DNA of 64,000 bases, from positions 471,062 through 535,061 of the forward strand of contig DS990262.1 in NCBI GenBank assembly GCA_000155435.1, given 5' to 3'. Positions 1-64,000 of this stretch are shown here, piece by piece. Below the pieces are notes generated by a model, which had not been told where the DNA came from, did not search any database, and saw nothing but the letters and a program-made list of their open reading frames with translations. Numbering within the stretch: the stretch's first letter is position 1; the number at the start of each line of letters is the position of its first letter. Both the position numbers and the translations under genes were made by a program. Origin of the DNA: Clostridiales bacterium 1_7_47FAA. Its GTDB lineage: Bacteria; Bacillota; Clostridia; Lachnospirales; Lachnospiraceae.

Positions 1-417
1 ACTTGAATTTTTCAAGTCCTCTTTTTCAATTTTGTCAGCTGCTCCTTTCATGTCTGTTTCGTGATCTGCGTGTAGTTCCCTGTAAACTGACCTAAGCCTC
101 ACAAGTAATTATCCCATTCCCGAATATTCTGAGTTTGCTATTTTCTTGAACCAGTTTCCCCTATATTTCCCAAGTTCTTTTTGGTCTAAAACTTTGTAGT
201 GTGGTAAGCGCTCAATGAACATTTGAATACCAAATGCGTACTATATCATTTCCGCTTCATTATCGCCCCCTCCCTTCCCCCCCTCTTTGCCGGATGCAGA
301 TTACCAATAAAACCAAATTGCACATTCAGCCGCATTTTGTTAATATGGTTTTAATGATGGTCAAAGATAATGGTTTAATTGGTTATAGAAAGTGAATATG
401 GAGGGGAATGCTGACAT
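1..417. other. Intergenic region before the sigma-54 activator
   Basis: No gene is supported here. The region is AT-rich. At 1-17 an inverted repeat (ACTTGAA, loop TTT, TTCAAGT) is followed by a T-rich stretch and could be the terminator of a gene outside the window. Near the activator gene there are several ATTGGT/ACCAAT half-sites (303-308 and 375-384), which recur just upstream of the sigma-54 promoter at 2762. The activator start at 418 is preceded by GGAGGGG at about 400-406. Confidence 0.4.
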
Positions 418-2697
<2,280 letters not shown>

Positions 2698-2761
2698 TAA
2701 AAATAGACCATTTATTAGCGGACAGTGGAACGGAAATAAAGGAAAAATCCCGTCATAAAAG

Positions 2762-2778
2762 TTGGCATGAATTTTGCT
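2762..2778 (+). promoter_or_regulatory. Sigma-54 (-24/-12) promoter of the C-S lyase operon
   Basis: TTGGCATGAATTTTGCT matches the sigma-54 consensus TGGCAC-N5-TTGCW. GG lies at 2764-2765 and GC at 2776-2777 with the required 10-nt gap. Expected transcription start is about 2789, giving a leader of about 43 nt before the ATG at 2832. The gene just upstream encodes a sigma-54 activator, which strongly supports the call. Confidence 0.9.
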
Positions 2779-2831
2779 CATATATAATAATATAAATTTA
2801 CTGCGATATAGCAGGGATTGGAAGGGTGAAC

Positions 2832-4007
2832 ATGAAATACAATTTTGACGAAATCATTGACCGCAGCCACAACAGGTCCGCCAAGTATGACGAAGCAGGT
2901 AAGAAATTCGGCTCCCAGGATGTGATTCCGCTGTGGATTGCGGACATGGACTTCAGGACGGCCCAGCCCGTGATTGATGCCTTAAAGGCCAGGGCAGAGG
3001 AAGGAATCTGGGGTTATACATCCCGTCCGGATTCTTACTATGAGGCTGTATGCGGATGGCAGAAGCGCCATAACGGATGGGATATTGACAAGAGCATGAT
3101 CAGTTTTAACCTGGGAGTGGTTCCTGCGCTGTCCTCCATGGTCCATGTGTTCACGGAGCCAGGGGACAAGGTGCTGATCCAGACGCCTGTGTACTCTGAA
3201 TTTTACGATGTGACTGAGAGCTGGGGACGTGAAGTGGTGGAAAGCCCGCTGACAGAGCAGGACGGACGCTGGACCATTGATTTTAAGGACTTTGAGGAAA
3301 AGGCAAAGCAGGCAAGGATTTTCTTCCTGTGCAGCCCACACAACCCCTTGGGCATTGTGTGGACAAGGGAAGAGCTTGAGAGGATGTGCAATATCTGTAT
3401 TGCCAATGATGTGCTGATTGTTTCGGATGAGATCCATTCAGACCTGATTTTCCATGGTAAGAAGCATATTCCCACCGCCACCTTATCGCCTGGGATAGCA
3501 GCCCATGTGATCAGCTGCATTTCCGGCACCAAGACCTTTAACCTGGCAGGGCTTCAGGCATCGGCCACCATTTTCCCCAATCAGGAGTTAAAGGCACGGT
3601 TCGATAAGTTCTGGTTTAATCTGGATATACACCGTAACAATGCATTCAGCACCATTGCCATGGAAGTGGCGTTCAATGAAGGGGAAGAGTGGCTGGAGCA
3701 GCTGTTGGAGTATATCGGAGGGAATTTTGAATTCATAAAGGATTACTGCGCTGCCAATATCCCAGAGGTTAAGCCCAATGTGCCGGATGCAACCTATCTG
3801 GTATGGCTGGACTGCCGGGGCCTTGGCATGGGCAATGAGGAGTTAAGGAGTTTCATGATCCACAAAGCCGGCCTCGGACTGAATGAGGGGTGGTCCTTTG
3901 GCCGCAGTTTATCAGGCTTCATGCGTCTCAACGCGGCCTGCCCGCGTCCTGTGCTTGAAAAAGCCATGGAACAGCTGAAGCAGGCAGTAGACGCAAGAAA
4001 TGCATAA
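2832..4007 (+). CDS. patB: PatB/MalY-family pyridoxal-phosphate C-S lyase (cystathionine beta-lyase type)
   Basis: 391-residue fold-type I PLP enzyme. The N-terminus (DEIIDRSHNRSAKYD) and PLWIADMDF are typical of the PatB/MalY branch, which cleaves cysteine S-conjugates or cystathionine to a thiol, pyruvate and ammonia. The PLP lysine is in SGTKTFNLAG. SPHNPLG and SDEIHSDL are the expected cofactor and substrate motifs. The ATG at 2832 is preferred over an in-frame GTG at 2826 because GGAAGGG is better spaced. It is the first gene after the sigma-54 promoter and is followed by a transporter, a peptidase and a thiol/disulfide enzyme, which supports a role in breaking down imported sulfur compounds. 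A general aminotransferase role cannot be excluded. Confidence 0.85.
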   Translation: MKYNFDEIIDRSHNRSAKYDEAGKKFGSQDVIPLWIADMDFRTAQPVIDALKARAEEGIWGYTSRPDSYYEAVCGWQKRHNGWDIDKSMISFNLGVVPALSSMVHVFTEPGDKVLIQTPVYSEFYDVTESWGREVVESPLTEQDGRWTIDFKDFEEKAKQARIFFLCSPHNPLGIVWTREELERMCNICIANDVLIVSDEIHSDLIFHGKKHIPTATLSPGIAAHVISCISGTKTFNLAGLQASATIFPNQELKARFDKFWFNLDIHRNNAFSTIAMEVAFNEGEEWLEQLLEYIGGNFEFIKDYCAANIPEVKPNVPDATYLVWLDCRGLGMGNEELRSFMIHKAGLGLNEGWSFGRSLSGFMRLNAACPRPVLEKAMEQLKQAVDARNA

Positions 4008-4038
4008 AAGTAATGCATAAAACAATGGAGGTATAGTT

Positions 4039-5583
4039 ATGACAAAAGAAAAGTCTAAAAAAGGGTTTATCGTCCGGGCATTGGACACAGTGGAACGTGT
4101 GGGAAACGGTCTGCCTAATCCAGCCACCATCTTCCTGATACTGACAGGTATCGTGATTGTGCTGTCAGCCATCTGCGCCGCTCTCGGCGTATCCGTAACA
4201 TATGATTTCCTGGACAGCGCCAGCGGTGAGATCTCACAGAAGACAGTACAGGCAGTAAACCTTCTGGCTCCTGACAGCATCCGCCACATGGTAACCACGG
4301 TTGTGTCCAATTTCACCGGTTTCTTTGCTCTGGGTACCGTGTTCACCATCATGATTGGTGTGGGCGTTGCTGACGGGACCGGATTTATGTCCGCATTGCT
4401 GCGCAAGGTGGCTGCTTCCACGCCAAAGGCATTTGTGACAGCCGTGGTTGTATTCCTGGGCATCATGTCCAATATCGCTTCCTCCACCGGCTATGTCGTA
4501 CTGGTTCCCCTTGGGGCCATCCTGTTCATGGCATTTGGACGCCACCCCATTGCCGGTCTTGCGGCTGCGTTTGCAGGCGTTTCCGGCGGCTGGAGCGCAA
4601 ACCTGTTAATCGGTACCAACGACCCCATGTTTGCAGGCATGTCCACCCAGGCCGCACAGATGATTGATCCGGGGTACACGGTCCTTCCTGTCTGTAACTG
4701 GTATTTCATGATGGCTTCCACATTACTGATTACCGTTATCGGAACCATTGTCACGGATAAGCTGGTTGAACCGCGCCTTGCGCCTTATGTGCCGGATGCG
4801 TCTGAGGTTGTACAGGATATTGCTGAGAATGAGAAGCGCGGCATGCGTTGGGCCGGGATTACCGCCCTGGCATATGTGATTTTCATGGCTGTGCTGGTAG
4901 TTCCTTCCAACGGACTTTTAAGAAATCCTGAAACCCACGCATTCCTTACATCCCCATTCATGAGCGGAATCATTTTCTTCATGATGCTTCTGTTCCTGCT
5001 TCCCGGTCTTGCCTACGGTATCGGCGCCGGGACGGTTAAGAATGACAAGGACGTGGTTGCGCTGATGAACAAGACCATTGCAGGGCTTGCAAGCTTCATG
5101 GTACTGATTTTCTTCGCGGCACAGTTTACGGCATGCTTTAACTATTCAAACCTGGGAACCATTATCTCCGTATCAGGTGCCAACTTCCTGCAGTCAGTTG
5201 GATTTGTAGGGCTTCCGCTAATCATCTGCTTCATTGTACTGACGGCGTTCATCAATATTTTCATTGCGGTTGACTCTGCAAAATGGGCTATCATGGCTCC
5301 GATTTTCGTTCCCATGTTCATGCGTCTGGGCCTGTCCCCGGAGCTGACACAGGTTGCTTACCGTATCGGCGATTCCAGCACCAATATCATCGCGCCGCTG
5401 ATGCCTTTCTTCGTACTGACCGTTGCATTCTTCCAGAAGTATGATAAGAAGGCCGGGATCGGAAGCGTTATCTCCACCATGCTGCCCTACTCCCTGGCGT
5501 TCCTGATTGGATGGATCATCATGTTCTCCGTATGGTATCTGCTGGGCCTGCCCTTAGGACCTGGTTCACCTATGTTCTATTAA
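4039..5583 (+). CDS. abgT: AbgT-family transporter (p-aminobenzoyl-glutamate/dipeptide type)
   Basis: 514-residue integral membrane protein. It opens with the AbgT-like N-terminus (LDTVERVGNGLPNPATIFLI) and has about 11-13 hydrophobic segments. Conserved stretches include NLLIGTNDPMFAG and the late RIGDSSTNIIAPLMPFF. AbgT proteins move p-aminobenzoyl-glutamate in E. coli, but the family is broad. In this operon the substrate is more likely a peptide or S-conjugate consumed by the flanking lyase and peptidase; this is inferred from context. A clear GGAGG site precedes the ATG, 31 nt after the lyase stop. Confidence 0.88.
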   Translation: MTKEKSKKGFIVRALDTVERVGNGLPNPATIFLILTGIVIVLSAICAALGVSVTYDFLDSASGEISQKTVQAVNLLAPDSIRHMVTTVVSNFTGFFALGTVFTIMIGVGVADGTGFMSALLRKVAASTPKAFVTAVVVFLGIMSNIASSTGYVVLVPLGAILFMAFGRHPIAGLAAAFAGVSGGWSANLLIGTNDPMFAGMSTQAAQMIDPGYTVLPVCNWYFMMASTLLITVIGTIVTDKLVEPRLAPYVPDASEVVQDIAENEKRGMRWAGITALAYVIFMAVLVVPSNGLLRNPETHAFLTSPFMSGIIFFMMLLFLLPGLAYGIGAGTVKNDKDVVALMNKTIAGLASFMVLIFFAAQFTACFNYSNLGTIISVSGANFLQSVGFVGLPLIICFIVLTAFINIFIAVDSAKWAIMAPIFVPMFMRLGLSPELTQVAYRIGDSSTNIIAPLMPFFVLTVAFFQKYDKKAGIGSVISTMLPYSLAFLIGWIIMFSVWYLLGLPLGPGSPMFY

Positions 5584-5604
5584 TTGAATCGTATGAATTG
5601 ATGC

Positions 5605-5678
5605 GCCGCCCGTCATGCGGCAATTCCATAAACACGGAATGCTTCCGGAGGCCGCCTGTTGGCCCACGGAAGCATTCC
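5605..5678 (+). promoter_or_regulatory. Intergenic hairpins within the sigma-54 operon
   Basis: Two stems lie between the transporter and peptidase genes. A small one pairs GCCGC (5605-5609) with GCGGC (5617-5621). A strong one pairs GGAATGCTTCCG (5636-5647) with CGGAAGCATTCC (5667-5678), 12 bp perfect with a further GGCC/GGCC pair inside. No T-run follows, so mRNA processing or differential stability of operon segments is more likely than termination. Confidence 0.6.
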
Positions 5679-5733
5679 ACATATAATAAACAGCCGATAC
5701 AGGCGGTTTAAGATAAAGAGAGGGATATGCGTT

Positions 5734-6918
5734 ATGAAACCAAAGGAAGGTAGAATAAAAGAACTGCTTCGGGAAAGGGGCCTGGACGGGGCAATCGTCT
5801 CCTCGCCGGAGAATTTCCATTATGTCACAGGTTTTGGGGGACACCAGCACACGGTCTCAAGGCAGCCGGGTTTTACGCTGGCAGTCATGCGCTCGGACGA
5901 TAAGGCGCCCACCCATATAACAACCATGGATTTTGAGGCTGCCACGTTCCGCATTAAGTCCGCGGGTCTTGGCTTTGTGGTCGACCCTTACGACACCTGG
6001 GTCGGATTAAAGACCTGGCCGGAAATCGCCCAGGGAGCAGTGCTTCCCGACAAGGCCAGGATGGAAAGTTCGGCAGACAGACTGGAGCAGTTTGTAAAGG
6101 AATGCGACCTGGCGGATAAACGGATCGGCGTTGAGATGGACTATCTCACGGTTCCGTACTATAATATGATTTGTGAGAAGTTCCCCGAAGCGCAGCTGGT
6201 GGATATCTCAGACCTGTTCGTGTATGCCAGGAGCATCAAGACAGAAGAAGAAATCCAGATGTTCCGGAAGCTCTGCCGCATTGCAGACCATGGATTTACC
6301 CAGGTCAGCAGGATGGCGGGAATCGGGGTATCGGAAAAGGAGATGTCCGACTGCTTCCGGGAGGATGTCATTAAGTCCGGATCCTGCGTGCCAAGCGCCT
6401 GGTCCATGTTTTCCACAGGCCCTTCGGGCGCACGTCTGACCCTTCCGGGCGATGGGATTGTTAAGGACGGTGATGTGGTCAAGTTTGACGCAGGGGTAAA
6501 CGCGGAGTTTGATTTTTATACCACGGATACCTCCAGGGCATGGATCATCGGCAACGGGGACCCGGCCCTGATGAGGCTGAAGGACAGGCTGTATGAGGGG
6601 CAGCGCAGGATGATTGCGGCTGCCAGGCCAGGCCTTCCGATGAATGAGCTGTACCACGCGGCTTATGACTATGTGAAGGAAATGTTCCCCTGCTACAGAA
6701 GGGGACACCAGGGCCATTCCATCAGTATGGGTCCGGCAACGGCAGAGGCGCCCTACATCAATGCCTCAGAGACAAAGCCCCTTGAAGCGGGCATGGTGCT
6801 TGCAATGGAGGTGCCCTGCTATATTGACGGCGTGAACGGATTCAACATCGAGGACATGGTACTGATTACTGAAAACGGATGCGAGGTACTGACACCCTGC
6901 ACCCCACATTATTTGTAA
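5734..6918 (+). CDS. M24-family metallopeptidase (Xaa-Pro aminopeptidase/dipeptidase type)
   Basis: 394 residues. The N-terminal half is a creatinase-like domain (GLDGAIVSSPENFHYVTGF). The C-terminal half is the pita-bread M24 catalytic domain with metal ligands in KFDAGV, FYTTDTSR, GHQGHSIS, AMEVPCY and NIEDMVLI. Such enzymes remove an N-terminal residue before proline or split Xaa-Pro dipeptides; some members instead cleave other small amides. The ATG at 5734 is chosen over an in-frame start at 5659, which falls inside the strong intergenic hairpin; GAGAGGG precedes 5734. As third gene of the sigma-54 operon it probably hydrolyses the peptide imported by the AbgT-like protein. Confidence 0.85.
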   Translation: MKPKEGRIKELLRERGLDGAIVSSPENFHYVTGFGGHQHTVSRQPGFTLAVMRSDDKAPTHITTMDFEAATFRIKSAGLGFVVDPYDTWVGLKTWPEIAQGAVLPDKARMESSADRLEQFVKECDLADKRIGVEMDYLTVPYYNMICEKFPEAQLVDISDLFVYARSIKTEEEIQMFRKLCRIADHGFTQVSRMAGIGVSEKEMSDCFREDVIKSGSCVPSAWSMFSTGPSGARLTLPGDGIVKDGDVVKFDAGVNAEFDFYTTDTSRAWIIGNGDPALMRLKDRLYEGQRRMIAAARPGLPMNELYHAAYDYVKEMFPCYRRGHQGHSISMGPATAEAPYINASETKPLEAGMVLAMEVPCYIDGVNGFNIEDMVLITENGCEVLTPCTPHYL

Positions 6919-6934
6919 GGGAGATGGATCATTG

Positions 6935-8623
6935 ATGAAGGTTGTGATTGTAGGAGGTGTGGCCGGAGGCGCAGGAACCGCCGCAAGGCTTCGCAGGAAC
7001 GATGAGACGGCGGAAATCATCATGCTGGAAAGAGGGGCATATATTTCCTATGCCAACTGCGGGCTGCCCTATTATATCGGCGGCGTGATTACGGACAAGG
7101 ACGCCCTGCAGCTTCAGACCCCGGAGCGTTTCCATGCACGCTTTAACGTGGATGTGCGTGTGGACAGCCAGGTGGTATCCGTGGACACGGAGAAAAAGTG
7201 CGTGGTTGTAAGGCATGGGGAAGAAACCTATGAGGAAAGCTACGACAAGCTGGTGCTTTCGCCGGGAGCAGGACCTGTCCGTCCGGGTATTCCGGGGATA
7301 GGGGAGAATCATGTATTCACCCTGAGGAACATACCTGACACCTATGCGGTATATGACTTTGTGAAGGAACATAAGCCTGCCTCCTGCGCTGTCATCGGAG
7401 CCGGCTTCATCGGACTTGAGATGGCTGAGAACCTGGCTGAACAGGGCATCAGGGTATCGGTGGTGGAGGGGGCTGGTCATGTAATGCCTCCTATGGACAT
7501 GGATATGGCCCATGCAGTACATAACTATATCCGGGCGCAGGGGATTGGACTCTATCTGGGACATACCTGCGCGTCCATGGATAAGGACGGGGTCATCCTG
7601 GATAATGGCGCCAGGGTGCCGGCAGACATGGTAATCATGAGCATCGGGGTGCGCCCGGATACCGGATTCTTAAAGGACAGCGGCATTGAACTGGGAGCCA
7701 GAGGGGAAATCCTCGTGAACCAGTACATGGAAACCTCGGCGGAAGATGTTTACGCCCTTGGGGACGCAGTGTCCGTGGAGCATGTGGTCAGCGGACAGAA
7801 GGTGCTGATTCCCCTGGCATCCCCGGCCAATAAGCAGGGGCGCATCGTGGGCGACAACCTCTGCGGCAGAAAGACCGCCTATAAGGGAAGCCAGGGCACT
7901 TCGGTGATGAAGTTTTTTGATATGACCGTTGCAGTGACCGGGGAAAAGGAAGAATCCCTCATTGCCCAGGGAAGGCCCTACCGCAAGGTAATCACCACCT
8001 CCGCGTCCCAGGCAGGCTATTATCCGGGCGGGGACATGATGACCATCAAGACCCTGTTTGACCCTGGGACAGCCGTTATCCTGGGCGCGCAGATCGTGGG
8101 CGGGAAAGGCGTGGACAAGAGGATTGACGACCTGGCCAACGCGGTGCGCTTTCAGCTGACCGGATATGATTTACAGGAAATGGAACTGGCCTATGCGCCT
8201 CCATTTTCATCGGCCAAGGACCCTGTGAACATGGCGGGGTATGTTATCGGCAATGTGATGGAAGGCCTTATGAAGCCTTTCTATCTGGAAGACCTGGACA
8301 GCATTCCTGAAGATGCGGTCCGGCTGGACGTGCGCACCGAGGAGGAGTATGCCGGGGGGACCATCCCGGGCTTTATCAATATTCCTCTGGACAGCTTAAG
8401 GGAGCGCATGGGTGAACTGGATCTGACTAAGGACATATATATTACATGCCAGATTGGGCTGAGGGGTTATCTTGCCCAGAGGATCCTTGACCAGGCAGGG
8501 GCCAGGACATGGAACTTAAGCGGCGGATACCGGTTCTATGAGATGATGGCAAAGGATGAACAGTCCATGGCAGCCGCCATGACCATGTGCACGGAATGCG
8601 GTATGGAAGTAAATGCAAAATAA
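6935..8623 (+). CDS. CoA-disulfide reductase-like flavoprotein with C-terminal rhodanese domain
   Basis: 562 residues. The N-terminal FAD-binding motif (VVIVGGVAGGAGTAARLRR) and the single redox cysteine in ANCGLPYYIGG (Cys42) are the hallmark of the CoA-disulfide reductase/NADH oxidase/persulfide reductase group. A second Rossmann motif (IGAGFIGLEMAENL) binds NAD(P)H. The last 110 residues are a rhodanese domain (RLDVRTEEEYAGGTIPG) with the active cysteine in TCQIGLRG. The protein ends in CTECG, two extra cysteines. Fused proteins of this kind reduce CoA persulfides or polysulfides, which fits a cluster that releases thiols or sulfide. TTG at 6932 is an alternative start. Last gene of the operon, followed by a strong terminator. 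Confidence 0.88.
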   Translation: MKVVIVGGVAGGAGTAARLRRNDETAEIIMLERGAYISYANCGLPYYIGGVITDKDALQLQTPERFHARFNVDVRVDSQVVSVDTEKKCVVVRHGEETYEESYDKLVLSPGAGPVRPGIPGIGENHVFTLRNIPDTYAVYDFVKEHKPASCAVIGAGFIGLEMAENLAEQGIRVSVVEGAGHVMPPMDMDMAHAVHNYIRAQGIGLYLGHTCASMDKDGVILDNGARVPADMVIMSIGVRPDTGFLKDSGIELGARGEILVNQYMETSAEDVYALGDAVSVEHVVSGQKVLIPLASPANKQGRIVGDNLCGRKTAYKGSQGTSVMKFFDMTVAVTGEKEESLIAQGRPYRKVITTSASQAGYYPGGDMMTIKTLFDPGTAVILGAQIVGGKGVDKRIDDLANAVRFQLTGYDLQEMELAYAPPFSSAKDPVNMAGYVIGNVMEGLMKPFYLEDLDSIPEDAVRLDVRTEEEYAGGTIPGFINIPLDSLRERMGELDLTKDIYITCQIGLRGYLAQRILDQAGARTWNLSGGYRFYEMMAKDEQSMAAAMTMCTECGMEVNAK

Positions 8624-8661
8624 GATGTGAATTAACAGGGAATTTTGGATAAATTGAAGAT

Positions 8662-8719
8662 TGACGCAGAATGTTGGTTGGAGTAGGCTTTTATAGATAA
8701 CATTCTGCGTCATTTTTTT
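8662..8719 (+). terminator. Rho-independent terminator of the sigma-54 operon
   Basis: TGACGCAGAATGTT (8662-8675) pairs perfectly over 14 bp with AACATTCTGCGTCA (8699-8712), followed by a run of seven T. Confidence 0.93.
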
Positions 8720-8763
8720 GTGGTAATATGGGTGCGCAGTGGGAAGAGGACGGTAAAAGGTAC

Positions 8764-10113
8764 ATGGAAAAGAGGAATCCGGGGGGATACATGTTTTCCA
8801 ATGCAGACTTGAGGAGATTGATATTTCCGCTGATTGTGGAGCAGATCCTGGCTGTGTCAGTGGGGATGGTGGATACCATGATGGTATCAAGCGTGGGGGA
8901 AGCGGCTACCTCGGGCGTGTCCCTGGTGGATATGGTCAATACCCTGTTCATCAATATATTTGCAGCGGTGGCCACCGGAGGCGCCGTGGTGTCCTCCCAG
9001 TACCTGGGACAGAAGCGGCAGGACAGGGCCTGCCAGTCCGCGGACCAGCTGTTAATCATAACCGGGATACTTTCCCTGGTCATCATGACGGTTTGCATCG
9101 TGTTCCGCAGAGGCTTCCTGTCACTGCTCTACAGCGGCGTGGCAGAGGATGTGATGAGGAATGCCAGGACTTATCTGGTAATATCAGCCATATCCTATCC
9201 GTTCCTGTCGGTTTATAATTCCTGCGCGGCCCTGTTCCGCTCCATGGGCAATTCAAAGATTTCCATGCAGGCGTCCATTGTCATGAATGTGATAAATGTC
9301 ATAGGGGATTCTGTTTTCATATTCATCTTCCACTGGGGAGTGGCGGGAGCCGCCCTTGCATCCCTGATATCCCGGATGACCGCCTGCTTTATCCTGCTGC
9401 TGCGCCTGAGGAACAGAAACCTGGATATCTATATCGGGACCAGCCTTAAGATGAACCGGCGCATGGTCAGGCAGATCCTTCATATCGGGATCCCCAATGG
9501 GATTGAAAACAGCATCTTCCAACTGGGCCGCGTCCTGGTGGTGGGGATCATCGCCATGTTCGGCACCACCCAGATTGCCGCCAATGCCATTGCCAACAAT
9601 CTGGACGGCATGGGCGTCCTTCCGGGGCAGGCCATGAGCCTGGCAATCATAACCGTGGTCGGACGCTGTGTGGGGGCGGGGGATTTTAAACAGGCGGATT
9701 ATTATGCAAGGAAAATGATGAAGGCAACCTACCTTATCAGCGGCCTTTGCTGTATTGCCGTCATCCTGACCATGCCGTTCACACTGAAACTGTATGGGCT
9801 GTCCCAGGAGGCGCGGCGGCTGGGAGGCATCCTGGTGCTGATCCACAATGGATGCGCCATCCTGATCTGGCCGGCCTCCTTCTGCCTGGCGAATGTCCTG
9901 AGGGCTGCCAATGACGTGAAATTCCCCATGTGTGTGTCCATTGTGTCCATGGTGGTGTTCCGTATCGGCTTCAGCTTCCTGCTGGCGGCCGGACTGGGCA
10001 TGGGCGCGGTGGGCGTGTGGTGGGCCATGATTGCCGACTGGGTTGTGCGGTCTTCTTTCTTTGCCTGGAGGTTTTTTGGCGGGAAGTGGAAGACGTTTTA
10101 TGTCCGGGGCTAG
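8764..10113 (+). CDS. MATE-family multidrug/cation exporter
   Basis: 449 residues with 12 predicted membrane segments in two repeated halves. The start FSNADLRRLIFPLIVEQILAV and the repeats VDTMMVSSVGE and QIAANAIANNLDG are typical of the DinF/NorM branch of MATE antiporters, which expel drugs or metabolites with Na+ or H+. ATG 8764 is preferred to an in-frame ATG at 8728 because it is better placed after GGTAAAAGG and lies farther from the preceding terminator. The substrate cannot be read from sequence. Its stop codon is embedded in the left end of a long palindromic element. Confidence 0.88.
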   Translation: MEKRNPGGYMFSNADLRRLIFPLIVEQILAVSVGMVDTMMVSSVGEAATSGVSLVDMVNTLFINIFAAVATGGAVVSSQYLGQKRQDRACQSADQLLIITGILSLVIMTVCIVFRRGFLSLLYSGVAEDVMRNARTYLVISAISYPFLSVYNSCAALFRSMGNSKISMQASIVMNVINVIGDSVFIFIFHWGVAGAALASLISRMTACFILLLRLRNRNLDIYIGTSLKMNRRMVRQILHIGIPNGIENSIFQLGRVLVVGIIAMFGTTQIAANAIANNLDGMGVLPGQAMSLAIITVVGRCVGAGDFKQADYYARKMMKATYLISGLCCIAVILTMPFTLKLYGLSQEARRLGGILVLIHNGCAILIWPASFCLANVLRAANDVKFPMCVSIVSMVVFRIGFSFLLAAGLGMGAVGVWWAMIADWVVRSSFFAWRFFGGKWKTFYVRG

Positions 10114-10274
10114 AGCCTGTTTGAAAATTCATTCCCGCCGTCTGCACGCCCCACTTCGCGGTATATTTGGCCCCGATTCAGTCAGCGTAGCCCGCTACGC
10201 CTCCATCATCGGGACCAAATCTCCCACAAAGTGGGACGCACAGCCGACGGAAAGCAATTTTCAAACAGGCTCTA
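10111..10274 (-). repeat. 164-bp near-perfect palindromic element with predicted minus-strand RNA fold
   Basis: Two 80-nt arms (10111-10190 and 10195-10274) flank a 4-nt loop and align without gaps, 61 of 80 positions being Watson-Crick. The outer 19 nt (TAGAGCCTGTTTGAAAATT) are perfect. Of 19 arm mismatches, 9 would be G-U pairs if the minus strand were RNA and none would be on the plus strand. The element contains the stop codon of the MATE gene. It resembles a miniature mobile or REP-like palindrome; I do not recognise a named family. Confidence 0.85.
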
Positions 10275-10401
10275 GTGCTCCATCATGATAAATATCGGAG
10301 GTCCGGCATAAACTTTGGGTGAAAGGGGATAAAATAACTATACGTATTTTCCGGATTATGTTACTATAAGACATATATAAATGGATGGGAGATGACAGAT
10401 C

Positions 10402-11112
10402 ATGAAGGTAACATATATCCATCACAGCAGTTTTATGGCGGAACTGGAACATGCAGCGCTTCTGTTTGATTATTTTGAGGGGGAGATTCCTGCGGTGGAG
10501 GGGGACAAGCCGCTTTTCGTGTTCGCCAGCCACAGGCATGGGGACCATTTCTCCCGCTCTATCTTTGAATTGGCGGACAAAAGAAGGAATGTAACCTATG
10601 TCCTGTCGGATGATATCTGGACAAGGCAGGTGCCGGAAGAGCTTTTGGGAAGGACCACCTTCCTGGGGCCGGGCGAGGACACAAGGCTGTTGGACGGGGC
10701 AGGGGAGCCTCTGGACATCGAGGCATTTAAGTCCACGGACGAAGGGGTGGCATTCCTGGTTAAGGCGGAGGGGAAAGTCATTTACCATGCAGGGGATTTG
10801 AATAACTGGGTGTGGGAAGGCGAACCGGAGAAGGATAACCAGAGGATGAGCGAGCGGTATCATACGGAGCTTGCCAAGCTGGCCGGATACCATATCGATG
10901 TGGCGTTCATGCTGATTGACCCCAGACAGGAAAAGGATTTTTATCTGGGTATGGATGATTTCATGCGCACGGTGGGTGCGGATGTGGTATTCCCCATGCA
11001 TTTCTGGGGAGACTTTGAAGCGGCGGCCAGGTTCAAGGCCCTGCCATGTGCCAGGGACTATCAGGACAGGATACGGGAAATACACAAAAAGGGCGAGAGC
11101 TTTATTGTATAA
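10402..11112 (+). CDS. Metallo-beta-lactamase-fold hydrolase (UlaG/RomA-like)
   Basis: 236 residues. Metal-binding motifs typical of the fold are seen: the HxHxDH-type SHRHGDHF near residue 45, HAGDLN near 130 and PMHFWGD near 200. The short length and absence of extra domains place it among small metal-dependent hydrolases of the UlaG-like group, whose substrates vary widely. A GGGAGATGACAG stretch precedes the ATG. It is followed after 15 nt by pyrC and is probably co-transcribed. No specific substrate is proposed. Confidence 0.8.
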   Translation: MKVTYIHHSSFMAELEHAALLFDYFEGEIPAVEGDKPLFVFASHRHGDHFSRSIFELADKRRNVTYVLSDDIWTRQVPEELLGRTTFLGPGEDTRLLDGAGEPLDIEAFKSTDEGVAFLVKAEGKVIYHAGDLNNWVWEGEPEKDNQRMSERYHTELAKLAGYHIDVAFMLIDPRQEKDFYLGMDDFMRTVGADVVFPMHFWGDFEAAARFKALPCARDYQDRIREIHKKGESFIV

Positions 11113-11127
11113 GAAAGGAATTGGACT

Positions 11128-12528
11128 ATGATATTGATTCGGAACGGGCGAGTCATAGGGCCTGCAGAAGGACTGGACATAAAGGCGGATGTGGTGCTGG
11201 ATGGAGGAAAGATTGCTTGTATCATCCCGGCGGCAGGTCTTGGGAAGGACGGGAATGTGATTACTGGCAGTGCAGCCGCAGATAACACAGCCGCGGACCA
11301 TGCAGCCGTAGCCATTGCAACTGCAGACAGCGCAACCGTGGACCATGCAGCCGCAGACAGCCGCCGCTACACGCAGGTCATAGACGCCGAAGGTATGATT
11401 GTAGCGCCTGGCCTGGTGGATGTGCATGTACATTTCCGGGACCCCGGGCTTACCTATAAGGAGGACATACACACAGGGGCAAAGGCGGCTGCAAAAGGCG
11501 GTTTTACCACAGTGGTCTGCATGGCCAACACAAAGCCCATTGTTGACAATAAGGAGACACTGGGTTACGTGCTGGAGGAGGGGAAGAAAACCGGAATCCA
11601 TGTACTCAGCTGCGCCGCCGTGTCCATGGGCTTTAAGGGGCAGGAACTGACGGATATGGAAGGACTGCTGGCGGCCGGCGCGGCCGGGTTCACGGATGAT
11701 GGGATACCGCTGATGGACGGGGCATTTGTGCGCGCCGCCATGGAAGAAGCAGCGCGGTTGGATACCGTACTCAGCTTCCATGAGGAGGACAAGGCATTTA
11801 TCAGGGAAAATGGAATCAACCATGGCAGGGTATCGGACAGGCTGGGCATCTATGGTTCCCCGGCGCTGGCAGAGGACTCCCTGGTTGCCAGGGACTGCAT
11901 GATTGCCCTGGATACCGGGGCAACCGTGGATATCCAGCATATCAGTTCCGGCCATTCCGTGGAAATGGTCCGTCTGGCCAAGAAGCTGGGGGCTAAGGTA
12001 TGGGCGGAGGTAACGCCCCATCATTTCACACTGACAGAGGATGCGGTGGAGGTACATGGGACATTGGCAAAAATGAATCCGCCCCTGAGGACGGAACAGG
12101 ACAGGCAGATGCTCATAGAGGGCCTGAAGGACGGGACCATTGACATGATTGCAACCGACCATGCCCCTCACAGCAAAGAGGAGAAGGAACGTCCGCTGAC
12201 AGAGGCACCCAGCGGAATCCTGGGACTGGAGACAGCCCTTGCCCTGGGCATTACCAACCTGGTAAAGCCCGGCCACCTGACGATGTCACAGCTGATGGAA
12301 AAGATGAGCCTTAACCCCGCCAGGCTGTACAAGCTGGACTGCGGCCGCATGGAGCCGGGCGCACCAGCGGACCTTGTGATATTTGATGCCGGAAGGCAGT
12401 GGAAGGTGGAAGGATTTGAGTCTAAATCCTCCAACAGCCCGTTCCTTGGGGAAACGCTTACAGGTAAGGTCATGTATACAATATGCGGAGGAAAGGTTGT
12501 TTATGGAGATGGCGGAGATGGGGAGTAA
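11128..12528 (+). CDS. pyrC: Dihydroorotase with Ala/Asp/Thr-rich insertion
   Basis: 466 residues; interconverts carbamoyl-aspartate and dihydroorotate in pyrimidine synthesis. The zinc motif DVHVHFRDPG, GFTDDGIP, QHISSG and ATDHAPHSKEEK are all present, matching type I bacterial dihydroorotases of about 425-430 residues. The extra length is a low-complexity insertion at about residues 45-82 (AAADNTAADHAA, ATADSATVDHAAAD) in the N-terminal beta region before the metal centre. Such an insertion is unusual and probably a surface loop. It lies between the metallo-hydrolase and a HAD phosphatase, overlapping the latter by 26 nt. Confidence 0.93.
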   Translation: MILIRNGRVIGPAEGLDIKADVVLDGGKIACIIPAAGLGKDGNVITGSAAADNTAADHAAVAIATADSATVDHAAADSRRYTQVIDAEGMIVAPGLVDVHVHFRDPGLTYKEDIHTGAKAAAKGGFTTVVCMANTKPIVDNKETLGYVLEEGKKTGIHVLSCAAVSMGFKGQELTDMEGLLAAGAAGFTDDGIPLMDGAFVRAAMEEAARLDTVLSFHEEDKAFIRENGINHGRVSDRLGIYGSPALAEDSLVARDCMIALDTGATVDIQHISSGHSVEMVRLAKKLGAKVWAEVTPHHFTLTEDAVEVHGTLAKMNPPLRTEQDRQMLIEGLKDGTIDMIATDHAPHSKEEKERPLTEAPSGILGLETALALGITNLVKPGHLTMSQLMEKMSLNPARLYKLDCGRMEPGAPADLVIFDAGRQWKVEGFESKSSNSPFLGETLTGKVMYTICGGKVVYGDGGDGE

Positions 12529-13252
12529 AGCGCAGGACAGCCGTGGGAAAGCCGGAATGGGCAATGCTGAAAGGAAATATGACATCATACTCCTGGATGT
12601 GGACGGAACCCTTCTGGACTTTGGGCTTGCGGAGAAACTTGGTATGGCGGCGGTCCTGAGGGCATACGGGCTTGAACCTACCGGGGAGCGCCTTGCACTG
12701 TATCATGATATCAATGAGGGCTTATGGTCTGCCTTTGAACGCGGCGAGGTGACAAAGGACAGGCTGGTGTGGGAGAGGTTCCAGATTTTCTTTGGCAGGC
12801 TTGGAAAAGAAGTGGATGGCCATGAGGTGGAGGAATTATACCGCGGCCATCTGGACCGGTCAGCCTATCTTATCCCCGGGGCCATGGACATATGCAGATA
12901 CCTGAAGGAGCGCTATGAGCTGTATGTGGTGACAAACGGCACCTCATCCACCCAGTATAAACGTCTGGCGGCTTCGGGCCTGGATGGTTTCATGAAGGAC
13001 ATCTTCGTATCCGAGGACGCGGGAAGCCAGAAGCCCCAGAAGGAATATTTTGATTACTGCTTTTCCAGGATACCGGGGGCAAGGCCGGAGCGCATGCTGC
13101 TGGTGGGGGATTCCCTGCACTCTGATATCATGGGCGGCAATGCGGCCGGAACAGCCACCTGCTGGTATAATCCGCAGGGCAAGGCGGGCAGTCCGGACAT
13201 CAAGGCAGATTATGAAATCAGGAACCTGGAAGAACTGAAGGATTTTTTATAG
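12503..13252 (+). CDS. HAD-family phosphatase, YjjG-like (nucleotidase type)
   Basis: 249 residues. HAD motifs: DVDGTLLDF (nucleophile Asp), TNGT (motif II), QKPQKEYFDYC (motif III lysine) and VGDSLHSDIMGG (motif IV). An alpha-helical cap lies between motifs I and II. The overall pattern matches YjjG/YfnB pyrimidine 5'-nucleotidases, which fits linkage to pyrC, but family members also hydrolyse sugar phosphates. ATG 12503 overlaps the pyrC end by 26 nt and has GGAGGAAAGG 6 nt upstream; ATG 12557 is an alternative that would remove a non-conserved N-terminus. Confidence 0.82.
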   Translation: MEMAEMGSKAQDSRGKAGMGNAERKYDIILLDVDGTLLDFGLAEKLGMAAVLRAYGLEPTGERLALYHDINEGLWSAFERGEVTKDRLVWERFQIFFGRLGKEVDGHEVEELYRGHLDRSAYLIPGAMDICRYLKERYELYVVTNGTSSTQYKRLAASGLDGFMKDIFVSEDAGSQKPQKEYFDYCFSRIPGARPERMLLVGDSLHSDIMGGNAAGTATCWYNPQGKAGSPDIKADYEIRNLEELKDFL

Positions 13253-13264
13253 TGGATTGATGAT

Positions 13265-13310
13265 GGGCTCCCCGGCATATCTTACGGAAATGGGATATGT
13301 CTGGGAGTCC
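13265..13310 (+). terminator. Stem-loop after the pyrC-HAD genes
   Basis: GGGCTCCCCGGCATATC pairs with GATATGTCTGGGAGTCC with a few G-U or mismatched positions, followed only by ATAAAAATCT. It is probably a terminator or 3' stability hairpin. Confidence 0.6.
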
Positions 13311-13322
13311 ATAAAAATCTCC

Positions 13323-13351
13323 TTTACATATTCACTTTAGTGTGCTAATAT
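13323..13351 (+). promoter_or_regulatory. Sigma-A promoter of the amino acid ABC operon
   Basis: TTTACA (13323-13328), 17-bp spacer, TAATAT (13346-13351). Expected start is about 13358, leaving a short leader to the ATG at 13392. Confidence 0.65.
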
Positions 13352-13391
13352 GATAGCGTGTAAAAAACACGGTATTAAGGAGGAGATTATT

Positions 13392-14291
13392 ATGAAAAAG
13401 AAATTTATGAGCATAGCACTTGCATCCGTAATGGCATTATCCCTTGCAGGCTGCGGCGGTTCCGCTGGCGGGACAACCACGGCAGCGGACACAACCGCGG
13501 CAGCGCCTGCTGATACAACAGCCGAGGCGTCTTCAGAAGATACCACGGCAGCAGACAATACATCCGCAGAGGCAGCAGAAGCCACAGAGAGTGCCGGAGG
13601 AACACTGATTGTTGGATTTGACCAGGATTTCCCGCCCATGGGCTTTATTGGGGATGACGGTGAATTTACCGGATTTGACCTGGAACTGGCACAGGAAGTT
13701 GCAAAGCGTCTGGGACTTGAATACAAGCCGCAGCCGATTGCATGGGATGCCAAGGACATGGAATTAGAGGCAGGCAACATTGACTGTATCTGGAATGGTT
13801 TCACCATGACCGGACGTGAGGATGATTACGCATGGACCGATGCATATATGGCTAATACGCAGGTATTCGTAGTTGCCAAGGATTCCGGCATTGCAAGCCA
13901 GGCAGACCTGGCAGGCAAGGTAGTGGAGTGCCAGGTGGATTCCTCCGCCGAGGCGGCGCTGAAGGAAGTACCTGACCTGACGGCTACATTTAAGGACCTT
14001 CTGACAACCGCGGATTACAATACGGCTTTCATGGATCTGGAGCAGGGCGCGGTGGATGCCATTGCCATGGATGTGATTGTGGCCGGATACCAGATCCAGC
14101 AGAGGAATGCTGATTTCGTCATCCTGGATGATTCACTCTCAGCAGAGGAATACGGCGTGGGCTTTAAGAAAGACAATACGGAGTTAAGGGATAAAGTCCA
14201 GAAGACGCTGGAGGAAATGGCTGCTGATGGAACGCTTAAGAGCATTTCCGAGAAATGGTTTGGCGAGGACGTTACCACCATCGGCAAGTAA
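13392..14291 (+). CDS. Polar amino acid ABC transporter, substrate-binding lipoprotein
   Basis: 299 residues. Signal peptide with lipobox LAGC (Cys about 20), then a Thr/Ala/Asp-rich linker to about residue 70 and a family 3 solute-binding domain (VGFDQDFPPMGFIGDDGEFTG, WNGFTMT, MDVIVAGYQI). This type delivers polar amino acids such as His, Gln or cystine to the membrane permease. It is anchored outside the membrane. AAGGAGGAG precedes the ATG. A branched intergenic hairpin separates it from the permease gene. The exact amino acid is not predicted. Confidence 0.9.
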   Translation: MKKKFMSIALASVMALSLAGCGGSAGGTTTAADTTAAAPADTTAEASSEDTTAADNTSAEAAEATESAGGTLIVGFDQDFPPMGFIGDDGEFTGFDLELAQEVAKRLGLEYKPQPIAWDAKDMELEAGNIDCIWNGFTMTGREDDYAWTDAYMANTQVFVVAKDSGIASQADLAGKVVECQVDSSAEAALKEVPDLTATFKDLLTTADYNTAFMDLEQGAVDAIAMDVIVAGYQIQQRNADFVILDDSLSAEEYGVGFKKDNTELRDKVQKTLEEMAADGTLKSISEKWFGEDVTTIGK

Positions 14292-14335
14292 ACAGCCGGT
14301 ACATGGATGGCAGACAGAAAGAATGGATATGACAT

Positions 14336-14407
14336 AAAGCCGCTGCGCAGGCGCACTGTCCGGGCTTCATAAGGCCCGGGCAGCAGCCTATTTGCCACAG
14401 CGGCTTT
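14336..14407 (+). promoter_or_regulatory. Branched intergenic hairpin after the binding-protein gene
   Basis: AAAGCCGCTG (14336-14345) pairs with CAGCGGCTTT (14398-14407). Inside, CTGTCCGGGC pairs with GCCCGGGCAG. The U-tract is weak. Structures in this position often protect the binding-protein message and limit read-through, giving more binding protein than permease. Confidence 0.7.
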
Positions 14408-14460
14408 GCATGGTTTAAGAACAGATGTAAGATGATAAATGTTGAAGGCGGGTAACGGTT

Positions 14461-15120
14461 ATGGGTAAAATGACAATCCAGCAGATGATTATACAGTTAG
14501 CAGGCGGCATGGGGACCAGCATACAGATATTCATGGTCACCCTTGTATTTTCCCTGCCTCTCGGGCTTGTGGTGGCCTTTGGACGTATGTCAAAGAATAA
14601 GTACCTCCAGGCCATTGTGAAGGTCTACATATCAATCATGAGAGGCACGCCCCTGATGTTGCAGCTGATGGTGGTGTATTTTGGCCCGTATTATCTGTTC
14701 GGACTCAAGATGGGCAGCGGATACCGCCTGTGGGCGGCATTTATCGGATTTGTCATCAATTATGCAGCGTACTTTGCGGAAATCTACAGAAGCGGGATCC
14801 AGTCCATGCCCGTGGGCCAGTACGAGGCGGCCCAGATCCTCGGCTACAGCAGGTTCCAGACCTTTTTCAAAATCATCCTGCCCCAGGTCATCAAACGGAT
14901 CCTCCCGTCGGTCACCAATGAGGTGATTACGCTGGTGAAGGACACCTCCCTGGCATTTACCCTCAGTGTGGCGGAAATGTTCTCTATTGCCAAGGGACTG
15001 GCTGCTTCCCAGACTAATATGATTCCATTTGTGGCAGCAGGACTGTTCTACTACATTTTCAACCTGGTGGTTGCCGTGGGAATGGAATGGGTGGAGAAGA
15101 AGCTGAATTATTACCAGTAA
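14461..15120 (+). CDS. Polar amino acid ABC transporter, permease
   Basis: 219 residues, about five membrane helices. It carries the HisM/GlnP-type pattern ([18 protein letters not shown] near 60, then [19 protein letters not shown]) and the EAA loop that contacts the ATPase, ending with [17 protein letters not shown]. It lies between the binding-protein and ATPase genes of the same transporter and would work as a homodimer. AAGGCGGGTAAC precedes the ATG. Confidence 0.92.
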
Positions 15121-15139
15121 GGCAGGAGGAATGTGGATT

Positions 15140-15907
15140 ATGAAGCTGTTAGAGTTAAATCATGTGGAAAAGTCATTCGGTGACTTATCTGTTATCAAGG
15201 ATATTTCAATGAGCGTGGAGGAAGGGGAAATCGTATCAATCATCGGTCCCTCCGGATCCGGTAAATCCACCCTGTTGCGCTGTGCCACCATGCTGGAAAC
15301 CATGGACAGCGGCGAGGTGGTATATCTTGGGAAGAAAGCGGCCTTTACCGGCCCTGACGGGAAAGCGGTTTATGCGCCTAAGAAGGAACTGAAGGAGATT
15401 CAGGGACAGTACGGCCTGGTATTCCAGAATTTCAACCTGTTTCCCCATTACAGCGTGCTGAAGAATATCATAGATGCGCCTATCCATGTACAGAAGCGCG
15501 AAAAGGACCAGGTTATCCGGGAAGCCAGGGAACTCCTTAAGAAGATGGGGCTGGAGGACAAGGAAAATGCCTACCCCTGCCAGCTTTCAGGCGGCCAGTG
15601 CCAGCGCGTGGCCATTGCAAGGGCATTGGCCCTCAACCCCCAGATCCTGTTCTTTGACGAGCCTACTTCGGCGCTGGATCCGGAACTGACAGGCGAGGTC
15701 CTGAAGGTCATTAAGTCGCTGGCCGACCTGCACATTGCCATGGTAATCGTCACCCATGAGATGGCGTTTGCAAAGGACATATCGGACCGGGTCATATTCA
15801 TGGCCGGAGGCGTGATTGTGGAACAGGGAACGCCGGAGCAGGTGTTTGCGTCGGATAATGAGAGGACGCAGAACTTTTTGGGGAGGTATGGGGCTATGTT
15901 GCAGTAG
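15140..15907 (+). CDS. Polar amino acid ABC transporter, ATPase
   Basis: 255 residues. Walker [11 protein letters not shown]-loop FQNFNLFPH, signature [15 protein letters not shown], Walker [15 protein letters not shown] and the switch histidine in VTHEMAFA are all intact, typical of GlnQ/HisP. An ATG at 15131 is only 1 nt from the AGGAGG, so 15140 (10 nt spacing) is preferred. Last gene of the three-gene importer; a 268-bp palindromic element starts 4 nt after its stop. Confidence 0.92.
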
Positions 15908-15911
15908 GTAC

Positions 15912-16179
15912 GTCCGTGAAGCGGGCCAGGGCAGACGGCGGCGGATGGAACGCTGGGTTTCGGAGGGGCAGCTTCTAGGATTCCGGCAACAGGAAAGACG
16001 GGGGACCGGTGCTATTCGCTGAGAAATCCTGAAGGACTTTCTCAGCTCAGAGCACCTTGGATTCTTGCTTTGATGCAAGAATCCACCCCCGTCTTTCCTG
16101 CCGCCGGAACCCAAGAAGCTGCACCCTCCTCCACTATGCGTTCCATCCGCCGCCGTCTGCCCTGGCCCGCTTCACGGAC
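15912..16179 (-). repeat. 268-bp branched palindromic element (long stem with two inner hairpins)
   Basis: The first 42 nt (starting GTCCGTGAAGCGGGCC) and last 42 nt are exact reverse complements, and pairing continues discontinuously to about 16006/16086. The centre holds two further hairpins. One is 16008-16056: GGTGCT/AGCACC enclosing GCTGAGAAA/TTTCTCAGC. The other is 16059-16084: GGATTCTTGC/GCAAGAATCC. Three arm differences are of the kind that gives U-G pairs on the minus strand. It has the look of a structured RNA or a non-autonomous mobile element. No protein-coding capacity is supported. Confidence 0.82.
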
Positions 16180-16532
16180 TGGGGATTTCCGGCCGTAAGG
16201 GATACGAACTACCGATTGGAGGGTGGACTGGATGGCTTTGTGGATGGATTAACTTTCTAATAGCCCCATGCCTTCTAATATTTCGGCTGCTGCTTCGGCA
16301 TCCGTATCCGCAACATAAATATCTGCTCCAGCCTTGGAGTTTCCGCCATAGATGTTCATGATCCCGCCGTTTCCAAGGTCTTTTTTGTAGGATGTCGCTG
16401 CTTTTTAGACCTATAAAATATTAACTCTAAAAACACTTTTAGAGAATAAAAATAGACATTGTCATATTATTGGCTTCAGCACAGGCGGTATTGAGCCAAG
16501 GGTAGACGACCGTTTGTTTGATAAAAACATGC
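16180..16532. other. AT-rich accessory stretch between palindrome and toxin-antitoxin locus
   Basis: Apart from the gene remnant listed separately, no gene or clear signal is seen. Base composition drops sharply in GC after about 16400 compared with the flanking operons. Confidence 0.5.
16258..16407 (-). pseudogene. Remnant of an unidentified gene (about 50 C-terminal residues)
   Basis: Minus-strand frame bounded upstream by an in-frame stop and ending in TAA at 16258. It reads KAATSYKKDLGNGG, then IMNIYGGNSKAGADIYVAD and TDAEAAAEILEGMGLLES. The last part has normal coding character, but there is no ribosome binding site and no complete domain. It is probably the 3' end of a deleted gene. 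I do not recognise the family. Confidence 0.4.
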
Positions 16533-16561
16533 TTGAAATTGTTGATTGTATATGATATTAT
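16533..16561 (+). promoter_or_regulatory. Promoter of the candidate antitoxin RNA
   Basis: TTGAAA (16533-16538), exactly 17 bp, TATTAT (16556-16561). Transcription would start near 16568 and run towards the terminator at 16604-16636, convergent with the small toxin-like gene. Confidence 0.7.
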
Positions 16562-16567
16562 ATTTAT

Positions 16568-16640
16568 AGGCAAAAGAGATTATATCTATTTGTAGCACAA
16601 GACGAAACCCCTAGGACCGCAATTCCTAGGGGTTTCATTT
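16568..16640 (+). ncRNA. Candidate type I antitoxin RNA (Fst/par-like RNA II)
   Basis: Predicted transcript of about 70 nt from the promoter at 16533-16561 to the hairpin at 16604-16636. It contains AAAAGAGATTATA (16572-16584) and GTAGCAC (16592-16598). Both recur as direct repeats at 16719-16731 and 16742-16748, over the start of the toxin-like gene. The RNA can therefore pair in trans with the ribosome binding site and first codons of the opposing message, as RNA II does in the pAD1 par system. The transcript itself is inferred. Confidence 0.6.
16604..16636. terminator. Bidirectional terminator shared by toxin mRNA and antitoxin RNA
   Basis: GAAACCCCTAGGA (16604-16616) and TCCTAGGGGTTTC (16624-16636) form a 13-bp perfect stem with a 7-nt loop. 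The flanking T-tracts are short on both sides. Confidence 0.75.
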
Positions 16641-16643
16641 GGG

Positions 16644-16739
16644 CTAGTTGTCGTCATTCTTTCTGTCTAACCACCTGCATATGTAATAGGCAATTACATT
16701 TACCATGACAGAAATGATAAAAGAGATTATACCTTGCAT
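16644..16739 (-). CDS. Small hydrophobic toxin-like peptide (Fst/Ldr type)
   Basis: 31 residues with one transmembrane helix (IISFIISVMVNVIAYYI) followed by a charged tail (CRWLDRKNDDN). This is the layout of Fst-family type I toxins, which insert into and disturb the cell membrane. AGAAAGGGGGTG sits 7 nt before the ATG, an excellent ribosome binding site, which argues that the short frame is real. An extended -10 promoter lies at 16787-16795. The gene faces a convergent promoter and shares a terminator and direct repeats with the predicted antisense RNA. A small non-toxic membrane peptide is the alternative. Confidence 0.7.
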   Translation of the reverse strand: MQGIISFIISVMVNVIAYYICRWLDRKNDDN

Positions 16740-16786
16740 TCGTAGCACCCCCTTTCTGCTGCCAGAATGGGTGCGACAACAAGTAT

Positions 16787-16795
16787 AGTATATCA
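16787..16795 (-). promoter_or_regulatory. Extended -10 promoter of the toxin-like gene
   Basis: On the minus strand TGATATACT matches an extended -10 element (TGn followed by TATACT). Start would be near 16780, giving a leader of about 40 nt and an mRNA of about 175 nt. No good -35 is visible, which is tolerated with an extended -10. It overlaps a 14-bp palindrome (16791-16804). Confidence 0.55.
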
Positions 16796-16842
16796 TATAT
16801 GATAGGTTTATGCTATGAGTTGAAAATAAGGGATATGAAATA

Positions 16843-17028
16843 TTAGACCCGCATGAAAAACACTTCCTCAAACAATTCTATCGCTAGTATAGCATTGGGT
16901 AAATACCTGCGCATAAAATCCACAACTGATTCACCTTTCCCGCCTAAGGCATTTAGCCATAGTCTAAAGCCAAATTGTATAAAAATCAATTTTTTGATAG
17001 CATAGCTGAGACCCAATACACATTCTTA
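16843..17028 (-). pseudogene. Remnant of an unidentified gene (about 61 residues)
   Basis: Open minus-strand frame ending in TAA at 16843-16845 and beginning after an in-frame stop. It includes FGFRLWLNALGGKGESVVDF and MRRYLPNAILAIELFEEVFF. The amino acid composition is protein-like, but there is no suitable start codon with a ribosome binding site. It is probably a decayed 3' fragment in the same accessory island as the toxin-antitoxin locus. Family not recognised. Confidence 0.35.
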
Positions 17029-17143
17029 TGAGTTCTTATATTCCTTTAGAAAATCTGGGTGGCAAATCAACCTATTCATATAGGTGCATTTGTTTGGTCA
17101 ATACCTGGTAAAATAACTATATTTTATTACTCCAATCATTTTT

Positions 17144-18535
17144 CTACAATATCACTTCCTTACAACCCATCCCCTTGCCAAGCCGCCTCATATACCTGAC
17201 AAAATAAATATGTGTAATGATTGTTGTCAGCACGTTGGATATGGCTTCTGCCATGTAGATTCCCCAGACTCCTATGAGGTGGGGGAGGATGAGGGCCAGG
17301 GGGAGCAGGAGGAGGAGCTTGCGCATGATTCCGAATATGAAGGAATACCAGGTGTTCCCAAGGGCTACGAAGGCATTTTGGTTCACCATCTGCAGTCCAA
17401 GTACGATGACCGTGCAGAACATGATGCGCATGGTGATGGTGGTGAGGCGGATCAGCTCTGCGTCGCTGGTGAACATGCGGCAGATCTGGGCCGGGAAGGC
17501 TACCAGGCAGAACCACATAAGTGCGGCACAGCCAATGCTCAGGATTCTGGCGTAGTGTATGGTTTCCTTGATCCTGCCATAGTTCCCGGCTCCCAGGTTG
17601 TAGCTGAGGATTGGCTGGGCGCCTGTGATGATGCCGATCAGGGGCATGAAGAATACCTGGCTGATGCTGGTCAGGAGGGCCATGGAGGCAATGTGCAGGT
17701 TGCTTTTGTCCCCGCCGTAACGGATTAACAGCCAGTTCAGGACAATGACCACAATGCTTTCATTTACACGGAAGGTAAATGGGGACAGGCCCAGTGCGCA
17801 CATGGGGCGGACGATATGGCCTTTAAGCTTCATGCCGCTGAATGTAAGGCGCAGGGTAGCCCTTTTGGAGCAGAGGAAACACAGGACCCACAGGGCGGAT
17901 ACCAGCTGTGACAGTACGGTGGCAATGGCTGCTCCTCCAATCCCCATGTCCAGTACATAGATGAATATGGGGTCCAGGATTATGTTTAAAAATGCTCCTA
18001 TGACAATGGTAAAGGTGCCTATGCCTGTGAATCCCTGGGCATTGATGAATGGATTCATTCCCATGGACAGTTCCACGAATACGGTGCCCATCATGTAAAT
18101 CCTGAGGTAATCCCTTGCATAGGGCAGGGTGGCGCTGTCAGCGCCGAATGCCTTTAACATGGGAGTCAAAAATGCGGTACACACTGCCATGAGAAGGATT
18201 CCGATACCAACCAGCAGTACAAAGGCATTGGAGAGGTAGCGGCGGCCCTTTTCCATATCGCCGCTGCCCATGGCGATGGATGCAAGAGGGGCACCGCCCA
18301 TGCCTGGGATACAGCTGAATGCCGCTGTTATCATGATGATGGGAAATGTGATGCCAATGCCCCCAAGGGCCATGGTCCCTACCCCGGGCATATGGCCGAT
18401 ATACATCCGGTCCACAATGCTGTACAGGGCGTTGACCAGCTGGGCAATGGTGATGGGGATGGTAAGCCTGATTAAAAGGGGCAGGATTTTGGCACCGGCC
18501 AGCTGGCTGTTCATATCTTGTCTGGATGATTTCAT
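17144..18535 (-). CDS. MATE-family exporter
   Basis: 463 residues with 12 membrane segments. SQLAGAKILPLLIRLTIPI, the YSIVDRMYIGHMPGVG stretch and LIGIITGAQPILSYNLGAGN are typical of MATE proteins of the MepA/DinF type. The protein would export a drug or toxic metabolite using an ion gradient. It starts 4 nt after the stop of the upstream GntR gene and is therefore co-transcribed with the regulator, suggesting inducible export of the ligand or of a product of the divergent operon. The C-terminus ends CKEVIL. Confidence 0.88.
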   Translation of the reverse strand: MKSSRQDMNSQLAGAKILPLLIRLTIPITIAQLVNALYSIVDRMYIGHMPGVGTMALGGIGITFPIIMITAAFSCIPGMGGAPLASIAMGSGDMEKGRRYLSNAFVLLVGIGILLMAVCTAFLTPMLKAFGADSATLPYARDYLRIYMMGTVFVELSMGMNPFINAQGFTGIGTFTIVIGAFLNIILDPIFIYVLDMGIGGAAIATVLSQLVSALWVLCFLCSKRATLRLTFSGMKLKGHIVRPMCALGLSPFTFRVNESIVVIVLNWLLIRYGGDKSNLHIASMALLTSISQVFFMPLIGIITGAQPILSYNLGAGNYGRIKETIHYARILSIGCAALMWFCLVAFPAQICRMFTSDAELIRLTTITMRIMFCTVIVLGLQMVNQNAFVALGNTWYSFIFGIMRKLLLLLPLALILPHLIGVWGIYMAEAISNVLTTIITHIYFVRYMRRLGKGMGCKEVIL

Positions 18536-18539
18536 GCGG

Positions 18540-19193
18540 TTACTCCCTGTCTGAGTCTGGTTTTGTAATCCATGGGCTGACGCACAGGATACTCTCTATG
18601 TCGGCTTTCAGCAATTGGCTGGCAGTGGAAATCTGCCCCTTTTCCAGATAGTCCATCATGGCCCGGTGAAGGTCTACCGTGAAAATGTGGGATTTCATTT
18701 TCAGGGCATAGAAGATGGTCTGGATGTTCATGGCATTTTCCAGGACGGTCCTGGCGTATTCATTTCCATACAGGGTGAACAGCTTGAGATGGAATTCACA
18801 GTTGGTGGACCAGCGCGTGATGGACTCACTGGGGGGGATGGCGTCATAACGGTCGCATAGTTCCCATAAGGAGTCTATATCTGCTTTCTTGATATAGCAG
18901 TGGTTGTTCTCAAGAAAGGAACACTCCAGGGCGGAACGGAACTTTACGATTTCAAAAAGCTTTCCCTCGCTGGGCTGCATGAACTTATAGCCCTGGCGTG
19001 GTATGCTTACAAGGATTTTGTTCTCCGTCATCATGGTAAGGGCTTCCCGCACCGGGGCCCGACTGACTTTGTATTTGTCGATTAAAAATTTTTCTGTGAA
19101 GATATAGTCAAAAGGGTACATACCCTTGATGATATCAGAGAAGAGCGCGTGGTATACCTGAAGCTTCAGGGAATTTTCCTGATTGGAAGACAT
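18540..19193 (-). CDS. GntR-family regulator, FadR/FCD-like
   Basis: 217 residues. N-terminal winged helix (FLIDKYKVSRAPVREALTMM near 35-55) and an all-helical C-terminal ligand domain of FCD type, slightly degenerate in its metal-binding histidines (NNHCYIKKAD, EFHLKLF, LHRAMMDYL). It lies divergent from the transporter/SDR/ATC-hydrolase-like operon. Two copies of TGATAWTATCA in the intergenic region are its probable operators, one covering the -10 box of the divergent promoter. AACAGGAGGTTCCC precedes the ATG. It probably represses the divergent operon until an inducer binds. Confidence 0.88.
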   Translation of the reverse strand: MSSNQENSLKLQVYHALFSDIIKGMYPFDYIFTEKFLIDKYKVSRAPVREALTMMTENKILVSIPRQGYKFMQPSEGKLFEIVKFRSALECSFLENNHCYIKKADIDSLWELCDRYDAIPPSESITRWSTNCEFHLKLFTLYGNEYARTVLENAMNIQTIFYALKMKSHIFTVDLHRAMMDYLEKGQISTASQLLKADIESILCVSPWITKPDSDRE

Positions 19194-19225
19194 TTTGGGA
19201 ACCTCCTGTTTGGTCTTTTGGTTTA

Positions 19226-19254
19226 ATCATAACCTTATGAATAGTAGAAGTCAA
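19226..19254 (-). promoter_or_regulatory. Promoter of gntR-MATE
   Basis: On the minus strand TTGACT (19249-19254), 17-bp spacer, TATGAT (19226-19231). This is a near-consensus sigma-A promoter reading into the GntR gene. Confidence 0.75.
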
Positions 19255-19303
19255 TAGAAATAAGCCAACAGAAATGAGTACTAAAGGACAAGGATGGAAA
19301 CTG

Positions 19304-19314
19304 TGATAATATCA
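19304..19314. promoter_or_regulatory. GntR operator candidate 1
   Basis: TGATAATATCA, an 11-bp palindrome about 50 bp upstream of the gntR -35 box. It matches the second copy at 19445-19455 except for the central base. Confidence 0.6.
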
Positions 19315-19424
19315 GAAAAAACGATGAAAATAAAGGGTGACCTTAGAAAAATAAGAATAGGTGTACAATTTGCATAATTATTTTAAATATTATCGTGCAT
19401 TATAACGGTTATACACAAAAATGC

Positions 19425-19453
19425 TTGCCAATAACAGGATATCGTGATATTAT
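19425..19453 (+). promoter_or_regulatory. Promoter of the transporter/SDR/ATC-hydrolase operon
   Basis: TTGCCA (19425-19430), 17-bp spacer, TATTAT (19448-19453). The -10 lies inside the operator palindrome at 19445-19455, an arrangement expected for repression. Confidence 0.72.
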
Positions 19454-19455
19454 CA
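19445..19455. promoter_or_regulatory. GntR operator candidate 2
   Basis: TGATATTATCA palindrome overlapping the -10 box of the plus-strand promoter. Together with 19304-19314 it frames the divergent intergenic region (19194-19498), which otherwise holds only the two promoters. Confidence 0.65.
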
Positions 19456-19498
19456 GAGCATACTCGAGTTGAACGCAAATGAGAAAGGAAATCATACT

Positions 19499-20800
19499 AT
19501 GAAAGAGCAAGCAAAGTCCGGCAACAAAGTAATAGGTTACGTGCTTCTGGCCGTCATGGCTGTTTCGTTCCTGTATTTTGGGGTGTACAAGGTTGCCACG
19601 GGGCAGGCGCAGATGGATGTGCAGACGGCGTTTCTTACCATGCTGGTACTGCTGATTATCGGTGAGGTGATATCGACAGCAACCAAGGCCTTCGTGCCGT
19701 CCATGTTTATCAGCGCGGTATTGTTCGTGCTGGGGTTCTGGGCATATTTTCCCAAGGACATCCTGCAGGTGGGCGGTATAGCCGCCAATCTTCCCACGTT
19801 CCTGGTCATGATGATGGTTGTACATCTTGGCACCATGCTTGATATTAAGGAACTGATTGAGCAGTGGAAGACAGTTGTGATTACCCTGGCTGGAATGCTG
19901 GGTATCCTGGTGGTCATCCTGACATTGGGGACCGTGGTTCTGGATAAGACCACGGCGGCTATTGCGGCGCCTCCGCTTACAGGCGGCTTTGTGGCAGCCA
20001 TGATGATGCAGTCCGTGGCGCCTACGGAGCAGCTGGCCATACTGGCCATGGCAGTGTATGTGCTTCAGGGATTTATCGGATATCCGCTTACAAGCATCTG
20101 TCTTAAGGCAGAGGGACGTAAGCTCTTAAAGGATTACCGCAGCGGCAAATATACGGTTGCCAAGGCTGCCGCCCAGGCCAATGCAGCAGCAGCTGATGAT
20201 ACCAGCGCATTTATCTTTCCGCAGATACCTGCAAAATATAAGAGCGATTTCACTTACCTGTTTACCATGGTAATCCTTACGGTCATGTCAGGATATCTGG
20301 ATACTTTAAGCCATGGGTATATTTCGAAGTTCGTATGGGCGCTGATTCTGGGCGTGTTCGGCACTGCCTTCGGCTTTATTGAGAAGAACACACTGGTGCG
20401 CTCCAGAAGCATGGGCTTTATCTATACGGTTATCATGATGTTTGTTTTCTCACAGCTGAATACGGTCACACCGGATACCCTGGTGCAGCTGTTAAAGGAT
20501 TTCGCGGTCCTGATCGTGCTGGCAACGGTTGGTATTGCTGTGTTCTCAATCCCGGTTGGAAAGCTGCTTGGCATGAGCCTTCCGATGTCCTTTGCACTGG
20601 GACTTGGTTCCCTGGCAGGCGGATTCCCGGCCAGCTATACACTGAGCGTGGAGGCTGCCAAGGTCCTTTCCTCCAGCGAGGAGGAATACCGGATCCTGGA
20701 GGAGCATATGCTTCCCAAGACATTGGTGGCAGGATTCGTCAGCGCCACCTCAGGTTCTGTGTTTGTGGCAGGCATTGTCATGGCCATGTTCTTTAAATAG
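19499..20800 (+). CDS. Polytopic membrane protein, probable secondary transporter
   Basis: 433 residues with about 10-12 hydrophobic segments. Two glycine-rich re-entrant-like stretches (PPLTGGFVAAMMMQSVAPTE and LGLGSLAGGFPASYTLSVEA) sit in corresponding positions of the two halves, suggesting an inverted-repeat carrier of the GltS-like kind. A hydrophilic loop (about 210-235, Ala/Lys rich) separates the halves. I cannot name the family with confidence. First gene of a GntR-controlled operon with an SDR oxidoreductase and an ATC-hydrolase-like protein, so it probably imports their substrate. ATG 19499 has GAGAAAGGA 9 nt upstream. Confidence 0.7.
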   Translation: MKEQAKSGNKVIGYVLLAVMAVSFLYFGVYKVATGQAQMDVQTAFLTMLVLLIIGEVISTATKAFVPSMFISAVLFVLGFWAYFPKDILQVGGIAANLPTFLVMMMVVHLGTMLDIKELIEQWKTVVITLAGMLGILVVILTLGTVVLDKTTAAIAAPPLTGGFVAAMMMQSVAPTEQLAILAMAVYVLQGFIGYPLTSICLKAEGRKLLKDYRSGKYTVAKAAAQANAAAADDTSAFIFPQIPAKYKSDFTYLFTMVILTVMSGYLDTLSHGYISKFVWALILGVFGTAFGFIEKNTLVRSRSMGFIYTVIMMFVFSQLNTVTPDTLVQLLKDFAVLIVLATVGIAVFSIPVGKLLGMSLPMSFALGLGSLAGGFPASYTLSVEAAKVLSSSEEEYRILEEHMLPKTLVAGFVSATSGSVFVAGIVMAMFFK

Positions 20801-20829
20801 TGTTTGGACAGGGAAAAGGAGCGGTTAAT

Positions 20830-21621
20830 ATGGATTTAGGCTTAAGAGGAAAGGTTGCGGTTGTGACCGGAGGCAGCAAGGGCATTGGATATGCCGCGGC
20901 CAAGGTGTTCCTGGAGGAAGGGGCTAAAGTGGCAATCTGTGCCCGCCATGAGGAGGAACTGCGGCAGGCGGCAGGGGAACTGGAACAGCTGGGACCTGTT
21001 TACTGGGAGGCCATGGATGTGACGGATGCCCAGGCCAATTATGATTTTGCGGAACATGTGTACCGGCATTTCGGCAGCCTTGATGTGTGGGTGAATAATG
21101 TAGGGGCCACCGGCAGCAAAAAAGGTGAGGAATATGATGACGGGGAAATTGATTTCATGACAGGTGTCTGTTTCAAGTCAGTGATATTTGGATGCCAGGC
21201 AGCGTTCCGGTATATGAAAGAAAAGGGCGGCGCAATCGTGAATGTCAGCTCCCTGGCGGCAAGGTGCCCTTCCGCGGGCAGGAGTACGCTGTACGGGCCT
21301 CTTAAATCAGCAATCAATAACCTGACCAATACATTTGCGGGCGAGTACTGCGCCCATAATGTCAGGGTTACCTGCGTGATGCCGGGATTTACAGCTACCC
21401 CGTTGGCAAAAGCTAATATCAGTCAGGAGGAATTGGACCGCAATGCGGGGGCAACCCTGCTCAGACGCATGGCTGACCCGGAGGAGATAGCAAGGCCCAT
21501 TGTATTTCTGGCCAGTGACTGGGCCAGCTATATGACGGCCACCACCATAGAAGTGTCCGGCGGGCGCAGCATGACGCTGAACCCCACCTATGCCTATGAT
21601 AAGCTGGGGAATGGGAAATAA
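20830..21621 (+). CDS. Short-chain dehydrogenase/reductase (SDR)
   Basis: 263 residues. TGGSKGIG near residue 14 binds NAD(P), NNVGAT is the structural Asn-Ala-Gly-like motif, and the catalytic Ser and YGPLK (Tyr/Lys) lie near 145-163. A classical SDR that oxidises or reduces an alcohol/ketone. Start ATG 20830 follows AAAAGGAG; the gene begins 29 nt after the transporter. The substrate is unknown but must be shared with the transporter and the following hydrolase-like protein. Confidence 0.88.
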   Translation: MDLGLRGKVAVVTGGSKGIGYAAAKVFLEEGAKVAICARHEEELRQAAGELEQLGPVYWEAMDVTDAQANYDFAEHVYRHFGSLDVWVNNVGATGSKKGEEYDDGEIDFMTGVCFKSVIFGCQAAFRYMKEKGGAIVNVSSLAARCPSAGRSTLYGPLKSAINNLTNTFAGEYCAHNVRVTCVMPGFTATPLAKANISQEELDRNAGATLLRRMADPEEIARPIVFLASDWASYMTATTIEVSGGRSMTLNPTYAYDKLGNGK

Positions 21622-21690
21622 AAGGGACATACGGGAGATATCAATCAACAGCGCAACTATATAATATAAAAAATCCAAGGAGGAAAAACA

Positions 21691-22203
21691 ATGATTGACA
21701 ACAAGATTACAATTAAAGACGATGAAATGGTGAACGTACAGAGAGGAGCCATCGGACACCGCGCAACCTGGACCGGCCTTACATACACAAAGGCAAGGGA
21801 GGCAGGCATGGAAGAGGCCGCAGAAAAAATCATCCGCCAGGCAATCACTGAGACAGGACAGATCCAGGGCAAGGAAATCAAGGCAAAATGCCCCAACCCG
21901 GATAGTATTTCCAGCTTTGCCGATACCTTCCTCACACCTACCCTGCGTAAGACCTTCGAGGTAGAGTTCAAGGAACAGACCGACGACCGTCTGGATATTG
22001 AATTCCATCATTGCCCGTTATTGAAGGCATGGCAGGACCTGGGATTTGACGACGCAACCTGTGCAAAGCTGTGCGACATGGCAATGGACGGCGACAGGAA
22101 TATTGCCAAGGCAATGGGCTATGGCTTCCATCTGGGCGATACCATTGCAGAGGGATGTCCAACCTGCAAGATTACGTTTTTTAAGGAGGAAAAAGAGGAT
22201 TGA
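21691..22203 (+). CDS. L-2-amino-thiazoline-4-carboxylate hydrolase-like protein
   Basis: 170 residues. The C-terminal half (HHCPLLKAWQDLGFDD, then CAKLCDMAMDGDRNIA and EGCPTCKITF) resembles the ATC-hydrolase family, whose best-known member opens a thiazoline ring on the way to cysteine in Pseudomonas. Conserved cysteine/histidine positions are visible. Family membership is recognised from pattern only and many members have unknown substrates. Third gene of the GntR operon; AAGGAGG precedes the ATG by 9 nt. Together with the transporter and SDR it suggests turnover of a small heterocyclic or thiol-related compound. Confidence 0.62.
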   Translation: MIDNKITIKDDEMVNVQRGAIGHRATWTGLTYTKAREAGMEEAAEKIIRQAITETGQIQGKEIKAKCPNPDSISSFADTFLTPTLRKTFEVEFKEQTDDRLDIEFHHCPLLKAWQDLGFDDATCAKLCDMAMDGDRNIAKAMGYGFHLGDTIAEGCPTCKITFFKEEKED

Positions 22204-22298
22204 TAAAGGGCTGCCGGTATCTGCCTGACCGTTGATTGAGGTCCGTATATCCATATCATATGAAGCCTGCGGGATGTCTGGGTTTATGACAGTCCGTG

Positions 22299-22473
22299 GG
22301 CTTTGTGTTTGTGGCAGGTCATAGGCTTTATGTTTGTGGCAGGTCGTGGGCTTTGTGTTTGTGGTAGGTCGTGGGTTTTGTGTTTGCAGCAGGTTGTAGG
22401 GTTTACGCCTGTGGCAGGTCATGGGTTTTATGTTTGTGTCAGCCTGAAGGCTTTATATTTATAGTGGCCTGTA
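22299..22473. repeat. 25-bp tandem repeat, 7 units
   Basis: Seven head-to-tail 25-bp units, typified by GGCTTTGTGTTTGTGGCAGG followed by TCATA. The first four are close copies and the last three are more diverged (for example GGCTTTATATTTATAGTGGC). There are no spacers, so this is not a CRISPR array, and 25 is not a multiple of 3, so it is not a conserved peptide repeat. Strong G/T versus A/C strand bias. Confidence 0.92.
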
Positions 22474-22776
22474 AACGGTTTATTTCTTTTCAGAATATTT
22501 TACCCCCCTAAAAATCCGGAATATCTGGTAGGAATTGTTTAATATATGGGCATACTTTATCAAGATGTATTTGGAATATACACGGAAATACACAGAAATA
22601 CACAGGAAGGAACAGGATGTGCCCATATGGATTTATCGCCTGAATTTAAGCGTCTTTTGACGCTTTTGTATATAAGATATCTGCCTGGAATTTTATGGAA
22701 TCATATTATTTCGTTATTATTTACAAAAACATCTTGAAATTCAGATTCCATTGTGCTATATTAGCCATAGACGGTG

Positions 22777-22788
22777 GTAAACGTTTAC
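22777..22788. promoter_or_regulatory. LacI-type operator O1
   Basis: Perfect palindrome GTAAACGTTTAC, 152 bp upstream of the LacI gene. Identical to O3 at 23981-23992. Confidence 0.75.
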
Positions 22789-22896
22789 AACAATTATTCC
22801 TAAAATAAATCGAAAAATTGTCAGTAAAATGGTTGCAGACGAAATGGTTTCAATACATATTTTCTTCGAAATTTGTAAAAATAGTATGCTTATGCT

Positions 22897-22908
22897 GTAA
22901 ACGTTTTC
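22897..22908. promoter_or_regulatory. LacI-type operator O2
   Basis: GTAAACGTTTTC, 32 bp upstream of the LacI start, one base from a perfect palindrome. Position suggests autoregulation. Confidence 0.7.
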
Positions 22909-22939
22909 AACACAACTGAGAATAGGGGAGCAGGAAAAT

Positions 22940-23962
22940 ATGAAAAAGGGCAGTGCAACAATTACAGATGTGGCAAGGCATGCAGGGGTCAGCATTGCCA
23001 CGGTTTCCCGGGTACTTAACAATAGCGGGGTAGTAAGCCCTGAAGCAGCTGAGAAGGTAAACAGGTCCATTAAAGAATTATCATATGAGATGAATGCCCT
23101 GGCAAGCGGGCTCAAGCGCGGCAAGACAAAAGTGATAGGTCTTATCATACCGCGGCTGACCAATGTATTTTTCATGCAGGTCCTTGAGGGGCTGGAAGCA
23201 GTGGTATCAGAATCCGGCTACAGTATTATCCTGTCCGTGTCTGAGAATGATCCGGAAAAAGAAAAGAAGATGTTTGATAAGATGTCCTCGTACATGGTTG
23301 ATGGACTGGTCATAGCCACAAGTACTACGGATGGAACGATGTTTAATGAGGGTAACCTCCCTATTGTCCTGATTGACAGAAGATTAAAAGATGCCAAGGT
23401 GGATATGGTTACAGATGAAAATTATCTGTCATCCCGTAAGCTGGCCAGAATCGTGATTGAAGCAGGACACAGAAGGGTCAGTGTTGCCAATGGACTGCTG
23501 CCGCACCTGCCATTTATGCAGGAGCGCTTTAACGCATGTAAGGATGCGTTGGAGGAAGCAGGAATCCCGCTGGAAGAGCGGTACATAGTGGAAGGGAAAA
23601 AGGGAAGGAACGTAACCCTTTCAGAGGTATCAGCCATATTGGCGGAGTGGAAGGAGAAGGATATCATGCCTACGGCCATGATTTCCCTCAATGGAAAGCT
23701 TACTGAGAATATCATGACTGCGGCAAGAAAGCTGGGAATACGTGTTCCTGAGGATCTGTCACTGGTTTCCTTTGGGCAGCTGAGTTCAGAACTGATAGAG
23801 CCTAAAGTGACTGCGGTGATTCAGGACGGACACCGGATTGGAAGAAAGGCAGGGGAGTTATTAATGGCAAAACTGGAAGGAGAGGGCAGGGCAATGTATA
23901 ATAGCGAGGTTATATTTAATTGTGAGATTGAGGAGGGTAATTCGGTAAAAAAACTCGAGTAG
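22940..23962 (+). CDS. LacI-family transcriptional regulator
   Basis: 340 residues. N-terminal HTH (DVARHAGVSIATVSRVLNN) with hinge helix (NALASGLKRGKT), then a periplasmic-binding-like effector domain. It lies first in a large catabolic cluster; GTAAACGTTTAC-type operators lie upstream (two) and immediately downstream (one), so it probably controls itself and the transketolase/ABC operon in response to a sugar or sugar-acid effector. The site could alternatively be read by a CcpA-like protein because the operator core resembles a cre site. Confidence 0.9.
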   Translation: MKKGSATITDVARHAGVSIATVSRVLNNSGVVSPEAAEKVNRSIKELSYEMNALASGLKRGKTKVIGLIIPRLTNVFFMQVLEGLEAVVSESGYSIILSVSENDPEKEKKMFDKMSSYMVDGLVIATSTTDGTMFNEGNLPIVLIDRRLKDAKVDMVTDENYLSSRKLARIVIEAGHRRVSVANGLLPHLPFMQERFNACKDALEEAGIPLEERYIVEGKKGRNVTLSEVSAILAEWKEKDIMPTAMISLNGKLTENIMTAARKLGIRVPEDLSLVSFGQLSSELIEPKVTAVIQDGHRIGRKAGELLMAKLEGEGRAMYNSEVIFNCEIEEGNSVKKLE

Positions 23963-23974
23963 AGTTTTTTTACC
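23944..23974 (+). terminator. AT-rich hairpin over the LacI stop codon
   Basis: GGTAAAAAAACTC (23944-23956) pairs perfectly with GAGTTTTTTTACC (23962-23974) over 13 bp, with the TAG stop in the loop/stem junction. A weak terminator or processing site separating lacI from the catabolic genes. Confidence 0.6.
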
Positions 23975-23980
23975 AGGTTT

Positions 23981-23992
23981 GTAAACGTTTAC
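23981..23992. promoter_or_regulatory. LacI-type operator O3
   Basis: Perfect GTAAACGTTTAC between lacI and the transketolase gene, directly before AAGGAGGGGG. No clear -35/-10 pair is visible beside it, so a bound repressor could also act as a roadblock to read-through. Confidence 0.7.
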
Positions 23993-24013
23993 AAGGAGGG
24001 GGAGATTAGAAAA

Positions 24014-24907
24014 ATGGAAACGGGATGTATCATAACACAAAAGGAAAGGGCAGAATTAGAAATCTTTGCAGCCAACATACGTAAGACTGCGTTGCAGCAG
24101 ATTGCCTCAGCAAAGAAGGGGCATGTGGGCGGGACCATGTCTGTTTCTGATACAATCGCGGTATTGTATGGGAGGGAGATGAGATATGATCCGAAGCATC
24201 CAAGGGATGAGGAAAGGGACCGACTGGTCATGTCCAAGGGCCATTGCGGCTGCAGCCTGTATGCGGCCTTGCTGTTAAAAGGGTTTTTCCCGGAAGAATG
24301 GAAATCCACCCTGAATAAGCTTGGAACCAGGCTTCCAAGCCATTGTGACAGGACAAAGACACCGGGAATCGATATGTCTACAGGGTCATTGGGACAGGGA
24401 TTATCCGCCGCATGCGGGATTGCCTGGGCCAATGGACTGAATGGACGGAATGTGTTTACCTACTGCATCATGGGGGATGGTGAATGCCAGGAGGGGCAGG
24501 TATGGGAGGCATTGATGTTTGCCGGATTCCACAGACAGAAAAAGCTGATTGCATTTGTGGATGGCAATAAAAAACAGGTGGATGGAAAGGTTCAGGAAAT
24601 CCTGCCAACAGACGGTATCGGAGCCCATGCGCAGCTGTTTGGCTGGTATGTACAGACAATTGATGGACATGACGTTGGTCAGATCGTGAAGGCCATTGAA
24701 AATGCAAAGGCACAGGATGAAAAACCATCCTTAATATGCCTGGACACGGTAAAGGGAAAGGATTGTAGTTTTGCCGAACACCTGGAATTTAATCACGGAA
24801 TCGGCGTCAGTGAGGGACAGCTTGCAGAGGCAGAGGAGTATTTAAATCATAAGATTTCAGCGCTGATGCAGGAATTATCAGAAGAAAAGGAAAATATGCC
24901 GGATTAG
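24014..24907 (+). CDS. Transketolase, N-terminal (TPP-binding) subunit
   Basis: 297 residues, the first half of a split transketolase. GHVGGTMSVSD, MSKGHCGCSLYA, TGSLGQGLSAACGIA and the TPP/Mg2+ motif MGDGECQEGQVWEA followed by DGNKKQVDG are present. With the next gene it forms a two-subunit enzyme moving two-carbon units between sugars. Its place in a dedicated LacI operon with an importer and oxidoreductases suggests a pathway-specific paralogue, not the housekeeping enzyme. AAGGAGGGGGAG precedes the ATG. Confidence 0.93.
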   Translation: METGCIITQKERAELEIFAANIRKTALQQIASAKKGHVGGTMSVSDTIAVLYGREMRYDPKHPRDEERDRLVMSKGHCGCSLYAALLLKGFFPEEWKSTLNKLGTRLPSHCDRTKTPGIDMSTGSLGQGLSAACGIAWANGLNGRNVFTYCIMGDGECQEGQVWEALMFAGFHRQKKLIAFVDGNKKQVDGKVQEILPTDGIGAHAQLFGWYVQTIDGHDVGQIVKAIENAKAQDEKPSLICLDTVKGKDCSFAEHLEFNHGIGVSEGQLAEAEEYLNHKISALMQELSEEKENMPD

Positions 24908-24923
24908 GGGGAGATGGGAAAGG

Positions 24924-25886
24924 ATGTTGACAGAAATAGAAAATACGTATCAGCCGGATGAGGAAGACCTCCGGGATGCATATGTGGATACTCATATAAA
25001 GATGATTCAGGAAGGCAGGCCCATTGTCCTGATTACAGCGGACTTTACTTATGGAATGGGGATGCTGGAATTTTCCAGGAAGTATCCGGAGCATTTTGTG
25101 AATATGGGGATTGCGGAACAGAATATGGCCAGCTTTGCAGGCGGAATGGCTGAAGAAGGGATGATGCCTTTTATACATACATTCGGGGTATTTGCCAGCA
25201 GAAGGGCCTTGGACCAGATTTATATATCGGACGCATACAGCCGTCTTAATGTGAAGGTGGTGGGGGCTGACCCTGGTTATACCTGCGGGCATAATGGCGG
25301 CACCCATATGGCCATGGAGGATGTAGGCATATTCCGGATGATTCCAGAGGCTTTAATTGTGGAACCTACGGATTCGGCCATGATTAAGGGAATCCTGCCC
25401 CTGGTTGCGGACTATGAAGGGTTTGCGTATATCCGTCTTGCAAGGAAGGGCAGCACGAAAATATACAAGGAGGGCACCAGGTTCCAACTTGGAAAGGCCA
25501 TGCACCTGAGGGAGGGGAAGGACCTGACAATCATTACAGGCGGGATGTGTGTCGGGGATGTGCTGCGGGCAGCAGACCGGCTGGAAGAGGAAGGGATACA
25601 CGCCAGGGTGCTGGATATGTTTACCATAAAGCCCATTGACCGTGAGGCAGTACTGGCAGCGGCACAGGAAACAGGCGGGATCCTTACGGTGGAAAACCAT
25701 TCCAGACACGGGGGAATCGGCAGTGCGGTCTTAGAAGAACTGGATGATAAAAAAGGAATCAGGGTTGTAAGGATGGGAAAAGAGGATATGTTTGGGGAGG
25801 TGGGAACAGAGGAGGAACTGAAGGGCCGTTATAAACTGACTGCGGCTGATATTGTGGGCCGGGCAAAAGAAATGATGGGGCAGTAA
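24924..25886 (+). CDS. Transketolase, C-terminal (Pyr and C domain) subunit
   Basis: 320 residues, 16 nt after the N-terminal subunit gene. The pyrimidine-binding domain contains the catalytic glutamate in MGIAEQNMASFAGG and the HTFGVFASRRALDQI stretch; the C-terminal domain begins near 190. Split transketolases of this kind are common in Firmicutes and archaea and need both chains for activity. Same pathway inference as for its partner. Confidence 0.93.
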   Translation: MLTEIENTYQPDEEDLRDAYVDTHIKMIQEGRPIVLITADFTYGMGMLEFSRKYPEHFVNMGIAEQNMASFAGGMAEEGMMPFIHTFGVFASRRALDQIYISDAYSRLNVKVVGADPGYTCGHNGGTHMAMEDVGIFRMIPEALIVEPTDSAMIKGILPLVADYEGFAYIRLARKGSTKIYKEGTRFQLGKAMHLREGKDLTIITGGMCVGDVLRAADRLEEEGIHARVLDMFTIKPIDREAVLAAAQETGGILTVENHSRHGGIGSAVLEELDDKKGIRVVRMGKEDMFGEVGTEEELKGRYKLTAADIVGRAKEMMGQ

Positions 25887-25925
25887 CAGGATTCTTAAAA
25901 TGTAAAAGGAGAAAGGGGAAGAACT

Positions 25926-27071
25926 ATGAAAAAAATGAGGTTTACAGCGTTATTACTGGTATCAGCGCTATGCGCATCCGTTCTTGGCGGATGCTCCCAG
26001 AGCAAAGAGGCGCCAAAGGCAAGTGAGGCTAAAACTGAGGCCGCAGCACAGGGCACAGGGGAAACTTCCGGTGAGGTAAAGATGCAGAAGCTTATTACCA
26101 GCCACCATACGTCCGCCCATGGACTTCCAAGTTATATCGCGCTGAAAAAGGGCTGGTTTGAGGATGCGGGACTGGATGTGGAACTTATGATATATACGGC
26201 AGGCGGCCCGCAGATGGAGGCGCTGGCAACCGATGCATGGGAAATCGGTACGTCAGGAACTCCCGGCGCTGTAATCGGTATGCTTAATTATGGCGTTAAG
26301 GTAATCGGTATGAGCATATTTGATAACCCTTTAAATAAAATCTATGCCAGGCCTGACAGTGACCTTGTAAAGGCAGGCAAAGGGAACAATGAAACAAGCG
26401 GTGAAATCTATGGTACGGCTGATGACTGGAAGGGAAAGGAGTATCTTCTGACAAAGGGGACGACCCAGGAAATGGTGCTTCAGTCAACACTCAAGACAAT
26501 GGGCTTAACAACGGATGATGTTAAGATAACGAACCTGGATACAGCCGCATCATTTTCAGCGTTCAAGTCAGGAAACGGGGATGCGGTATCACAGTGGGTA
26601 ACATTCTGCCTGCAGGCTGAAAAGGAAGGCTGGATTCCGGTAACAAGCGCAGACGCGGTCGGCATGGATATCAGCAACCTGATTTTTGCAACGGACGGCA
26701 TCATCAAGGAACGTCCCGATGTGGTGCAGACATGGCTGGATATTTATCTGAAGGCATGTTATTGGATGAAGGATAACCCGGAAGAAGCAGCCCAGTATTT
26801 TTATGATTATTGCCAGGAGTATGGTATGAACAGTACACAGGAAGACTGCAGGAACCTGATTGAACTGACAACAGGAGCGCCCACCATTGAAGAGCAGAAG
26901 GCATGGTTTACCAAAGACGCCGATGGAAAGAGTAAACTTCAGAAAAACCTGATTGGCGACCTGATGACCTTCTTTGTGGACCAAAGCATCTATTCACAGG
27001 AAGAGAAGGACAAAGTCATAAGTGATGAGTGCTATGATCCGCAGTTTATTACCAATGCAGTTGCAGAGTAA
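25926..27071 (+). CDS. ABC transporter substrate-binding lipoprotein, NMT1/SsuA/TauA-like
   Basis: 381 residues. Signal peptide with lipobox LGGC (Cys about 23), a short Lys/Ala/Glu linker, then an NMT1/THI5-like binding domain (ITSHHTSAHGLPSYIALKKG). This family binds sulfonates, nitrate/cyanate, thiamin precursors, pyrimidines or aromatic acids. Genetic linkage to transketolase, SDR, ADH and a LarA-like protein points to a small hydroxylated or sulfonated compound, but this is inference. Located outside the membrane, anchored by the N-terminal lipid. Confidence 0.87.
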   Translation: MKKMRFTALLLVSALCASVLGGCSQSKEAPKASEAKTEAAAQGTGETSGEVKMQKLITSHHTSAHGLPSYIALKKGWFEDAGLDVELMIYTAGGPQMEALATDAWEIGTSGTPGAVIGMLNYGVKVIGMSIFDNPLNKIYARPDSDLVKAGKGNNETSGEIYGTADDWKGKEYLLTKGTTQEMVLQSTLKTMGLTTDDVKITNLDTAASFSAFKSGNGDAVSQWVTFCLQAEKEGWIPVTSADAVGMDISNLIFATDGIIKERPDVVQTWLDIYLKACYWMKDNPEEAAQYFYDYCQEYGMNSTQEDCRNLIELTTGAPTIEEQKAWFTKDADGKSKLQKNLIGDLMTFFVDQSIYSQEEKDKVISDECYDPQFITNAVAE

Positions 27072-27098
27072 CAGGAATCATGTAAAAAAGGCCGGTGC

Positions 27099-27118
27099 GG
27101 GCCATCGTAAGGTGGCCC
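27099..27118 (+). promoter_or_regulatory. Intergenic hairpin after the binding-protein gene
   Basis: GGGCCA pairs with TGGCCC around an 8-nt loop, with GCGG/CCGC extending it imperfectly. Probably tunes the ratio of binding protein to permease. Confidence 0.45.
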
Positions 27119-27145
27119 CTCCGCTTTGGTAGGCAGGAGATTAAT

Positions 27146-27967
27146 GTGAAAAGAGAGATTAAGGATGCAGCGGATTATGAAGCGCTGTATAAACGGGAAA
27201 AATTAAAGTATATTGGCCTGTCGGCAGCAGGAATCATACTATTTTTGTCAATATGGGAAATCTCAGTGAGGACCGGCCTTGTTAATCCGTCAAAGCTGGT
27301 CCCGCCATCCCAGATCCTGGCAGGCTGTTACAAAAAACTATGGGATAAAAGTCCGGATGGGGCCACGCTGATGCAGAACCTGTTTGCCAGCCTCAGGTTG
27401 TCCCTGAGTGGGTTTGGGATGGCAATCATAATAGGGACCCCCTTGGGTCTATTGATGGGATGGTATAAACCGGTTCAGAAATTAGTCAACCCAATCTTTG
27501 AATTGATACGTCCCATACCTGCAATTGCCTGGATACCGCTGATTATCCTGGTTCTTGGAATCGGCAATCTGGCCAAGTCTTTTATTATCTTTTTTGCTGC
27601 GTTTGTCCCAATTGTCATCAACTCTTATACAGGAATCCGTCAGGTTAATAAAACATATGTGAATTTTTCAAGAACCTGCGGAGCCAGTAACTGGACCATT
27701 TTTCTGAAAGTAGGGGTTCCATCCTCCCTGCCAATGATTTTCGGGGGATATAAGGTTTCCCTCGGCAATGCATGGTCAACCCTTGTGGCAGCGGAAATGC
27801 TGGCATCTGACCGGGGTCTTGGCTACATGATACTGATGGGACGCCAATATGGAAAAATCAACATCATCCTTATGGGAATGGCTGTCATAGGAGTGGTGGG
27901 GGTCATCCTGTATGCACTGTTAAGTATAGTGGAGGGTTATGTTGTGAAAGGACGGTTTGGTTCATGA
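27146..27967 (+). CDS. ABC transporter permease 1 (SsuC/TauC-like)
   Basis: 273 residues, about six membrane helices. PPSQILAGCYKKLWD and the PIFELIRPIPAIAWIPLII stretch are hallmarks of the SsuC/TauC family; the EAA loop follows (FSRTCGASNWTIFLKVGVPSSLP). GTG at 27146 is taken as start because AGGCAGGAG precedes it with proper spacing; an ATG two bases earlier is followed at once by a stop. It overlaps permease 2 by 4 nt. It pairs with permease 2 as a heterodimer. Confidence 0.9.
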   Translation: MKREIKDAADYEALYKREKLKYIGLSAAGIILFLSIWEISVRTGLVNPSKLVPPSQILAGCYKKLWDKSPDGATLMQNLFASLRLSLSGFGMAIIIGTPLGLLMGWYKPVQKLVNPIFELIRPIPAIAWIPLIILVLGIGNLAKSFIIFFAAFVPIVINSYTGIRQVNKTYVNFSRTCGASNWTIFLKVGVPSSLPMIFGGYKVSLGNAWSTLVAAEMLASDRGLGYMILMGRQYGKINIILMGMAVIGVVGVILYALLSIVEGYVVKGRFGS

Positions 27968-28728
27968 AAAATAAAAATATATGGCTGAACTTGCTGTCGG
28001 TCCTGTCTGTCGTCTTATTAATACTGGCGTGGTGCGCGGTTTCCATGAACCCAGACGGGATGATCCCAACACCCTTTGCTGTATGGGAACGGTTCCTGCT
28101 GCTTCTGGATAAACCAATCAGCGGCGCTAACATCGGCATCCATATCGTGGACAGCCTGCGCAGGGTTTTTATGGGCTGGCTGGCAGCAACCCTGGTTGGG
28201 GTCCTGTTTGGACTGATGTTAGGATGGAACAGGACGTTCTCTGCCGTATGCAAGCCTGTATTTGAGATGATACGCCCTATTCCGGCCATTGCCTGGATAC
28301 CTCTGATTACAATCTGGCTGGGGGTGGGGGAGACATCAAAGATAGTAATTGTTTTTATCGGCGCGGTGATGCCCATTGTGGTCAATACATATACGGGCGT
28401 GTCCATGGTTCCGGAACTGAACATTAATGTGGGAAAGATATTCGGAGCCAACAGCCGCCAGATGTTCTTAAAGATTGTACTGCCCTCCTCCCTTCCCGCT
28501 ATATTCGCAGGCCTTAAAACCGCGGTGGGGGTAGCATGGACAGTGGTGCTGGCAGCAGAAATGATTTCAGCTAAAACAGGTCTTGGCTATATTGTTAACC
28601 TTGGTTCCAACAGCGCGGATATCGCGCTGGTTGTCATTGGGATTATTGTGATTGCGGTGATTGGCGCATTGCTGTCAGCAGTGCTGACCAGGGTGGAAAG
28701 GTGGTTGTGCCCGTGGAAAGAAGAGTGA
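27964..28728 (+). CDS. ABC transporter permease 2 (SsuC/TauC-like)
   Basis: 254 residues, six membrane helices. It has the same PVFEMIRPIPAIAWIPLITI core as permease 1 and an EAA loop (KIFGANSRQMFLKIVLPSSL). Translationally coupled to permease 1 by an ATGA overlap and to the next ATPase by a GTGA overlap. Two different permease chains in an SsuC-type importer are unusual; most such systems use a homodimer. Confidence 0.9.
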   Translation: MKNKNIWLNLLSVLSVVLLILAWCAVSMNPDGMIPTPFAVWERFLLLLDKPISGANIGIHIVDSLRRVFMGWLAATLVGVLFGLMLGWNRTFSAVCKPVFEMIRPIPAIAWIPLITIWLGVGETSKIVIVFIGAVMPIVVNTYTGVSMVPELNINVGKIFGANSRQMFLKIVLPSSLPAIFAGLKTAVGVAWTVVLAAEMISAKTGLGYIVNLGSNSADIALVVIGIIVIAVIGALLSAVLTRVERWLCPWKEE

Positions 28729-29474
28729 AGCTGCGGCTGGAGGACATTAATAAGACCATGTTTTCCAGAACCAGGGCTAATTTAATCATAGATGATATTT
28801 CGTTTGATATTTATGAAAATGAATTTTTGGTCATACTGGGTCCGGGACAGGCCGGGAAGACGGTCCTTCTGAATATGATAGCAGGGCTTTACCCGCCCAC
28901 ATCCGGCAGTATCCAATATGAGGGGAAGGAAATCCATGGAGTGGACCCAAGGATATCCATGGTATTCCAGAAAACAGCCCTGCTTCCATGGAGGACCGTC
29001 ATGGGAAATGTATCCTTTGGTCCGGAACTGGCAGGCTGTCCGGCCAGGCAGATGGAGGCGGACGCCAGACATTATATTGACCTTGTGGGGCTGAATGGAT
29101 TTGAGAAGAGCTATCCGCGCCAGCTGTCCGGCGGTATGAAGCAGAGGGTTGGGATTGCAAGGGCATACTGTGCCGGCCCGGAGGTCCTGATCATGGATGA
29201 ACCGTTTGGGGCCCTTGACGCACAGACACGGTATATGATGGAGGATAAAATCCTGGAGATTTGGGAAAAGGAAAAGAAGACCATTATATTTGTGACAAAC
29301 AATATAGAGGAGGCATGTTACCTGGGGGAGCGTGTGATCCTGCTCAGCAAGTGTCCGGCAAAGGTCAAGAAAATCTATGACCTAAGCGATTTTCCAAGAC
29401 CAAGGGATAATCTGGATAAGGAATTCATGAGGATAAGGCAGGAGATTTCTGCCAATACGGATCTGCCGTTTTAG
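28725..29474 (+). CDS. ABC transporter ATPase 1 (SsuB/TauB-like)
   Basis: 249 residues. Walker A GPGQAGKT (an unusual but valid P-loop), Q-loop VFQKTALLPW, canonical signature LSGGMKQRVGIARA, Walker B VLIMDEPFGALD. The switch histidine position reads VTNNIEEA, with Asn instead of His. GTG 28725 gives a GTGA overlap with the preceding stop and is preferred to in-frame GTGs at 28701-28713. It likely forms a heterodimer with ATPase 2. Confidence 0.88.
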   Translation: MKLRLEDINKTMFSRTRANLIIDDISFDIYENEFLVILGPGQAGKTVLLNMIAGLYPPTSGSIQYEGKEIHGVDPRISMVFQKTALLPWRTVMGNVSFGPELAGCPARQMEADARHYIDLVGLNGFEKSYPRQLSGGMKQRVGIARAYCAGPEVLIMDEPFGALDAQTRYMMEDKILEIWEKEKKTIIFVTNNIEEACYLGERVILLSKCPAKVKKIYDLSDFPRPRDNLDKEFMRIRQEISANTDLPF

Positions 29475-29529
29475 GGCAGATGGCGGGAATGGATGTTCAG
29501 ACACGCCCTAAGGGCAGGATGGAGGGCTT

Positions 29530-30276
29530 ATGGAAGAAGTGAGGGATAAGGTCCAGGTAATGGATCTTTCAAAGAACTTTGGGGATTTAAAAGTACTGGA
29601 AAACTGCAATTTTTCAATCCGGCAGGGGGAGTTTGTGTGCGTGGTAGGGCCAACAGGCTGCGGCAAGACCACGTTCTTAAACCTGTTATGCTGCCTGATT
29701 AAACCTACTTCGGGGAAAATCCTGATTGACGGAGAGGAGGCAGACCCTAAAAAACATAATTTTTCCTTTGTGTTCCAGGAACCGTCGGCATTTCCATGGC
29801 TCACGGTGGAGCAGAACATGCGCTATGGATTGGAACTGAAAAAGGCGCCCAAGGCATACATAGACGAGCAGGTGGAGAAGGTCCTGAACCTGATGGGAAT
29901 GGAGGATATGAGAAAGAAATATCCATGTGAGCTATCAGTCAGCGCTGAGCAGAAAATCGTGATCGGCAGGGCATTTGCAATGCAGCCGGACCTGCTGCTT
30001 ATGGATGAGCCTTATGGACAGATGGATATTAAAAGCAGGTTCTATCTGGAGGATGAAGTGATACGGCTGTGGCGGGAACTTAAATCAACCGTGATCTTCA
30101 TCACCCATAACATTGAGGAAGCCGTATATCTTGCGGAGCGCGTCCTGATCCTTACGCAGAAGCCGGCAAATGTAAAGGAGGAAGTGACGGTCGGCCTGCC
30201 ATATCCCAGAAATATTGCAGATGATGGTTTCATGAAAATACGGAAGTATGTGACGGACCAGATCCGTTGGTGGTAA
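29530..30276 (+). CDS. ABC transporter ATPase 2 with degenerate signature motif
   Basis: 248 residues. Walker A GPTGCGKTT and the switch histidine (ITHNIEEAVYL) are intact, but the signature reads LSVSAEQKIVIGRA instead of LSGGQ and Walker B continues DEPYGQMD instead of DEPFGALD. With ATPase 1, which has a good signature but lacks the switch His, this gives one composite consensus ATP site and one degenerate site, as in asymmetric heterodimeric ABC proteins. Part of the importer with two distinct permeases. Confidence 0.87.
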   Translation: MEEVRDKVQVMDLSKNFGDLKVLENCNFSIRQGEFVCVVGPTGCGKTTFLNLLCCLIKPTSGKILIDGEEADPKKHNFSFVFQEPSAFPWLTVEQNMRYGLELKKAPKAYIDEQVEKVLNLMGMEDMRKKYPCELSVSAEQKIVIGRAFAMQPDLLLMDEPYGQMDIKSRFYLEDEVIRLWRELKSTVIFITHNIEEAVYLAERVLILTQKPANVKEEVTVGLPYPRNIADDGFMKIRKYVTDQIRWW

Positions 30277-30287
30277 AGGAGCAGAAA

Positions 30288-31058
30288 GTGGATAATTTAT
30301 TTGATTTGACAGGAAAAAAGGCAATTGTCACAGGGGCGGCCCAGGGACTTGGAAAGGCTATGGCCCAGGGACTTAACAGGTACGGCTGTGAGATCGTGGT
30401 TCTGGATTTGAATAAGGAGATAGACAGGATTGCAGGGAGCATGGCAGGCCGGGAGGCCCCCATGCATGGAGTGGTCTGTGACCTCTCGGATGAAGACAGC
30501 TTAAAAAGAGGGTTTGACAGGGCATTGGAGCTGCTGGGGGGAAAGCTTCACATCCTGGTTAATAATGCTGGCGTGAACCTGAGAAAAAGCCTTGCTGAAT
30601 GTACTGCGGATGAATGGGATTTTGTCTTTAAGGTTAATTCCAAGGCCCCGTTTCTTCTGACCCAGCTGGCGGCAGAGGTGATGAAGCCTCAGAAATATGG
30701 GAAAATCATCAATATTGCCTCACTTCTGGCTTTTGTGGGCGCATTTAACAATGCCTCCTATGCGGCCTCGAAAGGCTCTGTCTTACTTCAGACCAGATCC
30801 TTCTCCAATGAACTGGCATCCCATGGAATCTGCGTGAATGCCATTGCACCGGGATACTTTAAGACAGACCTGAATTCACCGGAAAGGATGAAGGTCTTAG
30901 GCGAGGATTTCATGACCAGTATTAACCTCAGGATTCCTGCAGGCCATTGGGGGGAGCCTGAGGATTTACAGGGGGCTGCTGTTTTCCTTGCTTCCCGGGC
31001 ATCGGACTATGTCACGGGACTTTGCATTAATGTGGACGGAGGCTTTTTAGCCAGATAG
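30288..31058 (+). CDS. Short-chain dehydrogenase/reductase (gluconate-5-dehydrogenase-like)
   Basis: 256 residues. Cofactor motif TGAAQGLG, NNAG, catalytic Ser in NIASLLAF and YAASK (Tyr/Lys) are all present. The DLTGKKAIVTGAAQGLGKAM start resembles sugar-acid SDRs such as 2-deoxy-D-gluconate or gluconate 5-dehydrogenase. A GTG at 30288 preceded by AAAGGAG is preferred to GTG 30267, which overlaps the ATPase. Probably oxidises or reduces the imported substrate. Confidence 0.87.
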   Translation: MDNLFDLTGKKAIVTGAAQGLGKAMAQGLNRYGCEIVVLDLNKEIDRIAGSMAGREAPMHGVVCDLSDEDSLKRGFDRALELLGGKLHILVNNAGVNLRKSLAECTADEWDFVFKVNSKAPFLLTQLAAEVMKPQKYGKIINIASLLAFVGAFNNASYAASKGSVLLQTRSFSNELASHGICVNAIAPGYFKTDLNSPERMKVLGEDFMTSINLRIPAGHWGEPEDLQGAAVFLASRASDYVTGLCINVDGGFLAR

Positions 31059-31069
31059 GAGGACGTAAG

Positions 31070-32092
31070 TTGAAGGCAGTATACATAACCAAAGAACATA
31101 AGATGGAAATCAGGGAGCTTCCAAAGCCTGATATCAGACAGGCGGATGATGTGCTGATAAGGATTACCGCCGCATCCATCTGTGCCTGTGACAGTGAGAT
31201 AGCAGAGGGCAGCCATCCGTTTGCAGGAACGGAAATGATCCTGGGCCATGAATTCGGAGGAATCGTCGAGGCGGCCGGGAGCGCTGTCACTGACTTAAAA
31301 CCAGGCGATAAGGTATGTGTGGATCCGGTGACATCGTGCGGCAAATGTCCGTCCTGCAGGCGCAAAAGACCCAATATATGCCTTTCCCTGCGGACCATGG
31401 GAGTTCACCGCAACGGCGGGTTTACGGAGTATGTGTGCGTCAGCAGGAAACAGGTTCATGCATACCGGGACCAAACGATTTCCAATGAGCTGCTGTCGCT
31501 GGCAGAACCTTTCAGCATAGGAGCCCAGACTAATTACAGGGCCGGCACAGGATCTCTTGACAAGGTTGTGGTCATTGGCTCCGGCGCAATCGGTCTTTGT
31601 GCGATGCAGGCTGCCAGGATGCGCGGCGCGGCAGTCATGATGACCGATGTAATAGAAAACAGGCTATCCCGCGCCCGGGATATGGGGGCTGATCTGACGG
31701 CGGATGTATCAAGGAAAGATTTTCATAAGACAGTAATGGATTTTACCGATGGGCAGGGGGCGGATGTCATAATCAATACAGCCTGTGTGGCAGGAAGCAT
31801 GGAGGAATCCATAGCCGCGGCAGCTTACGGCGCAAGGATTGTGACCGTAGGGCTGGTTTCTTACCCAAGCCAGATACCACAGTCCGAGCTGACGAAAAAA
31901 GAACTGGGCATCTATGGATCCAGATTAAGTACGCGCCTATTCCCCATGGTAGTGGATGGCATTGACAGGGGAAAACTCACACCGGACAGACTGGTTACGC
32001 ATAGATTCCATTTTACGGAGATTGAGAAAGGATTTGAAATCATAAAGACCCAGCCTCAAAACGTGTGCAAGGTGGTTCTTACATTTGATTAG
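31070..32092 (+). CDS. Zinc-dependent medium-chain alcohol/polyol dehydrogenase
   Basis: 340 residues. Catalytic-zinc region (CACDSEIAEG and GHEFGGIVEAAG), structural zinc cysteines in CGKCPSCRRKRPNIC and an NAD Rossmann motif (VIGSGAIGLCAMQAA). It resembles threonine, sorbitol or galactitol-type dehydrogenases. TTG start with a perfect AGGAGG 7 nt upstream. Works beside the SDR in the same operon, which suggests two successive oxidation/reduction steps or epimerisation through a keto intermediate. Confidence 0.88.
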   Translation: MKAVYITKEHKMEIRELPKPDIRQADDVLIRITAASICACDSEIAEGSHPFAGTEMILGHEFGGIVEAAGSAVTDLKPGDKVCVDPVTSCGKCPSCRRKRPNICLSLRTMGVHRNGGFTEYVCVSRKQVHAYRDQTISNELLSLAEPFSIGAQTNYRAGTGSLDKVVVIGSGAIGLCAMQAARMRGAAVMMTDVIENRLSRARDMGADLTADVSRKDFHKTVMDFTDGQGADVIINTACVAGSMEESIAAAAYGARIVTVGLVSYPSQIPQSELTKKELGIYGSRLSTRLFPMVVDGIDRGKLTPDRLVTHRFHFTEIEKGFEIIKTQPQNVCKVVLTFD

Positions 32093-32125
32093 GGTGTGTT
32101 CGTATGAAATATGAGGAGGGTGCAG

Positions 32126-33565
32126 ATGAGAATCGATTTTGAATATGGAACAGGGGTTATGGGTGCGGAACTTCCGGATGAACTGACAGACGTGTTCATT
32201 CCCGGAAAAACAGTGCCGGATCCCCCGTATATCCCGGAGGACCTGGTTGAGGATAAGACCAGGGAATCTGTCAGGAATCCCATTGGTATGGAGCCGCTTA
32301 GCAGGCTGGCCCATAAAGGCAGCAAGGCCACTATCGTGATTCCTGATATTGTAAAGGGAGGAACACAGCCAACCTCCCACAGAAAGGTATCCATCAAGGT
32401 GATATTGGAGGAATTATATGCAGCCGGAGTGGAGAAAAAGGATATCCTTCTGATCTTTTCCAACGGCCTTCACCCCAGGACAAACGTTTCAGAGATGAAG
32501 GTAATCCTGGGACCGGAACTGTTTGGTGAATTCCATGGGACCGGGCAGATAATCAGCCATGACAGCGAGGACTATGAACATCTGGTGGATCTGGGATGTA
32601 CGGCCAGGGGGGACAGGGTCATCATGAATAAGTATGTCTATGACTCAGATATCGCTGTCCTGATTGGACATACCCAGGGCAATCCCTATGGAGGATACTC
32701 CGGCGCCTATAAACATTGCGCCACCGGAATCACGCACTGGAGGAGCATAGCTACCCACCACGTGCCCGAGGTCATGCACAGACAGGACTTTGTTCCGGTC
32801 AGCGGGACATCCCTGATGCGCTCCAAATTTGATGAGATCGGCATGTATATGGAAGAATGCATGGGCAGGAAATTTTTCTGCTGCGATGCAGTGCTGGACA
32901 CCTGTTCCCGCCAGATTGAGATTAACAGCGGATATGCTAAGGAGATGCAGGCCCTTTCCTGGATTACCGCGGACAAGCGGACCTATGTCCATTGGGCGGA
33001 AAAAAAGTATGATATCATGGTATTTGGTATGCCTCAGGATTTCCATTACGGTAATGGCATGGGGACGAATCCCATCCAGATGATGCAGGCACTTTCAGCC
33101 CAGGTCATACGCCACAAGCGGGTCATGAGCGACCGGTGTGTCATAATCTGTTCCTCCATCTGCAATGGATATTTCCATGATGAGCGGTGGCCTTACCTGA
33201 GGGAACTTTATGACCTGTTCCAGCATGACTACAACCAGATCCTGCCGGATATGAACCGCTATGGCGAGTACTTTGCCACAAATTCGGAATATATCCGCAA
33301 ATACCGGTTTGCAGGCGCATTCCATCCGTTCCATGGCTTCTCCATGATGAGCTGCGGCCATATTGCGGAGATGAACACGGCGGCCATCTATATTGTTGGG
33401 GCCCAGGAGCCGGGAATTGCCCGCGGGATGGGATTAAAGACAAGGGCCAGCTTCGAAGAGGCATTGGCGGATGCCATGAAGAAATATACCGGGAACCAGC
33501 CGAATATCCTGGCCCTGCCCATGGCATTTAAACTGGGCGCAGTACATCTTTGCATGAAGGAATGA
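32126..33565 (+). CDS. LarA-family (nickel-pincer) racemase/epimerase-like protein
   Basis: 479 residues. It shows the LarA/DUF2088 pattern: SNGLHPRTN with the conserved His near residue 120, GHTQGNPYGGYSGAYKHCATG containing the lysine that forms the thioamide link to the cofactor, and ITHWRSIATHH with further histidines. LarA uses the nickel-pincer nucleotide to shift hydride on alpha-hydroxy acids; paralogues act on malate, gluconate and others. Cofactor genes larB/C/E are not in this window. GAGGAGG precedes ATG 32126. Last gene of the cluster. Confidence 0.82.
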   Translation: MRIDFEYGTGVMGAELPDELTDVFIPGKTVPDPPYIPEDLVEDKTRESVRNPIGMEPLSRLAHKGSKATIVIPDIVKGGTQPTSHRKVSIKVILEELYAAGVEKKDILLIFSNGLHPRTNVSEMKVILGPELFGEFHGTGQIISHDSEDYEHLVDLGCTARGDRVIMNKYVYDSDIAVLIGHTQGNPYGGYSGAYKHCATGITHWRSIATHHVPEVMHRQDFVPVSGTSLMRSKFDEIGMYMEECMGRKFFCCDAVLDTCSRQIEINSGYAKEMQALSWITADKRTYVHWAEKKYDIMVFGMPQDFHYGNGMGTNPIQMMQALSAQVIRHKRVMSDRCVIICSSICNGYFHDERWPYLRELYDLFQHDYNQILPDMNRYGEYFATNSEYIRKYRFAGAFHPFHGFSMMSCGHIAEMNTAAIYIVGAQEPGIARGMGLKTRASFEEALADAMKKYTGNQPNILALPMAFKLGAVHLCMKE

Positions 33566-33572
33566 TGGATTC

Positions 33573-33591
33573 CGCCCCTGTACCCGGGGCG
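33573..33591 (+). terminator. Hairpin after the catabolic cluster
   Basis: CGCCCC pairs with GGGGCG around TGTACCC, 7 nt after the LarA-like stop. No T-run follows, so termination would be weak. The rest of 33592-33765 holds no recognised feature except a good ribosome binding site (AGGAGG) at about 33751. Confidence 0.5.
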
Positions 33592-33765
33592 TGTTAAGAT
33601 GAAAATAGATGAAAAATAATAAAGGCTTAAGGGAATTTTCATTGATATTTCTTTCTCCAGGTGTTAAGCTTCAGTAGGGTATATCCAAGCGGAGGCGGAT
33701 TCACAGGCCCGCCCGGATGATCCCGGATTACACCATGTATCATACAGCACAGGAGGAAACGTATC

Positions 33766-34401
33766 ATGAAGAAACATTCATTCATCATAGCGGCCGCTGC
33801 CATAGCGGCAACCATTGCCCTTGGGACCGCGTGTGCCAAGAAGCCGGCGGTGGAGACCATGGAGACAGTTACCAGCGCGGCCCCCACGGAGGAAACCACA
33901 AAGCCGCAGCCCACAGGGACACAGCCGGAGGAGACCACGGCCAAAGCGCCGGAGTCCAAGGAGATGTACCATATGCTTCAGGGCACCGTCACCAAGGTCA
34001 CGGGCGACGGGGATGTGTTCACGCTCCGGGCGGATGACGGCAGGGATTATGATATCAGGCCGGCTGACATAAGGGACGTGGAGGTTGAGATTGCAGAGGA
34101 TGTACAGATTGCCATTGCCTATATCGGAGGGCCGCTGGGGGAGCTTAAGGACGTGACCCTGGTGGTGGCGCTGCCGGAGCAGGAGGAGTGGAGCATCCTT
34201 ACGGAGAAGGGGACCACCACGGCCAATGCCATGAGCAGCTTTACCATGAAGACGGACGACGGACAGGAACTCAGCTTTTTAAAGGATAACTGCCCCATAG
34301 AGGACGGGTCCCTGGCCGGGGACAGCGGGGATGAGGTGAGCGTGACCTATGTAAATTCCCAGGGGGTGAACTACCCGGTGGAGATTAAGTCTGCAAAGTA
34401 A
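33766..34401 (+). CDS. Putative lipoprotein of unknown function
   Basis: 211 residues. Signal peptide (HSFIIAAAAIAATIALG) ending in a TAC lipobox-like site (Cys about 23), a Thr/Pro/Glu linker to about residue 65, then a beta-rich domain. MLQGTVTKVTGDGDVFTLRA and MSSFTMKTDDGQELSF look like two related half-repeats, suggesting a duplicated OB- or DUF-type fold. Single-gene unit between the catabolic cluster and an ABC-F gene. Function not recognised. Confidence 0.65.
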   Translation: MKKHSFIIAAAAIAATIALGTACAKKPAVETMETVTSAAPTEETTKPQPTGTQPEETTAKAPESKEMYHMLQGTVTKVTGDGDVFTLRADDGRDYDIRPADIRDVEVEIAEDVQIAIAYIGGPLGELKDVTLVVALPEQEEWSILTEKGTTTANAMSSFTMKTDDGQELSFLKDNCPIEDGSLAGDSGDEVSVTYVNSQGVNYPVEIKSAK

Positions 34402-34432
34402 TGGCAAATCTCCGGGATTTTATGAAAAACCC

Positions 34433-34461
34433 TTGCAAAATAAGCATTTTCCTTGTACAAT
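34433..34461 (+). promoter_or_regulatory. Promoter of the ABC-F gene
   Basis: TTGCAA (34433-34438), 17-bp spacer, TACAAT (34456-34461). Start is expected at about 34468, giving a leader of 88 nt that contains a terminator-like hairpin. Confidence 0.72.
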
Positions 34462-34484
34462 CTGATAATGGGTAAACAGCGTGG

Positions 34485-34512
34485 AAGAGGGGCCGTATAT
34501 GACCCCTCTTTT
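34485..34512 (+). promoter_or_regulatory. Terminator-like attenuator in the ABC-F leader
   Basis: AAGAGGGG (34485-34492) pairs perfectly with CCCCTCTT (34503-34510), followed by TTTT. It lies between the promoter and the ABC-F start, where antibiotic-responsive ABC-F genes often carry ribosome-controlled attenuators. A 17-codon frame from ATG 34468 (MGKQRGRGAVYDPSFNG) spans the hairpin but has no ribosome binding site. Confidence 0.55.
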
Positions 34513-34555
34513 AATGGATAGCATTATAAAAGCAGATAAAAGAAAGGGTACGAAC

Positions 34556-36193
34556 ATGATTAGTGCAAGCAACATATCCCTTCGTGTGGGCAAAAAGGCA
34601 TTGTTTGAGGATGTAAACATTAAATTTACGGAGGGCAACTGTTATGGGCTTATCGGCGCCAATGGAGCGGGAAAGTCCACGTTCCTCAGAATCCTGTCCG
34701 GGCAGCTGGAGCCGACCAGCGGGGATGTCATCATCACACCGGGACAGAGGCTTTCCTTCCTGCAGCAGGACCATTTTAAATATGATGAATATACGGTTCT
34801 CGATACGGTCATCATGGGCAACAAAAGACTGTATGAGATAATGAAGGAAAAAGAAGCCATCTATATGAAGGAGGACTTCACGGACGAGGACGGCATCAAG
34901 GCAGCTGAACTGGAGGGCGAATTCGCCACCATGAACGGCTGGGAGGCTGAATCTGACGCAGAGAGCCTGTTAAACGGCCTTGGTATTGAGACTGACCTCC
35001 ACTACGCCCAGATGGGCAGCCTGCTGGGCGCCCAGAAGGTAAAGGTGCTGCTGGCCCAGGCCTTGTTCGGCAATCCGGACATATTGCTTTTGGATGAGCC
35101 TACCAACCATCTGGACCTGGATGCCATTGCATGGCTGGAGGAATTCCTGATTAATTTTGAGAATACGGTAATCGTGGTGTCCCATGACCGTTATTTCCTG
35201 AACAAGGTCTGCACACAGATTGCGGATATTGATTATGGCAAAATCCAGCTGTTTGCAGGAAACTATGATTTCTGGGTGGAGTCCAGCCAGCTGATTGTAA
35301 AGCAGATGAAGGAAGCCAACCGCAAGAAGGAAGAGAAGATTAAGGAACTGCAGGAATTCATCCAGCGTTTCTCAGCCAACGCTTCCAAGTCCAAGCAGGC
35401 AACCTCCCGTAAGCGCGCCCTGGAGAAGATTGAGCTGGACGACATCCGTCCCTCCAGCCGTAAGTATCCATACATTGATTTCCGTCCTTTCCGCGAAATC
35501 GGCAACGAGGTCCTGACCGTGGAACACCTTTCCAAGACCATTGACGGCGAGAAGGTACTGGACGATATCTCCTTTATCCTGGGACGTGAGGACAAGGTGG
35601 CACTGGTAGGACCCAACGAGAGGGCCAAGACCATCCTGTTCAAAATCCTGTCAGGTGAGATGGAGCCGGATGAGGGGAGCTATAAGTGGGGACTGACCAC
35701 GTCACAGGCGTATTTCCCCAAGGACAACAGCGCCGAGTTTTCCAATGACGACACCATTGCGGAATGGCTGACCCAGTATTCTCCTGAAAAGGATGCCACC
35801 TATGTCCGCGGATTCCTGGGACGCATGCTGTTTGCAGGCGAGGACGGGGTCAAGAAGGTGAAGGTGCTTTCCGGCGGCGAGAAGGTGCGCTGCATGTTGT
35901 CCAAACTGATGATTTCCGGGGCCAATGTGCTGATGCTGGATGAGCCTACGGACCATCTGGACATGGAATCCATTGACGCCCTCAACAGAGGTATGATTAA
36001 GTTCTCCGGCGTATTGATTTTCTCCTCACGTGACCACCAGATCGTGCAGACCACGGCCAACCGTATCATGGAGATCATCAACGGAAAGCTCATTGATAAG
36101 ATTACCACATATGATGAATACCTTGACAGCGATGAAATGGCCCGTAAGAGATTTACATTTACCATTACAGAGAGCGAAGAGGAAGACGATTAA
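34556..36193 (+). CDS. ABC-F family ATPase (YkpA/YbiT-like)
   Basis: 545 residues with two ABC domains joined by an Arg/Lys-rich linker (PtIM region near 245-300), no membrane helices. Domain 1: GANGAGKST, signature LLGAQKVKVLLAQAL, DEPTNHLD. Domain 2: P-loop GPNERAKT (Ala replaces the last Gly), LSGGEKVRCMLSKL, DEPTDHLD. ABC-F proteins act on the ribosome in translation control or drug protection. ATG 34556 follows AGAAAGGG. An upstream hairpin with T-run may control it. The P-loop change also occurs in some homologues as far as I recall, so it may be a family trait. Confidence 0.88.
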   Translation: MISASNISLRVGKKALFEDVNIKFTEGNCYGLIGANGAGKSTFLRILSGQLEPTSGDVIITPGQRLSFLQQDHFKYDEYTVLDTVIMGNKRLYEIMKEKEAIYMKEDFTDEDGIKAAELEGEFATMNGWEAESDAESLLNGLGIETDLHYAQMGSLLGAQKVKVLLAQALFGNPDILLLDEPTNHLDLDAIAWLEEFLINFENTVIVVSHDRYFLNKVCTQIADIDYGKIQLFAGNYDFWVESSQLIVKQMKEANRKKEEKIKELQEFIQRFSANASKSKQATSRKRALEKIELDDIRPSSRKYPYIDFRPFREIGNEVLTVEHLSKTIDGEKVLDDISFILGREDKVALVGPNERAKTILFKILSGEMEPDEGSYKWGLTTSQAYFPKDNSAEFSNDDTIAEWLTQYSPEKDATYVRGFLGRMLFAGEDGVKKVKVLSGGEKVRCMLSKLMISGANVLMLDEPTDHLDMESIDALNRGMIKFSGVLIFSSRDHQIVQTTANRIMEIINGKLIDKITTYDEYLDSDEMARKRFTFTITESEEEDD

Positions 36194-36282
36194 TAGAGAT
36201 GAAAGGGAGGCAGGATGGTTATCCTGCCCCTTTTGCATTGATTGGCTGGCGCTGGTTTTCCGGGCGCCGGAAAGGGATGTGT

Positions 36283-38406
36283 ATGAAAAAACGGTATGCT
36301 GTGACATTGGCCGCGGCGCTTGTGCTGTCCCTGGCAGGCTGTCACACACAGGAATCCAAGATCCACCCGGATGAAACCACTGTGCAGGGAACGGGGACGG
36401 ACCAGGAAAGTCCGGCACAGCCGGATCAGGGCGCGGAGGATGGACCGGACCTGGGGGATGGGAGCAAAAAGGATGACGGGACCCAAACGGATGATAAGAC
36501 GGTTCATAAGGTGGGAAGACATGGGGATGACTATATCCTGCCGGATGCATTGACCCATGTCTATACCCAAAGTGAGCTTGCAGTCCTGACCCGGGAGGAG
36601 CTGCGTCTGGCCAGGAATGAGATATATGCAAGGCATGGACGGCAGTTTAACAGCGATGACCTGAACCAGTACTTTTCACAACGGCCCTGGTATCAGGGAA
36701 CCATTTCCCCGGACCGGTTTGATGACAGCGTGCTGGGGCAGAATGAAAGGGATAACCTGAAGGCCATACAGGATATGGAGACAGGGAAGACTGTATGCGA
36801 AATCCCCAAAATCGGCACAGAGGAGTTCCCAAGGATAGACGGTTCCACCGCAACCCTGCCCATTTCCCAGGCCATGTACCGGATGGCCACGGGGGCTTCC
36901 GGGATGGAGGCAGAGTCGGCCATTACCCATGGAAAGACAACCCAGGCATGGATGTCCATGGTTGCAGAATATGTATCGCCGGAGAGACGTCCTGAACTGG
37001 TGATTGCCTATGAGCCGGGTGAACAGGTGCTTGAGGCCTTTAAAGAACCGGGAAATGAAGTCATCATGAAGCCCATCGGCAGGGACGCCCTTGTGTTCCT
37101 TGCCAACCAGTCCAATCCGGTCCATTCACTGACCGGCAGCCAGATTGCGGACATTTATTCAGGAAAAATCACCAACTGGAAGGTGGTTGGCGGAAAGGAC
37201 CGGAAAATCCAGGCCTTCCAGCGGCCTGCGGAATCGGGAAGCCAGAACCTGATGGATAAGCTGGTGATGAAGGGAAGGAAGATGGCAGAGGCCCCTGTGG
37301 ACCTGATCATAAGCGACATGGAGGGGCTGCTGGAGGAGGTTTCCGCCTATGACGGCACAGGCGATGCCCTTGGATATTCTGTCTATTATTATGCCAGGAA
37401 CATGTACCGGAAGCCGGAGCTGGCCTTCATGGCCGTGGATGGCGTCATGCCTTCCAGTGAGACAATCCGCAGCAAAAGCTACCCCTTTGTCAATGATTTT
37501 TATGCAGGCATCAGGGCGGATACGCCAAAGGATTCCAAGGCATATGAGCTGTTTGAGTGGCTTACGGGGGAGGACGGACAGTCCTTAATCAACGGACTTG
37601 GATATGTGGGAATCGGGGATGGGGCCAAGGAGCTGCCCGGTAACCTGCTGGCGCCGGATGAGGATTTTACCGCAGCCATTCCCCTGCCGGAGGGTCATGT
37701 GGTCCTGGCAGACGGAAGATATCTGTTTGGTGAGCAGGGGGTTGGGGTATTTGATTCCCATATGAACCTCCTTCAGTTCATCGGCCATGTGGACTGTGAT
37801 GATGTGAACCGGTTTTTGGAGTGCAGCCGGGACGCCGTGCTTCCCATGATGGATACAATAACAGGCGGATACGGACATTACTCCATTGGGAAAAACCAGT
37901 GGGCGGACCGGGAACCGGAGGAAGATGATACCTACTCCTATTGGGATGAGGAGGCTTTTGCAGAATCCCATCCTGAGCTGCTTCAAAAGTACGGGGTCAC
38001 GGCAGAGGATGTGAAGGTCCGCTTTTACGGGGAATATGCGGGAGTTTTTGTCATTACGGACCAGCATGCGGAACATTATTACGGCCTTGACGGGACGTTC
38101 CTTCTGGATTATGAGACAGGAGGGAAGGGTGAGGAGGAACTGCCCTCCAGATATGTGTATGGCATAGATGACCATATGGCCTACGTGGAAATTGTAGATT
38201 ATGGGGACGGCAACAATCCGGGAAGCGTGCAGTACCATATCTACAAGGACGGCCGCCTGATGAGGACGTTGACGGATGAAGGCGGGGACGTATCAGATAT
38301 AGAAACACATTTTTATACCAGGAGCAATGGCAATTACCTGTATTTTTATAATTATCAGGATGAGCTGTGCGCAAAGTTCCTGTATGGATATTATGGTAAC
38401 GATTAA
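36283..38406 (+). CDS. Lipoprotein with YARHG domain and PstS-like domain
   Basis: 707 residues. Signal peptide with lipobox LAGC (Cys about 20), an acidic Asp/Gly/Gln linker, then a YARHG domain at about 95-165 (LTREELRLARNEIYARHGRQF, PWYQGTIS). A type-2 periplasmic-binding domain like PstS follows at about 185-460 (DALVFLANQSNPVHSLTGSQ, IADIYSGKITNWKVVGG). The last 240 residues are of unknown fold, Asp/Glu/Tyr-rich. The combination suggests a surface-anchored sensor or binding protein, not a phosphate importer, as no pst permease genes are near. ATG 36283 follows GGAAAGGG. Confidence 0.8.
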   Translation: MKKRYAVTLAAALVLSLAGCHTQESKIHPDETTVQGTGTDQESPAQPDQGAEDGPDLGDGSKKDDGTQTDDKTVHKVGRHGDDYILPDALTHVYTQSELAVLTREELRLARNEIYARHGRQFNSDDLNQYFSQRPWYQGTISPDRFDDSVLGQNERDNLKAIQDMETGKTVCEIPKIGTEEFPRIDGSTATLPISQAMYRMATGASGMEAESAITHGKTTQAWMSMVAEYVSPERRPELVIAYEPGEQVLEAFKEPGNEVIMKPIGRDALVFLANQSNPVHSLTGSQIADIYSGKITNWKVVGGKDRKIQAFQRPAESGSQNLMDKLVMKGRKMAEAPVDLIISDMEGLLEEVSAYDGTGDALGYSVYYYARNMYRKPELAFMAVDGVMPSSETIRSKSYPFVNDFYAGIRADTPKDSKAYELFEWLTGEDGQSLINGLGYVGIGDGAKELPGNLLAPDEDFTAAIPLPEGHVVLADGRYLFGEQGVGVFDSHMNLLQFIGHVDCDDVNRFLECSRDAVLPMMDTITGGYGHYSIGKNQWADREPEEDDTYSYWDEEAFAESHPELLQKYGVTAEDVKVRFYGEYAGVFVITDQHAEHYYGLDGTFLLDYETGGKGEEELPSRYVYGIDDHMAYVEIVDYGDGNNPGSVQYHIYKDGRLMRTLTDEGGDVSDIETHFYTRSNGNYLYFYNYQDELCAKFLYGYYGND

Positions 38407-38453
38407 CAATATGGACAGTGACAGTATCATGAATGGATCAGGAGGAAATGATG

Positions 38454-38942
38454 ATGGAGAAAATAGCAAGCTTCAGTATTGACCACGTGAAATTACAGCC
38501 GGGAATCTATGTATCCCGCAAAGATAAGGTAGGGGACCAGGTGATAACCACCTTTGACCTCCGCATGACAAGCCCCAATGAGGAGCCGGTCATGAACACC
38601 GCGGAGCTTCACACCCTGGAGCACCTGGCGGCAACCTATCTCAGGATATACAGCGGACAGGGGGACAAGGTGATTTATTTCGGGCCGATGGGCTGCAGGA
38701 CGGGATGCTATTTCCTGATGGCAGGGGATTATGAATCCAGGGACATCCTTGATATGATCATCCACACATTTGAATATGTGCGTGATTTTGAGGGCGTGAT
38801 TCCGGGAACGGAGCCAAAGGACTGCGGAAACTATCTGGACCACAACCTGGACATGGCAAAGTACGTGTCAAGGCGGTATCTGGAAGTGCTGTACCATATT
38901 GACGGGTTCCCGGAATCCAGACTTGTGTATCCCCAACAGTAG
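38454..38942 (+). CDS. luxS: S-ribosylhomocysteine lyase
   Basis: 162 residues, standard LuxS length. The zinc motif HTLEH, GPMGCRTGCY with the catalytic cysteine, and DCGNYLDHNL are diagnostic. It splits S-ribosylhomocysteine into homocysteine and DPD, the precursor of autoinducer-2, in the activated methyl cycle. GGAGG lies 8 nt before ATG 38454; in-frame ATGs at 38448 and 38451 are alternatives. No other methyl-cycle genes adjoin it. Followed after 12 nt by exonuclease III. Confidence 0.96.
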   Translation: MEKIASFSIDHVKLQPGIYVSRKDKVGDQVITTFDLRMTSPNEEPVMNTAELHTLEHLAATYLRIYSGQGDKVIYFGPMGCRTGCYFLMAGDYESRDILDMIIHTFEYVRDFEGVIPGTEPKDCGNYLDHNLDMAKYVSRRYLEVLYHIDGFPESRLVYPQQ

Positions 38943-38954
38943 GAGGTCGGACAG

Positions 38955-39710
38955 ATGGCAAAATTTATTTCATGGAATGTAAACGGACTCAGGGCCTGCG
39001 TCGGAAAGGGATTCCTGGATTTCTTCAAGGAAATTGACGCGGATGTATTCTGTATACAGGAAAGCAAGCTGCAGGAGGGACAGATTGACCTGGACCTTCC
39101 CGGATATCACCAGTACTGGAACTATGCCCTGAAAAAGGGATATTCCGGCACAGCCATGTTTACCAGGGAAGAGCCTTTATCCGTGTCCTATGGAATCGGG
39201 ATGGAGGAGCATGACACGGAAGGCCGGGTGATTACCGCTGAGTTCCCGGATTACTATGTGGTTACCTGCTATACCCCTAATTCCCAGGACGGCCTTGCAA
39301 GGCTGGACTACAGGATGAAGTGGGAGGATGATTTCCTGGCTTACCTAAAGGGGCTTGAGAAGAAGAAACCAGTGGTTTTCTGCGGGGACCTGAATGTGGC
39401 CCACAAGGAGATTGACCTTAAGAATCCCAAGACCAACCGGAAGAATGCCGGATTCACGGATGAAGAGCGCGGGAAATTCACGGATCTTCTGTCAGCTGGG
39501 TTTATCGATACCTTCCGGTATTTTTATCCGGATGCGGAGGGGATTTATTCCTGGTGGTCCTACCGTTTCAGCGCCAGGGCCAAGAACGCAGGGTGGCGCA
39601 TCGACTATTTCTGCGTGTCTGAAAGCCTGAAGGACAGGCTGGTCAGCGCTGCCATCCATACGGAAGTCATGGGCTCTGACCACTGTCCGGTGGAGCTGGT
39701 GATGGAGTAG
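38955..39710 (+). CDS. xth: Exodeoxyribonuclease III
   Basis: 251 residues. [15 protein letters not shown], the catalytic glutamate in [18 protein letters not shown], the [12 protein letters not shown] active-site segment and the terminal SDHCPVEL are all conserved in the ExoIII/APE1 family. It cleaves DNA at abasic sites and has 3'-5' exonuclease activity in base-excision repair. It is 12 nt after luxS, preceded by AGGAGG, so probably co-transcribed. Confidence 0.95.
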
Positions 39711-39761
39711 GGGATGTTTTGTGCAAAGGAGCCTGTAAAAAGGCAGAGGGATGATAGATAG

Positions 39762-41636
39762 ATGAATCTAGTAACAATTGAACATTTGACAAAATCATAC
39801 ACGGAAAGGCGGCTGTTTGACGACACTGCATTTTCCATCAATGAGGGTGAGAAGGTGGGCCTGATCGGCATCAACGGCACAGGCAAGTCCACCCTCCTGA
39901 AAATCGTGGCAGGACTGGAGGAGCCGGATGACGGCACCGTGGTCCGCACAAGGAACCTCTATATCCGCTATCTGCCCCAGATACCGGAGTTTACCCAGGG
40001 GGACACGGTGCTGGAGAGCATCATGCGGGACAATGAAAATGAAACCCACTACAGCTCCAGGGAAGAGATGTCCGCCACTGCGAAAAGCATGCTCAATGAG
40101 CTGGGAATCAGGGACCATGACGCCAAGGTGGAGACCCTCTCAGGGGGCCAGCGCAAGCGTGTGGCCCTGGCAGGCGTGCTCATGAGCCGGGCGGAGCTGC
40201 TGATCCTGGACGAGCCTACCAACCATCTGGACAGCGCCATGGCCGACTGGCTGGAGGATTACTTAAAGAACTTCCGGGGCGCCCTTCTCATGATTACCCA
40301 TGACAGGTATTTCCTGGACAGCGTGGTGAACCGGATTGTGGAGCTGGACCATGGGAAGCTCTACGGTTATCAGGGAGGGTATGAGGCGTTCCTCAGGCTT
40401 AAGGCGGAACGGCTGGAGATGGCGGAGGCCACGGAGCGCAAGCGCCAGTCCATCCTGCGCAGGGAGATTGCGTGGATCCAGAGGGGCGCCAGGGCGCGTT
40501 CCACCAAGCAGAAGGCCCACATTCAGCGCTATGAGGAACTGCGGGACCAGACAGGGCCTGAGTATGACCGGAATGTGGAGCTGGAATCCATTGCCAGCCG
40601 CTTGGGCCGCACCACGGTGGAGGTAAAGGACCTTTGCAAATCCTATGGGGACAAGGTGCTGATGAAGGACTTTACCTACATTTTCCTAAAGAGCGACCGG
40701 GTGGGCATCATAGGCCCCAACGGAAGCGGCAAATCCACCCTGATGAAAATCATAGTGGGCTGGGTACAGCCGGACTCCGGCACGGTGGAGATAGGGCAGA
40801 CCGTGAAAATGGGTTATTTTTCACAGGAAAATGAAGCCATGGACGAAAGCCTGAAGGTCATTGATTATATAAAAAATGCAGCGGAGTATGTGAAGACAAA
40901 GGACGGGAGCATCAGTGCAAGCCAGATGCTGGAGCGGTTCTTATTCCCGTCCAGTATCCAGTATACGGCCATAAGCAGGCTGTCCGGCGGTGAGAAGCGC
41001 AGGCTTTACCTGCTGCGCATCCTTATGGAAGCGCCCAATGTAATCCTTCTGGACGAGCCTACCAATGACCTGGATATCCAGACGCTGACAATCCTGGAGG
41101 ATTATCTGGATACATTTCCCGGGATTGTGATAACGGTTTCCCATGACAGGTATTTCCTGGACCGTGTGGTAAACCGCATCTTTGCCTTTGAGGGACAGGG
41201 CCGGGTGACCCAGTATGAGGGCGGCTTCACGGACTACCAGAGGTCGGTCAGGGCCGAGGCGGATCAGGCCGGAAACCGTACGGCTTCCGGGGAAGCCCCG
41301 GGAACCGGAGGCGGAAACGCCGGGAATGCGCAGGAGGCCCAGGATGGAAACCAGGCCGCTAAGCGCAATAACTGGAAAGAGGGCCAGAACGTAACCAGGA
41401 AGCTGAAGCTTTCGTTTAAGGAGCAAAGGGACTGGGAGACCATTGAGGAGGATATCGCAGCCCTGGAGGCAGCGGTGGAAGAACTGGAAAAGGAAATCGT
41501 CCGGTCCTCCAGCAATTACACCAGGCTCAATGAACTGATGGCTGAAAAAGATGCAAAAGAAAAAGAACTGGAAGAGAAAATGGAGCGCTGGATGTATCTG
41601 AATGAGCTGATGGAGCAGATTGAAGCGCAGAAATAA
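39762..41636 (+). CDS. uup: ABC-F family ATPase, Uup-like
   Basis: 624 residues, two complete ABC domains without membrane helices. Domain 1: GINGTGKST, LSGGQRKRVALAGVL, DEPTNHLD. Domain 2: GPNGSGKST, LSGGEKRRLYLLRIL, DEPTNDLD. The linker has an Arg-rich arm (WIQRGARARSTKQKAHIQRY). A Gly/Ala-rich segment near 505-540 leads to a C-terminal coiled coil (about 550-622) typical of Uup, which binds DNA or the ribosome. A strong terminator follows. Confidence 0.92.
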   Translation: MNLVTIEHLTKSYTERRLFDDTAFSINEGEKVGLIGINGTGKSTLLKIVAGLEEPDDGTVVRTRNLYIRYLPQIPEFTQGDTVLESIMRDNENETHYSSREEMSATAKSMLNELGIRDHDAKVETLSGGQRKRVALAGVLMSRAELLILDEPTNHLDSAMADWLEDYLKNFRGALLMITHDRYFLDSVVNRIVELDHGKLYGYQGGYEAFLRLKAERLEMAEATERKRQSILRREIAWIQRGARARSTKQKAHIQRYEELRDQTGPEYDRNVELESIASRLGRTTVEVKDLCKSYGDKVLMKDFTYIFLKSDRVGIIGPNGSGKSTLMKIIVGWVQPDSGTVEIGQTVKMGYFSQENEAMDESLKVIDYIKNAAEYVKTKDGSISASQMLERFLFPSSIQYTAISRLSGGEKRRLYLLRILMEAPNVILLDEPTNDLDIQTLTILEDYLDTFPGIVITVSHDRYFLDRVVNRIFAFEGQGRVTQYEGGFTDYQRSVRAEADQAGNRTASGEAPGTGGGNAGNAQEAQDGNQAAKRNNWKEGQNVTRKLKLSFKEQRDWETIEEDIAALEAAVEELEKEIVRSSSNYTRLNELMAEKDAKEKELEEKMERWMYLNELMEQIEAQK

Positions 41637-41670
41637 TGGGGAATGGGATTATTATATATTAATACTACGG

Positions 41671-41706
41671 CCGCAGTGGATTGGGATTCACTGCGGTTGT
41701 TTTTTC
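41671..41706 (+). terminator. Rho-independent terminator after uup
   Basis: CCGCAGTG (41671-41678) pairs with CACTGCGG (41689-41696), followed by TTGTTTTTT. Confidence 0.93.
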
Positions 41707-41788
41707 CGCATAAATGGGGAATATTATCTGAAACTGAAATACATAAATGGAAAATGGATGACGATATTACAGGGAAGGGGCTATTTTG

Positions 41789-41817
41789 TTGACAAAGGGA
41801 CAAAGTGATTATATACT
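41789..41817 (+). promoter_or_regulatory. Near-consensus sigma-A promoter of the GlgX-like gene
   Basis: Consensus TTGACA (41789-41794), 17-bp spacer, TATACT (41812-41817). Start is expected near 41824. The leader contains a small GTGTC/GACAC hairpin before the ribosome binding site GAGGAAAGG. Confidence 0.88.
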
Positions 41818-41872
41818 TTTTGTATCGTGTCTGATTGGACACAGGCGGTTTGAGGAAAGGCGGTAACTAGAG

Positions 41873-43822
41873 ATGAAAAAGGGTTTTCAGATAGGCAGGA
41901 CCGATGGAAGGATATATGCAATGGGTGTAACCGCTGTTGCCGGAGGAATGCATTTTTCATATGCGTCAAAAGGAAAAAGCTGCGCCCTGCTTCTATATAA
42001 GAAGGGAGGCACGGCGCCCCTGGACCGGATCTGGTTCCCGGATGCCCTAAGGACCGGGGATGTGTGGAATGTTACTGTGCTGGGGGACTTTGAAGGGCTT
42101 TTCTATACCTATGAGGTGGATGGGAAGGAGACGCCGGATCCTTATGGCAGGCAGTTTACCGGCATGGAGCATTGGGGAAGCCTGGAACGGGTTGGCAGAC
42201 CGGTGCGGTGCCCGGTAATCAGTGCAGGGGAGGTATATGACTGGGAAGGGGACATGCTGCCCCGGATACCATATGAACAATGCGTGATTTACCATATACA
42301 TCCAAGGGGATTTACAAAGCACGCCTCATCGGGGGTAAAGCAGGCGGACCGGGGTACGTTTAAAGGCATTGCTGAAAAGATACCCTATCTCAAGGAGCTG
42401 GGGGTCACGACCGTGGAAATGATGCCTCCGGTTGAATTTGACGAAATCATCATGCCTGTCCACAATGACAGTCCGTTTGAACCGGAAAAACCGGATGGGA
42501 AGCTGAATTACTGGGGATACACCCGGGGACATTCCTTTGCGCCCAAAAGCGCTTACTCCAGCGGCGTGGGGAAGGAGCCGGTGAGGGAATTTAAGGACAT
42601 GGTAAAGGCGTTTCACCGGGAAGGGCTTGAGATTGTGATTGAGCTGTTCTTTGACGGAAAGGAAGCCCCGGCCTATGTGCTGGATGCGGTGCGCTTCTGG
42701 GCCCATGAGTACCATGTGGACGGAATCCATCTGATTGGTTATGCGCCGGTCAAGCTGCTGGGGGAGGATCCGTATCTCAGCAGGCTGAAACTGTTTGCCC
42801 CTGACTGGGAAGGCGTTGAGCCTGGGACGTGCAGGCACCTGGCCAGGTATAATGACGGTTTCATGATGGATATGCGGGGGCTGCTAAAAGGGGATGAGGG
42901 GCACATGGACCATCTGGCCTTCCATACCCGCCATAACCCGGAGAAGGTGGGGGCCATTAATTACATGGCCAACACCAATGGATTTACCATGATGGACCTG
43001 GTGTCCTATGACCGGAAGCACAACGAGGCCAATGGGGAGGACAACCGGGACGGTACGGACTATAACCTGTCCTGGAACTGCGGGGAAGAGGGGCCGAGCA
43101 GGAAGAAACGGATTGTCCGGATGAGGAAGCAGCAGCTGCGCAACGCCATGGTGCTTCTGTTCCTGAGCCAGGGAACGCCGTTAATCATGGCCGGGGATGA
43201 GTTCGGCAGGACCCGGAAAGGCAATAACAATGCCTACTGCCAGGACAATGAAATCTCCTGGATTAACTGGCGGCTTCTGGATACCAACCGGGACTTATTC
43301 GGATTTGTGAAACAACTCATAGCCCTGCGCAGGGAACATCCTGTTTTCCATATGTCCAAGGAACCAGCGCTTCTGGATTATAAGTCCGTGGGCATGCCGG
43401 ACGTGTCCTATCACGGCCTTAAGACCTGGTGCCCCATGTTTGAGAATTACTGCCGCCAGCTGGGAATCCTGTACTGCGGGAAGTATGGGGAAAAGGATGG
43501 CGGGGACGATGACTATTTCTATGTTGCCTATAATATGTACTGGGAGCCGTGCGTGTTTGCACTGCCCAACCTTCCAAAGAAGCTTAGCTGGCATGTTGCC
43601 GTGAACACGGAAGAGGAGGACGCCATATATGCGCCCGGCGCGGAATGCCTGGTGATGGACCAGAAGAAGATAATGGTGAAGGCCAGAAGCATTGTGGTGC
43701 TGATTGGGAAGGAGGCGGCAGGCGGGACGGCGGATGAGCCTGCTGTGAAAAAAGCAGCATCCCCCTATAAAACCAAGGCGACAAAAAATAACCGGAAGGA
43801 ATCAGATACCCATGTTGAATGA
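41873..43822 (+). CDS. Glycogen-debranching/isoamylase-like GH13 protein lacking catalytic residues
   Basis: 649 residues. N-terminal CBM48-like beta domain (about 1-120), then a TIM-barrel with GH13 GlgX/isoamylase features (ERIP-like start, VTTVEMMPPVEF, HNEANGEDNRDGTDYNLSWNCG, GTPLIMAGDEFGRTRKGNNNAYCQDNEISWINW). The catalytic regions are altered. Region II reads GIHLIG at 284-289 where GFRFD with the Asp nucleophile is expected. Region IV reads NTNGF at 367-371 where HDGF is expected. No clear region III glutamate is seen. It may bind glycogen without cleaving it. The C-terminal tail is Lys/Ala/Thr-rich. It overlaps the M20 gene by 11 nt. Confidence 0.82.
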   Translation: MKKGFQIGRTDGRIYAMGVTAVAGGMHFSYASKGKSCALLLYKKGGTAPLDRIWFPDALRTGDVWNVTVLGDFEGLFYTYEVDGKETPDPYGRQFTGMEHWGSLERVGRPVRCPVISAGEVYDWEGDMLPRIPYEQCVIYHIHPRGFTKHASSGVKQADRGTFKGIAEKIPYLKELGVTTVEMMPPVEFDEIIMPVHNDSPFEPEKPDGKLNYWGYTRGHSFAPKSAYSSGVGKEPVREFKDMVKAFHREGLEIVIELFFDGKEAPAYVLDAVRFWAHEYHVDGIHLIGYAPVKLLGEDPYLSRLKLFAPDWEGVEPGTCRHLARYNDGFMMDMRGLLKGDEGHMDHLAFHTRHNPEKVGAINYMANTNGFTMMDLVSYDRKHNEANGEDNRDGTDYNLSWNCGEEGPSRKKRIVRMRKQQLRNAMVLLFLSQGTPLIMAGDEFGRTRKGNNNAYCQDNEISWINWRLLDTNRDLFGFVKQLIALRREHPVFHMSKEPALLDYKSVGMPDVSYHGLKTWCPMFENYCRQLGILYCGKYGEKDGGDDDYFYVAYNMYWEPCVFALPNLPKKLSWHVAVNTEEEDAIYAPGAECLVMDQKKIMVKARSIVVLIGKEAAGGTADEPAVKKAASPYKTKATKNNRKESDTHVE

Positions 43823-44969
43823 AGAAATACTCCAATATATACAAAACCACAGGGAAGAAGCCTACGAACTGCTCCTGACCCTGGCCAGGATTCCGGCACC
43901 GTCCAACCATGAGGAGAAGCGGGCCAGGTTCTGCAGTGAGTGGCTGAAGGCCCAGGGCGCGGAGGGGGTCTATGTGGATGAGGCCCTGAACGTGGTCTAT
44001 CCCGTGGATGCAGGGAATGATGTCCCGGTAGAGGTGTATATGGCCCACACGGATGTGGTGTTCCCGGATGAGGAGGAACTTCCTCTCCGGGTGGAAGATG
44101 GACGGATTTACTGTCCCGGCGTGGGGGATGACACGGCATGCCTGGTCAGTCTCCTGCTGGCTGCAAAGTACATTGCAGGGCATGTGGGAACCCCTGGCTG
44201 GAAGGAGCTGAGGGGGCAGAAGGACACCGGACTGGTTCTGGTATGTAATTCAGGCGAGGAGGGGTTGGGCAATCTGAAGGGGGTAAGGAAAATCTGTCAG
44301 GTCTACGGCAGCAGGATGGTGTCCTTCTGCACCTTTGACAGCGGCCTGGACAGCATTGTGGACAGCGCCGTCGGCTCCAAACGGTTCCGGGTATGTGTAA
44401 AGACCCAGGGCGGCCATTCCTATAATGACTTTGGCCGCGACAATGCCATTGCCAGGCTGGCGGACATGATCAGCAGGCTGTATGCGCTCCGTGTGCCGGA
44501 AAAAGGCGGCAGGACCACCTACAACGTAGGCATGATAACCGGAGGTACATCGGTCAACACCATTGCCCAGCAGGCTCAGATGCTCTATGAGTTCCGTTCC
44601 GAATCAGGGGAAAACATGGACTATATGGAGAAAATGTTCCTGGATGTCATTGAACAGGTAAAATCAGAGGGCGCGGACGTGGACCTGGAGGTAATCGGCC
44701 TGCGGCCCTGCGGCGGTGATGTGGATCCGGAAAAGGAACGTGCGCTGGTGGAACGTGCTGTCCGGGCGGTAAGCGGCGTCACGGGTGCTGAACCTAAACG
44801 CCATTCCGGCTCCACCGACTGCAATATCCCCCTTTCCCTTGGAATCCCCAGTGTGTGCGTGGGAAGCTTCACGGGCAACGGCGCCCATACAAGGGATGAA
44901 TACGTGGAAACCGCGTCCCTGGAACAGGGATACCGGGTGGCGTTTGAGATGATATTGGGACATGACTGA
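43812..44969 (+). CDS. M20-family metallopeptidase (PepT/dipeptidase type)
   Basis: 385 residues. Metal ligands are visible: MAHTDVVFP, GVGDDTACL, NSGEEGLGN, FDSGLDS and the late GAHTRDEY. A lid/dimerisation domain occupies about 195-310 (GGHSYNDFGRDNAIARLADM). M20 enzymes cleave small peptides or acylated amino acids in the cytoplasm. The gene overlaps the end of the GlgX-like gene by 11 nt and is translationally coupled to it, although no shared pathway is evident. Confidence 0.88.
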   Translation: MLNEEILQYIQNHREEAYELLLTLARIPAPSNHEEKRARFCSEWLKAQGAEGVYVDEALNVVYPVDAGNDVPVEVYMAHTDVVFPDEEELPLRVEDGRIYCPGVGDDTACLVSLLLAAKYIAGHVGTPGWKELRGQKDTGLVLVCNSGEEGLGNLKGVRKICQVYGSRMVSFCTFDSGLDSIVDSAVGSKRFRVCVKTQGGHSYNDFGRDNAIARLADMISRLYALRVPEKGGRTTYNVGMITGGTSVNTIAQQAQMLYEFRSESGENMDYMEKMFLDVIEQVKSEGADVDLEVIGLRPCGGDVDPEKERALVERAVRAVSGVTGAEPKRHSGSTDCNIPLSLGIPSVCVGSFTGNGAHTRDEYVETASLEQGYRVAFEMILGHD

Positions 44970-45070
44970 AAATTGCTCCCGGGTCATAATGATAATTTCC
45001 CCTACATAGATTTAGAGTGGGTACTCTTAAGGAATGTCCACGATAGCAGGAAGCGTGGGAAGATATGGAG

Positions 45071-45107
45071 TGCTCCCAAAGGCGTGTATGTCTTTGGGGG
45101 CATTTTT
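45071..45107 (+). terminator. Terminator-like hairpin in the leader of the P-type ATPase gene
   Basis: TGCTCCCAAAG (45071-45081) pairs with CTTTGGGGGCA (45092-45102) with one T-G pair, then TTTTT. It may end the M20 message or act as an attenuator. Upstream (44970-45070) small stems GAGT/ACTC and CCACG/CGTGG are seen, but no riboswitch class is recognised. Confidence 0.7.
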
Positions 45108-45151
45108 GTACCCTGAAAAAGATGATGTGTTTGGGAAGAGGGGAGAGACAG

Positions 45152-47944
45152 ATGGCAGAATGGCATGAACTGTCAGGAACGGATGTATTGAGCAGCCTTG
45201 AAACCGGACGGCAGGGAATCGATGATAGGGACGCCGAGGCAAGGCTTGAAAAATATGGGGAAAATGTACTGGAGGACAACGGCAGGCTTCAGTGGTGGCA
45301 GGTGTTCCTGTCCCAGTTTAAGGATTTGCTGGTCATCATCCTGATTGCGGCGGCAGCTGTCTCCATGCTGACAGGTGACCCGGAGAGCGCCATGGTCATT
45401 TTCGCAGTCCTTCTGCTTAACGCGGTGCTTGGCACGGTCCAGCACCAGAAGGCAGAGAAATCCCTGGACAGCTTAAAGCAGCTGTCCTCCCCGGAAGCCA
45501 GGGTCATCCGGGCGGGAGCGCTGGAAGTGATTCCCTCCTCAATGGTGGTCCCCGGGGATATCCTGATGATGGAAACAGGGGACCTGGTGGCTGCGGACGG
45601 GCGGCTTTTAGAGGTTCACGGGTTTACTGTCAATGAAAGCTCCCTGACCGGGGAATCACTCAGTGTGGAAAAACATACAAAGGCCATAAAAGGCAGGGAA
45701 TCCGCAGTGGCGCTGGCGGACAGGACCAATATGGTGTTTTCCGGTTCCCTGGTGACCTCGGGCCGGGCCATGGCCGTTGTCACTGCCACGGGCATGGACA
45801 CGGAGATTGGCAGGATCGCGTCCCTGATGAATGAGACAAAGGAGAAGAAAACGCCGCTCCAGGTCAGCCTGGACCGTTTTTCCGGCCGCCTGGCCATGGC
45901 CATCATAGCCATATGCGGCCTGGTATTCCTTCTGAGCCTGTACCGCAGGGAGCCGGTACTGGACGCCCTGATGTTTGCAGTGGCCCTGGCGGTGGCGGCG
46001 ATTCCCGAGGCCCTCAGTTCCATTGTCACCATCGTCCAGGCCATGGGAACCCAGAAGATGGCAAAGGAACAGGCCATCATCAAGGATTTAAAGGCAGTGG
46101 AAAGCCTGGGCTGTGTGTCTGTAATCTGTTCCGATAAAACAGGCACCCTGACACAGAACCGGATGGACGTGGAACGGGTCTATATCAACCACACGGAACA
46201 GGATGTGATGTGGCTGGGCCGCAGCAGGAACAGGATGGATGTAAAACTGTTCCTGTACGGCGCCGTGCTCAACAACAATGCCTCCTCGGGCGGGGGACAG
46301 GATGAGGGGGACCCCATGGAGATTGCCCTGCTCCACATGGCGCGGGAGGCGGGGATGATTCCGGAGCAGGTGCGGATGATGAACCACAGGAAACGGGAAA
46401 TCCCCTTTGACTCAGCCAGGAAGCTGATGACCACGGTTAACGAGGTGGAGGGACAGGAGCTGATTTTTGTCAAAGGCGCCGTGGATGTGCTTCTGAAAAA
46501 ATGCAGCCGCCTTGCAAACCCGGCCGCCAGCCAGGCAGAGGGGAAAACCAGCGTCAAGCTGTCTGCCGCCGAAGCAGGAGACAGATTCCCGGATGGACCT
46601 GAAGGCGGAACCGGATACGGGAGCAAAACCGGATACAGGAGTGGAACCGGATACGGGGGCGGAGCCGGATACAGGAGCGGAACCGGAACCGGGACCGGGG
46701 ACGTTCCCTCCCGCAGCCTGTCCTCCTCGGACAGACAGAGAATCCTGAACCAGAACACCCTCTGGTCGTCCAGGGGACTGCGCGTGCTGGCATTGGCCTG
46801 CCGTCCTTATGCGGAGGCAGGCAAGAACGGCGAGGAGGAGGACCTTATCTTCCTTGGCCTTATGGCGATGATGGATCCCCCCAGGCCGGAATCACGTTCA
46901 GCGGTTGCCAGCGCCAGGCAGGCCGGAATCCGCCCGGTGATGATAACCGGAGACCACAAGGTAACGGCCATGGCAATCGCGGAGAGGATTGGCATATTGA
47001 CGCCGGGGGACATGGCAGCCACCGGGGCGGAGCTGGACCTGATGGAGGAAGAAGAGTTAGACCGGAGGCTGGAGCACATATCCGTGTACGCCCGCGTTTC
47101 GCCGGAGCATAAGATACGGATTGTCAGCGCATGGCAGAGAAGGGGCCATATCGTAGCCATGACAGGGGACGGCGTCAACGATGCCCCGGCCCTTAAAAAG
47201 GCGGATATCGGCGTGGCCATGGGCATTACCGGGACCGAGGTGTCCAAGGACGCCGCATCCATGATCCTGGCGGATGATAATTTTGCCACCATCATAAAGG
47301 CGGTGGCCAATGGCAGGAACGTTTACCGGAACATAAAGAATGCCATCCAGTTCCTGCTGTCCGGTAACATGGCGGGAATCCTATGTGTACTGTATACCTC
47401 CCTGCTGGCGCTGCCGCTGCCCTTTGCACCGGTGCACCTGCTGTTCATCAACCTGATTACGGATTCCCTTCCCGCCATTGCAATCGGCATGGAGCCGCCG
47501 GAGGACGGACTGTTAAAGGAACCGCCCAGGAATCCCAGGGAGGGGATACTGACCGCCTCCTTCATACGCGACATCCTGGTCCAGGGCGGCCTCATAGCGG
47601 CAGCCACCATGTGGGCCTATACCACGGGGCTTCATGAGGGAGGGCCGGGAAGGGCGTGTACCATGGCATTCTCCACCCTGACCCTGGCCCGTCTGTTCCA
47701 TGGATTTAACTGCCGCAGCAGCCATTCCATCATCCGGCTGGGACTGGGAAGCAACCTGTACAGCGTCATGGCATTCCAACTGGGCGCCCTGCTTCTGGCA
47801 GCCGTATTATTCGTTCCGGGGCTGCAGATCATGTTTGCGGCGGCGGATCTGAGCCTGAGCCAGCTGTCCACCATTGTTTCAGCTGCATTCCTGCCCACTT
47901 TGGTAATCCAGATACATAAAATAATAAAGGAATCCATTGTCTAA
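45152..47944 (+). CDS. P-type cation-transporting ATPase (Ca2+/SERCA-like)
   Basis: 930 residues. Cation ATPase N-domain (HELSGTDVLSSLET), A-domain TGES (SSLTGESLSVEKH), phosphorylation motif CSDKTGTLTQNRM, hinge MTGDGVNDAPALKKADIGVAMG, and M6 LFINLITDSLPAIAIGMEPPE. M4 reads AIPEALSS where PEGLP is usual. The ion is probably Ca2+ or another divalent cation. The nucleotide-binding domain carries a Gly/Thr/Tyr-rich insertion (about 486-515) encoded by 18-bp repeats, absent from usual family members. ATG 45152 follows GAGGGGAGAG. Confidence 0.92.
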   Translation: MAEWHELSGTDVLSSLETGRQGIDDRDAEARLEKYGENVLEDNGRLQWWQVFLSQFKDLLVIILIAAAAVSMLTGDPESAMVIFAVLLLNAVLGTVQHQKAEKSLDSLKQLSSPEARVIRAGALEVIPSSMVVPGDILMMETGDLVAADGRLLEVHGFTVNESSLTGESLSVEKHTKAIKGRESAVALADRTNMVFSGSLVTSGRAMAVVTATGMDTEIGRIASLMNETKEKKTPLQVSLDRFSGRLAMAIIAICGLVFLLSLYRREPVLDALMFAVALAVAAIPEALSSIVTIVQAMGTQKMAKEQAIIKDLKAVESLGCVSVICSDKTGTLTQNRMDVERVYINHTEQDVMWLGRSRNRMDVKLFLYGAVLNNNASSGGGQDEGDPMEIALLHMAREAGMIPEQVRMMNHRKREIPFDSARKLMTTVNEVEGQELIFVKGAVDVLLKKCSRLANPAASQAEGKTSVKLSAAEAGDRFPDGPEGGTGYGSKTGYRSGTGYGGGAGYRSGTGTGTGDVPSRSLSSSDRQRILNQNTLWSSRGLRVLALACRPYAEAGKNGEEEDLIFLGLMAMMDPPRPESRSAVASARQAGIRPVMITGDHKVTAMAIAERIGILTPGDMAATGAELDLMEEEELDRRLEHISVYARVSPEHKIRIVSAWQRRGHIVAMTGDGVNDAPALKKADIGVAMGITGTEVSKDAASMILADDNFATIIKAVANGRNVYRNIKNAIQFLLSGNMAGILCVLYTSLLALPLPFAPVHLLFINLITDSLPAIAIGMEPPEDGLLKEPPRNPREGILTASFIRDILVQGGLIAAATMWAYTTGLHEGGPGRACTMAFSTLTLARLFHGFNCRSSHSIIRLGLGSNLYSVMAFQLGALLLAAVLFVPGLQIMFAAADLSLSQLSTIVSAAFLPTLVIQIHKIIKESIV
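46607..46696 (+). repeat. 18-bp tandem repeat, 5 units, inside the P-type ATPase gene
   Basis: Units of the type GGAACCGGATACGGGAGC encode six-residue repeats GTGYGS, KTGYRS, GTGYGG, GAGYRS and a degenerate GTGTGT. The frame is kept. It lies in a loop of the nucleotide-binding domain. Confidence 0.93.
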
Positions 47945-48079
47945 ATAGTGTCTGATTTCTGAAATAATGGCAAAATCGTAGAAAAGTTCGGAAAAATGTG
48001 GTAGAGTAAACCTTAGAAATGATTTCGGCGCAGCCGCCGTAACTGATATGGCGCGGGCCGGAAGAATCAGGAGGGTATC

Positions 48080-48976
48080 ATGAGACTTGTAACATATGAA
48101 ATCGAACACAAATCCGGACTTGGGGTAATCAGCAAAGACGGCAGATGGATATATCCCCTGACATCGCTGGATATGGATTACAAAACCATGCAGGAACTGA
48201 TTGAGAACATCAGTGATTCGGAAAAACAGCTGCTGGACTATGCGTCCGGCCAGGACCCATATAAGATAAAAGGGGCGGCCCCCATGGAAGAGGTATGCCT
48301 TAAAGCCCCGATTCCCAATCCAAGGCAGGATGTGATCTGTCTGGGGGTCAATTACATGGCCCATGCAGAGGAATCCGCCCGCTATAAGAAGGAAGAATTC
48401 AGCGGGGAAAGGCCCTTTGCCATCTACTTTTCAAAGAGGGTGAACCAGGCCACTGCGCCGGGGGAAGGCATTCCCAGCCATCAGGATATTGTAAAAGACC
48501 TGGATTATGAGGCCGAACTGGCAGTCATCATCGGCAGGGAGGCCTCCCATGTGCCTGTGTCCCAGGTAAAGGATTACATTTTCGGGTACACCATCATCAA
48601 CGATGTGAGCGCCCGTACCCTGCAGACACAGCATAAGCAGTGGTATTTCGGCAAGGGCCTGGACGGTTTCCTTCCCATGGGCCCATGTATTGCCACGGTG
48701 GATGAACTGCAGTATCCGCCCCATGTGCAGATACAGTCCAGGGTAAACGGGGAACTGCGCCAGGACAGCAACACCCGTCTGCTTATATTTGATATTGACC
48801 ATATTGTCAGTGAACTGTCCCAGGGCATGACACTGAAGGCAGGAACCATTATTGCCACCGGGACACCGGCCGGGGTGGGCATGGGATTTGACCCGCCCAG
48901 ATTCCTGAAGCCAGGCGATGTGGTGGAGTGTACCATTGAAGGAATTGGAACCATTGCCAATAAGGTAATGGACTGA
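48080..48976 (+). CDS. Fumarylacetoacetate hydrolase-family protein
   Basis: 298 residues. N-terminal extension of about 80 residues, then the FAH domain with ICLGVNYMAHAEE, metal-binding DYEAELAVIIG and INDVSARTLQ, the KGLDGFLPMGP loop and ATGTPAGVGMGF. The family includes acylpyruvate hydrolases, oxaloacetate decarboxylases and 2-keto-3-deoxy-sugar-acid lyases; which one this is cannot be decided. AATCAGGAGG precedes the ATG. It is followed 13 nt later by methylglyoxal synthase. Confidence 0.87.
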   Translation: MRLVTYEIEHKSGLGVISKDGRWIYPLTSLDMDYKTMQELIENISDSEKQLLDYASGQDPYKIKGAAPMEEVCLKAPIPNPRQDVICLGVNYMAHAEESARYKKEEFSGERPFAIYFSKRVNQATAPGEGIPSHQDIVKDLDYEAELAVIIGREASHVPVSQVKDYIFGYTIINDVSARTLQTQHKQWYFGKGLDGFLPMGPCIATVDELQYPPHVQIQSRVNGELRQDSNTRLLIFDIDHIVSELSQGMTLKAGTIIATGTPAGVGMGFDPPRFLKPGDVVECTIEGIGTIANKVMD

Positions 48977-48989
48977 GAGGAGGATAAAA

Positions 48990-49454
48990 ATGGACTATTT
49001 ACCTATGACCATACGTAAACAAAAGAACATTGCCCTGATTGCCCACGACCAGAAAAAGCGTGAGCTGATCCAGTGGTGTGATGAACACAAGGATATACTG
49101 TCCAAGCACTTCCTGTGCGGGACAGGGACCACGGCCCGCATGATTACGGACGCAACCGACCTTCCTGTGAAGGGGTATAACAGCGGCCCGCTGGGAGGCG
49201 ACCAGCAGATAGGCGCAAAGATTGTGGAAGGGAAGATTGACTTTGTGATCTTTTTCTCCGACCCGCTGACGGCGCAGCCCCATGACCCGGATGTGAAGGC
49301 GCTTTTAAGGATTGCCCAGGTTTATGATATTCCCATTGCCAACAACAAGGCCAGTGCGGATTTCATGATTACATCTCCTCTTATGGATGAAGAATATGAG
49401 CATGATGTGGTGAATTTTAAGCAGAATATAACTGAGAGGGCGAATACGCTCTGA
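48990..49454 (+). CDS. mgsA: Methylglyoxal synthase
   Basis: 154 residues. NIALIAHDQKKREL, CGTGTTARMI (phosphate loop), SGPLGGDQQIGAKI and FFSDPLTAQPHDPDVKALLR with the catalytic Asp are all conserved. It converts dihydroxyacetone phosphate to methylglyoxal and phosphate, bypassing lower glycolysis when sugar phosphates accumulate. Located between a FAH-family gene and glgB, in line with control of carbon overflow. GAGAGGAGG precedes the ATG. Confidence 0.95.
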   Translation: MDYLPMTIRKQKNIALIAHDQKKRELIQWCDEHKDILSKHFLCGTGTTARMITDATDLPVKGYNSGPLGGDQQIGAKIVEGKIDFVIFFSDPLTAQPHDPDVKALLRIAQVYDIPIANNKASADFMITSPLMDEEYEHDVVNFKQNITERANTL

Positions 49455-49515
49455 TGTATTTGCCGCATCACTGAATGTTAGGATGAAGAATGAAGCAGAT
49501 AAGGGGGCACATAAT

Positions 49516-52500
49516 ATGGAACAGAATTTATATGATTTGATGGATTGGGCGGGAATTGAGGAACTGGTGTATTCAGAGGCATCCAATCCCCACGCCATGC
49601 TGGGACCTCATCTGACGGAATCCGGCCTTTTGATTCAGGCCCTGATTCCCACGGCAGCGGAGGTTGTTGTGAAGATTGCATCCACTGGCAGGAAGTATCC
49701 CATGGAGCTGGCTGACGAGGCTGGATTCTTTGCAGTCCTCATTCCCAGGAAGAGCATGGCGGCATATACCCTGCTTGTGACCTATGACAATGGTGTGACG
49801 GATGAAATCCATGACCCATACGCCTATGCGCCGCAGTTCGCTTCAGAGGACCTTAAGAAATTTGCAGCAGGCATACATTATTCCATCTATGATAAGATGG
49901 GCGCGCATCCAATGACCATAAACGGTGTTTCAGGCGTGTATTTTTCCGTATGGGCGCCCTGCGCCATGCGCGTCAGCGTGGTGGGGGACTTTAACCTCTG
50001 GGATGGAAGACGCCATCAGATGCGCCGGATTGGGGAAGGCGACGGCAGTGTGTTCGAACTGTTTATCCCCGGTCTGACAACAGGCGTGATTTATAAGTAT
50101 GAGGTCAAGACAAAGGCAGGACTGCCCATGTTAAAGGCCGACCCCTACGGCAATTATGCGGAGCTGCGTCCCAACAACGCTTCGGTTGTGTGGGATATCA
50201 ACCAGTACCAGTGGAACGACAGGGCCTGGATGGACAAGCGGGCCAAGACCGGTACAAAGGACAGGCCGTTCAATATCTATGAGGTCCATCTTGGTTCCTG
50301 GATGAGAAAAGAAGCCGCAAAGGATGAGTCCGGAGAGGATATAGTGGGCTCGGAATTCTATAATTACAGGGAAATAGCAGTCAGGCTGGCTGATTATGTG
50401 CAGGACATGGGATATACCCATGTGGAGCTGATGCCGGTAATGGAGCACCCGCTGGACGAGTCCTGGGGATACCAGGTCACAGGCTATTATGCGCCAACCA
50501 GCAGATATGGCACGCCCGATGACTTCATGTACTTTATGGACTACATGCATGGCAGGGGAATCGGGGTTATCCTGGACTGGGTGCCCGCCCATTTCCCGCG
50601 TGATGCTTACGGCATGGCTAATTTTGACGGCACATGCGTTTATGAACACATGGACCCCCGCAAGGGTTCGCACCCACATTGGGGAACGTTGATTTACAAT
50701 TACGGCCGTCCCGGGGTTTCCAACTTCCTGATTGCCAATGCGCTTTTCTGGGCTGAGAAGTACCATGCGGATGCTATCCGTATGGATGCGGTGGCCTCCA
50801 TGCTGTACCTGGATTATGGAAAGAATGACGGGGAATGGGTGCCTAACATATATGGCGGCAACGAGAACCTGGAAGCAGTGGAATTCCTGAAGCATCTGAA
50901 CTCTGTGTTCAAAGGGCGCGGGGATGGAGCGGTCATCATTGCAGAGGAGTCCACGGCATGGCCCATGGTAACAGGGAACGCAAAAGAAGGCGGTCTGGGC
51001 TTTGACTATAAGTGGAACATGGGCTGGATGAATGATTTCACCAACTATATGCGCTGCGACCCGTATTTCAGGAAGAATAATTACGGCGAACTGGTATTTT
51101 CCATGCTGTATGCGTACAGCGAGGACTTTGTGCTGGTATTTTCACATGACGAGGTGGTCCATGGCAAGGGTTCCATGATTGGAAAGATGCCCGGCGCCAC
51201 ATTAGAGACAAAGGCAGAGAACCTGAGGACGGCCTATGCATTCATGATGGGACATCCGGGCAAGAAGCTGCTGTTCATGGGCCAGGAGTATGCCCAGGTC
51301 AGCGAGTGGAATGAGGGCGCGTCCCTGGAATGGGGGCTGTTGGAACTGCCTGTCCATAAGAATATGCAGGACTACGTGAGGACGCTGAATAAGCTGTACC
51401 TGGAACATCCTGCCCTGTATGAGATGGATTATGACCCGGAGGGCTTTGAATGGATTAACTGCAGCTATCAGAATGAAAGCATGGTCATGTTTGTCCGCAA
51501 GAGCAAAAAGGCCGGGGAAACACTGTTGTTCATCTGTAATTTTGATAACATGGAACATGAGAAGTTCCGGGTAGGGGTTCCCTTCGAGGGCAGATACAAG
51601 GAAATCTTCAACACCGATGCAAAGGAATTTGGCGGCAGCGGCAAGGTCAATGGCCGTGTGAAGTCATCTAAGAAGATTGAATGGGATGAGAAGGAAGATT
51701 CCATTGAAGTCAATATCCCTCCCATGAGTGTCAGCATATATACCTGCACGCCTGAGCCAAAGGCAAAAAAGGCTGGGACTGGCAAGGCAGCGGCCGGGAA
51801 AGGGCAGGCGGCTAAGACGGTTAAGAAGGCTGGGCCGGGGAAGAAGGCGGAAGTAAAAGCAGAGTCGGAGAAGAAGGCGGAAGTAAAAGCAGAGTCGGAG
51901 AAGAAGGCGGAAGTGAAAGCGGAGCCAGAGAAGAAGGCAGAAGTGAAAGCGAAACCTGAGAAGAAGGCAGAAGTGAAAGCGGAGCCTGAGAAGAAGGTGG
52001 AAGTGAAAGCGGAGCCTGAGAAGAAGGTGGAAGTGAAAGCGGAGCCAGAGAAGAAGGTGGAAGTAAAAGCGGAACCTGAGAAGAAGGCGGAAGTGAAAGC
52101 GAAACCTGAGAAGAAGGTGGAAGTGAAAGCGGAGCCAGAGAAGAAGGCGGAAGTGAAAGCGGAGCCTGAGAAGAAGGTGGAAGTAAAAGCCGAGCCTGAG
52201 AAGAAGGCAGAAGTGAAATCTGAACCGGAAAAGAAGGCAGAGAAGAAACCAGCGCCTAAGAGGCTATCCACTAAAAAAGAGGATCAAAAAAAGCTGACAA
52301 CTGCTAAGGCAGAGCAGAAGCAGATATCCACCGCCAAGACCGATCAGAAGCAGATATCCACTGCCAAGACAGAGCAGAAGCAAATATCCACCGCCAAGAC
52401 CGACCAGAAGCAGATATCCACTTCCAAGACCGACCAGAAGCAGATATCTACCGCTAAGACCGACCAGAAGCAGATATCCACCGCCAAGACCGATCAGAAG

Positions 52501-52821
52501 CAGATATCCACCGCCAAGACAGGCCAGAAGCAGATATCCACAGCAAAGACAGACCAGAAGCAGATATCCACCACCAAGACAGACCAGAAGCAGATATCCA
52601 CCGCTAAGGCAGACCAGAAGCAGATATCCACCGCCAAAACAGACCAGAAGAAGCTGTCTACAGCTAAGAAAGAAACCGGCAGGATATCCACGAAAAAAGA
52701 AAGAACAAAACAGATATCCACAAAAAAGACTGATCCCAAACAGATATCCACATCAAAGACAGGACAGAAGCGGCTGGGGACATCCAAAGCAGAGGCCGGG
52801 AAAACAGAAGATGACAGATAA
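49516..52821 (+). CDS. glgB: 1,4-alpha-glucan branching enzyme with long Lys-rich repeat tail
   Basis: 1101 residues. Residues 1-750 form a complete GlgB: N1/CBM48 domains (GVSGVYFSVWAPCAMRVSVV), GH13 barrel with nucleophile Asp424 (AIRMDAVASM), acid Glu477 (IIAEEST) and Asp545 (FSHDEVVHGK), and the usual C-terminal beta domain. Typical GlgB ends near here. The remaining 350 residues are extra: a Lys/Ala linker, 13 units of KK[A/V]EVKAEPE (776-905), then 18 units of the QISTAKTDQK type (916-1095), very basic overall. The enzyme should be active in glycogen branching; the tail's role is unknown. ATG 49516 follows AAGGGGG; 49483 is an alternative. Confidence 0.95.
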   Translation: MEQNLYDLMDWAGIEELVYSEASNPHAMLGPHLTESGLLIQALIPTAAEVVVKIASTGRKYPMELADEAGFFAVLIPRKSMAAYTLLVTYDNGVTDEIHDPYAYAPQFASEDLKKFAAGIHYSIYDKMGAHPMTINGVSGVYFSVWAPCAMRVSVVGDFNLWDGRRHQMRRIGEGDGSVFELFIPGLTTGVIYKYEVKTKAGLPMLKADPYGNYAELRPNNASVVWDINQYQWNDRAWMDKRAKTGTKDRPFNIYEVHLGSWMRKEAAKDESGEDIVGSEFYNYREIAVRLADYVQDMGYTHVELMPVMEHPLDESWGYQVTGYYAPTSRYGTPDDFMYFMDYMHGRGIGVILDWVPAHFPRDAYGMANFDGTCVYEHMDPRKGSHPHWGTLIYNYGRPGVSNFLIANALFWAEKYHADAIRMDAVASMLYLDYGKNDGEWVPNIYGGNENLEAVEFLKHLNSVFKGRGDGAVIIAEESTAWPMVTGNAKEGGLGFDYKWNMGWMNDFTNYMRCDPYFRKNNYGELVFSMLYAYSEDFVLVFSHDEVVHGKGSMIGKMPGATLETKAENLRTAYAFMMGHPGKKLLFMGQEYAQVSEWNEGASLEWGLLELPVHKNMQDYVRTLNKLYLEHPALYEMDYDPEGFEWINCSYQNESMVMFVRKSKKAGETLLFICNFDNMEHEKFRVGVPFEGRYKEIFNTDAKEFGGSGKVNGRVKSSKKIEWDEKEDSIEVNIPPMSVSIYTCTPEPKAKKAGTGKAAAGKGQAAKTVKKAGPGKKAEVKAESEKKAEVKAESEKKAEVKAEPEKKAEVKAKPEKKAEVKAEPEKKVEVKAEPEKKVEVKAEPEKKVEVKAEPEKKAEVKAKPEKKVEVKAEPEKKAEVKAEPEKKVEVKAEPEKKAEVKSEPEKKAEKKPAPKRLSTKKEDQKKLTTAKAEQKQISTAKTDQKQISTAKTEQKQISTAKTDQKQISTSKTDQKQISTAKTDQKQISTAKTDQKQISTAKTGQKQISTAKTDQKQISTTKTDQKQISTAKADQKQISTAKTDQKKLSTAKKETGRISTKKERTKQISTKKTDPKQISTSKTGQKRLGTSKAEAGKTEDDR
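51841..52230 (+). repeat. 30-bp tandem repeat array A in glgB, 13 units
   Basis: Thirteen contiguous 30-bp units (start AAGAAGGCGGAAGTAAAAGC) encoding KK[AV]EVKA[EK][PS]E, differing mainly at silent or Ala/Val, Glu/Lys positions. Alternating charge predicts a rigid single alpha-helix or extended stalk. Confidence 0.96.
52261..52800 (+). repeat. 30-bp tandem repeat array B in glgB, 18 units (11 close copies)
   Basis: Eleven close copies (52321-52650) of a 30-bp unit starting CAGATATCCACCGCCAAGAC, encoding QISTAKTDQK, flanked by two diverged units upstream and five downstream. Different in sequence from array A but the same 10-residue period. Rich in Thr, Ser, Lys and Gln. Confidence 0.96.
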
Positions 52822-52848
52822 AGAGCAGAAAAACCATATAATACAAGG

Positions 52849-52880
52849 AGAGCGCAGGCCCCAGGCTTTGCGCTCTTTCC
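52849..52880 (+). terminator. Terminator after glgB
   Basis: AGAGCGCA (52849-52856) pairs with TGCGCTCT (52869-52876), followed by TTCC. The right arm overlaps the -35 region of the next promoter. Confidence 0.7.
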
Positions 52881-52896
52881 CTGTTTATGGTATAAT
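52868..52896 (+). promoter_or_regulatory. Promoter of the two-component system
   Basis: TTGCGC (52868-52873), 17-bp spacer, consensus TATAAT (52891-52896). Start near 52903; the kinase start is at 53023. Confidence 0.65.
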
Positions 52897-53022
52897 GACC
52901 AGGCAGGCAATATGCAGGGCAGGGAAGCGGCCCCGGGGATGCTCGGTTTCCAAACACGCCCCGAAGGCACAACGGATATACATATCACACTGCCGGGAGT
53001 CAATGGATGGGGAGGGGAAAGG

Positions 53023-54540
53023 ATGTTCAAATACATAAAAAACCTATGGCTGACAATTTCCCTCAAGAAGAAGCTGGGAACATTTTCCATCATTGTCATT
53101 CTGGTTATGGGGCTTTCCATTGCCTTTAACATATTAATCATGAATTTTTCCCTGGACAGCTTCAATGTGATATTAAATGATAATTCCCTCTGTTACGATG
53201 TGCAGGAAGCGCTGGAACAGGAAGCAGCCGCCTTTGAGGAGTATGTAAGGGACCGTTCCTGGGAAAGGGCCAAGGAGTACAGGCTGGCCTGCTTTAAGAC
53301 GGAGGAGAGCATAAAGGCCCTGCCTTTTCAATATACGGACATCAACCAGGAGCGCTATGCCAGGACCTGGAATATTAAAAACGGATATGAGGGCTACCGT
53401 GTGTTCCGGGATGAAGTGCTTCACATGAACCCGGAGGACAGGGGATTTGTGGACAAGCTTTATAAGGTGTACGGGATGCAGGGATATCTTCAGACCTATG
53501 CCAGAAGGCTGATGCAGGCCACCATCAAAGAGGGGAAGAGCAGCTATCAGCAGAAAGTCCCGGTCCTGTATTATATTCCCTATATGATCATGGCATACTC
53601 CATTGTGATGATCATAACCGTCATCTGTCTGACCAAGCTTCTGTCTAACACCCTGATTAACCCCATGGTCCGGCTGGCCCACTGTTCCAGGAAGATAGCC
53701 AGGAATGATTTCAGCGGCAATGATGTGACGGTTGAGAATAAGGATGAGATGGGCGAGCTGGTCCAGGCCTTTAATAAGATGAAACATGCCACTGAAGGGC
53801 ATATTAATACGCTGAAGGAGAAAAATGAGATAGCCGAACGTCTCCATAAAGAGGAACTTGGCCGCATTGAAATGGAGAAACGTCTGGATGCAGCCAGGCT
53901 GGAGCTGCTGAAAAGCCAGATAAACCCTCATTTCCTGTTTAACACCCTGAACATGATTGCATGTATGGCCAAGCTGGAGGAGGCGGACACCACGGAGAGG
54001 ATGATATCCAGTATGAGCAGCCTGTTCCGGTACAACCTTAAGACATCGGAGCAGATTGTGCCATTGGCCCAGGAACTTAAGGTGGTGAAAGACTACATGT
54101 ACATCCAGCAGATGCGGTTTGGCAGCCGCATTGCATATGACTGCCAGCTGGAAGTGGATGAGGAGGAAACCATCATACCGGCCTTTACCCTTCAGCCGAT
54201 TGTGGAAAATGCAATCATCCATGGCCTGTCAAAGAAGGAGCAGGGCGGAAAAATCCTTCTAAGGGTATGGAAAAAAGAGGATAAGGTCATCATATCGGTT
54301 GCGGATACCGGAGTGGGGATGAGCCAGGAACGGCTTATGGAACTGCGCACGGCCCTCAATGCAGGCGGGACCGCACGGGTCGGGATTGGACTTGGGAACA
54401 TCTGCCACCGGATCCACGCCATGTACAGGAACGGTGACTTCAGGATATACAGCAGCGAGGGAAATGGCACGGTGGTACAGGTCATCGTACCGCAGGATGA
54501 GCATGCGGAAATGGGAAGCGGGAATCAGGAAACAACATAG
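53023..54540 (+). CDS. Sensor histidine kinase, YesM/LytS-type
   Basis: 505 residues. Two membrane helices (about 20-42 and 190-210) flank an extracytoplasmic helical domain, then HAMP (LINPMVRLAHCSRKIARNDFSG), a coiled coil and the His_kinase domain with phosphorylated His in QINPHFLFNTLNMIA. The HATPase domain carries PIVENAIIHGLSK, DTGVGM and GIGLGNI. It pairs with the AraC-type response regulator 10 nt downstream, and the pair probably senses the substrate of the TRAP transporter that follows. ATG 53023 is chosen because GGGGAGGGGAAAGG precedes it. Confidence 0.92.
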   Translation: MFKYIKNLWLTISLKKKLGTFSIIVILVMGLSIAFNILIMNFSLDSFNVILNDNSLCYDVQEALEQEAAAFEEYVRDRSWERAKEYRLACFKTEESIKALPFQYTDINQERYARTWNIKNGYEGYRVFRDEVLHMNPEDRGFVDKLYKVYGMQGYLQTYARRLMQATIKEGKSSYQQKVPVLYYIPYMIMAYSIVMIITVICLTKLLSNTLINPMVRLAHCSRKIARNDFSGNDVTVENKDEMGELVQAFNKMKHATEGHINTLKEKNEIAERLHKEELGRIEMEKRLDAARLELLKSQINPHFLFNTLNMIACMAKLEEADTTERMISSMSSLFRYNLKTSEQIVPLAQELKVVKDYMYIQQMRFGSRIAYDCQLEVDEEETIIPAFTLQPIVENAIIHGLSKKEQGGKILLRVWKKEDKVIISVADTGVGMSQERLMELRTALNAGGTARVGIGLGNICHRIHAMYRNGDFRIYSSEGNGTVVQVIVPQDEHAEMGSGNQETT

Positions 54541-54550
54541 GGGGGATTAC

Positions 54551-55369
54551 ATGCTGCGTTTATTGATAGCTGACGATGAGGTGATTGAGAGAAAGGTCCT
54601 TTATAAAACCCTACAGAAGAATATAGGGGATCAATGCGTGATCTTCCAGGCTGAAAATGGCCGTCAGGCGCTGAGGGTCTATGAGGAAGAGAAAATCCAG
54701 ATTGCAATCCTGGATATCGAAATGCCTGGTATTAACGGGATTGAGGCCGCACAGAAAATCCGGGAGAAGGATAAGGAATGCTGCATCATTTTCCTGACTG
54801 CCTTTGATGAGTTTTCCTATGCAAAAAAGGCCATTACGGTGCGGGCCCTGGATTATCTTCTGAAGCCCTATGATGAGCAGGAGCTGATGCTGGTGGTGGA
54901 GGAAGCCATGCGGCTGGCTGCTGAGTACCAGGCCAACCGGCAGGCGGCTGAGTCACAGGCCGGACGGGGCCAGAAGTATGAACTGCCGGAGACCGCCCTT
55001 CCTGCGGGGGATGACATGGAGGACGGCGGCCAGGTCCGTCTGTCCAAGGTGACGGAAATCATCAGCCATTATATAGAAACCAATTACATGTACGACATAT
55101 CCATGCAGGATCTGGCACGGCATATGAATTACTCGGAAGCCTATTTCTGCAAGCTGTTTAAGCAGTGCTTTAATAAGAATTTCACGTCCTACCTGACGGA
55201 ATACCGGGTGGAGGAAGCCAAGAGGATGCTGGCGGAGCCTACGGTGAATGTCAAGGACATCGGCAGGGCGGTGGGATATTCGGATTCCAATTATTTCGCA
55301 AAGGTATTTAAGCGGATTACAGGACAAAGCCCAACAGAGTACCGGTTGTGCATATTCCAGAGAGGATAA
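54551..55369 (+). CDS. Response regulator with AraC-type DNA-binding domain (YesN-like)
   Basis: 272 residues. Receiver domain with acidic pocket (IADDEVIE), phospho-acceptor Asp in ILDIEMPG and LKPYDE lysine; a linker of about 50 residues rich in Gln/Ala; two C-terminal AraC helix-turn-helix motifs (ISMQDLARHMNYSEAYFCKL and VNVKDIGRAVGYSDSNYFAK). Expected to activate the downstream TRAP genes. Direct repeats GTTAAGAC at 55377 and 55414 lie in the adjoining promoter region. Confidence 0.93.
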   Translation: MLRLLIADDEVIERKVLYKTLQKNIGDQCVIFQAENGRQALRVYEEEKIQIAILDIEMPGINGIEAAQKIREKDKECCIIFLTAFDEFSYAKKAITVRALDYLLKPYDEQELMLVVEEAMRLAAEYQANRQAAESQAGRGQKYELPETALPAGDDMEDGGQVRLSKVTEIISHYIETNYMYDISMQDLARHMNYSEAYFCKLFKQCFNKNFTSYLTEYRVEEAKRMLAEPTVNVKDIGRAVGYSDSNYFAKVFKRITGQSPTEYRLCIFQRG

Positions 55370-55376
55370 AGGCAGC

Positions 55377-55487
55377 GTTAAGACGTATTGTGTGATATAT
55401 GCATAAAGATAATGTTAAGACAGGTTAAAATCGTACTATGATTCACAAAAATTTACTATGTTCAGATTAAGATTTTCCTCTTATAAT
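55377..55487 (+). promoter_or_regulatory. TRAP operon promoter region with AraC-type direct repeats
   Basis: GTTAAGAC occurs at 55377-55384 and 55414-55421, with a related ATTAAGAT at 55466-55473, upstream of a TATAAT -10 (55482-55487) that has no good -35. A weak core promoter with upstream direct repeats is typical of AraC-activated genes. Binding is inferred. Confidence 0.5.
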
Positions 55488-55560
55488 TTAATTAGCGTAA
55501 AGAAAACGTAAACAAAATATGCGAAAGCATAAAAAATGTATAAAGAGGAGGATATGTTAC

Positions 55561-56676
55561 ATGAAAAAAAGATGGATGAGTGCAGCACTGTGCGCAGTAA
55601 TGGTAGCTGGTTCCCTGGCAGGCTGCGGCCTGAAGACACCGGATGCACCGACAACAACAGCTGCTCCGGCAGCAACCGAGGCACCTGCAAGTGAGGCAGC
55701 CGGGGAGAGCAAGGAAGAGGCTCAGACCGAGGCAGCTGCCGACACAAGCGACATGCCGGAGATTACCCTGGTCATGGCTGAAGTTAACCCCTTAGACACG
55801 ATTGTTGGACAGACCGATTCCAAGTTCAAAGAGACGGTTGAGGAAATGTCCGGCGGCAAGATTAAGATTGACCTGCAGGCCAGCGGTGTCCTGGGTTCTG
55901 AGAACGATGTCCTGGATACCATGCTGGGCGGCGGCGGAACCATTGATATTTCCCGTATTTCCGCATTTGCACTGACAAGCTATGGCGCTGAGAAGTCCGT
56001 ACTTCTCTCCATTCCTTACACATTTGCAAACCGTGACCATTTCTGGAAGTTTGCTGACAGCGAACTGGCTCCTGAATTCCTCATGGAACCGCACGACAAC
56101 GGACTTGGTGTAAGAGGCCTGTTCTACGGCGAGGAAGGTTTCCGTCATTTCTTTACTGTTAAGGAAGTAAAAGGCTTAGAGGACCTGAAGGGCATGAAAT
56201 TACGTGTGTCCAACGACCCAATCATGAATGGTATGGTTAACGGACTTGGCGCAAGCCCAACGGTTGTTTCCTTCAACGAACTGTACTCCGCACTTCAGAC
56301 CGGTGTTGTTGACGGCGCTGAGCAGCCAATTGCCAACTACAAATCCAATGCATTCCCGGAGGTTGCTCCGAACCTGATTCTGGACGGCCACACACTGGGC
56401 GCCATCCAGGTCATCATCACGGACGAGGCTTGGGATAAGCTGACCGAAGAGCAGCAGAACATCCTGATGGAAGCTGGTAAGGTTGCTTCTGAATTCAACA
56501 GGACCATCTCTGAGGAAGCTGAGAACAAGGTGCTGGATGAGCTGAAGGCTGATGGAATTAATGTAGTTGAAGTTCCTGATATCAAACCATGGCAGGATGC
56601 TTGTAAGGATATCATCGAGTCTTCCACAAAGGATCAGGCTGAGCTGTATCAGCAGATTCTTGATATGAACAATTAA
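55561..56676 (+). CDS. dctP: TRAP transporter substrate-binding lipoprotein (DctP family)
   Basis: 371 residues. Signal peptide with lipobox LAGC (Cys about 21), a Thr/Ala/Pro/Glu linker to about residue 60, then a DctP-type fold with LKGMKLRVSNDPIMNG and the substrate-carboxylate region ELYSALQTGVVDGAEQP. TRAP systems import carboxylates such as C4-dicarboxylates, sugar acids or sialic acid. AGAGGAGG precedes ATG 55561. First gene of a complete TRAP set controlled by the adjacent two-component system. Confidence 0.93.
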   Translation: MKKRWMSAALCAVMVAGSLAGCGLKTPDAPTTTAAPAATEAPASEAAGESKEEAQTEAAADTSDMPEITLVMAEVNPLDTIVGQTDSKFKETVEEMSGGKIKIDLQASGVLGSENDVLDTMLGGGGTIDISRISAFALTSYGAEKSVLLSIPYTFANRDHFWKFADSELAPEFLMEPHDNGLGVRGLFYGEEGFRHFFTVKEVKGLEDLKGMKLRVSNDPIMNGMVNGLGASPTVVSFNELYSALQTGVVDGAEQPIANYKSNAFPEVAPNLILDGHTLGAIQVIITDEAWDKLTEEQQNILMEAGKVASEFNRTISEEAENKVLDELKADGINVVEVPDIKPWQDACKDIIESSTKDQAELYQQILDMNN

Positions 56677-56691
56677 TAAACGGCAATCAGA

Positions 56692-56727
56692 ACAGGCACA
56701 GGGAAATGAAATTTACTCTGTGCCTGT
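56692..56727 (+). promoter_or_regulatory. Intergenic hairpin between dctP and dctQ
   Basis: ACAGGCACAG pairs perfectly with CTGTGCCTGT around a 16-nt loop, without a T-run. Probably protects the dctP message and lowers read-through to the membrane genes. Confidence 0.7.
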
Positions 56728-56748
56728 ATTAATGAAAGGGGAATTGAT

Positions 56749-57273
56749 ATGCCAGCAATGTTTGAAAAGATTGATAAAATCAAACCCGCATATGATATGA
56801 CATATAAGTTTGTCCTGTTTCTCTGCAAGGTACTTCTGGTAGTGGATATCCTTATCACAAGCATGGCAGTGGCAGGCAGATACATACCGTTCATTCCTGA
56901 TCCGGCATGGAGTGAGGAAGTGGTACTGACCTGTATGTCCTATATGGCGGTGCTTTCTGCTGCCCTTGCAATCAGAAGGGGCGCCCATATCCGCATGACG
57001 GCATTTGACCGCTATCTGCCATCTAAACTGGTGAAGAGCCTGGATATCATTGCCGATCTGGCAGTGTTTGCCCTTGCAATCATCATGATTACGGTTGGCT
57101 GGAAATATGCCACCGGAATCGGTTCCAAGGGTACCTATGTAAGCATGCCGAAGGTTTCCAGGTTCTGGATGTACTTCCCGGTCCCTCTGGCAGGCGCGGC
57201 TATGTTTGTTTTCGAAATAGAAGCTTTGTATAATCATGTAAAAGGCTTCTTTGTAAAGGAGGAGATGGAGTAA
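56749..57273 (+). CDS. dctQ: TRAP transporter small permease (DctQ family)
   Basis: 174 residues with four membrane helices. The WSEEVVLTCMSYMAVLSAALAI stretch and RRGAHIRMTAFDRYLP are characteristic of DctQ. It forms the membrane complex with DctM. Its stop overlaps the DctM start (TAATG). GAAAGGGG precedes the ATG. Confidence 0.93.
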   Translation: MPAMFEKIDKIKPAYDMTYKFVLFLCKVLLVVDILITSMAVAGRYIPFIPDPAWSEEVVLTCMSYMAVLSAALAIRRGAHIRMTAFDRYLPSKLVKSLDIIADLAVFALAIIMITVGWKYATGIGSKGTYVSMPKVSRFWMYFPVPLAGAAMFVFEIEALYNHVKGFFVKEEME

Positions 57274-58577
57274 TGGATGCAAATAGCATGGCAATTCTGG
57301 TTTTACTGGGAAGTTTCTTCCTGATGGTATTCCTGCGTTTCCCCATCGCCTATGCGGTAGCGCTTTCTTCTGTGTTCTGCCTTCTGTATCAGGGGCATAA
57401 CCTGACCACCATCTGCCAGCAGATGGTAAAAGGCATCAGTTCCTTCAGCCTGATGGCCGTTCCTTTCTTCATCACCATGGGATGCCTGATGGGGTCCGGC
57501 GGTATCTCCGAAAAGCTGATAGCCCTGGCCAATGCATGTGTCGGCTGGATGCGCGGCGGCATGGCAATGGTTAATATCGTTGCTTCCTATTTCTTCGGTG
57601 GTATTTCCGGTTCCGCTTCCGCGGACACGGCTTCCCTTGGTTCCATCCTTATACCGATGATGGTGGACCAGGGATATGATGACGATTTCTCAACCGCTGT
57701 AACCATCACATCTTCCTGTGAGGGACTTCTGGTTCCTCCCAGCCATAACATGGTTATCTATGCAACCACGGCAGGAGGCATTTCCGTGGGAAGCCTTTTC
57801 CTGGCAGGATATATACCGGGTGCGCTTCTGGCTGTCACGCTGATGATCGGTTCCTATATCATCTCTGTTAAGCGCAATTATCCCAAGGGTGAGAAGTTCA
57901 GCATCATCAACCTGATTAAACAGCTGAGTATTTCCTTCTGGGCCCTGGCGGCTGTGCTGATTGTTGTATTCGGCGTGGTTGGCGGCGTGTTCACTGCGAC
58001 TGAGTCCGCGGCTGTGGCGGTTATCTACAGTCTGATTGTCAGCGTATTCATCTACAGGGGACTTGACTGGAAGGGCGTATGGAGGGTGCTTGGGGACTGT
58101 GTGGACACCCTGTCCATTGTCATGATATTGATTGCAACATCCAGTATCTTCGGATTCTGCCTGACCCAGCTCCATGTGCCTGACCTGGCAGCCAGTACCA
58201 TTACAGGCATGACCAATAACCCGATCCTGCTGGCCCTGCTGCTGAACCTGATCCTGCTGATTCTTGGATGTATCATGGACATGGCGCCCATTATCCTGAT
58301 TGCAACGCCAATCCTGCTTCCAATCGCAACCTCCATCGGCCTGGATCCAATCCAGTTCGGTATCATGGTTGTCCTTAACTGCGGTATCGGCCTCCTGACA
58401 CCTCCGGTCGGCGCAGTGCTTTTCATTGGCTCTGCCGTTGCCAAGGTGCCCATGGAGCGTGTGGTCAAGGCTACGCTTCCATTCTATCTGTGCATGATTG
58501 TTACACTGCTGCTGATTACCTTTATCCCGGCTGTCAGCATGTGGCTGCCGACCGTACTGGGTGGTATGGCGAAATAA
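57273..58577 (+). CDS. dctM: TRAP transporter large permease (DctM family)
   Basis: 434 residues with about 12 membrane segments. FFGGISGSASADTASLGSI and PPSHNMVIYATTAGGISVGS, plus GLLTPPVGAVLFIGSAVAK, are hallmark DctM stretches including the sodium/substrate hairpins. It carries out Na+-coupled uptake with DctQ and DctP. A strong terminator follows. Confidence 0.95.
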   Translation: MDANSMAILVLLGSFFLMVFLRFPIAYAVALSSVFCLLYQGHNLTTICQQMVKGISSFSLMAVPFFITMGCLMGSGGISEKLIALANACVGWMRGGMAMVNIVASYFFGGISGSASADTASLGSILIPMMVDQGYDDDFSTAVTITSSCEGLLVPPSHNMVIYATTAGGISVGSLFLAGYIPGALLAVTLMIGSYIISVKRNYPKGEKFSIINLIKQLSISFWALAAVLIVVFGVVGGVFTATESAAVAVIYSLIVSVFIYRGLDWKGVWRVLGDCVDTLSIVMILIATSSIFGFCLTQLHVPDLAASTITGMTNNPILLALLLNLILLILGCIMDMAPIILIATPILLPIATSIGLDPIQFGIMVVLNCGIGLLTPPVGAVLFIGSAVAKVPMERVVKATLPFYLCMIVTLLLITFIPAVSMWLPTVLGGMAK

Positions 58578-58608
58578 ACAGCGGTGTTTCCATATGATTC
58601 AAACTACA

Positions 58609-58646
58609 AATCTCCGTCCATGTGAATATGGGCGGAGATTTTTTGT
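58609..58646. terminator. Terminator between the convergent TRAP and nag operons
   Basis: AATCTCCG (58610-58617) pairs with CGGAGATT (58634-58641), with a further CCAT/ATGG pair inside, followed by TTTTT. On the opposite strand AATCTCC is not followed by a T-run, so it mainly serves the plus-strand operon. Confidence 0.88.
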
Positions 58647-58702
58647 GCGCCCGGAATGGGCGTAATCTTAGAGACAGGAGTCCTGTTGTGATTGGAACAT
58701 GT

Positions 58703-59476
58703 TCATGGTTCCAATTGGCTGGCGGAGTCAGGATCCAGGTACAGCCTGGCTGACTTTTGAAGCCTGAGGATGCTGGCAGGGCAGCTTTCCGATATCTGGC
58801 CGTTTATAAGGCGGGATATGGCCTGGGCCTTGGTGGGCGCCGGGACCACGCAGAACAAAGCCTTAGCCGACATCAGCCCGGGAACCGTGACCGTCATGGC
58901 ATATTCCGGAACCTGGTCCATGGATGCGAAGCAGCCGTCATTGACCTGCTGCTGGCGGCAGACCGAATCCAGCTTTACCGGTTTTACCAGACGCGTGTCG
59001 TTAAAATCAGCCACAGGCGGGTCGTTGAATGCCACATGGCCATTTTCACCCACGCCCAGGACGCAGATATCGATGGGATGTTCTTTTAACAGGGCTTCGT
59101 AGCGCGCCGCTTCCTTCTCAGGCTCTGTTGTTTCGGGGGAAATATAATTCACCTGGGCAAAGGGCTTGTGGCCGAAGAGATGTTCCCGCAGGAAGTTCCC
59201 GAAGCCCTGGGGCGCGTCCGGTGATAACCCGATGTATTCGTCCATGTGGAAGCAGTTAATCCGTGTCCAGTCCACATCCTCCGCTTCCAGCAGTCCGGCC
59301 AGGACTTCATTCTGGGACGGCGCCGCCCCGAACATCATGTTGATCACAGGCTTCTGGGAAAGCATCACATGAATCATGGCAATGATATCCCTGGCAGCTG
59401 CCTTTCCCATCTTCCCGCGGTCTTCGTAGATAAAGCATTGCAAAGCGTCTTTTGTAAAATATCGTATGGTTTCCAT
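58703..59476 (-). CDS. Glucosamine-6-phosphate deaminase-like protein 2
   Basis: 257 residues of the NagB/RpiA/6-phosphogluconolactonase fold. Motifs: MMFGAAPSQNEVL (phosphate loop; usual GLATGGTP is altered), NCFHMDEYIGL and LGVGENGHVAFNDPP. In canonical NagB the last motif ends FNEP; Glu is Asp here. Only about 45 nt separate it from nagB paralogue 1. It probably converts a related amino-sugar phosphate or acts with its paralogue. AGGAGGAC precedes the ATG. Confidence 0.82.
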   Translation of the reverse strand: METIRYFTKDALQCFIYEDRGKMGKAAARDIIAMIHVMLSQKPVINMMFGAAPSQNEVLAGLLEAEDVDWTRINCFHMDEYIGLSPDAPQGFGNFLREHLFGHKPFAQVNYISPETTEPEKEAARYEALLKEHPIDICVLGVGENGHVAFNDPPVADFNDTRLVKPVKLDSVCRQQQVNDGCFASMDQVPEYAMTVTVPGLMSAKALFCVVPAPTKAQAISRLINGQISESCPASILRLQKSARLYLDPDSASQLEP

Positions 59477-59520
59477 AAGTCCTCCTTCTTGTTGGTGGTG
59501 CATGCCCCCGGCTCTGCTTA

Positions 59521-60261
59521 TCACAGGGAAAGCAGGCGTGCTGCTGACTGGCTGTCCAGGAACAGCCTCCAGTCCGGATGTGTTTTTAGGATGGTGGCCG
59601 GTACTTGCGGGCTTACCGGTTCCGTCACGGTGTGCAGGATGGCTTCGGCCTTCACATCGTGGGGGACGGCCGAGATGATATGGCGGCATGACATGATCTG
59701 TTTCACGCACATGGTTATGGCCTGCCTTGGTACGGAATCGACATCTGGGAACCATCCCTCGCCTACCTGCTGTTTCTTGCATCTCTCATCCAGATTGACT
59801 ATTTTATAGGCCTCGTCCGTATCAAAATCAGCGGGCGGGTCATTGAATGCAATGTGCCCGTTTTCGCCAATCCCGATGACGCCCACGTCCACCGGCTCCT
59901 TCATAAGCTCACGGGACAGGGCGGCAATATTCCCGGCTGCATCTCCTTCGCCGTCAACAAAATAGGCTGCTTTCAGGGGAACCCTGCTGACAAAGCGCTC
60001 TTTTAAGTATTTGCGGAAGCTGGCAGGATGGCTTTCGGGAAGGGCCACGTACTCGTCCAGATGGAACATCTCTACCTGCTCCCAGGGAACGTCAAGGCCG
60101 ATAAGTGCCTCCAGGGTCTCAAACTGGGAGGCCCCGGTGGACAGCACCAGCCGGGCATGGCTCTGGCGTCTGACGGCCTCATTTAAAAGATTGGCAATTG
60201 CATTGGCTGCCTGTGCCCCCAGTTCTTTGGGGGTAGAAGATACATGGATCATCATGCTCAT
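59521..60261 (-). CDS. nagB: Glucosamine-6-phosphate deaminase-like protein 1
   Basis: 246 residues. LVLSTGASQFETL (phosphate loop), EMFHLDEYVAL with the catalytic Asp, and IGIGENGHIAFNDPPADFD with the His. As in its neighbour, FNDP replaces the usual FNEP. NagB converts glucosamine-6-phosphate to fructose-6-phosphate and ammonia; linkage to nagA supports that or a closely related reaction. AAAGGAG precedes the ATG. Part of nagA-nagB1-nagB2. Confidence 0.85.
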   Translation of the reverse strand: MSMMIHVSSTPKELGAQAANAIANLLNEAVRRQSHARLVLSTGASQFETLEALIGLDVPWEQVEMFHLDEYVALPESHPASFRKYLKERFVSRVPLKAAYFVDGEGDAAGNIAALSRELMKEPVDVGVIGIGENGHIAFNDPPADFDTDEAYKIVNLDERCKKQQVGEGWFPDVDSVPRQAITMCVKQIMSCRHIISAVPHDVKAEAILHTVTEPVSPQVPATILKTHPDWRLFLDSQSAARLLSL

Positions 60262-60296
60262 AATATAGTTCTCCTTTATAAAAAATGTTTTGTGTT

Positions 60297-61481
60297 TTAT
60301 TGTCTGATACCGGATACATAGATGGAAGATATACGGATATCGTCATCAAAAATAAGCAGGTCCGCTGACTTACCCGGTTCAATGCTTCCGTATGTTTCCT
60401 GGATTCCCAGGAAGGAGGCCGGGTTCAGGGAAGCCATCTTAACCGCCTCCCAGACGGGAAGGCCGGCCTCCTGCACCATCACGCGGACCAGGCGGTCCGT
60501 GGTCGCCACGCTGCCTGCAAAGCTTGTAAAGTCAGGCATATTGGCAATCCCGCCTTCAATGATGACGGGCACGCCGTTCTTCCTGGAACCCAGTAAGGAT
60601 GGGCCATCCGGCATGCCTGCTCCCCGCATGCTGTCCGTTACAAGGCAGATATCCCCGTGGTTCTTGCACTTAAGGATTAACCGTAACAGCTCAGGCGGAA
60701 GATGGATCCCATCGGAAATGATCTCCACTTTCAGCTGGTCAAACAGGTATCCGCATTCAATCAGGCCCAGTATGCGGCGCCCCCGCTTCCTGGTGATGGT
60801 GGACATGGCTGAGTAGAAATGCGTAATCTGGCCATAGCCGTGTTCCATTGCTTTGACAATATCGTCAAATCCCGCATCGCTGTGCCCCATGGAGGCCTTG
60901 ATTCCCCTTTTGGCAAGCTCGTCCCCAAGTTCCAGTGCGCCGGGAAGTTCCGGTGCAACAGACCACCTTACGATGTTGCCCTGGCCGCGTCTTAGGATTT
61001 CATGATAGTGCTCCGGCCTGGGATGCACCAGATACTTTGGAGGCTGTGCTCCGGCCTGGGCCGGGGAAAAATAAGGTCCTTCCAGATGGATGCCCAAAAG
61101 ATGGGGCATCTGCTCCGTTACAGCCCTGGCCTGTCCATAGGATTCAAAAAAGGCAAACAGTTCTTCATCGGAACAGGTCAGCGTGGTGGGACAGATTCCG
61201 GTGGTACCATGGTTAAGATGCGCCCTGGCTGCGGTCAGTATATCTTCCATGTGTCCGTCCATGAAATCGGCGCCGCCCCCGCCGTGACAGTGGATATCGA
61301 TAAATCCCGGTGACAGATACTGGCCGCCGCAGTCCACCATGGTACAGGAGTTAAGCTGCTCCCGGTCAGGCGTCCCCTTGCCGATGGATTCAATCACCCC
61401 GTCTTGCACGGATACATAGTGGTTGTCAAGTACGGTATCAGGAAGGACAATCCGGGCGTTTGTAAATATAAAATGCTCCAT
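60297..61481 (-). CDS. nagA: N-acetylglucosamine-6-phosphate deacetylase
   Basis: 394 residues, usual NagA length. GFIDIHCHGGGGADFMDG, metal ligand Glu in HLEGPYFSPAQ, MGHSDAGFDD, THFYSAM and catalytic Asp in LVTDSMRGAGMPDG are conserved. Removes the acetyl group from GlcNAc-6-phosphate in the cytoplasm. First gene of the minus-strand operon, divergent from a LacI regulator whose operator lies in the shared 257-bp intergenic region. TTTTGTAAAG-type context upstream; AGGAGCGAAAC precedes the ATG. Confidence 0.95.
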   Translation of the reverse strand: MEHFIFTNARIVLPDTVLDNHYVSVQDGVIESIGKGTPDREQLNSCTMVDCGGQYLSPGFIDIHCHGGGGADFMDGHMEDILTAARAHLNHGTTGICPTTLTCSDEELFAFFESYGQARAVTEQMPHLLGIHLEGPYFSPAQAGAQPPKYLVHPRPEHYHEILRRGQGNIVRWSVAPELPGALELGDELAKRGIKASMGHSDAGFDDIVKAMEHGYGQITHFYSAMSTITRKRGRRILGLIECGYLFDQLKVEIISDGIHLPPELLRLILKCKNHGDICLVTDSMRGAGMPDGPSLLGSRKNGVPVIIEGGIANMPDFTSFAGSVATTDRLVRVMVQEAGLPVWEAVKMASLNPASFLGIQETYGSIEPGKSADLLIFDDDIRISSIYVSGIRQ

Positions 61482-61612
61482 ATGTGTTTCGCTCCTTTAG
61501 TCGAATTGATTCCAGAATAGAAGAAAAGCAATTAAAAGTCAATAGGTTTTGGGTAAAATATACAATAAAGTTAAAGATTTATGAGATAAAAATAGCGAAA
61601 ATTTTTTCCGTA

Positions 61613-61663
61613 TTGACATTGCATATTGCAGTGGACTATAATATGGACAACGGAAACGTTTTC
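61613..61663 (+). promoter_or_regulatory. Promoter and operator of the second LacI gene
   Basis: TTGACA (61613-61618), 18-bp spacer, TATAAT (61637-61642), start near 61649. The LacI-type site GGAAACGTTTTC at 61652-61663 covers the start region, indicating autoregulation or control by a LacI/CcpA protein. It may also influence the divergent nag operon. Confidence 0.82.
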
Positions 61664-61738
61664 GAAAACAATTTAACTTAGTTAATTTCACAACATGTGA
61701 CCAATTGCTGGGGAGAAAGTGGGAAGGAATGTGGAATT

Positions 61739-62827
61739 ATGCTGATGGAAGTAAAAAAGATAACCTTAAAGGACATAGCCCAGGCCAGCGGATATTCCCT
61801 GGTATCTGTCCACAGGGCCCTGAATAACAAGGAAGGGGTCAGCAAGGCAGTTAAGCAGGAGATCCTGAATGTTGCCAATGAGATGGGATATACTGCCAAT
61901 TACGTGGCTTCAGCGCTGAAGCGGCGTCAGGTGAACCTGGCAGTGGTGCTCCCGGAGCCGGAGGAAGGCGGAAAATACTATTTCCGTTACATATGGAAGG
62001 GCTGCAGGGTATACGAGGCAGAAGAGGAAGGATACAACATGAATGTGATGAACTACACATTCAGTGTTGACGGAGACTCCGGGGACAGGGAACAGGTGGA
62101 AATCTTAAGGAACCTGTATGAGGAGTGGGGAGGCCAGCTGGACGGTCTTCTGACAGCGCCTAATATCAACAGCTCCAGGATGGAATGCCTGTTAAGCCAG
62201 TTCACGGCAAAGGGAGTGGCCGTGGTCCTTATTGACAATGATTTTAAAGACTGCGGAAGGCTCTGCTGTGTGGCGCCCAACGACACCTATACCGGACAGC
62301 TGGCAGCAGAACTTATGAACATGGTACTCAAAGGACAGAAGGGCACCATCCTTGTTGCGGCGGGAGACGAAGGTTCCCTGTCCCATAAGATGAATGCGGC
62401 TGGTTTTGAGGATTATTTCAGGAAGAATAACGCGGACATCACGGTGAGATGCATACAGGATCTATACCGGTCAGAAGCCAACAAGCAGCAGATGCTGGCA
62501 TGCTTCAGGGAAGATGAAAGCATTATCGGCGCATACTCCGTAAGGGCCAGGAACACCATCCCGCTGTGTGAGGCGGCGATTGCGTCAGGAAGGATCCAGG
62601 AGCTGTTCCTGGTGGGAAGCGACTTATTCCCGGAAAGCGCGCAGATGCTCAGTGACGGGATCCTGAAAGCCATTGTCTATAAGGGACCGTATCAGAAGGG
62701 GTATCAGGGATATAAAACCTTGTTTGAATACCTGATTAAAGGAATACCTCCCAAGGGCGAAGCCATCAGCGTACCCATATCCATCATTTTACAGAACAAT
62801 ATAAAATTTTATGAAGAATTTATCTAA
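61739..62827 (+). CDS. LacI-family transcriptional regulator
   Basis: 362 residues. HTH ITLKDIAQASGYSLVSVHRA, hinge NYVASALKRRQV, then a type I periplasmic-binding effector domain (VAVVLIDNDFKDCGRLCC). It differs from typical LacI members by GYSLVSVHRALNN instead of GVSxxTVSRVLN, as in CebR/RhaS-like groups that bind sugars. ATG 61739 follows GGAAGGAATG; 61745 is an alternative. Probably controls the TRAP genes starting 17 nt downstream and perhaps nagA-nagB. Confidence 0.88.
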   Translation: MLMEVKKITLKDIAQASGYSLVSVHRALNNKEGVSKAVKQEILNVANEMGYTANYVASALKRRQVNLAVVLPEPEEGGKYYFRYIWKGCRVYEAEEEGYNMNVMNYTFSVDGDSGDREQVEILRNLYEEWGGQLDGLLTAPNINSSRMECLLSQFTAKGVAVVLIDNDFKDCGRLCCVAPNDTYTGQLAAELMNMVLKGQKGTILVAAGDEGSLSHKMNAAGFEDYFRKNNADITVRCIQDLYRSEANKQQMLACFREDESIIGAYSVRARNTIPLCEAAIASGRIQELFLVGSDLFPESAQMLSDGILKAIVYKGPYQKGYQGYKTLFEYLIKGIPPKGEAISVPISIILQNNIKFYEEFI

Positions 62828-62844
62828 TGAGGAGGAAAAGGTAG

Positions 62845-63939
62845 ATGAAGAAAGCGATATCCGTAATACTATCATGTGCAATGGTGATGTCCATGACAGC
62901 GTGTGGAGGAGGCGCGGCCAAACCGGCAGAGACAGCTGCCACCACGGCCCAGGCCGCTGCACCTGAAACATCCGGTGAAAAAGAGGAAGCTGCCAGTGAA
63001 AAGGAAGAGGGTTCAGAGGCAGCCGGACAGGACATGGGGGAAGAGCTGCATTTTAAATTGGCAGAGAACCAGCCCGATGGCAACCCGGTCACGGAGGGCA
63101 TGAAAATGTTTGCCGAGCTGGCCAAGGAATATACAGGCGGTACCGTTAATATTGACGTGTATCCCAACGCCGCCCTGTGCGATGAGGCTTCTTCCATTGA
63201 CCAGGTACAGATGGGGACACTGGATTTCTCCCGCGTGAATACAAATACAATGGCTCCTGTCATTGATATATTCGGCGTATTTGCAATGCCTTATCTGTTC
63301 TCCAGCACGGAACAGAAGTATAAGGCCCTGGACGGTGAAGCCGGTGAGGCGGTACTGTCAACATTGAGTGATTATAACATGGTTGGCCTTGACTATTACG
63401 AGGCTGGTTCCAGATGCTTTTACACGGTTAGTAAGCCCGTACGGTCCGTGGCTGACTTAAAGGGCATGAAGTTCCGCGTACAGCCCACGGAAGTGGCGAT
63501 TTCCATGGTGCAGGCCCTGGGCGCAGAGGCGACCCCGATGGAATACGGCGAGGTGTTCCAGGGACTTCAGACCGGTATTGTGGACGGAGCTGAGAATGAC
63601 TTTGTAAGCTACTTTACCTCCGGACATTACGAAGTGGCAAAGTATTACAGCCTGGACGGACATATGGCTCCGCCGGCCCTGTTAATCTGCAGCCAGGCTG
63701 CATGGGATAAGATGTCAGAACCGCAGAGGGAAGGCGTCATCAAGGCTTCGAAGGAAGCAGCCAAGTGGCAGCGCCAGGCCATGCAGGATTTCCAGGAGGA
63801 ATCCAGGGCCAAGTGTGAGGAGGCCGGATGTGAGATCATCGAGGTTGACGTAAAAGAGTTCCAGGATGCAGTGGCTTCCGTTTACGATGAGTATCCACAG
63901 TATAAAGAGGTTGTGGATATGGTCCGTGCGGCACAGTAA
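62845..63939 (+). CDS. dctP: TRAP transporter substrate-binding lipoprotein (DctP family)
   Basis: 364 residues. Signal peptide with lipobox MTAC (Cys about 20), Ala/Glu-rich linker to about residue 65, then DctP fold with LKGMKFRVQPTEVAISM and VFQGLQTGIVDGAENDF. Distinct from the DctP at 55561. Linkage to a LacI regulator and to nagA/nagB suggests a sugar-acid or amino-sugar-acid substrate. TAATGAGGAGG precedes the ATG. Its permease genes should follow beyond the window. Confidence 0.93.
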   Translation: MKKAISVILSCAMVMSMTACGGGAAKPAETAATTAQAAAPETSGEKEEAASEKEEGSEAAGQDMGEELHFKLAENQPDGNPVTEGMKMFAELAKEYTGGTVNIDVYPNAALCDEASSIDQVQMGTLDFSRVNTNTMAPVIDIFGVFAMPYLFSSTEQKYKALDGEAGEAVLSTLSDYNMVGLDYYEAGSRCFYTVSKPVRSVADLKGMKFRVQPTEVAISMVQALGAEATPMEYGEVFQGLQTGIVDGAENDFVSYFTSGHYEVAKYYSLDGHMAPPALLICSQAAWDKMSEPQREGVIKASKEAAKWQRQAMQDFQEESRAKCEEAGCEIIEVDVKEFQDAVASVYDEYPQYKEVVDMVRAAQ

Positions 63940-63968
63940 CCACAGCAATAACAGAGGAAGAATAACAT

Positions 63969-63990
63969 GGGGCAGCCTTATGTCTGCCCC
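63969..63990 (+). promoter_or_regulatory. Hairpin after the second dctP
   Basis: GGGGCAG pairs with CTGCCCC, then GTATTTTATC at the window edge. Same position as the dctP-dctQ hairpin at 56692, so probably an intercistronic structure and not the operon end. Confidence 0.6.
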
Positions 63991-64000
63991 GTATTTTATC

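Follow-up and report, generated by a model that had tools for sequence, protein, structure and literature searches.

A lineage-restricted decapeptide array in the tail of a glycogen branching enzyme recurs on unrelated proteins

The usual picture of bacterial glycogen enzymes is of folded proteins that lack long tails. We found no tail of the kind described below in the open-licence literature searched, and none appears in the passages covered of a review of prokaryotic alpha-glucan enzymes (PMC11046441). A system that may be alike in its working is CsoS2, the repeat scaffold of the alpha-carboxysome, where short motifs recurring along a disordered chain are known to drive assembly (PMC11365436). 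The likeness is drawn in terms of a disordered chain, repeated short motifs and multivalent binding; no sequence relation is claimed, and the GlgB chain is instead fused to an enzyme. HC2-like histone-like tails are similar as Lys-rich low-complexity sequence, whereas acidic residues nearly balance the charge in the GlgB tail. A weak match of Trypan_PARP (procyclic acidic repetitive protein, PARP) to residues 764-850, at 23 bits versus a cut-off of 100, was judged compositional and membership was rejected. The new part is a recurrent, lineage-restricted decapeptide, and the GlgB that carries it is itself ordinary.

The gene lies in a 64,000-nucleotide stretch of the genome of Clostridiales bacterium 1_7_47FAA, hereafter the window (Table 1). 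The product shares the entire folded core of known GlgB_N-containing GH13 branching enzymes (residues 22-755) and differs from them by a tail of 352 residues, made up of a linker, array 1, a spacer, array 2 and ten last residues. The Pfam domains follow the order expected of GlgB (GlgB_N, CBM_48, catalytic, C-terminal), and the NCBIfam GlgB model NF003811 matched residues 123-753 at 905.5 bits, above its cut-off of 741. Residues D435, E488 and D556, which we take to be the GH13 catalytic residues, were invariant in an alignment of 20 homologues. With these features the initial annotation's description of a complete, catalytically intact GlgB holds at the level of sequence, and the enzyme is of the GlgB_N type and ordinary apart from its tail. 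The nearest solved chain by sequence is 5gr5_A, and the best PDB match stops at residue 758. Translation more likely starts at ATG 49516 (MEQNLYDLMDW, with AAGGGGG upstream), which would give 1101 residues. An antisense frame at 51468-52271 is probably a by-product of the repeat. Terminator-like sites such as the hairpin beyond the stop codon were no commoner in the region than in shuffled sequence (6 found versus a mean of 5.0).

Table 1. Features of the glgB gene, positions counted from the first letter of the window
Feature	Position	Strand	Residues	Evidence or description
glgB ORF with tail	49483..52821	+	1112 aa	ORF list, Pfam and NCBIfam matches
GlgB_N domain	49546..49821	+	22-113	Pfam PF22019, 99.8 bits
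CBM_48 domain	49894..50151	+	138-223	Pfam PF02922, 88.3 bits
Alpha-amylase domain			304-371	Pfam
Alpha-amylase_C domain	51451..51747	+	657-755	Pfam PF02806; all-beta, end of folded core
Linker	51751..51837	+		Rich in Lys, Ala and Gly
Array 1	51838..52227	+		13 decapeptides, EKK[AV]EVKAEP
Inter-array spacer	52228..52248	+		Seven residues, EKKAEKK
Array 2	52249..52788	+		18 decapeptides, mostly TDQKQISTAK
Terminator-like hairpin	52847..52878	+		12 pairs, 3' of stop

Counting by motif confirmed the 13 and 18 units reported initially. The first unit of array 1 begins with GKK rather than EKK, and the units of array 2 are spaced by exactly 10 residues. Tandem Repeats Finder returned a 30-bp period for array 1 (13.3 copies, 51840-52238, 90% matches, 0% indels) and for array 2 (11.5 copies, 52306-52650, 88% matches, 0% indels), with 2.6 more copies of array 2 at 52683-52759 (83% matches, 4% indels). 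The period that had been called perfect is so in unit length and not in unit sequence.

Four further tandem repeats were noted in the window. A 15-bp repeat at 2341-2453 encodes an HPDAQ-type insert near the C-terminal end of ORF 418-2697 (+), by eye a sigma-54 activator, and another at 11271-11358 encodes an Ala/Asp/Thr-rich insert in ORF 11128-12528 (+), by eye a dihydroorotase. A P-type Ca-ATPase (ORF 45065-47944, +) contains an 18-bp repeat at 46605-46694 that encodes a stretch rich in Gly, Thr and Tyr. The fourth, of 25 bp and about six copies (22295-22442), is overlapped by a single ORF of at least 60 residues, a 134-residue frame on the minus strand.

Within its own genome the tail stands apart. 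Among 705 ORFs sampled from the window and 40 other stretches (864 kb of the 6.55-Mb genome), six have at least 20% Lys in their last 40 residues, the window GlgB being one; inspection by eye found no repeat array in the other five. Lys-rich tails as a proteome-wide trait were accordingly not seen in this sample, and searches of the genome with the tail gave nothing convincing outside glgB.

The initial annotation knew of no other GlgB with such a tail and had proposed a comparison across Enterocloster, the genus as taken here. This comparison, using one genome per species, located a GlgB of the window type with a basic tail in 17/17 genomes and a match to the array profile in 16/17, so that the tail is a trait of the genus at large. 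The exception, G008, has the shortest tail of the genus and no profile match. Measured from the end of the core, genus tails span 45 to 352 residues, two of them (L093 and L102) cut by a contig end. The number of units varies from 0 to 18 between species, in line with the initial annotation, which had predicted variation between strains. Array 2 is the element common to the genus, and array 1 occurs in the window protein and is absent from the other genus tails read; the two different arrays are thus both present as described, but they are not equivalent. Array 2-type arrays also occur in a one-contig genome (G002) and a two-contig genome (G004), which argues against an assembly artefact in general.

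The genus array matches listed lie in the glgB frame with three exceptions: a contig-end fragment (G007:C32), a match just downstream of glgB (G009:C22), and a weak match (G011:C7, E 4.5e-4) that was not counted as a carrier. In G009 (L104) the GlgB tail reads on with another composition, and further repeat units lie downstream in a second frame of that contig, which suggests a frameshift. The GlgB core of L001, from an uncultured Enterocloster, is identical to that of G014, and on this basis we take the genus to be Enterocloster.

Frame lengths of glycogen synthase and phosphorylase leave no room for a long tail, which rules out a tag common to these enzymes. A second GlgB paralogue, which lacks GlgB_N, ends 1-2 residues past the core at 11 of the 13 loci L105-L117, with L110 and L113 ambiguous. 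A short Lys/Ala/Ser-rich N-terminal stretch was seen in those second paralogues that were read (L121, L130-L132 and L105-L115).

Ten-residue spacing could be read in 14/17 genus tails, and 127 units gave the consensus x-E-[QP]-K-[KQ]-[ILV]-x-T-x-K, where the selection pattern itself prescribes an aliphatic residue at its position and restricts what may stand at the Thr and Lys positions. Thr fills its position in 94% of these units, the pattern having allowed only T, A or S. Such a recurrent Thr could make the tail a modification platform, phosphorylated or glycosylated so as to switch charge or prime glucan, and the same residue is regular in the arrays of other proteins described below. At the eight genus loci read, the surroundings of glgB are largely conserved. 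The neighbours scanned, eight in all, included neither a Ser/Thr kinase nor a glycosyltransferase, and we consider modification a very improbable purpose.

Structure prediction, from an alignment of only 20 rows, gave a mostly well-folded core and pLDDT below 50 from residue 765, covering 765-904 and 906-1112 at about 25-35 nearly throughout, with no secondary structure. The tail is thus predicted to be a disordered chain, as CsoS2 has. From residue 757 on (356 residues) it contains 95 Lys, 5 Arg, 46 Glu and 13 Asp, a net charge of +41, and neither aromatic residues nor Cys. The initial annotation was right to call it charged, and it is nearly charge-balanced rather than polycationic. Most genus tails with arrays likewise have a net charge of about +0.1 per residue, with acidic residues recurring in the unit.

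This balance bears on the idea of a polyanion tether, by which a Lys-rich chain would attach to RNA, ribosomes, DNA or polyphosphate and hold its carrier in place. All genus GlgB tails analysed are net positive, and Lys-rich low-complexity regions have been linked to nucleic-acid binding in prokaryotes (PMC6821194). However, with a net charge near +0.1 per residue, a plain nucleic-acid-binding polycation is less convincing than a near-balanced series of docking motifs, and charge does not explain the aliphatic and Thr positions. HC2 scored 20 bits versus a gathering cut-off of 40 on two of the SCP2-like carriers introduced below, and it is not among the Pfam matches of the window protein. Tethering to a polyanion strikes us as rather improbable.

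Units of one array differ mostly silently. Across 12 genus arrays of at least five units, dN/dS between units ranged from 0.06 to 0.40, and within array 1 it was 0.09 (12 units used); these ratios are confounded by homogenisation, and several arrays have silent sites close to saturation. For 10 of the 12, dN/dS fell below every draw of a relocation control (28-155 valid draws per array), the exceptions being L091 (0.17 of draws as low) and L092 (0.06). The dominance of silent change in most arrays counts against a generic low-complexity tail, in which 30-bp slippage would expand a Lys-rich stub, selection would keep it soluble, near-balanced and in frame, and the product would serve as a spacer or entropic bristle that binds no particular partner. 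The two arrays not clearly below the control speak for such a tail, as do the range of unit numbers within the genus and the other in-frame tandem repeats in the window. The latter suggest that slippage is common here, and it would supply the raw material in any case. On balance we think a partnerless tail unlikely, while taking it seriously.

Lys-rich GlgB tails are not a one-off. Among the 76 loci considered (the best 80 matches listed, less four that were skipped), 22, including the genus member L001, have a tail of at least 20 residues with at least 18% Lys. Outside the genus these belong mostly to the nearest Lachnospiraceae relatives and most lack the motif, which again favours a generic tail.

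The motif itself is lineage-restricted. We applied a profile built from eight genus arrays, which by its derivation favours finding GlgB, to three genera as well as three broader samples. In the class-wide sample it matched 1/391 genomes, the window's own, and 0/390 others, 15 of them of the same family; this is not what a generic tail would predict. The order sample gave 10/392 at 1e-6, the window's own included, and the family sample 8/299 at E <=1e-5. Two of these eight are genus members, one (G099) is a false match to a secretion-type ATPase whose AERIAREK repeats were judged coiled coil, and one (G268) is a fragment with an N gap that was not counted. A further decapeptide array of EAKKLETAKV type was noted in G268 (C165, L231), beside a run of N.

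Contrary to a decapeptide confined to GlgB, the array was found on other proteins in two genera. In g263, 26/64 genomes match, and 23 of the 26, read directly, encode the array followed by an amylosucrase-like domain, an identity based on the match of the G612 protein to PDB 1g5a (E 1.6e-119). Coordinates give the same order in G716, and in G733 and G614 the array stops at a contig end. In g207, 6/79 genomes match, through one RlmD (TIGR00479, 338 bits) and five SCP2-like proteins. Three of the five match Pfam SCP2, G691 barely; the E value for G702 does not reach 0.001, and the G708 protein was called SCP2-like by eye. GlgBs with arrays outside the genus were found in G031, G044, G604, G224 (without GlgB_N) and Diplocloster modestus (L006, only three units in register). 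The motif and its ten-residue spacing are the same on the other-genus GlgBs, amylosucrase, SCP2-like proteins and RlmD, a recurrence on unrelated proteins that is hard to reconcile with a generic tail. Between genera, no shared neighbour was seen. The array fell below threshold in 38/64 g263 and 73/79 g207 genomes, and with its absence from G008 this indicates that it is dispensable.

In a tree built from 59 GlgB cores, of which 19 have the array, 39 lack it and 1 was left out of the count, the array label requires 5 changes and starred branches force 5; with shuffled labels the average is 16.2. A change may be either a gain or a loss, and the placement of some long branches, including L322, is less certain. 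The array state thus changed at least five times on this tree, which again tells against a generic tail. When arrays of different genes or origins were compared, the best identity over 30 bases stayed within the codon-shuffled range each time (21/21 comparisons). Recent DNA exchange between array genes accordingly finds no support, and the result is what repeated evolution of the peptide would produce.

Four amylosucrase-like carriers merit separate description. In L233, L244, L298 and L303 (G278, G565, G750 and G717, four species) the Asp of RLDAVP and the HD of YLRCHD are lost and the Glu of LLGE is kept, all of which we take to be amylosucrase catalytic residues. These proteins carry about 10-21 units, the count for L303 being uncertain because of an N and a duplicated start. 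Their domains show dN/dS of 0.07-0.20, which marks evolution under constraint, against 0.02-0.04 for intact pairs. A second copy is also present in each genome; it is 63-64% identical to the intact query, sits in a frame of 641-669 residues and gave no array match. All three motifs are present in 18 of the other 19 carriers that have a core; in the remaining one, L305, the pattern for the third motif matched at another site. Judged by these residues, four species keep the array on a catalytically dead amylosucrase.

The initial annotation had suggested anchoring to glycogen, nucleic acid or partner proteins, or condensate formation, any of which the tail may serve. We tentatively favour, at somewhat less than an even chance, a polyvalent docking tail, evolved repeatedly, by which alpha-glucan enzymes would be held on a putative shared partner or granule. 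In its favour are the profile matches and unit spacing in the genus, the bias to silent change, the predicted disorder, the recurrence on unrelated proteins with no other match in the class-wide sample, the label changes on the GlgB tree, the array DNA comparisons, the dead amylosucrases and the CsoS2 precedent. A disordered, nearly charge-balanced tether would carry many copies of a docking motif, [ILV]-x-T-x-K, once per ten residues. Each unit would bind weakly and several jointly by avidity, which would keep the branching enzyme at the site of alpha-glucan synthesis, either on a common partner or on the growing granule. The tag would have evolved several times in Lachnospiraceae, often on enzymes that build alpha-glucan, with motif and spacing fixed, number and linker free, and the body interchangeable, so that even catalysis may be lost. 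Alpha-glucan is the product of three of the five carrier types, namely GlgB with GlgB_N, GlgB lacking it, and amylosucrase. This points to glucan synthesis, but the profile was derived from GlgB, two types are represented by one genome each (G224 and G611), and five is a small number. RlmD and SCP2-like proteins make no glucan, which counts against the docking tail and leaves room for an RNA or general role; RlmD in particular, as an rRNA methyltransferase, would suit a polyanion tether. Also counting against docking are the array's dispensability, the lack of room for a long tail on glycogen synthase and phosphorylase, the GlgB origin of the profile and the frequency of slippage in the window. 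A bolder version of docking, which we hold to be distinctly unlikely, is a family-specific Lachnospiraceae decapeptide address code that arose repeatedly on unrelated proteins and gathers alpha-glucan enzymes into a glycogen-making assembly, with the dead amylosucrase serving as a scaffold in some species.

An apparent curiosity of one gene has thus turned out to be a lineage-wide module. Its motif gives a defined peptide open to testing by fusion, mutation or use as bait. If the docking reading is true, a selected polyvalent tail on GlgB and amylosucrase, even a dead one, would mean that glucan synthesis is spatially organised in some gut bacteria.
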